From positions 1-27,306 of the forward strand of contig NZ_JACRYT010000030.1 of the NCBI RefSeq assembly GCF_014333425.1: 27,306 nucleotides of DNA. Reading direction: 5' to 3'. The notes beneath the pieces were generated by a model. It saw nothing but the letters and a program-made list of their open reading frames with translations. It was not told the origin of the DNA and searched no databases. How positions within the stretch are numbered: position 1 is the stretch's first letter; each line of letters starts with the position of its first letter. A program made the position numbers and the translations under genes. The stretch is from Zhenpiania hominis (GTDB lineage Bacteria; Bacillota; Clostridia; Peptostreptococcales; Anaerovoracaceae). Below are positions 1-27,306 of this stretch, piece by piece.

Positions 1-1
1 G

Positions 2-79
2 GACAGACTTCGAATTCATATCAAAATCAACGATGCGAAGCATTATCAGATCGACCAAACAGTTAGACAGCACAATTAA
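2..79 (+). CDS. Possible C-terminal end of a gene cut by the window edge
   Basis: An open frame enters from the left edge and stops at a TAA at 77-79. The 25 visible residues (DRLRIHIKIND, then AKHYQIDQTVRQHN) read like the tail of a protein, with charged residues alternating with hydrophobic ones. No family can be named from so little. It could equally be chance, since a 75-base open frame is common. Confidence 0.2.
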   Translation, partial: DRLRIHIKINDAKHYQIDQTVRQHN

Positions 80-297
80 GAAAAAATAGCACATATCGAT
101 GCAAAACACAAAAGCTTGCCAACCCAGTATTTCCAAGGGATAACAAGTTTTTTTATCTAATTAACTGTCAAAGATGGGATTTTACCCCAGTGATAAAGGT
201 TTGTCAATTTGTATTACCAAAAATGGTACTTTCAGGTCATTGATGATAATGCAACAGTGCGTTTGATTCGATATAGTAGAAGTTAAGGTGATTTTAT
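80..297. other. AT-rich leader region upstream of the XRE gene, with a possible gene-tail remnant
   Basis: No complete gene is visible. A plus-strand frame ending at the TAA at 284-286 reads YFQVIDDNATVRLIRYSRS just before its stop and looks protein-like. It has upstream stops and no start, so it may be the decayed tail of an older gene. The ribosome binding site of the next gene, AAGGTGA, is at 285-291. I could not find a convincing promoter. Confidence 0.3.
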
Positions 298-645
298 ATG
301 ATAGCAGATCGCATTAAGGAATTGCGGGAGCAGAACAGGTTTACGCAGGTTTCTCTGGCGAAAAAGCTGGGCCTTTCCCGCTCAGCCATCAATGCCTGGG
401 AGATGGGCGTCAGTATCCCTTCTACGCAGTATCTTGTCGAACTCGCCAGGCTGTTTAAAGTATCCACCGATTATCTTCTGGGAATTGACACCCGGGAAAC
501 AGTCGACATTTCTCTTCTGAAAAATGAGGAAAAAGAAGTAATTTACGCGCTGATCGAGTACTTTCATAAGTCGGGAAACGCGTTTAAGATGTTGGAGCGA
601 CTTGGCTATGTGCCTTTTGACGATGAGGCGCTCGAATCGCTGTAA
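298..645 (+). CDS. XRE-family helix-turn-helix transcriptional regulator
   Basis: This 115-residue protein is a small DNA-binding regulator. Residues 3-60 form a Cro/C1-type HTH domain: IKELREQNRFTQ, then LAKKLGLSRSAINAWEMG, then IPSTQYLVELARLFKVSTDYLLG. This matches the usual five-helix layout with the recognition helix around SRSAINAWE. The C-terminal 50 residues are short and acidic and show no known effector domain. The start at ATG 298 follows AAGGTGA at the right distance. It stands alone, convergent with the Rpn remnant and separated from it by a hairpin at 681-706. Its target is unknown. Such stand-alone regulators are common in mobile or defence-rich DNA, and the decayed genes on both sides fit that, but no partner gene is visible. 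Confidence 0.85.
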   Translation: MIADRIKELREQNRFTQVSLAKKLGLSRSAINAWEMGVSIPSTQYLVELARLFKVSTDYLLGIDTRETVDISLLKNEEKEVIYALIEYFHKSGNAFKMLERLGYVPFDDEALESL

Positions 646-680
646 GCATACAGAAAAAAACAAAACGAACTTCCATTATA

Positions 681-706
681 AAAGAACCCTTTTCAGAGTC
701 CTTTTT
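681..706. terminator. Bidirectional intrinsic terminator between the XRE gene and the Rpn remnant
   Basis: AAAAGAACCC and GAGTCCTTTT form a 10-bp stem in RNA (two G-U pairs) with a 6-nt loop. A and T runs on the two sides allow termination in either direction. It lies just after the stops of the convergent genes ending at 645 and 713. Confidence 0.65.
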
Positions 707-712
707 CGGTGT

Positions 713-1519
713 TTAAAGCTTTTCAATTTCCTCAAGCGCCAGTCCTGTAAGTTCCATAATCTCTTCCAGCGGCATTTTTTTCTGTTTCAGTTTTCGCGCC
801 AGTTCCGTCCGTTCTTCGCTGCGGCCCTGTGCAATGCCTCTTTCCATGCCTTCCGCAATGCCTCTGGTTCGGCCTTTCTCCAGACCCTCCGCAAGACCCT
901 CTTCTTTCGCCGTCCGCATGCGAATCGCCTGATCCATCTGGTACATCTCCTTGGACATCCGGTACGCAAACAGCCGGTCATCTTCACTGACCTTCTTCAG
1001 TTCTTCATCCGCCATGGCGATCACTTCATCTCCTTTCCCCACCAGCTTCTCTACATAGGCTTCTTTCTCCGGATCTCCGGTGCAGCTCAGGTACGCGCTC
1101 AGCGCTTCCAACGGACTCATTTCCTCCGCTTCCTTTTCTTGCCACCGGTATTTCCCCAGTTCCAGTACATGCAGTTGTGCCAGTTCGCTCAGATCGTATC
1201 CTGTCTCCCGGCTCTTCATCACAAAGCAGCTGTGAGCCGGTTCGCTGTCCGGAAAGTATCGATCCCGCAGGATCACAATTACGATACTTTTTTTCAGTTT
1301 ACCATAGTCCTCTCCCTTTTCCAAGCCCCGCACGACCAGTTTACTCAGGTAGTACAGAAAGCGATTCATCAGTTCCCGGGTCGTTCCAATCTGCATCTCG
1401 ATGTCGATCTGCTCTCCCCGGCTCCGGATTTTAGCTGGTGATTGCTTTTCTAAAGATCGGTTTGATGGCTCACCAGTGAAGCACAGAAAAAGGACTCTTT
1501 CGTGAGCCCTTTTCTGCAA
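713..1519 (-). pseudogene. N-terminally truncated Rpn/YhgA-like PD-(D/E)XK nuclease (putative transposase family)
   Basis: The readable part matches the C-terminal two thirds of the Rpn family of recombination-promoting nucleases. The nuclease-core strand IDIEMQIG is followed by MNRFLYYLSKLVVRGLEKG, a helical region, and the family's typical tail of glycine/arginine-rich repeats (EGLAEGLEKGRTRGIAEGME) ending EEIEKL. Full members are normally near 300 residues and begin with a segment carrying the first catalytic Asp. Here that segment is missing. The frame can be opened to a TTG at 1519, but this reads through a terminator-like hairpin (1489-1514) and gives an unrelated N-terminus. No ribosome binding site supports any start. 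Homology seems to begin near residue 34 (about 1420). I infer a decayed gene, truncated at its 5' end, possibly by recombination with a second copy (see 1486-1595). Confidence 0.7.
1486..1515 (-). terminator. Hairpin terminator downstream of fhs (and of the Rpn 3'-end relic)
   Basis: On the minus strand AAAAGGGCTC and GAGTCCTTTT pair over 10 bp with one G-U pair and a 6-nt loop, followed by more T residues. It is the first strong hairpin after the fhs stop codon at 1596. It resembles the hairpin at 681-706. Confidence 0.6.
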
Positions 1520-1595
1520 TCAAAATATTTTCAATTTCCTCCGCTTTCTGCACAATCCGGTTGCCCGGCTGCGACTTCCAAAGCTGCGGAATCCT
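1516..1595 (-). pseudogene. Relic of a second Rpn gene 3' end
   Basis: Reading leftward after the fhs stop, the sequence encodes QKAEEIENIL, which resembles the EEIEKL end of the Rpn remnant. TTTCAATTTCCTC (plus strand) occurs at 721-733 and again at 1529-1541. In both places it sits the same number of bases from a similar terminator hairpin. The stop codon of this copy is lost. I infer a duplicated, degraded 3' end of the same gene family. Confidence 0.45.
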
Positions 1596-3272
1596 CTAAA
1601 ACAATCCTGTAATTTTCCCTGTCTTATCCACATCAATTTTTTCCGCGGCCGGAACCTTCGGAAGTCCCGGCATGGTCATAATATCGCCGGTCAGCGCTAC
1701 GATGAATCCGGCCCCCGCGGAAACTTTCAGGTTCCGTACGGTTAAGGTAAAGCCCCGAGGCGCGCCCAGCAGAGTCTGGTCATCGGAAAAGCTGTACTGA
1801 GTCTTCGCGACGCAGATCGGAAGATCTCCAAATCCCAGCTTTTCAAGCTGCGCCAGCTGCTTTCTCGCTGCCGGCAGAATAGCCACATCATCCGCGCGAT
1901 AGATTTTCGTCGCGATGGCGCGGATTTTTTCTTCGATGGACAGATCCAGTCCGTAAGCCTGCGTAAAGGAGTTCGGTTCTTCGCAGAGACGCACGACTTC
2001 TTCCGCCAGCGCGACGCCGCCTTCTCCGCCCTTGCCCCAGACTTCGCTCAGGGCCACGTTAACTCCCAGCTCTTTACATTTATTTTCCACCAGCGCGAGC
2101 TCAGCTTCTGTATCGGTCGGGAAACGGTTGATAGCCACAACTGCTGGCAATCCGTAAACCTTTGTAATGTTTTCCACATGCTGCAGCAGATTTGGAAGTC
2201 CCTTTTCCAGAGCCTCCAGATTTTCTTGTCCTAACTCTCCTTTTGCGACGCCGCCATGATGTTTGAGGGCGCGAACCGTCGCCACAATAACAACCGCGGA
2301 AGGCTTAATACCTGCCATGCGGCATTTAATATCCAGGAATTTTTCCGCGCCCAGATCCGCGCCAAATCCTGCTTCTGTTACCACATAATCCGCCATTTTC
2401 ATCGCCATCCGGGTCGCCATGATGGAATTACAGCCGTGGGCGATGTTGGCAAACGGGCCGCCGTGAATGAAGGCGGGTGTATGCTCCAGAGTCTGCACCA
2501 GGTTCGGCTTCAGCGCGTCTTTCAGCAGAGCGGCCAGAGCGCCCTGGGCTTTCAGCTGTCCCGCTGTAACCGGCTGGTCGTCATAAGTATATCCCACAAT
2601 AATTCTGGAAACCCGTTCTTTCAGATCTTCAATATCACTGGCCAGGCAGAGAATCGCCATGATTTCACTGGCAACGGTGATATCAAATCCGTCTTCCCTC
2701 GGAGTTCCGTTTGGTTTTCCTCCCAGACCGTCCACAACAAAGCGAAGCTGGCGGTCATTCATGTCCACACAGCGTTTCCAGGTGATCTTCCGCGGATCGA
2801 TCCCGAGAGAATTTCCCTGTTGAATATGGTTGTCCAGCATAGCGGCAAGCAGGTTGTTGGCCGCTCCGATCGCATGCATATCGCCGGTAAAATGCAGATT
2901 GATATCCTCCATCGGCACCACCTGCGCGTAACCGCCTCCCGCCGCGCCGCCTTTAATTCCGAATACCGGACCGAGAGAAGGCTCTCTCAGGGCTACCAGA
3001 ACACGTTTATCGATTCTTTTCAGCGCGTCTGCAAGGCCGACTGTCGTTGTCGTCTTTCCTTCTCCTGCCGGAGTCGGTGAAATGGCCGTCACCAGAATTA
3101 CTTTTCCGTCCGGAGCATCCTTCTTTTCTTCTAAAAGATTATAATCCACCTTTGCTTTATAATTTCCATAAAGTTCAATGTACTTTTCATCCAGGCCCGC
3201 TGATTTAGCAATCTCCCGGATATCTTTCATCTCTGTTTCCTGCGCAATCTGAATGTCGCTTTTCACTTCCAT
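1596..3272 (-). CDS. fhs: Formate--tetrahydrofolate ligase
   Basis: This cytoplasmic enzyme joins formate to tetrahydrofolate using ATP, giving 10-formyl-THF for purine synthesis and one-carbon metabolism. At 558 residues it has the usual family length. Visible landmarks are the ATP-binding loop [19 protein letters not shown] segment at residues 65-78, the signature [19 protein letters not shown] near 97-115, [14 protein letters not shown] in the middle, and the typical end GKITGLF. The ATG at 3272 follows AAAAAGGAGA (about 3279-3289). It is a single-gene transcript with its own promoter (3415-3443), a ZTP riboswitch and an attenuator in the leader, and a terminator at 1486-1515. The riboswitch ties expression to the purine intermediate Z nucleotides (ZMP/ZTP), which build up when 10-formyl-THF is short. 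The TAG stop is followed in frame by the Rpn relic; this looks accidental. Confidence 0.97.
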
Positions 3273-3311
3273 ATTTCGCTCTCCTTTTTCTAATGTTTCT
3301 TTTCAAAATGC

Positions 3312-3345
3312 AAAAAAGCCTGACTGTCCGGACAAATGCCCAGAC
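3312..3345 (-). terminator. Riboswitch-controlled attenuator upstream of fhs
   Basis: On the minus strand GTCTGG (3340-3345) can pair with the GTCAGGC segment at 3318-3324 around an inner TGTCC/GGACA stem, followed by six T residues (3312-3317). The 5' arm overlaps the CCGTC that the aptamer needs for its pseudoknot. Ligand binding should therefore block the terminator and switch fhs on. Confidence 0.7.
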
Positions 3346-3409
3346 GGCCGGCTCGCTTCCATTATACTTCATGTGGTCAATTCCACTTTTATCCGTCAGT
3401 CGTATAACA
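3338..3409 (-). promoter_or_regulatory. ZTP (pfl-motif) riboswitch aptamer
   Basis: The minus-strand leader of fhs has the conserved parts of the ZTP riboswitch in order. The outer stem is TTATAC with GTATAA. Then come GACTGACGG, a small hairpin GTGG/CCAC (3373-3386), TGGAAGCGAGCC, and the 3' signature CCGTCTGGGC. The pseudoknot strand GACGG (3393-3397) is an exact complement of CCGTC (3343-3347); as I recall, most family members have a GGCGG/CCGCC-like version, so this would be a compensatory change. The aptamer family is known to sense ZMP/ZTP and to sit in front of fhs and purine genes. Confidence 0.88.
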
Positions 3410-3414
3410 GTTTA

Positions 3415-3443
3415 ATGATACCATTCCTGTTTTTTTTAATCAA
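3415..3443 (-). promoter_or_regulatory. Sigma-A-type promoter of fhs
   Basis: On the minus strand TTGATT (3438-3443) and TATCAT (3415-3420) are separated by 17 bases. Transcription would begin just before the riboswitch outer stem. Confidence 0.65.
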
Positions 3444-3560
3444 GAACTTTATCCCAATTCGACAGGATCTTTCCTGCCTCCCACGCCCCTCCCTCGCGGC
3501 TTTTTTGTAAATTCCATGTTTAAGAACTAGTGTTCAAATTTCAACGTAAAAAAAGTTTGA

Positions 3561-4103
3561 TTACAATATGTTATTCAATTTTATCTTCAAATCTCCATCA
3601 TAAATCCCAACCGAAATTTCATCAGAAAACGAATAGGCGCTGACATCATCTTTATCGAACTCATATACCATCACTTGATTTTTGTCAGGATCTACGATCC
3701 AATATTCTTTTACTCCTGACATCCGGTATTTGAATAATTTTGTAAAATAGTCCATCTTCCTACTGCTCGGCGATACAATCTCAATCACCCAGTCAGGCGC
3801 TCCGTTGCAACCACGGTCATCCAGTTTAGATTCGTCACAGATAACGCTAATATCTGGCTCTACATAAGTTCGGTCGTCTTCGTTGAGAAAGACTGCAAAT
3901 GGAGCCGGGTATATTTTACAATTCCCATTCTTATTACGAATAAAATTCCCAATTTCCAAATGCAAAAACGATACCAACTCTTGATGCTTTCTTCCAGGTG
4001 GAGTCATCATATACATCTCGCCGTCAATTAACTCAGCCCGTGTTCCATCCGACAAAGCATAAATATCATCAACGGTATATAATTTTTCCTTCGGTAATGC
4101 CAT
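3561..4103 (-). CDS. Uma2-family (DUF820) PD-(D/E)XK nuclease-fold protein
   Basis: This 180-residue protein belongs to the Uma2 family, whose members have a restriction-endonuclease fold but mostly unknown targets. The family layout is clear: an N-terminal TVDDIYAL and RAELIDGEMYMMTPPG segment, the acidic strand YVEPDISVI (Glu82, Asp84), WVIEIVSPSS (Glu108) and the helix TKLFKYRMSGVKEYWIVDP carrying a lysine at 122. Together these provide the D/E-x(n)-D-E-x-x pattern of a metal-dependent nuclease. The ATG at 4103 follows GGAGGGAGGA. A promoter lies at 4128-4156. No partner gene adjoins it. Family members are abundant in cyanobacteria and scattered in Bacillota; a role in DNA processing or mobile DNA is only a guess. 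Confidence 0.88.
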   Translation of the reverse strand: MALPKEKLYTVDDIYALSDGTRAELIDGEMYMMTPPGRKHQELVSFLHLEIGNFIRNKNGNCKIYPAPFAVFLNEDDRTYVEPDISVICDESKLDDRGCNGAPDWVIEIVSPSSRKMDYFTKLFKYRMSGVKEYWIVDPDKNQVMVYEFDKDDVSAYSFSDEISVGIYDGDLKIKLNNIL

Positions 4104-4127
4104 AAATCCTCCCTCCTCTTTTCGAAA

Positions 4128-4156
4128 ATTATATCATGATAGCAATTACAAAACAA
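4128..4156 (-). promoter_or_regulatory. Promoter of the Uma2-type gene
   Basis: On the minus strand TTGTTT (4151-4156) and a perfect TATAAT (4128-4133) are 17 bases apart, about 25 bases before the start codon. The leader is short and contains the ribosome binding site. Confidence 0.65.
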
Positions 4157-4395
4157 TCCAGATCTTACATTGGAACTCATACATATGCCGAAACAATTAA
4201 ACCTCCTCCGATACTTAACATGATTATATCCCTATTTTCTTTAATATCTTCCCCAACCTTTATAAACACATTCCTTTCTCCTTAGGATATGTAAATTTCA
4301 TGTTAATTCTAATATTTCCCTATACATTCATCATTTTTTTCTGCTAAAATAAAGTCATCTTAAGTTTATAATTTCAGTAAAGGGCATTACAGAGA
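4157..4395. other. AT-rich intergenic region before the SGNH-like gene
   Basis: No gene or strong repeat is visible. TAAAAT at 4345-4350 and TATAAT at 4367-4372 could be -10 elements for the plus-strand gene at 4396, but neither has a convincing -35 at 17 bases. No clear ribosome binding site precedes that gene beyond AAGGG at 4380-4384. Confidence 0.4.
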
Positions 4396-5478
4396 ATGAA
4401 GAAAAGAGAGATAAAAAAAGGTGTAGTGTTCTTATTGTGTGTAATTCTTGTTTTTATTTATATCAACATTATATTCTCCTTTCCTTCCGGAGAGGCGGCA
4501 GACGGGTCCAAGGAAAAGTGGAATACGTTCTATGCCATGGAAGAAGATACGCTGGATGCAGTTTATCTTGGAACCAGTTCCGTTGATCGTTACTGGATTT
4601 CCCCGCAGGCATGGAAGGAAACCGGAATGGCGGTTTATCCCTTCGCGATTTCCAGCATTTCCTCTGTGTTTCTTCAGCCTATGATGGAGGAGGTCCTAAA
4701 AACTCAGGACGTTCAGCTATTTATTATTGACATCCGAACCTTTACAAATGATGCCGACGACATCACCGATACACGCATGCGCCGGGTCACGGACAACATG
4801 AAGTGGTCCTCCACAAAGCTGGAGGCATTGGAAGAAGGGTTCGAGTACGCGTCTTATGGAAGTAATGATATTGACAGTGATGATTTATCCTGGTATATTC
4901 CTTTCCTTAAATATCACCAGAGGTGGAACGCGGATTTGAATCTTGACGATCTGATTTCCATTTATCCAACTACCGATTACGGAGGCTACGCGGCCTACCA
5001 GCCGAAGGTCTTTACTTCTGTGCCTCAAAAAAATCCCAATATGTCCACAAAGAAGATGGATCTGGAAGAAGAAAGCGCTTTGGAGCTGGCGGAGCTTCTG
5101 GAGTACTGCGACACATTAGACTGTCAGATTCTCTTTGTGGACGCGCCCTATGTTATGACAAAAGAACAGAGAGAAAAATCCAATACCATCGCTTCGGTTA
5201 TTAAAGACGCCGGATATCCTCTGCTGGAATTCAACACCGAAGAATACTATGAAAAGCTGGATCTGGATTTTTCCCGGGATTATTACGATAAAAGACATGT
5301 TAATTATCTGGGCGCGGTCAAATATACCCGGGTATTCAGCCGCTACCTGGAAAAAAACTATAATCTGGAAGAATATCAAAACGCGGAAGATCCGGATTAC
5401 TGGAGTACCGCCTATGACAAGCTGACTGATAAAATCCGGGAATCCGGACAGGAGCTTCTGTCTGCGAGCCGCAAGTAG
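4396..5478 (+). CDS. Membrane-anchored SGNH/GDSL-like protein (DltD/AlgX-type fold), probable envelope O-acylation or deacylation
   Basis: The 360-residue protein starts with a lysine-rich tip and one membrane segment (residues 9-29), so the rest should lie outside the membrane. It then has an SGNH-like core. VYLGTSSVDR (56-65) matches block I, with Ser61 as the likely nucleophile, and DKRHVNYLG (298-306) matches the C-terminal Asp-x-x-His block. ALELAELLEYCDTLDCQILFVDAP (partly shown) resembles the middle strand of DltD-like and AlgJ-like proteins. Relatives usually sit beside an MBOAT O-acyltransferase and act on polysaccharide or teichoic acid, but no MBOAT gene is near. The gene stands alone and ends at the shared terminator 5506-5545. 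The general fold is fairly clear; the substrate is unknown. Confidence 0.65.
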   Translation: MKKREIKKGVVFLLCVILVFIYINIIFSFPSGEAADGSKEKWNTFYAMEEDTLDAVYLGTSSVDRYWISPQAWKETGMAVYPFAISSISSVFLQPMMEEVLKTQDVQLFIIDIRTFTNDADDITDTRMRRVTDNMKWSSTKLEALEEGFEYASYGSNDIDSDDLSWYIPFLKYHQRWNADLNLDDLISIYPTTDYGGYAAYQPKVFTSVPQKNPNMSTKKMDLEEESALELAELLEYCDTLDCQILFVDAPYVMTKEQREKSNTIASVIKDAGYPLLEFNTEEYYEKLDLDFSRDYYDKRHVNYLGAVKYTRVFSRYLEKNYNLEEYQNAEDPDYWSTAYDKLTDKIRESGQELLSASRK

Positions 5479-5505
5479 GCCTCCCGCCGGAGGCGCAGCA
5501 AAGAA

Positions 5506-5545
5506 AAAAAGCCCTGTTTTCCACATAGGAAGACACGGGCTTTTT
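5506..5545. terminator. Bidirectional terminator between the SGNH-like gene and rnhB
   Basis: AAAAAGCCC and GGGCTTTTT, with an inner TGT/ACA, form a strong stem flanked by A and T runs. It serves the plus-strand gene ending at 5478 and the minus-strand rnhB ending at 5550. A small extra hairpin, GCCTCC/GGAGGC, lies at 5479-5494. Confidence 0.85.
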
Positions 5546-5549
5546 GGTT

Positions 5550-6206
5550 TTAGAGGTTTTTCAGAAAGGTTTTTCGGTGGATGGGGCATACTCCCCTAGT
5601 CCGCAGGCCTTCATAATGAGCTTTTGTCCCGTACCCTTTATTCTTTTCGAATCCATAGCCCGGATACTGAGCCGCGAATTCCACCATCATCCGATCCCGT
5701 GTAACCTTCGCCAAAATGGAAGCAGCGGCAATCGAAAGGCTTTTGCTGTCCCCTTTTATTACGTTTGTCTGGGGAATGGAGATATCCTCAATTGTCATAG
5801 CGTCAAACAGGATATGATCCAGCTTCATCCCCTTCGCCGCCAGTTTGCGAGAAGCCTCTGACACCGCCTGACGCATTGCTTCTCTGGCAGCCTGCAGAAT
5901 ATTGATCTCATCGATTTTTTCGTGATCCACAATCCCGATTCCCCAGGCCAGCGCAGTCTCTTTTATAATCGGATACATCGCTTCTCGTCTCTTTTCCGTC
6001 AGCTTTTTGGAATCATCGATCCCCGGCACATCAAAATCCCGGGGAAGCACAACTGCCGCCGCCACAACCGGACCTGCCAGCGGGCCCCTCCCCGCTTCAT
6101 CCACGCCCGCGATGCACGCCGCCTCTTCTCCGCAGATTTCTTTTTCAAACTGTTTCATTTCTTCAAGACGCTGCCGCTGAAATAGTTCCCGTTCTTTCTT
6201 ATTCAT
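5550..6206 (-). CDS. rnhB: Ribonuclease HII
   Basis: RNase HII cuts the RNA strand of RNA-DNA hybrids and removes single ribonucleotides misbuilt into DNA. The 218 residues match the family length. The four acidic catalytic residues are visible: Asp36 and Glu37 in [14 protein letters not shown], Asp135 in ILFDAM, and Asp153 in [21 protein letters not shown]. The N-terminal 25 residues form a short charged helix typical of the Bacillota enzymes. Its start codon overlaps the stop codon of rbgA (ATGA), so the two are translationally coupled. It is the last gene of the rplS-rbgA-rnhB group and ends at the terminator 5506-5545. Confidence 0.97.
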
Positions 6207-7039
6207 TTGACTTTCTCCAACGTAATTTTTCCGATTTTTCCGGACCGGAACTCGTCCAGTACCACTCTCGCGATCCGCTCATAATCGATTTTTTTCCCCG
6301 GAAGGATGCATCCCCGTTTCCGCGCCGCGGCCTCCATCGTTTCCAACGGAGTCTGTGGCAGCTCTTCCAGCTTATACCGTTGCGCCAGAAGCTCCGGATA
6401 GTCCCTCTGAAGCAGAGAAATCAATTCCAGGGCCAAACTGGCCACATCCAGAATTTCGTCCTTGATAGAGCCACAGAAAGCCAGATTAAGGCCTACCTCG
6501 GGATCCTCAAATTTAGGCCACAGGATCCCCGGGGTATCCAAAAGCTGCATGTTGCCTGGAAGGCTGAGCCACTGCTTTCCCTTTGTCACTCCCGGCCGGT
6601 CTCCGGTCTGGGTGCTTTTTCTTCCAGTCAGACGGTTGATCAGAGAAGATTTCCCCACATTGGGAACGCCTACGATCATCAGGCGGTAAGGCTTTTTTCT
6701 CGCCTGTCCCCGGTTCTTTTCTTCCTGCAGATTTTCCAGCCGCTTCAGCAGCCGGACCGTTCCCTCCCCCGACATGCAATTTGTCGTCAGCGAAAGAAAT
6801 CCCTGCCGCTGAAACTCCTCGGCCCACGCTTTTGTTGCCTCATTGTCGGCAAGATCGCTCTTATTAAAAACCAAAATTCTTTTTTTTCCTTTTACTAGTT
6901 CATCAATGATAGGATTCCTGCTGGATCTGGGAATTCTGGCGTCGATTACTTCCAAAACCGCGTCTACCAGCTTTAAATTCTCCTGTATCAGTTCCCGGGT
7001 TTTTTTCATATGACCCGGATACCAGTTAATATGTTCCAT
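6203..7039 (-). CDS. rbgA: Ribosome biogenesis GTPase RbgA (YlqF), 50S assembly
   Basis: This is a circularly permuted GTPase needed for late maturation of the 50S subunit in Bacillota. The permutation is visible because the G4 motif NKSD (residues 59-62) precedes the P-loop GVPNVGKS (124-131), and DTPG (168-171) follows. The N-terminus [13 protein letters not shown] and the C-terminal KRGC...[27 protein letters not shown] are typical of YlqF. The length of 278 is normal. The ATG at 7039 follows an AGGAGAGGAAAAAGG stretch. It lies between rplS, 71 bases upstream across a terminator, and rnhB, which it overlaps by four bases. This order is conserved in Bacillota. Confidence 0.96.
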
Positions 7040-7064
7040 CCTTTTTCCTCTCCTCAGCCGCTAA

Positions 7065-7094
7065 GACAAAAAGAGGAACCTTTTGGGTTCCTCT
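7065..7094 (-). terminator. Intrinsic terminator after rplS
   Basis: On the minus strand AGAGGAACC and GGTTCCTCT form a perfect 9-bp stem with a 5-nt loop, followed by TTTTTGTC. It sits between rplS and rbgA. Either it lets some transcripts pass, giving less rbgA-rnhB than L19, or rbgA has its own unseen promoter. Confidence 0.85.
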
Positions 7095-7110
7095 TGCCGC
7101 ATTCAAAAGA

Positions 7111-7605
7111 TTATTCTTCTGTCTTTTCCTCTGCCGCAGGCGCGTCTGCTTCCGCGGGTACTTCGGCTTCGGCTGCTGCCTTTTCAGCCTCAGCGGCTTT
7201 TGCCGCTGCTTCCGCGTCTGCCGCCGCCTTTGCTTCCGCGATTGCCGCCAGCTGTTCTTCGCTGTACTCCTTCGCCTTAATCTTAGCAGATTTACCAGTT
7301 CTTTCACGCATATAGTGAAGTTTTGCTCTTCTGACATCGCCTCTTCTCACAACTTCGATTTTTTCAACCAGTGGTGAATGAATCGGGAATGTCTTTTCAA
7401 CGCCTACGCCGGAAGCGATTCTTCTTACTGTGAAAGTTTCGCTGATTCCGCCGTTCTGCTTTTTCAGTACAAATCCTTCAAAAACCTGAATCCTCTCTCT
7501 GGATCCTTCTTTAATTTTAATGTGCACTCTTACAGTGTCTCCCACATTAAACGCAGGGATATCTGTCTTAAGGTAATCCTGTACAATTGACTGCATTACA
7601 TTCAT
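7111..7605 (-). CDS. rplS: 50S ribosomal protein L19 with an unusual Ala/Glu-rich C-terminal extension
   Basis: L19 sits at the 30S-50S interface. Residues 1-113 are a full normal L19: [86 protein letters not shown]. Residues 114-164 are an added tail rich in Ala, Glu and Lys (repeats such as [18 protein letters not shown]), acidic and likely helical then disordered. L19 is normally about 115-120 residues, so the tail is an addition. I start the gene at ATG 7605 rather than at the longer frame start at 7629. The GGAAGGAGG ribosome binding site lies inside the first codons of the longer frame, at the right distance from 7605. The promoter is at 7684-7712. Confidence 0.95.
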
Positions 7606-7621
7606 TGCTTGTTTCCTCCTT

Positions 7622-7677
7622 CCCTCCAAGACGTTCGTGGTGCCTTTCCCGCATCCAGAGGACCGCCCGTAATAACA
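7622..7677 (-). promoter_or_regulatory. Possible L19 leader RNA
   Basis: The minus-strand leader of rplS contains GGGCGGTCC, GGATGCGGG and GGCACCACGAA, a layout that recalls the ribosomal-protein L19 leader found in Bacillota. It sits between the promoter and the ribosome binding site. I matched it from memory and by position only, and the pairing is not fully clear. Confidence 0.45.
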
Positions 7678-7683
7678 TCAAAC

Positions 7684-7712
7684 ATTTTAGCATGGAAGGA
7701 CGTTTAATGCAA
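7684..7712 (-). promoter_or_regulatory. Sigma-A-type promoter of rplS
   Basis: On the minus strand TTGCAT (7707-7712) and TAAAAT (7684-7689) are exactly 17 bases apart. Confidence 0.75.
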
Positions 7713-7732
7713 GGAAATTTTTTATTTTTTCC

Positions 7733-8551
7733 TTATTCCACAACTCGAATGATTGCCGCCACTCTGGTTCCTGAATTATGCAGCTGTCTGACGCTCTGGG
7801 AAACAACCCCTTTCCGCGCGTTAGCCGCGTGGATCAGTTTTCCCTTTCCGGAGTAGATTCCGGCGTGGCTGTAGCTGCCGCCGTTTGTAAAAAGCAGAAT
7901 ATCTCCGGCTTTTGCCTTTTTCAGACTCTTAATGGAAGAGCCCACCTTATACTTCTTCAAAGACTGGCTCAGCCCTGCAGAAGACGTCCTCGCGACCTTC
8001 TTCTTTGTATCTACATCCGAAGTTTTGTATACCCAGTAGACAAAGCCGCTGCAGTCAAAGGCCTTTGGCCCCGACGCGCCCGCTCTGTAACTGGCGCCGA
8101 TCTTTTTTCTTGCCTTCGCGACGACCTTCTGACCGTCGCTTTTCTGTGTCTTCCGCTTCACTGTCTTCGAAAAACGGCTGTAATACGCTTTTCCATCCTG
8201 TTTGATGACAGTACGAATCTTGTAACGGTAACGCGTATCCGCCCTCAGTCCCCTGCTTTTAAAGCTGGTTTTACTGGTGGTTCCGATTTTGCGGTAGGTT
8301 TTCTTTTTAAAAGAATACCTGTAAATTTCATAGCCGGACGCGCCGGACGCTTTTTTCCACGTCAGTTTTATGGTTTCCGAGTTAAGCGCTTTGCTCTTTA
8401 CTCCGGTCGGCGCCGCGGGCCGCGGCACCGCAGTTTTCTGCTGCTCTGCCTGACCTTGAGATTCTGTCGCCGTGTGACCATGTGCAGGAAAGCAGAATAT
8501 GCCCGCCATGATTGTTAATGTTACCGCACAGGTTACAATTTTTTTCCTCAT
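7733..8551 (-). CDS. Secreted NlpC/P60 peptidoglycan hydrolase with an Fn3 domain
   Basis: This 272-residue protein has a signal peptide (residues 1 to about 27, MRKKIVTCAV then a hydrophobic core and an Ala-rich cleavage region). A fibronectin type III domain follows at about 45-136 (PAAPTGVKSKALNSETIKLTWKK, partly shown) and an NlpC/P60 catalytic domain at 141-272. The catalytic Cys167 is in FDCSGFVYW, His229 in SYSHAGIYSG and His241 in LIHAAN. Such enzymes cut peptide stems of peptidoglycan during growth or cell separation. The frame could extend to 8632, but ATG 8551 is preceded by AGAGAGG and directly begins the signal peptide. A strong promoter lies at 8604-8632. It is a single-gene unit. 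Lysine-rich linkers make the protein basic, which suits wall binding. Confidence 0.93.
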   Translation of the reverse strand: MRKKIVTCAVTLTIMAGIFCFPAHGHTATESQGQAEQQKTAVPRPAAPTGVKSKALNSETIKLTWKKASGASGYEIYRYSFKKKTYRKIGTTSKTSFKSRGLRADTRYRYKIRTVIKQDGKAYYSRFSKTVKRKTQKSDGQKVVAKARKKIGASYRAGASGPKAFDCSGFVYWVYKTSDVDTKKKVARTSSAGLSQSLKKYKVGSSIKSLKKAKAGDILLFTNGGSYSHAGIYSGKGKLIHAANARKGVVSQSVRQLHNSGTRVAAIIRVVE

Positions 8552-8603
8552 AAAAGCCTCTCTTTGTTCCTTTTTCCAGCTTTTATTGAATAACACGGGT
8601 AAC

Positions 8604-8632
8604 ACTATACCATCGTTTATGCAAAAAGTCAA
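8604..8632 (-). promoter_or_regulatory. Sigma-A-type promoter of the NlpC/P60 gene
   Basis: On the minus strand TTGACT (8627-8632) and TATAGT (8604-8609) are 17 bases apart. The position excludes the longer reading frame start at 8632 and supports the start at 8551. Confidence 0.8.
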
Positions 8633-8941
8633 ATTGTTCCCTATCCCTTGCTATCACTAGTATGCAGTATTATTTTTGCGAAAACTGGGAAAAATTTCTT
8701 TTAAAAAACCCTTATTTTTTTAATTTATCTGTTTCAATATTCCTTGAAAGCCTTGGTTTTACTGATAATTTGTTTTTCTTCGACAATATCCCTTCTTTTT
8801 CTCTTATTAATTTAATTGTATTTCCATGTTTTTTTATAACTAGTTTGCTGTACATCTCCATTTTATGTTTGAATAATCTTTCATACTATATGCATTTTTA
8901 TTCACTTTTTTTAAGATTCAAAACATAGATAACACTCAAAA
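8633..8941. other. Strongly AT-rich gene-poor region
   Basis: These 309 bases are much richer in A and T than their neighbours. No gene with a ribosome binding site is visible. A minus-strand frame at 8712-8861 gives 49 residues, including NTIKLIREKEGI and LSRNIETDKL. It recalls a decayed XRE helix-turn-helix, but it has no ribosome binding site. An 88-codon open frame on the plus strand (8662-8928) is hydrophobic, has no start signal and is probably chance. Confidence 0.5.
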
Positions 8942-8980
8942 AGAAAAAAATAAACTCATCCTATGCCCTCGGATGAGTTT
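8942..8980 (-). terminator. Terminator overlapping the 3' end of the xerD-like gene
   Basis: On the minus strand AAACTCATCC and GGATGAGTTT form a perfect 10-bp stem with a 9-nt loop, followed by a long T-rich run (8935-8951). The left arm encodes the last residues of the protein, and the stop codon falls at the loop and start of the right arm. Confidence 0.85.
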
Positions 8981-9842
8981 TATCATATACATCTTTAATT
9001 CGGTTTTTTGTAACAGACAGATAAACCTCCGTAGCGGAAAGATCCTCATGCCCCATCAATTCCTGCAGAGACTTGAGATCCGCCCCGTTCTGGAGCATAT
9101 GAACCGCAAAAGAATTTCTTATAATATTGGGGGTCAGCTTTTCCTCGAGCCCTGCCTTTTTCCCATATTCTTTTAAAATTTTCCATAGCCCCTGCCGCGT
9201 GATCCTCTGTCCGTGATAATTCACAAAAAGAGCCGGTTCCTCCTTATTTTCTCTCAGGAGCTGATCTCTGGCCTCATAAATATAATTTTCAAGAGCAGCT
9301 CGCGCCGGACGCCCGATCGGAATAATCCGCGCTCTGCGCTGATCTGCCGCGCAAGTAATAAAGCCCATTCGCAGGTTGATATCTTCTACATTTGTATCAA
9401 TCAACTCGCTGACCCGGATCCCTGTAGCGTATAAAAGCTCCAGAACCGCGCTGTCCCTAGTCCCCTTCAGGCTTTTATCCGGAAGAGCCAGCAGTCGGTT
9501 TGTTTCTTCCATTGTTAAAAATTCCAGTTCCTTACGTTCGATTTTGGGGGATTTTATATTGTGGGCGGGGTTTTCATGGATCTCTTCTCTAGCCTGCAGA
9601 TAATTGTAAAACGCGCGTATGGACGCTAGCTTGCGGTTTACCGTAGCCGCTGATTTTCCCGTGTTTTTCAGCTTCAGTAAGAAAGCGACAACTTCCGTCC
9701 CCTGAGTCTGCCGCAAATCCGAAATTCCCCTTGCCTCTTCAAAAGCCGCAAATTCCAGAACATCCCGCTTATAGGCTTCCAGCGTATTTTTTGCCATCTT
9801 TTTCTCATTTTTTAAATAATCAAAGAACTGTTCCAGGAGCAT
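8961..9842 (-). CDS. xerD: XerD-like tyrosine recombinase with altered active site
   Basis: The 293-residue protein has the SAM-like core-binding domain (1-90) and the catalytic domain (105-293) of XerC/XerD, and ends THPRA as XerD does. Xer recombinases resolve chromosome dimers at dif. Of the six catalytic residues, Arg143 (ATGIRVSELI), Arg242, His265 (LMGHEDLS) and the nucleophile Tyr274 are present. The usual beta-hairpin Lys is Asp167 (AADQRRARIIPIG), and the first His of the HxxR box is Asn239 (TPNIIRNSFAVH). The spoIIM and nudF neighbourhood matches the place of xerD in Bacillus, so I favour XerD. I start at ATG 9842, behind GAGGAGGG. The longer frame to 9890 would begin inside the promoter -10 element. 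The gene is alone and has its own terminator. Confidence 0.85.
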   Translation of the reverse strand: MLLEQFFDYLKNEKKMAKNTLEAYKRDVLEFAAFEEARGISDLRQTQGTEVVAFLLKLKNTGKSAATVNRKLASIRAFYNYLQAREEIHENPAHNIKSPKIERKELEFLTMEETNRLLALPDKSLKGTRDSAVLELLYATGIRVSELIDTNVEDINLRMGFITCAADQRRARIIPIGRPARAALENYIYEARDQLLRENKEEPALFVNYHGQRITRQGLWKILKEYGKKAGLEEKLTPNIIRNSFAVHMLQNGADLKSLQELMGHEDLSATEVYLSVTKNRIKDVYDKTHPRA

Positions 9843-9888
9843 TCCTCTATATCCCTCCTCGCACTCACACAGCCACATATACATTTCC

Positions 9889-9917
9889 ATTATAATCCAT
9901 AGACTTGTCGGTTACAA
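9889..9917 (-). promoter_or_regulatory. Promoter of the xerD-like gene
   Basis: On the minus strand TTGTAA (9912-9917) and TATAAT (9889-9894) are 17 bases apart. It overlaps the first codon of the longest open frame and so supports the start at 9842. Confidence 0.75.
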
Positions 9918-10018
9918 TGCCATTTTGGCGAATCCCACTATTTTTTAACGAAGAAAAGTTCCTGTAATAATAGATAGTTTACGCACATAAGTTAGCTAAG
10001 TAGAAGGAGGCACATAAG

Positions 10019-10645
10019 ATGAAACGATTTCAAAGAAACCAGATGCATATGCTGAGTCAGTCTATATCACTGGCCGCGGGAAGCGGGAAGACGCTCCTGC
10101 TCTCTGTCTTTTTCTTCCTTACGGGAATATCCACCGGAATTTTCCTGGAACTGACTATGGGGGCCGGAGAAAAAAGCAATATCGCGGGATACCTTCAGCA
10201 ATATCTCTATATGGATCAAGGGGCTATGGAATATCCCAACCCGTTTTTTTCATCCCTTTCAAACAACCTGTTTCTCCTGCTGATTATCTTTCTTTCCGGC
10301 CTGTCAGCACTGGGTTTTCCTGTAGCCCTTGCCGCTCTTACCTATAAGGGAATGGCACTGGGTTTTTGTACAGGCCTGATCGCGGAAACGTTAAAAGATC
10401 AGGGGCTGCTTGTGATTCTTACCTCTCTTGTGCCTCAGAATTTGTTCCTGCTGCCGGCTTTTATACTGGCGTCTGCCGCCGCGGTGAACTACGCGCTTCT
10501 CTCTCTTGCAAAAAAACGCGCAGCAAAAAGGAACCTGAGAGAATTCTCCGGTTCCTATCTGTGCGTCACCCTCCTGTTAGCCGCTGTCATCGCCCTTGGC
10601 TGCGGCCTTGAGGCTATTTTATATCCAGTTGTTCTTTCGCCATAA
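10019..10645 (+). CDS. spoIIM: Stage II sporulation protein M
   Basis: SpoIIM is a membrane protein of the SpoIID-SpoIIM-SpoIIP machine, which thins septal peptidoglycan and drives engulfment of the forespore. The 208 residues show about five membrane segments: 25-45, 82-112, 115-125, 130-160 and 178-205. The family's conserved features are the GISTGIFLE stretch, LTYKGMALGF and the VPQNLFLLPAFILASAAA region. An ideal AAGGAGG at 10004-10010 precedes ATG 10019. It runs divergently from the xerD-like gene. A sigma-E promoter would be expected from the Bacillus gene, but I could not find a clear one. Its last 32 bases overlap the convergent end of nudF. Confidence 0.93.
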   Translation: MKRFQRNQMHMLSQSISLAAGSGKTLLLSVFFFLTGISTGIFLELTMGAGEKSNIAGYLQQYLYMDQGAMEYPNPFFSSLSNNLFLLLIIFLSGLSALGFPVALAALTYKGMALGFCTGLIAETLKDQGLLVILTSLVPQNLFLLPAFILASAAAVNYALLSLAKKRAAKRNLREFSGSYLCVTLLLAAVIALGCGLEAILYPVVLSP

Positions 10646-11153
10646 AAACGGCGGCAATGGTCTTGGCGTCCACCAGCTTGCCGGAAGCTGCCATTTTATA
10701 GGCTTCGCCAAAATCGTACTCCACAAGCTCCAAAGCTTCATCCTCATCCGGATCTGCTTCTCCCGGTATCAGCCCCGTAGCCGCGTACAGATGGATTACC
10801 TCCTCTGTATAAGCTACACTGGGGTTTATACTTCCCATATAATGGAAATGTTCCGCCGTATATCCGGTTTCTTCTTTTAATTCTCTGCGGGCGGTCTCTT
10901 CCGGGTTTGTTTCTCCCTTATCGATCTTTCCCGCCGGAATTTCCAGAAGGACCTTCCCGCTGGGGTAGCGGAACTGTTTTACCATCACTAATTTTCCTTC
11001 TTTTGTAATTGGAACAATGGCTACCGCTCCGTTATGCTCAACAATCTCCCGATAGGCAGTTCCACCCGGAACGGTCACTGTATCTCTTCTCAGGTTTAAA
11101 ATAGCCCCTTCATAAATTCTCTGGCTGCTGATTCGTTTTTCTTCAAAGATCAT
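10614..11153 (-). CDS. nudF: NUDIX hydrolase, ADP-ribose pyrophosphatase type
   Basis: The enzyme most likely splits ADP-ribose into AMP and ribose 5-phosphate. The 179 residues match the family. A beta-rich N-terminal domain (KRISSQRIYEGAILNLRRDTV, partly shown) is followed by VVEHNGAVAIVP-like strands, the Nudix box GKIDKGETNPEETARREL then KEETGY, and the typical NPSVAYTEEVIHLYAA segment. The box has one extra residue between the first Glu and the REL motif compared with the standard spacing of seven. RBS AGGAGGA lies just before ATG 11153 and overlaps the end of proC, 11 bases away. It is therefore the last gene of proB-proC-nudF. Its 3' end overlaps spoIIM on the other strand by 32 bases. 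nudF is also near spoIIM in Bacillus. Confidence 0.93.
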   Translation of the reverse strand: MIFEEKRISSQRIYEGAILNLRRDTVTVPGGTAYREIVEHNGAVAIVPITKEGKLVMVKQFRYPSGKVLLEIPAGKIDKGETNPEETARRELKEETGYTAEHFHYMGSINPSVAYTEEVIHLYAATGLIPGEADPDEDEALELVEYDFGEAYKMAASGKLVDAKTIAAVFMAKEQLDIK

Positions 11154-11164
11154 AATTCCTCCTG

Positions 11165-11968
11165 CTACTTTGTCATAGATTTGGACTTGTCCACCGCGGC
11201 CTGGAATCCTTCCTGCACCTTTTCTTCAAATCCGTTTTCAAAGAGACAGTTTACCGCTTCGATGGTCGTTCCTCCCGGCGAGCAGACATTAATTCTCAGC
11301 TGTTCTGCGCTGAGATCACTTTCCAGCACCATTTTGGCGGCTCCCAGTACAGCCTGAGCCGCGAAAACTCTCGCCTTAGACGCCTCCATGCCATTTGCCT
11401 GAGCCGCCTTTATCAGGGCCTCTATATACATATAGGTATAGGCCGGACTGCTTCCGCTCACTCCGATCACGCAATGCAATAAAGATTCTTCAACCTCCAT
11501 TGCCCTGCCAATCGAATTGAAAATCGCGAGAGCATGTCCAAAATCATCTTCCCCTACGTTTCCGTTCCGGCAGATCGCGGTCATGGCTTCTCCCACCTGG
11601 GCCGGCGTATTTGGCATAATCCGTATGATCTTTTTATCCGCGCCCAGATACCCCTCGATCAGAGAAATACGGATACCCGCGGCCATAGAAATAATCAATT
11701 GATCGGTTGTGCATACATCCGCGATTTCCGGAAGAAGCGTTTCAAAGAGATTTGGTTTTACTCCCAAAATCACAATATCGCTTTTTTCCACCAGTTCTGT
11801 CTCCCTGCCGCAGGCTGTAACAGCGGGAAACGCCTCTTCAAGGCCGCTTCGAACTTCTTCCTTTTTATCGTAAACGAAAATTTTATCACCGTTTCTTTCC
11901 GCGAAAGGAGCATACCCTTTTAAGATCGCTCCACCCATGTTTCCTGCGCCTATAAAACCAATTTTCAT
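11165..11968 (-). CDS. proC: Pyrroline-5-carboxylate reductase
   Basis: ProC carries out the last step of proline synthesis, reducing pyrroline-5-carboxylate with NAD(P)H. The 267 residues start with the Rossmann motif MKIGFIGAGNMGGAILKG and include ILGVKPNLF, RIMPNTPAQVGEAMTA, the C-terminal helical dimer domain with VIGVSGSSPAYTYMYIEAL, and NVCSPGGTTIEA. All are characteristic of ProC. The ATG at 11968 follows GGGAGGTAGAGGAAAG, which lies in the end of proB; the gap is only seven bases. It is the second gene of the proB-proC-nudF transcript. Confidence 0.97.
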   Translation of the reverse strand: MKIGFIGAGNMGGAILKGYAPFAERNGDKIFVYDKKEEVRSGLEEAFPAVTACGRETELVEKSDIVILGVKPNLFETLLPEIADVCTTDQLIISMAAGIRISLIEGYLGADKKIIRIMPNTPAQVGEAMTAICRNGNVGEDDFGHALAIFNSIGRAMEVEESLLHCVIGVSGSSPAYTYMYIEALIKAAQANGMEASKARVFAAQAVLGAAKMVLESDLSAEQLRINVCSPGGTTIEAVNCLFENGFEEKVQEGFQAAVDKSKSMTK

Positions 11969-11975
11969 CTTTCCT

Positions 11976-12773
11976 CTACCTCCCTGTAAACACGGTCCCT
12001 GTTTCTTCCTGATTCAGCGCCTTTTTTATAATATCCGGCTTTTTACCGTTAAGCAGTATCATAGGAATCCCGTACTGGTTCACAAGACGGGCCGCTTCGA
12101 TTTTGGTCGCGATTCCGCCTGTTCCAAAACTGCTTTTCTCCCCGATATCAATGGTTTTCAGCAGTTGATCGATATCCGCGACTTCTTCGATCAGTTTCGC
12201 GTCCTGGCGGTTCTTCGGGTCCTTGTCGTATACCCCGTCAATATCGCTGAGGATAATGAGAAGATCCGCGTTCCACAGATTAGCTGTGTGGGCGCTGAGG
12301 GTATCGTTATCTCCGATTTTAATTTCATCTACACTCACACTGTCGTTTTCATTAATCACCGGGACAACGCCTTCATCAACCAGTGTAAATAAAGCGTTGC
12401 GGATATTCAGCGTCCGGTGCGGCTCTTTAAAATCACCGCTGGTTAAAAGAATCTGCCCCACATGAATATCGTAATCGGCAAAATACTCCTTGTACGCCAT
12501 CATCAGCTCTACCTGTCCAATGGCGCACAGGGCCTGCTTATAGTTCATATCGCCTCTGCGGCTCCATTTATTAATCGCTCCAACGCCGCAGATTCCCGCG
12601 CCTGAAGAGACCATAATGACCTGCTTGTTTTTCTTCATCAGATCGCTGGCCTGTTCTACAATATTATGGAGTACCTCCCGGTTTACGGCACCGTGATCAT
12701 CCGAAAGAACATTGCTTCCGACCTTAATCACAATCTTGCGGCTTTCTTTTATTCGTTCGCTGATTGCGTCCAT
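11976..12773 (-). CDS. proB: Glutamate 5-kinase lacking the PUA domain
   Basis: ProB phosphorylates the side chain of glutamate and is the feedback-controlled first step of proline synthesis. The 265 residues cover the amino acid kinase domain: IVIKVGSNVLSDDHG, VSSGAGICGVGAINKW, VVPVINENDSVS, KIGDNDTLSAHTANLWNADLLIILSDIDGVYD (partly shown) and GTGGIATKIEAA. The enzyme of E. coli has about 100 further residues, a PUA domain, which is absent here. Single-domain ProB proteins are known in other bacteria. The promoter lies at 12814-12842. It leads the proB-proC-nudF operon. proA, often its neighbour, is on the other strand 1.8 kb away. Confidence 0.96.
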   Translation of the reverse strand: MDAISERIKESRKIVIKVGSNVLSDDHGAVNREVLHNIVEQASDLMKKNKQVIMVSSGAGICGVGAINKWSRRGDMNYKQALCAIGQVELMMAYKEYFADYDIHVGQILLTSGDFKEPHRTLNIRNALFTLVDEGVVPVINENDSVSVDEIKIGDNDTLSAHTANLWNADLLIILSDIDGVYDKDPKNRQDAKLIEEVADIDQLLKTIDIGEKSSFGTGGIATKIEAARLVNQYGIPMILLNGKKPDIIKKALNQEETGTVFTGR

Positions 12774-12813
12774 TCTTCTCTCGTCCTTTCTTCTTAGTAT
12801 ATATGACGGTATC

Positions 12814-12842
12814 AGTATACGATAAATTCAGAAAAGCCGCAA
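12814..12842 (-). promoter_or_regulatory. Promoter of the proB-proC-nudF operon
   Basis: On the minus strand TTGCGG (12837-12842) and TATACT (12814-12819) are 17 bases apart, about 40 bases before proB. No T-box or riboswitch is visible in the short leader. Confidence 0.6.
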
Positions 12843-12872
12843 TAGATAAAGTCCCCCTCCAATCAAAAGGCA

Positions 12873-12902
12873 GAAAAAAGTTTTACAGCTGCAGACAGCT
12901 GT
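12873..12902 (-). terminator. Terminator after spoVS
   Basis: On the minus strand ACAGCTG and CAGCTGT form a 7-bp stem with a 4-nt loop, followed by AAAAC and then TTTTTT. The few bases between stem and T run make it a moderate terminator. Confidence 0.6.
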
Positions 12903-12916
12903 ATGTAAGCTTTCGC

Positions 12917-13177
12917 CTAACGAGGTTCTACGATCAGTTTGATCGCGGTTCGTTCTTCTCCTTCGATTTCAATGTCAGTAAAAGCGGGAACCGTTACGAG
13001 GTCAATCCCGCTTGGCGCCACAAAGCCCCTGGCGATGGCAATAGCCTTTACCGCCTGATTGAGCGCTCCTGCTCCAATCGACTGAATCTCTGCTCCGCCC
13101 TTTTCTCTCAATACTCCTGCAAGTGCTCCTGCCACCGAATTCGGATTTGATTTTGCTGATACTTTTAAAACTTCCAC
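12917..13177 (-). CDS. spoVS: Stage V sporulation protein S
   Basis: SpoVS is a small Alba-fold protein needed at late stages of sporulation in Bacillus and is one of the best conserved proteins of its size. The 86 residues start with MEVLKVSAKSNPNSVAGALA and contain GAGALNQAVKAIAIARG and FVAPSGIDL, ending AIKLIVEPR; this is nearly the family consensus. The open frame reaches 13207, but the true start is a GTG at 13177. A perfect AAGGAGG (13186-13192) lies eight bases before it, inside the first codons of the longer frame, and family members begin at this residue. A TATAAT-like -10 is near 13264-13271 with TTGCTA at 13291-13296, but the spacing (19-21) is poor. A sporulation sigma factor may be used instead. 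Confidence 0.95.
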   Translation of the reverse strand: MEVLKVSAKSNPNSVAGALAGVLREKGGAEIQSIGAGALNQAVKAIAIARGFVAPSGIDLVTVPAFTDIEIEGEERTAIKLIVEPR

Positions 13178-13353
13178 GTATACGTCCTCCTTAATCTCAT
13201 TGATCATTTACGCTTCCCTTCCGGGTTTTTCAAAACTTCTGTGAGGCTGTGCCTCCTGTATCAATTATATAATCCAAAAATGCCATTTTATAGCAAAAAA
13301 ATACGACAAATTCCCTCAAAAATTTCTTTTTTCTAAAATTTTAAGACAACCCC
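13178..13353. other. Divergent intergenic region between spoVS and the candidate small RNA
   Basis: The region is AT-rich. It holds the spoVS leader, with a small GAGGC/GCCTC hairpin near 13235-13250, and the weak spoVS promoter candidate described with that gene. Nothing else is visible. Confidence 0.4.
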
Positions 13354-13382
13354 TTGATTTTTTTGACATGAGCGGCTATAAT
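13354..13382 (+). promoter_or_regulatory. Strong promoter of the candidate small RNA
   Basis: TTGATT (13354-13359) and a perfect TATAAT (13377-13382) are separated by exactly 17 bases. The expected transcript start is near 13389, about 50 bases before a strong terminator stem and not directly before any gene. Confidence 0.75.
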
Positions 13383-13388
13383 CAAATT

Positions 13389-13483
13389 GTGGTTATCCCC
13401 CTGATAACCTCATTAATCTCTAATCCCAATACCCCTTTTGAACAAAACAGACTGCTCCCCTGCAGTCTGTTTTGTTTTTTGTA
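13389..13483 (+). ncRNA. Candidate stand-alone small regulatory RNA with repeated CCCCT motifs
   Basis: The segment has its own promoter (13354-13382) and ends in a perfect terminator (13442-13482), giving an RNA of about 95 nt. A first hairpin, GGTTATC/GATAACC (13391-13409), has the loop CCCCT. An unpaired linker follows and carries CCCCT at 13432-13436. The terminator loop is TCCCCT (13457-13462). So the same C-rich pentamer is exposed three times. Exposed C-rich motifs that pair with AGGGG-type Shine-Dalgarno sequences are a known feature of Bacillota sRNAs such as RsaE/RoxS. The next gene has its own -10 element after the terminator. No gene-like start with a ribosome binding site lies inside. 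An attenuated leader of the downstream exonuclease gene is the main alternative. Confidence 0.6.
13442..13482 (+). terminator. Strong intrinsic terminator of the candidate small RNA
   Basis: AACAAAACAGACTGC (13442-13456) and its exact complement (13463-13477) form a perfect 15-bp stem with loop TCCCCT, followed by a T run. No annotated plus-strand gene lies upstream for it to terminate. Confidence 0.9.
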
Positions 13484-13507
13484 ACTGTTTCCCGACGGAA
13501 TATTATA

Positions 13508-13516
13508 TGGTATAAT
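13508..13516 (+). promoter_or_regulatory. Extended -10 promoter of the exonuclease-proA-DUF368 unit
   Basis: TGGTATAAT is an extended -10 element with a perfect TATAAT at 13511-13516. It lies after the small-RNA terminator and gives a 5' leader of only about 20 bases before ATG 13542. No good -35 is visible, as is common for extended -10 promoters. Confidence 0.6.
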
Positions 13517-13541
13517 TCTACTACTGAGGAAAGAAACCATT

Positions 13542-14588
13542 ATGGAACACATTACCAATCAACTGACAGCGAAATTATATACATCACGGGCGTTTCGATT
13601 TTATTTCGGAGATATGAAGCTGGCAGCCGCTGATATTGAGACAACCGGTCTCAGCCCCCGCAGCAGCCGCTTTGTCCTTGGCGGCCTTCTGCTCCCTTCG
13701 GCGCCGCAGGAAACTCAGGCAGAGGGAACCCTGCGGGTACATCAGTTCTTCGCCGAGACCCTGGAGCAGGAGCAGGAAACCCTGTCCGCGTATTTGTCCG
13801 CGCTGAAAAAATCGGATGTGCTCCTTACTTATAACGGACAGCGCTTTGATCTGCCCTTTCTCAAAGGACGTGCCGGAGAAGCGGCGAAGCAGCTTCCCTT
13901 TAATCTGGATCTCTTTCTTCTTGTCAAAAACTACTCCCCTATTCGGAAGTTTCTTCCCAATCTGAAGCAGAAAACAGTGGAAAATTATATGGGACTCTGG
14001 AGCAGCCGAAAAGATGAGATTTCGGGAAAAGAAAGCGTGGAGCTTTATTATCGTTATCTTGCGGAAGGAGATCCTTCTGTTAAAAGAACCATCCTTCTCC
14101 ATAATCACGATGATATTGTCCAGCTTTATCGTCTCCTTCCGGTACTGGAAAAAATGGATCTGCACCGGGCCATGTATCACATGGGCTTTCCGATCCGCGC
14201 AAAAGCTTCCGAGATTTCCAATCTGGCCGTAGAAAAAGTTCAACTGTCTGGAAACGAGCTGAATGTCTCCGGACGCCAGGGCGCGAAAACCGTTTCCTAC
14301 CATTGTTTTGAGCATGAAGGAATTCCTTGCTTCGCAGTATTCAAACCCGATTCGAAAACATTCCGAATTTCCCTGCCGCTGCTCCGGCAGGCAGGTCTTA
14401 CGTTGGTGGATCTGCGAGCCATGCGGATGGATACAGAGCCGTTCCATAAGTATCCTTCCTGCCAGGAAGGCTTTCTGATTTTGGAGAACGGGGGAGAAAA
14501 AAATTATCTGGAAATCAATCATTTTATAAAAGCGTTTTTAGAAAGGATGTTAAATCAATGGATTACAAAAAAACAGCAGCAGCGATAA
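13542..14588 (+). CDS. YprB-like ribonuclease H-like (DEDD) exonuclease
   Basis: This 348-residue protein has an RNase H-like exonuclease domain of the YprB group (residues about 25-200). The acidic residues of the DEDD type are in place: Asp31 and Glu33 in AAADIETTGL, Asp103 in YNGQRFDLPFL, and the final motif LLHNHDDIVQLYRLLP with His187 and Asp190/191. It probably trims single-stranded nucleic acid ends; the natural substrate is not known. The C-terminal 150 residues lack a known domain. ATG 13542 follows GAGGAAAG. It is the first gene of a unit with proA, whose start overlaps its end by 31 bases. In Bacillus, yprB lies beside a helicase gene, which is absent here. Confidence 0.82.
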   Translation: MEHITNQLTAKLYTSRAFRFYFGDMKLAAADIETTGLSPRSSRFVLGGLLLPSAPQETQAEGTLRVHQFFAETLEQEQETLSAYLSALKKSDVLLTYNGQRFDLPFLKGRAGEAAKQLPFNLDLFLLVKNYSPIRKFLPNLKQKTVENYMGLWSSRKDEISGKESVELYYRYLAEGDPSVKRTILLHNHDDIVQLYRLLPVLEKMDLHRAMYHMGFPIRAKASEISNLAVEKVQLSGNELNVSGRQGAKTVSYHCFEHEGIPCFAVFKPDSKTFRISLPLLRQAGLTLVDLRAMRMDTEPFHKYPSCQEGFLILENGGEKNYLEINHFIKAFLERMLNQWITKKQQQR

Positions 14589-15835
14589 AAGCCGACAGCT
14601 TTAAAATGGCTTCTCTTTCAAGGAAAACCCGTGACCTGGCTCTGCAGGCCATGATCGATACGCTTTCCGCCCACAAAGACGAAATTTTTGCCGCTAACGA
14701 AGAAGATCTCAAGCAAGCGGCTTTGGATCAGCTTCCCATGCCAATTCAGAACCGGCTCAAATTCGACGATCACAAGCTTTCTGACTGTATCAGCGGAATG
14801 AAAGATCTCATTGCTATGGAAGATCCTCTTTTTCAGGAACTGCTGAAAAGAAAACTGGATGATGATCTAACCCTGATTAAGACCACCTGTCCCATTGGCG
14901 TAATTGGCGTGATTTTCGAATCCCGTCCCGACGCGCTGGTTCAGATTTCCTCCCTTTGTGTAAAAAGCGGTAACTGCGCGATTTTGAAAGGCGGCAGTGA
15001 GGCTGCCCGAACCAACCGGATTCTCTTCGATCTGCTTTACAAGGCCGGAACCCAGGCTGGACTGCCCAAAGGCTTTGCCGCGCTTATCGAAGACCGGGCT
15101 GGTATCGATGAACTTCTAAAATGCCACGAATCGGTGGATCTGATTATACCAAGAGGCTCCAACCAGTTTGTTCAGTACATTATGGCAAATTCCAAAATTC
15201 CGGTTATGGGGCACGCGGACGGAATCTGTCACGTCTATGTGGATAAGGACGCGGATCTCCAAAAGGCAGTTCCAATCGTAATCGATTCCAAAACGCAATA
15301 CGCGGCCGCCTGCAATGCCGCGGAAACCCTTCTGGTGCACCGGGCTGCGGCAGATGACTTTCTTCCGGCGCTGGCAGAGGCTGCAGGCTCCTCCATTGAG
15401 TTTCGGGGAGACACAGCTTCCCAAGCTCTCATGGCCTGTACCCCGGCCAAAGATTCGGATTTTGAAACCGAATATCTGGATACGATTCTATCCGTTAAAA
15501 TCGTAGATTCTCTGCAAGACGCCGTAGATCATATCAACCATTACGGCTCCCATCATACGGATTGCATTATCACAGAGAATCCCGAGACCGCGCAGCGATT
15601 TATGTCCGATGTGGATTCAGCAGGAGTATATCAGAACTGCTCTACCCGTTTTGCGGATGGCTTCCGCTATGGGTTTGGCGCGGAAGTAGGGATCAGTACC
15701 GGAAAGCTTCACGCCCGGGGTCCTGTTGGACTTGACGGACTTGTCACCTATAAATACAAGCTTTTCGGAAACGGCCAGATCGTTTCTGACTACGCTTCCG
15801 GAGCGCGCAGTTTCAAATTTGAGGATATAAAATAA
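14558..15835 (+). CDS. proA: Glutamate-5-semialdehyde dehydrogenase (gamma-glutamyl phosphate reductase)
   Basis: ProA reduces glutamyl 5-phosphate, made by ProB, to the semialdehyde that cyclizes to pyrroline-5-carboxylate. The 425 residues are normal. The NADPH-binding and substrate regions IGVIGVIFESRPDALVQI and ILKGGSEAARTN are clear, with catalytic Cys252 in AACNAAETLLVH and the C-terminal FRYGFGAEVGISTGKLHARG. ATG 14558 follows GAAAGGATG and lies inside the end of the exonuclease gene (31-base overlap), so translation is probably coupled. A DUF368 gene follows after 16 bases. It is not in the proB-proC operon. Confidence 0.97.
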   Translation: MDYKKTAAAIKADSFKMASLSRKTRDLALQAMIDTLSAHKDEIFAANEEDLKQAALDQLPMPIQNRLKFDDHKLSDCISGMKDLIAMEDPLFQELLKRKLDDDLTLIKTTCPIGVIGVIFESRPDALVQISSLCVKSGNCAILKGGSEAARTNRILFDLLYKAGTQAGLPKGFAALIEDRAGIDELLKCHESVDLIIPRGSNQFVQYIMANSKIPVMGHADGICHVYVDKDADLQKAVPIVIDSKTQYAAACNAAETLLVHRAAADDFLPALAEAAGSSIEFRGDTASQALMACTPAKDSDFETEYLDTILSVKIVDSLQDAVDHINHYGSHHTDCIITENPETAQRFMSDVDSAGVYQNCSTRFADGFRYGFGAEVGISTGKLHARGPVGLDGLVTYKYKLFGNGQIVSDYASGARSFKFEDIK

Positions 15836-15851
15836 AAGAAGGGAATTAGCA

Positions 15852-16727
15852 ATGAGTTGGATAAAACGAATTTTATACGGGGTTCTGATTGGAGTCGCCT
15901 CCATCGCCCCCGGCATATCGGGGGGAACCATCGCCATTGCCCTGGGTTTTTATGAAAGCCTGATTAACGCGGTGGCCGATCTGCTAAAGCATTTTAAAAA
16001 GAATTTTCTGTATCTGCTTCCCTATGGAATCGGCGCTCTGGTCAGTATGGCAGCACTGTCCGTTGTGATCAACTTCTTTTTTATCCGTTTTCCGCTGCCG
16101 ACCAGCACACTTTTTATCGGATTTATCCTGGGGACCCTGCCTTTTATCCGCGGTAAATTCCGCCAAAGTCTCGAAATGACCCATGAAGGCAGACGAAAAG
16201 CTTCCCATGTAATCACCATGGCGATCTTTTTCCTCATTGTCCTGATTCCGTTGTTTTTTAAAGGAAGCATTGGTCAGGTCAATCTGTCCGGCGATTTTCT
16301 GTCCGTCCTAAGCCTTGTGGGAGTGGGCGTCATTGCGGCGGCTACCCTTGTAATCCCCGGGTTGTCCGGAACCATGATCTTAACTGCCATCGGATATTAT
16401 AAGCCTTTGCTTTCCATTGCCAGCACCTTTGTTACCGCCCTGGTCAGCCTGAATCTGTCCGCGGCCCTGGAGCAACTGATCTTCATCGTGCCGCTGGGAA
16501 TCGGCGTGATCGCCGGCGCCTTTCTTTTGGCAAAGCTGGTCAGCTTTCTGTTCCGGACCATACCTTCTTATGTATATGCGGCAATTACCGGTCTGATTAT
16601 CGCGACACCCATCGTCATGCTGGCGGATATCAATCCCGCGCGTATTTCCGTGCTTTCGGTTCTCTGCGCGATTGTTACCCTGGCAGCAGGACTCCTATTG
16701 ATTCATTTTCTGGGAGAAGAAGAATAA
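15852..16727 (+). CDS. DUF368 membrane protein, probable undecaprenyl-phosphate translocase (PopT type)
   Basis: The 291 residues form a very hydrophobic protein with about eight membrane segments. It has the DUF368 hallmark, two related motifs: IAPGISGGTIAIALGFYESL near the N-terminus and VIPGLSGTMILTAIGYYKPL in the middle, which suggests an inverted or duplicated fold. DUF368 proteins (PopT) have been linked to recycling undecaprenyl phosphate from the outer to the inner face of the membrane for wall synthesis. AGAAGGGAATT precedes ATG 15852. It follows proA by 16 bases and ends at the shared terminator 16748-16795. The link with proA looks like simple co-transcription. Confidence 0.92.
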   Translation: MSWIKRILYGVLIGVASIAPGISGGTIAIALGFYESLINAVADLLKHFKKNFLYLLPYGIGALVSMAALSVVINFFFIRFPLPTSTLFIGFILGTLPFIRGKFRQSLEMTHEGRRKASHVITMAIFFLIVLIPLFFKGSIGQVNLSGDFLSVLSLVGVGVIAAATLVIPGLSGTMILTAIGYYKPLLSIASTFVTALVSLNLSAALEQLIFIVPLGIGVIAGAFLLAKLVSFLFRTIPSYVYAAITGLIIATPIVMLADINPARISVLSVLCAIVTLAAGLLLIHFLGEEE

Positions 16728-16747
16728 GCTGCCTCTTCTCCTGATTA

Positions 16748-16795
16748 AAAAAGCGGAACAAACTGCCTTCTAACAGGCGGTATGTTCCGCTTTTT
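16748..16795. terminator. Bidirectional terminator between the DUF368 gene and gap
   Basis: AAAAAGCGGAACA and TGTTCCGCTTTTT form a 13-bp stem with a further inner CTGCC/GGCGG stem. It ends both the plus-strand unit and the long minus-strand fru operon. Confidence 0.92.
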
Positions 16796-16809
16796 ATTCA
16801 TTCCGCTGT

Positions 16810-17826
16810 TTACAGCAGCGTCGCCATATGCCCCAGGGTCCGAACCAACTGGGAAACATAACTCATCTCATTATCATACCAGGCTACCACCCTTACTTCG
16901 TAAATCTTCGTTCCACATCTCTGTGCCAAAGTTTGAGTCGCGTCAAAAAGGGAGCCGTAACTCATACCGATTACATCGCTGGATACAATCTGCTCTTCCG
17001 TATAGCCAAAGGATTCATTGGCTTCTTTTTTCATAGCTTCATTCAGCCCTTCCACACTTACCGATTCGGTCTCATCCTTTAGTGTGGCATCCAGGATCGT
17101 AATAGAGCCGGATGGAACCGGAACTCTCTGCGCGGACCCGATCAGCTTTCCCGCCAGTTCCGGAATAACAAGCCCGATAGCCTTGGCCGCGCCGGTACTG
17201 TTCGGCACGATATTCACCGCTCCGGCCCTTGCCCTGCGGAAGTCGCCCTTTCTGTGAGGTCCGTCCAGAATCATCTGATCTCCGGTATAAGCATGAATCG
17301 TCGTCATAAACCCAGTACGCAGTTCCCGGTAGTCATTCAGGGCCTTTGCCATTGGCGCCAGACAATTGGTTGTACAAGACGCTCCGGAAACAATATTATC
17401 CTCCTTTTTCAGAGTTTCATGGTTTACCCCGTAAACGATGGTCGGCAGATCGTTGCCCGCAGGCGCGGAAATGAGAACCTTTTTCGCTCCCGCGTCGATA
17501 TGTGCCTGGGATTTTGCTTTGGAAGCGAAGAACCCGGTACATTCCAGCACAATATCTACTTCCAGCTCATTCCATGGAAGCTTTGAAGGATCTGCTTCTT
17601 TATAAATACGGATCCGTTTTCCATCGACGGTAATCGATTCATCATCGTGCTCCACGCTGTGATCCCGATACGCTCCCTGCACACTATCATATTTTAAAAG
17701 GTACGCCAGCATCTCCGGCTTTGTCAGATCGTTAATAGCCACAACCTCATAACGGTCATCCGCGAATACCTTGCGGAAAGTCAGTCTTCCGATTCTTCCA
17801 AACCCGTTAATCGCAATTTTAATCAT
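16810..17826 (-). CDS. gap: Glyceraldehyde-3-phosphate dehydrogenase, type I
   Basis: GAPDH oxidizes glyceraldehyde 3-phosphate to 1,3-bisphosphoglycerate in glycolysis. The 338 residues contain the Rossmann motif [13 protein letters not shown], Asp33 (AINDL), which favours NAD over NADP, and the active-site segment [15 protein letters not shown] with Cys151. An [24 protein letters not shown] stretch and the C-terminal [15 protein letters not shown] complete it. ATG 17826 follows AAGGAGGAAGAAAG. It is the last gene of the fru-pts operon, 20 bases after ptsI, with no promoter or terminator between. It ends at the terminator 16748-16795. In most Bacillota gap leads a glycolytic cluster (gap-pgk-tpi), so a place at the end of a fructose operon is notable. 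Confidence 0.97.
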
Positions 17827-17846
17827 CTTTCTTCCTCCTTATGAAT

Positions 17847-19547
17847 TTATTCAACTTTGCTTCGTAAAAGCCTCTCCACCGCATCTGCGGTTTCCAGGTT
17901 CATAACTTCTTTCGCGACAGATGCCGCCGATTCTTTTGTCCACTTTGAAATCTGGTATCTGGTTGCCAGCACGGACGTTGGACTTACGCTGAATTCTTCC
18001 AGTCCAAAATCCAGCAGCAATGGTATCAGGAGCGGATCGGCCGCTGCCTCTCCGCACATTCCTACCGGAATTCCCGCGTTTTTCGCGCACCGGATGATAT
18101 GGCGAATCGAACGGAGCACCGCGGGATCATATGGCTTGTTCAGATAGGCCACCTGCGGATTACCTCGATCCGCAGCCATGGTATATTGCGTCAAGTCATT
18201 GGTGCCAATGCTGAAGAAATCGCTTTCCCGAGCCAGCAGATCCGCCACCAGACTTGCGGCCGGTGTTTCCACCATGATTCCCACCTGTATGCCGTGATCA
18301 TATTCGATACCGCTTTTCTCAAGTTCTGCCGCGATTTTTTTAACCTTTTCTTTGACGGCTCGAACTTCTGCTACCGTTGTAACCAACGGAACCATAATCT
18401 TCAGATTTCCGAAGGCGCTGGCCCTTAAAATCGCCCGCAGCTGTGTTTCATAAAGCTCTTCATGACTCAGGCAGTACCGAACAGCCCGAAATCCCAAAAA
18501 TGGATTCTCTTCCTTCTCCATTTCCAAATAAGGGATTCCCTTATCGCCGCCTACATCTAAAGTCCTAATAATCACCGGTTTTCCGTTGAAAATCTCCGCA
18601 GCTTTTTTATAGGCTTCGAACTGTTCTTCCTCGGAAGGAGCTGACGGCTTATCCATAAACAGAAATTCTGTACGGAAAAGGCCAATTCCCTCACCGTCTT
18701 TTTGCGCCGCGGTAATCGCGTCCTTCACATTTCCAATATTGCAGAACACTTCTTTTGTCTCGTTGTCCGCGGTTACAGTCGCCCGGCCTATGTATCCCCG
18801 CAGAATTTCCTTTTCCGTTTCATAGGCCTGTTTCTGTTGCCGATAGCGTGTTTCTTCTTCCGGTTGAGGATTCGGCAGCACCAGTCCCTGGCTTCCATCT
18901 ACAATGACTGGCTCTCCGTCTTTCAGAGCGTTCAAGGCGCCCTCCGCGCTTAAGACCGCCGGAATCTCCATAGCCTTTGCCAGAATTGCGGAATGAGAAG
19001 TCTTTCCTCCCTTTTCTGTTACAATTCCCACTACATGTTCCTTTTTCATTTCCGCGGTCATAGAAGGGGTCAGATCCTCGGTTACCAGAACGCTTTCCGG
19101 CGGAATCTCCGCCAGGCTCTTTTCCTCTGCTCCCAGAAGAATTCTCAGCATACGCTTTTTAATATCCGCTACATCCGTGGCCCTCTGACGAGTCAGTTCG
19201 TCATCAACTCCTGAAAACAACGCAATAAATTGGTTAAGGACTTCCTCGCAGGCGGCTTCCGCACTGGCGCCGCTCTGTATCTTCTCTTCCATCTGAGAAA
19301 TCATATACGGATCCTTCAGCATCTGAATATGACCTCTGATTATTTCCGCGTCTTTTGGTTTGACAGATTTGGCAATGGATTCCGCCAGCTGCTCGGTCCG
19401 CCGGCAGAATGTGTCTACCGCCTGGTGAAGGCGCTGCAGCTCTTTTGACGCATCCTCCGCCGTGGCTTCATAGGTCAGCTGTTCCTCTTTAATCACATAT
19501 GCTTTGCCAATTCCGATTCCGTCGGATACGGCAATCCCCTTCAGCAT
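17847..19547 (-). CDS. ptsI: Phosphoenolpyruvate--protein phosphotransferase (PTS enzyme I)
   Basis: Enzyme I takes phosphate from phosphoenolpyruvate and gives it to HPr. The protein has 566 residues. The phosphorylated His185 is in GGKTSHSAILAKAMEIPAVL, and the PEP-binding domain shows GIGLFRTEFLFM, IIRTLDVGGDKGIPYL and FFSIGTNDLTQYTMAADRGN. VGMCGEAAAD carries the C-terminal catalytic Cys. The open frame starts at a GTG at 19556. The GAGGTG ribosome binding site lies just before and across that GTG and is correctly spaced for ATG 19547, giving MLKGIAVSDGIGIGKA, so I use 19547. It follows ptsH closely and precedes gap. Confidence 0.96.
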   Translation of the reverse strand: MLKGIAVSDGIGIGKAYVIKEEQLTYEATAEDASKELQRLHQAVDTFCRRTEQLAESIAKSVKPKDAEIIRGHIQMLKDPYMISQMEEKIQSGASAEAACEEVLNQFIALFSGVDDELTRQRATDVADIKKRMLRILLGAEEKSLAEIPPESVLVTEDLTPSMTAEMKKEHVVGIVTEKGGKTSHSAILAKAMEIPAVLSAEGALNALKDGEPVIVDGSQGLVLPNPQPEEETRYRQQKQAYETEKEILRGYIGRATVTADNETKEVFCNIGNVKDAITAAQKDGEGIGLFRTEFLFMDKPSAPSEEEQFEAYKKAAEIFNGKPVIIRTLDVGGDKGIPYLEMEKEENPFLGFRAVRYCLSHEELYETQLRAILRASAFGNLKIMVPLVTTVAEVRAVKEKVKKIAAELEKSGIEYDHGIQVGIMVETPAASLVADLLARESDFFSIGTNDLTQYTMAADRGNPQVAYLNKPYDPAVLRSIRHIIRCAKNAGIPVGMCGEAAADPLLIPLLLDFGLEEFSVSPTSVLATRYQISKWTKESAASVAKEVMNLETADAVERLLRSKVE

Positions 19548-19561
19548 GTTTCTCACCTCGT

Positions 19562-19828
19562 TTACTCTTCTCCAAAACCGGATTCTATCATTTTAGTGGC
19601 TTCCGCGAGAGCAGCCTCTTCATCCTCACCATCACACACGATTTTGATTTCCGCGCCGAATTTGATGCAGGCCGCAATAAGGTTCATTACACTCTTTGCG
19701 TTCACTTCCATATTATTGAATTCAATTTTTACATCGCTGCTGTATTTGGCCATCGCGTTGGCGAAATTGGTGGCCGGTCTCATGTGAAAACCTTCTGAAT
19801 TTGTGACTTTCAGTTCTTTTGATACCAT
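19562..19828 (-). CDS. ptsH: HPr family phosphocarrier protein
   Basis: HPr relays phosphate from enzyme I to the sugar-specific EIIA domains. At 88 residues it is full-length. The phosphate-carrying His15 lies in SEGFHMRPATNF, where the usual GLHARPA is changed to GFHMRPA. Ser46 in NAKSVMNL is present, so regulation by HPr kinase is possible if the cell has that enzyme. RBS AGGAGGT precedes ATG 19828. It sits 12 bases after fruA and 14 bases before ptsI in the same operon. The variant active-site loop and its place in a fructose operon could mean it is specialised for FruA. Whether a second, general HPr exists cannot be seen here. Confidence 0.94.
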   Translation of the reverse strand: MVSKELKVTNSEGFHMRPATNFANAMAKYSSDVKIEFNNMEVNAKSVMNLIAACIKFGAEIKIVCDGEDEEAALAEATKMIESGFGEE

Positions 19829-19840
19829 GACTTTTACCTC

Positions 19841-21784
19841 CTAACGTTCCGTTTTATTTTTCTTTAATATTGCAAGTAAAACCATTCCAACTACTGCGCC
19901 TACTACCAAGGCCAGCAGGTAGCCGCCTACATTTTCAACAACAGGGAACACGAAGATTCCGCCATGAGGAGCTCGCAATCCGCATCCCATTGCCATCGAA
20001 ATTCCCCCTGCTACAGCAGATCCAACTACACAGGATGGAATCACTCTCAGAGGATCAGAAGCCGCGAATGGAATCGCGCCTTCTGTAATAAAGCACAGTC
20101 CCATAATATAATTGACCACGCCTGCTTTCCGCTCTTCCGCTGTAAACTTATTCTTGAAAAAGGTAGTAGCCAAAGCAATTGCAATCGGAGGCACCATTCC
20201 GCCGATCATAACAGAAGCCATGATATTAAAGCCGCCGGAAGCAATCGCCGCTGTACCAAATACATATGCCGCTTTATTAAATGGACCGCCCATATCGATT
20301 GCCATCATACCTCCCAGGAGACATCCAAGGAGAATCTGGCTGGCGCTTCCCATCGAATTCAATCCGTTTGTAATAGCAGTATTGATAGCTCCTACCGCCG
20401 GGTTGATAAAGCACATGAACGCGCCCATCAAAGTGATTCCCAAAAGCGGCAGAATCAGAACCGGCAGCATGCTTTCCAGGCTGTCCGGAAGGAAGGAAAA
20501 CACCTTCTTCAAAAGCAGTACGATAAAACCGCCTACAAAGCCTGCAATCAACGCTCCCAGGAATCCCGATACGGCTGACGCGTCTCCGGTTACATTGGCA
20601 AAGGTACATCCCAGAGTCGCGATAGATCCGCCTACAAAACCGACCGCAAGTCCCGGCCTATCCGCAATACTCCTTGCGATATAACCTGCCAGAACCGGCA
20701 TCATAAAGTTAAACGCCACGTTTCCGATGCTTTTGAAGAACGCCGCTGCCGCTGTGTATGTCCCGAAATCACTGTTTCTTGGCGCGCCTGCGATTGTATC
20801 GATCAGGAAGGCCAGGGCAATCATAATGCCTCCGCCGATAACAAATGGAAGCATGTAGGATACGCCGTTCATCAAATGTTTGTAAATCTGATGCCCAATC
20901 CCCTCTTTTCCAACGCTGTCCGCATTCGTCGTCTTCGCCCCCTCATAATGGAAAACCGGAGCTTCTTTGTCTATAATTTTCTTAATCAGTTCTTCCGGCT
21001 TGTTGATTCCAGCCGACACATTTGTTTTATATACCCGTTTTCCATCAAAACGCACCATTTCGACATTCTTGTCCGCGGCGATGATAATGCCGTCAGCCGC
21101 TTCGATTTCCTCAGGAGTCAGTACGTTCTTCGCTCCCCCGGATCCGTTTGTTTCCGCTTTGAGAGAATACCCCATTTCTCTTGCTTTTTTCTCCAGGGCT
21201 TCCGCGGCCATATAGGTGTGCGCGATTCCCGTCGGGCAAGCGGTTACTGCCAGAATCCGGTATCCTTCTTTCTTTCCGTCCTTTTCTGATTCTTGTTTCT
21301 CGCCTGCGGCTTCGGCCTCTTCCGGATAACGTTCTTTTTCCTTGCGATCAATGGCTTCTAAAAATGCTTCCGGGGTCTGCGCTTTCAGTAATTCTTCCCG
21401 CAGCTCCATATCCATCAGCAGTGTCATAAGTCTTGACAGAACTTCCAGATGAAGATCTCCGTCCTCAGGAGCCGCAATCATAAAGAGAATCGTGGAAGGC
21501 TTTCCATCCGGAGCTTGGTAATCAATTCCCTCCGGCACTGTAATTGCAACCAAACCAGCCTGTTTTACGGCTGCGCTCTTGGCATGAGGAATTGCAATTC
21601 CTTCTCCCACCGCGGTTGTACCTTCCTCCTCTCTAGCGAGAATTCCTTTCCGGTATTCTTCCTTATCCGCCAGATTTCCCGCCTCATCATGCAAACGGAT
21701 CATGAGGTCAATCGCGTCTGCCTTTGTACTTAGTTTCGCCCCCGGCATAATGGATTTCTTTTTCAGTAAATCGACAATTCGCAT
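19841..21784 (-). CDS. fruA: PTS fructose transporter subunit EIIABC
   Basis: FruA imports fructose and releases it inside as fructose 1-phosphate. The 647 residues hold three domains in the order A-B-C. EIIA (1-148) has His67 in GIAIPHAKSAAV. An acidic, charged linker (150-172) leads to EIIB (174-275), with Cys183 in VTACPTGIAHTYMAAEAL. EIIC (about 300-642) has some eight membrane segments and the typical GGPFNKAAYVFG and GLRAPHGGIFVFP motifs. RBS GGAGGGGG lies before ATG 21784, 21 bases after fruK. Its product is phosphorylated again by FruK. Domain order and length are those of the Bacillota fructose transporter. Confidence 0.97.
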   Translation of the reverse strand: MRIVDLLKKKSIMPGAKLSTKADAIDLMIRLHDEAGNLADKEEYRKGILAREEEGTTAVGEGIAIPHAKSAAVKQAGLVAITVPEGIDYQAPDGKPSTILFMIAAPEDGDLHLEVLSRLMTLLMDMELREELLKAQTPEAFLEAIDRKEKERYPEEAEAAGEKQESEKDGKKEGYRILAVTACPTGIAHTYMAAEALEKKAREMGYSLKAETNGSGGAKNVLTPEEIEAADGIIIAADKNVEMVRFDGKRVYKTNVSAGINKPEELIKKIIDKEAPVFHYEGAKTTNADSVGKEGIGHQIYKHLMNGVSYMLPFVIGGGIMIALAFLIDTIAGAPRNSDFGTYTAAAAFFKSIGNVAFNFMMPVLAGYIARSIADRPGLAVGFVGGSIATLGCTFANVTGDASAVSGFLGALIAGFVGGFIVLLLKKVFSFLPDSLESMLPVLILPLLGITLMGAFMCFINPAVGAINTAITNGLNSMGSASQILLGCLLGGMMAIDMGGPFNKAAYVFGTAAIASGGFNIMASVMIGGMVPPIAIALATTFFKNKFTAEERKAGVVNYIMGLCFITEGAIPFAASDPLRVIPSCVVGSAVAGGISMAMGCGLRAPHGGIFVFPVVENVGGYLLALVVGAVVGMVLLAILKKNKTER

Positions 21785-21805
21785 GTTCTTTCCCCCTCCA
21801 GTAAC

Positions 21806-22708
21806 TTAAATTTTCTGAAAAAATTCTTCGATTTTTTCTCTCTTCGCAAGTCCTTCCGAACAGGCCGTCGCTGAACCTGCCGCGATTCCCAGCTTTAAAG
21901 CATATTCGTAATCCTTTTTTCTCATATACCCCGCAAGGAAACCGGCCACCATGGAATCGCCTGCTCCCACCGTATTTTTTACTGCCTCCCGGATAGCCGG
22001 AACCCGAAATTGTTTTCCGTTTTCACATAACAGATAGGCTCCATCTCCTCCCAGCGACACCAGCACATTGCGCGCTCCAAGATCCTGCAGTTTTTTTGCG
22101 CCAACCTCAAGGTCCGCGTCATTTTGAATTTTTGATTCTGTCAGTTCTTCCAGCTCGCTCCGGTTCGGTTTGATTAGAAAAGGCCGGTATTTCAATACAT
22201 TTTTTAAAAGCATTCCTGTGGCATCCACCACAAAACGAATCCCCCTGCCGCCTAATCTTTTCAGCATTATCTCATAGATATTATCCGGAAGCGTATTAGG
22301 TATATTCCCGGAAATCACTAACGTATCATCCTCTTTCAGCCGTTCCAGCTGCCCAAGGAGCGCCTCCAGCTTGCTTTCTGTAATTGCCGCTCCCTGCGTA
22401 TTGATCTCTGTTTCCTGTTTCATTCGAAGTTTGATATTAATCCGGGTGATTCCTTCCTCAAGATGGATAAAATCCGTTTTCAGTCCCGCTTCTTTTAACC
22501 CCCGCTCCAATGCGGACCCTGTAAATCCGCTGACAAATCCCAGAGCCGTATTTTCAATTCCCAGATTTGTAAGCACAGTGGATACATTGATCCCCTTTCC
22601 GCCAAAATAATAGGATTCTTTTTTGGAACGGTTGGTTTCTCCCAGTCTAAGTTCATCGAGATCGATTACATAATCAAGGGCCGGACTGAATGTGACCGTA
22701 TAAATCAT
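21806..22708 (-). CDS. fruK: 1-Phosphofructokinase (PfkB family)
   Basis: FruK turns fructose 1-phosphate from FruA into fructose 1,6-bisphosphate with ATP. The 300 residues show the PfkB family signatures: YFGGKGINVSTVLTNLG near residues 34-50, a PNRSELEELT segment, and NTVGAGDSMVAGFLAGY, where the Asp is the catalytic base. The N-terminus MIYTVTFSPALDYVIDL is that of FruK-like proteins. The ideal AAGGAGGTGG ribosome binding site lies inside the last codons of the regulator gene, with only one base between the two genes, so translation is probably coupled. Confidence 0.95.
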   Translation of the reverse strand: MIYTVTFSPALDYVIDLDELRLGETNRSKKESYYFGGKGINVSTVLTNLGIENTALGFVSGFTGSALERGLKEAGLKTDFIHLEEGITRINIKLRMKQETEINTQGAAITESKLEALLGQLERLKEDDTLVISGNIPNTLPDNIYEIMLKRLGGRGIRFVVDATGMLLKNVLKYRPFLIKPNRSELEELTESKIQNDADLEVGAKKLQDLGARNVLVSLGGDGAYLLCENGKQFRVPAIREAVKNTVGAGDSMVAGFLAGYMRKKDYEYALKLGIAAGSATACSEGLAKREKIEEFFQKI

Positions 22709-22709
22709 A

Positions 22710-23456
22710 TTATTCCACCTCCTTTACAACTGTATACTGCGAATATTGTTCATTTTCCGCTTTGTCGGTAATAATGCACGCTTCATCAACCTGCGCGAAT
22801 GTAATGGATGAAATAAGTCCGAACTTTGTATGGTCAGCCAAAACAAAGGATATATAGGACTGCTTCATGGCCGCCGTTTTAATGGCCGCTTCTCCGATAT
22901 CCGGGGTAGTAAATCCCCGTTCCGGATCAATTCCGTTGGTTCCCATGAAACACTTTGTGAAATTGTACTGTCGAATCGCCTCAATAGCCGCTGCCCCCAC
23001 AGCCGCCTCCGTGGAAGGCCTCAGAAGCCCTCCGATCATATATACATTAAAACCCCTCTGAATCATCTTTTTCGCATGTACAATTCCATTTGTCACATAA
23101 GTAACGTTCTTTTTATCCAAGTAGTCAATCATACGATCTGTTGTGGTTCCCGCATCAATAAAGACAAAATCATTTTCATTGATCATTGTAGCCGCGTATC
23201 TGGCAATTTTATCTTTCTCCGCCACTTGAATCTGTGCCCGCGAGGCTACATCCGTTTCTCTGGAAGCCATATCCGATGATATGGAAACAGCGCCGCCGAA
23301 AACCCTTTTTAGCCGGCCCATTTGATCCAGTTCATTGATATCCCTGCGAATTGTAGATTCGCTGATTCCCATTTCCTTAGCCAGACTGGTGACTTTCACC
23401 GCATGTGTTCTTTTAAGCTTCGCTAAGATTTTATCATGTCGTTCCTTCTGTAACAT
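22710..23456 (-). CDS. fruR: DeoR-family repressor of the fructose operon (FruR type)
   Basis: This 248-residue regulator has an N-terminal DeoR winged helix (residues 6-57, KERHDKILAKLKRTHAVKVT followed by ISESTIRRDINELDQMGRLKRV, partly shown) and a C-terminal DeoRC sensor domain (about 75-240) with FIDAGTTTDRMIDYL and FVLADHTKFG. Regulators of this type usually sense a phosphorylated sugar, here most likely fructose 1-phosphate. RBS GGGAGGAG precedes ATG 23456. It is the first gene of the operon, right behind the promoter and the decamer array at 23491-23550, which I infer to be its own binding site. It would therefore control fruK, fruA, ptsH, ptsI and gap as well as itself. Confidence 0.93.
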   Translation of the reverse strand: MLQKERHDKILAKLKRTHAVKVTSLAKEMGISESTIRRDINELDQMGRLKRVFGGAVSISSDMASRETDVASRAQIQVAEKDKIARYAATMINENDFVFIDAGTTTDRMIDYLDKKNVTYVTNGIVHAKKMIQRGFNVYMIGGLLRPSTEAAVGAAAIEAIRQYNFTKCFMGTNGIDPERGFTTPDIGEAAIKTAAMKQSYISFVLADHTKFGLISSITFAQVDEACIITDKAENEQYSQYTVVKEVE

Positions 23457-23476
23457 TTTCTCCTCCCGTCACCCTT

Positions 23477-23504
23477 ATTATAGCACCGTCTCAGTCAAAG
23501 TCAA
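23477..23504 (-). promoter_or_regulatory. Promoter of the fru-pts-gap operon
   Basis: On the minus strand TTGACT (23499-23504) and TATAAT (23477-23482) are 16 bases apart. A second TTGACT overlaps at 23493-23498. The -35 region lies inside the decamer repeats, so bound repressor would block RNA polymerase. Confidence 0.8.
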
Positions 23505-23550
23505 TCATTTTCATTCAAATTCATTCAGTTTCTTTCATTTTCTTTCATTT
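23491..23550 (-). promoter_or_regulatory. Tandem decamer operator, probable FruR binding array
   Basis: Six direct repeats with an exact 10-base period fill this stretch: on the plus strand TCAGTCAAAG, TCAATCATTT, TCATTCAAAT, TCATTCAGTT, TCTTTCATTT, TCTTTCATTT, with a partial seventh at 23551. On the transcribed side they read as WNTGAATGAA-like units. The period is about one turn of DNA, which would place each site on the same face. DeoR-family repressors commonly bind short direct repeats in T/C-rich tracts. Confidence 0.7.
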
Positions 23551-23566
23551 TCACCTTCGGCTCCAT

Positions 23567-24430
23567 CTATTCTTTCCATGTCTCCGGAGTCAGGCCGAAT
23601 ATTTGGATTAATTCCAACTTTGAAGATCGGGCCAGATCAAGAACCGTAACCAGATGACCTCCGTCTGAATCCAGATCATAACCAAAATGATAAAAAGCAT
23701 ACCAAATTAGATACGCGCACTGTGCGGAACGCAGCTTTTCCTCCGCTCCGCTCCTTTTCCCAAACACGCCGCTTGTTAGGCTGTATGGAATATGAACCAG
23801 ATTCTGCTCCGCATATTCCGCAATCGCCTTCCGCTCTCTTTCGGGAACCCCTTTCAGCCTTAGAACCAAAAAATTAGAATAAGTCTGCCAGTGTGCCAAG
23901 TCTTTGATTGCCGAATCCTCTCCCGGCATAACCGCTTCCAACGTAAGCTTTTTTTCCGCATCGATTACCAGTCCGGCATGCCCGTGACGCCACCCGAGGC
24001 TATGAGAGGAAAAAGATAGGATAATATCTCCATCTTCCAATGGAGCCAAAGGTACCGATTTCCAATGCTTACGCCTGAGCCGATCTTCTTTTGTAAAAAG
24101 ACTGGTACTGCAGCATTCGGATTCCCATTCACCTAAATATGCTTCCTGGAAGCGAAGAAATTCCTTGATCTGATAAGTCTTTTTTTCACGGATCGCGTCC
24201 ACCGCTTCTTTTGTCAGTCCTGTCTGTTCAAAAAGTAATTGGTAATCCGTGTCCTCCAGCTTCTGCTGCGCAGCCACTTTCTGGATATCTTTCCTTTGAC
24301 AATCGGCCCTTTTACCAGCTCCTTCCACATGAACCAATGGCTGAAAAAAAACAAAAAAAGCAAGAAAGAAAAAAGCAATCGCTATTATAAGCCGCTTCCA
24401 TCTTCTTTTTCTGCCGCTCAACTCCTTCAA
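23567..24430 (-). CDS. Membrane-anchored permuted papain-fold (YiiX/NlpC-like) protein
   Basis: The 287-residue protein begins with a positively charged tip and one membrane segment (residues about 13-31), with the rest outside. The C-terminal half resembles circularly permuted NlpC/P60 (YiiX-like) proteins: LEDGDIILSFSS, then WRHGHAGLVID with the likely catalytic His, LEAVMPGE, and QCAYLIWYAFYHFG with the likely Cys nucleophile, followed by DLDSDGGHLVTVLDLARSS. Such proteins may be amidases or lipid-modifying enzymes. The open frame extends to a GTG at 24481, but AGGAGGTG lies just before a TTG at 24430, giving a normal signal-anchor start, so I use TTG 24430. No obvious terminator follows. 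It is divergent from the GDPD gene. Confidence 0.78.
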   Translation of the reverse strand: MKELSGRKRRWKRLIIAIAFFFLAFFVFFQPLVHVEGAGKRADCQRKDIQKVAAQQKLEDTDYQLLFEQTGLTKEAVDAIREKKTYQIKEFLRFQEAYLGEWESECCSTSLFTKEDRLRRKHWKSVPLAPLEDGDIILSFSSHSLGWRHGHAGLVIDAEKKLTLEAVMPGEDSAIKDLAHWQTYSNFLVLRLKGVPERERKAIAEYAEQNLVHIPYSLTSGVFGKRSGAEEKLRSAQCAYLIWYAFYHFGYDLDSDGGHLVTVLDLARSSKLELIQIFGLTPETWKE

Positions 24431-24483
24431 AGCAGCACCTCCTGCTAGAAAGTATGCACCGATTGTCATCTCATCATACACCC

Positions 24484-24512
24484 TTGAATTTCCCCTCCTG
24501 AAAGCCTATAAT
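24484..24512 (+). promoter_or_regulatory. Promoter of the membrane GDPD gene
   Basis: TTGAAT (24484-24489) and a perfect TATAAT (24507-24512) are 17 bases apart, giving a leader of about 20 bases. Confidence 0.75.
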
Positions 24513-24539
24513 GGAAAGAAAAGACCTGGGGTATGTGAT

Positions 24540-26399
24540 ATGAAACAATTAAAATCACCTGTGTTGACCATGATCGGAACAGCGCTTCTTTCCTTTATCC
24601 GGATTCTTCCGCCGCTGCTGTTCTTTGAAATTATCTATAAACTTCTTTGCACGCTGATCTTCAGCCCCCTTTTATCTGCAATCATGCAGGGCGCGCTCAG
24701 CCTCAGCGGCTATGAAGTTGCCTTTAATAATGAAATCGCTGGATTTTACACAACTATACCTGGAATTATCTCTGCAATCGTCATATGCGTCCTGGCAGGT
24801 TTCCTGGCTTATTTTGAATATGCGGTTCTGATATTGATGATTTATTATCGTTATACTGGCAACCCGGTTTCTCTTGCCGATTCCATGAAAATGGCTCTAA
24901 CGACCTTCAAAAGCCTGGCAAGCCCTGGCTTTATTGGTTTTCTCTTTTATTCGTTGGGGCTGCTTCCTTTGATTAACCTGGGCTTCGCCCCATCTATCCG
25001 CCCGGAAGGAGAAATTCCAAACTTTATCAGCGGTGAGCTGTATAAATCCTTTTTTGGCAGTGTTCTAATGGTTGTATTTTATGTAATTATGTACCTCCTA
25101 TTCTTCTGCGCGATCTTTGTCCTGCCTTCTATGGTTCTCCGGCGGCGAAAATTTGGCAACGCTTTCCGCTTCAGTTTGTCGCTGCTGCTTTCCATGAAGC
25201 TAAAGAATGCGATTGCCATAATTGTTTTATTCCTTCTCTGGTGCGTTCTATTTCTCTATCCCGGCATTGTCCCTACTTATTATGCTGGGATTTCAGACGC
25301 CAGCCTTGCGGAAATTTTGGGAAACTTTTTCTTCTCTTGGAAAAGCCTCCTTCAGTTCCTGCTGACAGAAGGACTGCAAATCTGTCTCACAATCCTGTTA
25401 TTTACTTTTCTTGTCGCATTATATGGAATCTGTGGAGGAAGAGTCAGTCTGAACGAACAAGCCATGCCTACTATTGAGCGAAGGCTTAAAAAAACACAGG
25501 GATTCGCCTTTAAAATCTACAACGGATTTCGGTTCTTAGGGCAAAAAATTGCCTCCTGGGTTCAAAGAAGAGCCTTCTATCAGAAGCATAAACGTCCTAT
25601 ATGGGCTATATCCGGAATCCTTCTGTTCCTTGTAGTTTTTGGAATCCTACATTATCAGCCTAACACTTACGATCATGTCGTAGTCGGACACCGCGGCAGT
25701 GCATATGGAGTGGAAAACACTCTGGAAGCGGTACAAGGCGCCATAGACGCGAAAGCAGACTATGCGGAAATCGATATTCTCCTGTCAAAAGATGGGGTCC
25801 CTGTGGTTATTCATGATGAAAATCTGAAGCGACTATCTGGCGAAAACGTCAATGTTTACGATTTAACTGCCGCGCAGCTTTCAAAAATCTCACTTTCACA
25901 AAATGATATGACGGGGAAGATCTCGACTCTGAATGAAGTCATCGATTATTCCCGCGGTAAAATCGATTTATTGATTGAACTAAAGCTACATGGTCATGAA
26001 AAGAAGAGCCTGGTTGACGAGGTTGTCAAAGTTGTAGAACAAAATCACTTTCAAAGAAACTGCGAAATCATGTCTTTAGAATACAGCCTCGTTGAGGAAC
26101 TTAAAACAAACTATCCGGAATATACAGTTGGCTACTGTGTATATGGCAATTTAGGGCAGGCACGACTGAACTCTCTCCGGCAATTAAATGTAGATTTTCT
26201 GATTATTGAAGAAAGCATGGCCTCTAACAGCTTTATCGCCCAATGTAATCAAGCATGGCTGCCAGTTTATATCTGGACCGTTAATCAGCAGCAAACTATG
26301 GAATCCTGTCTAAAGATGGGCGCTTCTGGCATCATTACAGACAAACCGAAAGATGCACGCAAAGTTGTAAACGCATTCATTCGAGAATCTATGCAGTAA
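24540..26399 (+). CDS. Membrane glycerophosphodiester phosphodiesterase
   Basis: The 619-residue protein has an N-terminal membrane domain (residues 10-300) of about seven or eight segments, of the type found in membrane GDPDs. A further membrane segment (353-371) and a C-terminal GDPD TIM-barrel (379-615) follow. Catalytic and metal residues are visible: His384 and Arg385 in VGHRGSAYGVENT, Glu392, Glu410 and Asp412 in AEIDILLSKDGV, His425 in VIHDENL, and LIELKLHG. The barrel ends with IWTVNQQQ and GASGIITDKPKDA. The enzyme should split glycerophosphodiesters, from lipids or teichoic acids, into glycerol 3-phosphate and an alcohol, probably at the membrane. The ribosome binding site is weak (CTGGGG). 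It is a single gene ending at 26426-26465. Confidence 0.94.
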   Translation: MKQLKSPVLTMIGTALLSFIRILPPLLFFEIIYKLLCTLIFSPLLSAIMQGALSLSGYEVAFNNEIAGFYTTIPGIISAIVICVLAGFLAYFEYAVLILMIYYRYTGNPVSLADSMKMALTTFKSLASPGFIGFLFYSLGLLPLINLGFAPSIRPEGEIPNFISGELYKSFFGSVLMVVFYVIMYLLFFCAIFVLPSMVLRRRKFGNAFRFSLSLLLSMKLKNAIAIIVLFLLWCVLFLYPGIVPTYYAGISDASLAEILGNFFFSWKSLLQFLLTEGLQICLTILLFTFLVALYGICGGRVSLNEQAMPTIERRLKKTQGFAFKIYNGFRFLGQKIASWVQRRAFYQKHKRPIWAISGILLFLVVFGILHYQPNTYDHVVVGHRGSAYGVENTLEAVQGAIDAKADYAEIDILLSKDGVPVVIHDENLKRLSGENVNVYDLTAAQLSKISLSQNDMTGKISTLNEVIDYSRGKIDLLIELKLHGHEKKSLVDEVVKVVEQNHFQRNCEIMSLEYSLVEELKTNYPEYTVGYCVYGNLGQARLNSLRQLNVDFLIIEESMASNSFIAQCNQAWLPVYIWTVNQQQTMESCLKMGASGIITDKPKDARKVVNAFIRESMQ

Positions 26400-26425
26400 A
26401 GTTCTTTTTTCGTATACACATAGAT

Positions 26426-26465
26426 AAAGAAAAAGACCGCTGAAAACTCAACGGTCTTTTTCTTT
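26426..26465. terminator. Bidirectional terminator between the GDPD gene and tRNA-Leu
   Basis: AAAGAAAAAGACCG and its exact complement form a 14-bp stem. It ends the plus-strand GDPD gene and, directly after the encoded CCA, the minus-strand tRNA-Leu. Confidence 0.92.
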
Positions 26466-26547
26466 GGTGCGCGTAGAGGGACTTGAACCCCCACGGTCGC
26501 CCACTAGATCCTAAATCTAGCGTGTCTGCCAATTCCACCATACGCGC
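26465..26547 (-). tRNA. tRNA-Leu (anticodon TAG)
   Basis: The acceptor stem is GCGCGTA/TACGCGC with discriminator A and encoded CCA. The anticodon loop TTTAGGA sits on a CTAGA/TCTAG stem and gives TAG, which reads CUN leucine codons. A long variable arm (class II) and GGTTCAAGTCC T-loop region are present. The last base of the CCA overlaps the terminator stem. The promoter lies at 26608-26636. Confidence 0.95.
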
Positions 26548-26607
26548 ATATTATTCAAATCTTAATATCTTGCAAGGGAGTTCATGATATGAACACACCA
26601 CTGTTAA

Positions 26608-26636
26608 ATTATACTATACCTGCATTTAAAAAGCAA
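26608..26636 (-). promoter_or_regulatory. Promoter of tRNA-Leu
   Basis: On the minus strand TTGCTT (26631-26636) and TATAAT (26608-26613) are 17 bases apart, about 60 bases before the tRNA. Confidence 0.7.
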
Positions 26637-26697
26637 GATATGAACCTGTACAATTTCTCCCCCTGTTTACACATATAGACCAGCCATCCATGTGCCT

Positions 26698-26732
26698 CTC
26701 AAAAATAAAACACCTGACTAAAATCAGGTGTT
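26698..26732 (-). terminator. Terminator of the rRNA-tRNA-Glu operon
   Basis: On the minus strand AACACCTGA and TCAGGTGTT form a perfect 9-bp stem with a 6-nt loop, followed by TTATTTTT. It lies four bases after the CCA end of tRNA-Glu. Confidence 0.88.
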
Positions 26733-26736
26733 CCAA

Positions 26737-26811
26737 TGGTGACCCTACCGGGAATCGAACCCGGGTTACCGCCGTGAAAGGGCGGTGTCTTGACCGCTTG
26801 ACCATAGGGCC
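26737..26811 (-). tRNA. tRNA-Glu (anticodon TTC)
   Basis: The acceptor stem GGCCCTA/TAGGGTC (one G-U pair) is followed by A and encoded CCA. The anticodon loop CTTTCAC on a CCGCC/GGCGG stem gives TTC. The T arm GGGTTCGATTCCC is normal. It is seven bases after the 5S gene in the same operon. Confidence 0.96.
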
Positions 26812-26818
26812 AAAAAAA

Positions 26819-26932
26819 CCGGCAACGTCCTACTTTCCCAGGCAGTCTCCCGCCAAGTATCCTCAGCGCTGGGGAGCTTAACTTCTGTGTTCGAGATGGG
26901 TACAGGTGTCTCCTCCCCGCTTTTGTCACCGG
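26819..26932 (-). rRNA. rrf: 5S ribosomal RNA
   Basis: The minus strand starts CCGGTGAC and ends GTTGCCGG, which pair as the 5S outer stem. Conserved inner parts are visible: GAGACACC, TACCCATCTCGAACAC, GAAGTTAAGC and GGGAGACTGCCTGGG. The length is about 114 bases. It lies between 23S and tRNA-Glu. Confidence 0.95.
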
Positions 26933-26939
26933 ATTTACG

Positions 26940-27106
26940 AATCCTAGCCCTGTTTTCCTGGAAAACAGCGGCAGGTTCTATGCCAGGATTGCAGTGGCTT
27001 TGCCACGTGGCAATCTACGGCTCGTGACCTAATCCTGTTTGTGTAGCAAACAGCTGGTAGGTCCTACGTCAGGATTGCAGCAGCTCCGCTGCGTGGCAAT
27101 CTACGA
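26940..27106 (-). repeat. Two tandem hairpin-rich units in the 23S-5S spacer
   Basis: Two related units occur at about 26940-27019 and 27031-27106 (plus-strand numbering). Each starts AATCCT, has CTGTTT/AAACAG-type and short inner hairpins, then AGGATTGCAG, a GC hairpin and GTGGCAATCTACG. The GC hairpin is GTGGC/GCCAC in the first unit and GCAGC/GCTGC in the second, so both sides changed together. Structure, more than sequence, seems to be kept. Confidence 0.7.
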
Positions 27107-27194
27107 CGTCTTCCTTCTGTCTACTTCAAACAGTTCAGTCTCTTTCCCTTCATACCCTCAAAACTGAATAAGAAACTTCTTCCTTCCAAACCAT
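27107..27194 (-). other. Rest of the 23S-5S spacer
   Basis: This part contains TTCAGTTTTGAGGG (minus strand), a common type of sequence just after Bacillota 23S genes and likely part of the 23S processing stem. No tRNA lies between 23S and 5S. Confidence 0.5.
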
Positions 27195-27306
27195 TGGTCA
27201 AGCGTTCGACCGATTAGTATCAGTCAGCTTCACACATTACTGCGCTTCCACCTCTGACCTATCTACGTGGTAGTCTTCCACGGGTCTTACCTCTAAAGGC
27301 GGAGAT
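27195..27306 (-). rRNA. rrl: 23S ribosomal RNA, 3' end (partial)
   Basis: The minus strand reads the conserved 3' end of 23S, including AGGTGGAAGCGCAGTAATG, GTGAAGCTGACTGATACTAA and GGTCGAACGCTTGACC. The gene runs out of the window on the right. The exact 3' end is estimated by comparison with the usual end of Bacillota 23S. Confidence 0.93.

Follow-up and report, generated by a model that had tools for sequence, protein, structure and literature searches.

Between a divergent gene on the minus strand (12917..13207), which from its sequence we take to be spoVS-like, and a downstream gene on the plus strand (13542..14588), presumed by the first-pass annotation and by ourselves to encode an exonuclease, the window – the whole stretch of 27,306 nucleotides analysed – holds on its plus strand a compact transcription unit predicted to yield a small RNA of about 95 nt (13389..13483, the start being placed 7 nt past the -10). 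The promoter lies where the first-pass annotation had put it: a -35 TTGATT at 13354-13359 and, after a 17-nt spacer, a -10 TATAAT at 13377-13382, which together (TTGATT-17-TATAAT) are of the sigma-A type as judged from their letters. Hairpin 1 (13391..13409) consists of seven pairs, 13391-13397 with 13403-13409, closing the loop CCCCT (13398-13402); it is followed on the same strand by a nearly invariant, unpaired core of 23 nt, ATCTCTAATCCCAATACCCCTTT (13416..13438), which contains a second CCCCT at 13432-13436, and then by a terminator hairpin (13440..13477) with the loop TCCCCT at 13456-13461, stem pairs that co-vary among relatives, and a T run behind it. The terminator is as strong as had been claimed, its helix (13440-13455 with 13462-13477) comprising 15 Watson-Crick pairs and one G.U, and is absent from the output of a simple terminator scan. 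The third CCCCT motif, announced at 13458-13462, is found one position earlier, at 13457-13461; the other two stand exactly as described. Minimum free energy for the window RNA is -33.3, against a mean of -9.0 (sd 2.6, z -9.4) for 200 dinucleotide shuffles. A second promoter-like match (TTGTAA-16-TATTAT, 9/12) at 13479-13506, past the terminator, agrees with the earlier suggestion that the next gene may have a -10 of its own. Elsewhere in the window a ZMP/ZTP riboswitch was recognised on the minus strand (3331-3413, 56.8 bits), ahead of a gene that we take to resemble formate-tetrahydrofolate ligase; another ZTP match occurs in L017, one of the loci described below.

The case that this element is more than a product of chance rests on its conservation. 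Relatives were found by scanning genome contigs with the downstream exonuclease protein as query, which returned 17 loci at 37-46% protein identity. In eight of the 17 (L001-L007 and L017) a near-identical RNA precedes the exonuclease by no more than about 0.3 kb, and in eight more (L008-L014 and L016) by about 0.65-0.7 kb; locus L015 starts within the RNA. The window and 14 of these loci (L009, L011 and L015 omitted) were aligned as A1, and from its 15 sequences model R1 was derived; the window copy, itself among the model's sources, matches at 13387-13483 with 96.6 bits. In the family of genome G001, R1 located the RNA in 146 of 197 genomes (E <= 0.01), and in the order it did so in at least 184 of 297 (E <= 0.001), the latter being a lower bound because the search missed eight Clostridioides-type genomes, all with a copy. 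The phylum sample gave matches in 6 of 398 genomes, from a search that scored ten candidates per genome and says nothing on absence elsewhere; the convincing ones are G001 and G012, both of G001's family, and four weak matches (E 0.003-0.009) that mainly retained the terminator were not counted. We name the order Peptostreptococcales because of the Clostridioides-type genomes and Acetoanaerobium noterae (Peptostreptococcales; Filifactoraceae), which carries one copy in L106 (NZ_CP154629.1). On the evidence of sequence, then, the RNA of about 95 nt is a family strongly conserved across the order Peptostreptococcales.

Most carriers hold a single copy: 142 of the 146 in G001's family gave one match, and 17 genomes of the order sample gave two to four, which often lie in tandem, about 180-250 bp from start to start. 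Tandem copies, two to three per locus, can be seen in L086, L087, L088, L090, L097, L098 and L099, each with its own promoter and most with an exact Spo0A box at -27. Searches of phage records returned no match to the RNA and viral contigs no exact core, and a plasmid collection gave one match only, NZ_CP154629.1, a record of 2.6 Mb that is filed as a plasmid and appears to be the A. noterae chromosome. One copy, that of G779 (L089 3000-3095, L253), lies beside a terminase-like gene in an apparent prophage, with the usual promoter and box missing. In G103 a second core-like stretch with two mismatches (G103:C1:1687510-1687528) sits inside an inverted repeat, distant from the RNA gene.

The surroundings of the RNA bear on whether it acts in cis, as a leader or attenuator of the gene downstream. 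Within a group the same gene often follows it, as the exonuclease does at close range in the eight loci above and an asparaginase-like gene does at others, and to that extent a leader would fit. Between groups, however, neighbours and their orientation differ – presumably an exonuclease in one, asparaginase and cysteine desulfurase in another, a ychF-like gene or a prophage elsewhere – and the RNA stays constant; moreover it occurs in tandem, and in the window's family each unit is closed by a constitutive-looking terminator with a T run. We regard a role as leader as very unlikely.

Conservation is concentrated in structure and in one stretch of sequence. All 15 sequences of A1 share an invariant 32 nt that extends from hairpin 1 (3' arm) as far as the terminator, the terminator stem varies by compensating changes, and 8 of 23 pairs show two-sided changes, a number equalled by none of 500 shuffles. 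In the larger alignment A3 (99 homologues from 94 sources), which was fitted to the model and is so biased towards the model's structure, 96.9% of cells pair, two-sided changes affect 21 of 22 pairs, and two-sided cells number 259, compared with a shuffled mean of 46 and with 20-37 in slid versions. When the homologues were folded singly, hairpin 1 was present in the minimum free energy structure of 99 of 99 and the 3' hairpin in that of 93; CCC occurs in 98 of 100 hairpin-1 loops counted. Most conserved of all is the 23-nt core, AUCUCUA(A/U)UCCCAAUACCCCUUU, which is nearly invariant whereas spacer and terminator vary: it reads AUCUCUAAUCCCAAUACCCCU in 66 of 99 homologues, carries U instead at the variable position in 18, and departs in other ways in 15. 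The covariance model that the first-pass annotation had suggested building from relatives thus gave order-wide matches and stems with two-sided changes, and the hairpins it described are conserved. The terminator-loop CCCCT is no general trait, CCCC being present there in at most 55 of 99 homologues – about 51, given that four of those loops consist of core letters. Conservation, covariation, and a promoter and terminator of its own nonetheless argue for what had been proposed, a small RNA that forms its own unit and exposes C-rich segments.

These same alignments speak to the possibility of a short protein-coding gene, in the frame VVIPLITSLISNPNTPFE.... In the window copy no stop interrupts this frame, and 30 of 99 homologues can likewise be read from a 5' start codon across the core. 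In 57 of 99, however, it closes ahead of the core end, and in 12 the 5' start codon is missing; the core falls in all three frames (61, 24 and 14) relative to the 5' end; the L008 type carries one-base deletions in the loop; the stems co-vary; and there is no space for a ribosome-binding site. With the core in three frames and so few copies open we rejected the coding reading, which is scarcely credible, in favour of an RNA.

Upstream of the RNA a second signal emerges. The 0A box, with the 7-bp core TGTCGAA, is documented for Spo0A of B. subtilis and C. difficile in passages of PMC3485338. Among the 197 genomes of G001's family, taken as the same draw in which the RNA was counted, the Spo0A_C domain scores at least 120 bits in 63, is found only in weaker form in 39 and gives no match in 95. 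The RNA is present in 55, 33 and 58 of these, respectively, and is thus commoner with Spo0A (55/63 vs 58/95, p 0.0003), though not tied to its presence, draft genomes being liable to hide either. Its presence in 58 of 95 genomes with no Spo0A_C match means that sporulation is not its sole role. The weak matches (below 120 bits, 39 of 197) give the impression of a Spo0A in decay or put to another use.

Boxes were counted in two sets of loci. In the first, comprising 39 loci represented by their best-scoring copies and scanned over 100 bp upstream, exact TGTCGAA was found in 13 of 21 genomes with Spo0A, in none of the 15 without and in 1 of 3 with the weak form; with one mismatch allowed the figures were 21 of 21, 1 of 15 and 2 of 3. 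Box offsets in this set were often about 11, 21, 30, 51 and 71 of 100, which by eye resembles helix-turn spacing. The second set, chosen after the result of the first was known, went on down the list to another 20 genomes with and 20 without Spo0A, passing over G092 and G524 at contig edges. Here 7 of the 20 with Spo0A had the exact box and none of the 20 without (p 0.008; 0.39 and 0.15 expected by chance), and boxes within one mismatch occurred in 17 of 20 against 5 of 20 (chance expectation 6.2 and 3.6), three of the 20 Spo0A genomes having no box even at that tolerance. The effect was smaller than in the first set and still held. Pooled, the exact box is present in 20 of 41 loci with Spo0A and 0 of 35 without, counts that ignore relatedness; it is missing in about half of Spo0A genomes. 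Across L086-L106 – a tally that includes many close relatives, and in which L101 and L102 were missed by the search pattern – 17 of 27 copies have the exact box between -35 and -10, at position -27 counted from the hairpin, another two have it at -47, four carry it with one mismatch at -27/-28, and L104, L106 and the prophage copy show no box at -27/-28. The RNA family's promoter, so far as these matches define it, tends to carry exact 0A boxes in genomes with Spo0A. The window promoter itself has one-mismatch boxes only and no exact TGTCGAA: a Spo0A-box-like TGTCGTA at 13302..13308 on the minus strand, of a kind that chance also produces (expectation 6.2 per 20 regions), and TGTCAAA at 13362..13368, likewise minus, in the -35/-10 spacer near the place of the box in relatives L048 and L054.

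The notion that the RNA's C-rich segments serve as an anti-Shine-Dalgarno sequence fails, in generic form, for the linker. G103, a single-contig relative with no Spo0A_C match, offered 1,561 start regions from a simple gene call, and the target prediction at Shine-Dalgarno regions advocated by the first-pass annotation, run on these starts, revealed no excess: 37 starts paired with the linker at <= -18 kcal/mol, compared with 15 to 152 for 12 shuffled linkers and 46 for the reversed one. The G103 target lists hold mixed genes, and seed counts at its starts are confounded by Shine-Dalgarno enrichment because they were compared with the whole genome only. A conserved near-perfect target was likewise rejected, a search of 99 genomes for the 19-nt complement with at most three mismatches (matches tallied by hand) giving 43 non-self matches against 32 for the reversed pattern, as was 16S rRNA, at -17.6 against -15.7 to -24.8 for ten shuffles.

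The hairpin-1 loop tells a different story from the linker. Of 32 spo0A start regions of the order, a set that includes close relatives as well as G037, where no RNA was found, 26 contain a run of five G and 17 a run of six. Among background gene starts a G5 run is seen in 3 of 111 in one set and in 8 of 66 in another, and no start has G6; the G5 counts in two further background sets, spo0A included, are 3 of 12 and 8 of 23. In spo0A starts of other orders (a sample of 29 of the best 30 loci among 101 matching genomes) G5 is found in 10 of 28 and G6 in 2 of 28, against Peptostreptococcales p 0.0005 and 0.0002. Duplexes between loop and spo0A were computed for 14 of the 32 starts, the cost of opening the stem being left out and nine pairs using the window's RNA segment, two that of G630, as stand-ins. 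In nine of the 14 at most one background start does as well as spo0A. Weaker ones were obtained for G685, G742 and G567 (4 of 66, 8 of 66 and 7 of 110 background starts as good), and those of G527 and G067 are unremarkable (38 and 11 of 110 as good). These last two have the RNA promoters closest to the window's, and their spo0A starts are devoid of a G-run; the nearest relatives do not support spo0A as a predicted target in the window's own genus. The linker, unlike the loop, is not outstanding against spo0A: even in its best case, 6 of 110 background starts match it. Within the window, a minus-strand gene at 19841-21784, presumably fructose-PTS-like, has the start site GGAGGGGG (21784-21800), which is complementary to the C-loop and is a candidate target.

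It might be argued that the RNA chiefly binds protein, an Hfq-like chaperone or a titrated regulator, that the core is the protein's site and that pairing with mRNA is secondary. The core is indeed more invariant than pairing through a short seed requires, and neither a conserved near-perfect target nor a 16S rRNA partner emerged; against this, the C-loop matches the spo0A G-run, and C-rich segments pair in both LhrC and SpoY, according to sections of PMC4132741 and PMC10267692. We consider binding of protein an unlikely main function. The reading that we favour, and hold with fair confidence, is that of a C-rich trans-acting sRNA, probably wired to Spo0A, that blocks G-rich ribosome-binding sites.

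The search extends towards C. difficile. G742 is a genome from the order surveyed above, and in its family a tpi primer sequence finds an exact match in 8 of 71 genomes; because of this match the eight are taken to be Clostridioides. Each contains one core with three mismatches, set behind TTGATTTTTGTGTCGCATTTTGTTATAAT in the same hairpin arrangement, and the spacer holds TGTCGCA, one letter away from the exact box; seven small genomes of G742's family have no core within three mismatches. The copy in L243 lies between two genes, presumably an amino-acid transporter ATPase and a cysteine desulfurase, with a small ORF after the RNA. By these resemblances the RNA family probably includes the genus of C. 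difficile. The C5 loop of the Clostridioides homologue is complementary to the G6 start site of spo0A, its nt 5-14 forming with UGGGGGGAUU a predicted duplex of -15.0 kcal/mol that 4 of 66 background starts equal.

These properties recall SpoY (nc020), which in C. difficile binds G-rich motifs resembling ribosome-binding sites and represses spo0A, and which is encoded as a piece of the 5'UTR of an unknown gene (portions of PMC10267692). The putative likeness lies in the homologue's C-loop, which could pair with the spo0A start, and in the small ORF that follows the RNA. The differences are that spo0A protects nt 30-41 of SpoY, as given in part of that paper, a poor fit to loop nt 8-12 and core nt 43-52 here, and that the reported course of SpoY – a peak in early to mid exponential growth, a drop towards early stationary phase and a later rise (same excerpts of PMC10267692) – is only partly what a Spo0A-repressed RNA would show. 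That the Clostridioides homologue is SpoY strikes us as a serious possibility, if one falling somewhat short of even; it may instead correspond to a different sRNA from the set detected in chimeras with spo0A.

From these data we infer transcription, pairing, repression and a direction of control by Spo0A, as follows. A sigma-A-type promoter would drive synthesis of an RNA of about 95 nt, closed by an intrinsic terminator, in which a C-rich hairpin loop and the unpaired, pyrimidine-rich core of 23 nt are exposed. The loop, with the 5' side of its stem opened, and perhaps the core, would pair with G-rich ribosome-binding sites and so block translation. In lineages with Spo0A, Spo0A~P would bind boxes in or adjoining the promoter and set the level of the RNA, repression being likeliest where a box falls between -35 and -10; lineages without Spo0A would often retain the RNA and drop the box. 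For many carriers the likely targets include the mRNA of spo0A, and this would give rise to a feedback loop. The putative boxes, the order-wide spread and the predicted match of C-loop and spo0A all go beyond the first-pass annotation.

A bolder proposal, which we put forward tentatively and think rather doubtful, is that the loop is ancient and order-wide: Spo0A~P would control, and probably repress, the sRNA through the boxes, and the C-loop of the sRNA would repress spo0A at a co-conserved G-run, SpoY being one instance; where Spo0A is absent the boxes would be gone and the RNA kept for an older, probably metabolic role that explains the core. How the decision to sporulate is taken in clostridia that lack the Bacillus phosphorelay is an open question. 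Post-transcriptional control of spo0A by sRNAs in C. difficile was reported in 2023 (PMC10267692). An RNA kept across the order, Clostridioides included, with a Spo0A link at its promoter and, in many members, a match to the spo0A transcript would open that question to tests in harmless relatives; there would be a new Rfam family; and one could follow across many species how a regulator disappears together with its sites at an sRNA gene that is itself kept.

It remains to place the RNA among known systems. CsfG (RF00516, Bacillaceae) is transcribed under sigma F and G, unlike the sigma-A-type unit described here. It resembles our RNA in its link to sporulation, in its CU-rich stretches – conserved in loops and between helices of this ylbH element, as parts of PMC3574147 describe – and in being the same kind of RNA; we rejected identity since there is no RF00516 match at the RNA and the Rfam consensus, read on the opposite strand, differs. 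None of 99 family genomes scored above the CsfG cut-off, while B. subtilis does. Rfam at gathering level gave no match at the RNA in the window or in 12 carrier loci, which bears out the earlier statement that no family could be recognised.

Small RNAs that block start sites with C-rich segments are a known kind, represented by LhrC, RsaE, SprD, FsrA and RNAIII (excerpts of PMC4132741); for RsaE/RoxS and FsrA such blocking is described in parts of PMC8216469 and PMC4132741. RsaE/RoxS and FsrA are absent from the ten Rfam matches at E <= 10, and their regulators, ResDE/SrrAB and Fur, set them apart. The closest parallel is LhrC (RF00616), the best match of the permissive scan, which covers its full length (1-111) with 26.1 bits (E 0.07), well below the gathering score of 110. 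Both RNAs display a C-rich motif in loop A, in the linker and in the terminator loop, the third being present here in the window and in roughly half of the homologues. Portions of PMC4132741 describe how LhrC opens stem A to pair with a G-rich start site, and the match of loop and 5' arm in our RNA suggests that its stem would open in the same way. LhrC of Listeria is controlled by LisRK and present in five copies (passages of PMC4132741 and PMC13350326); the core sequence and Spo0A boxes of the present RNA are not LhrC features. Among the matches listed for the core sequence or its reverse complement in open-access main texts (supplements may differ) were only unrelated papers. What is new is the RNA family, its spread, its near-invariant core and its probable wiring to Spo0A.
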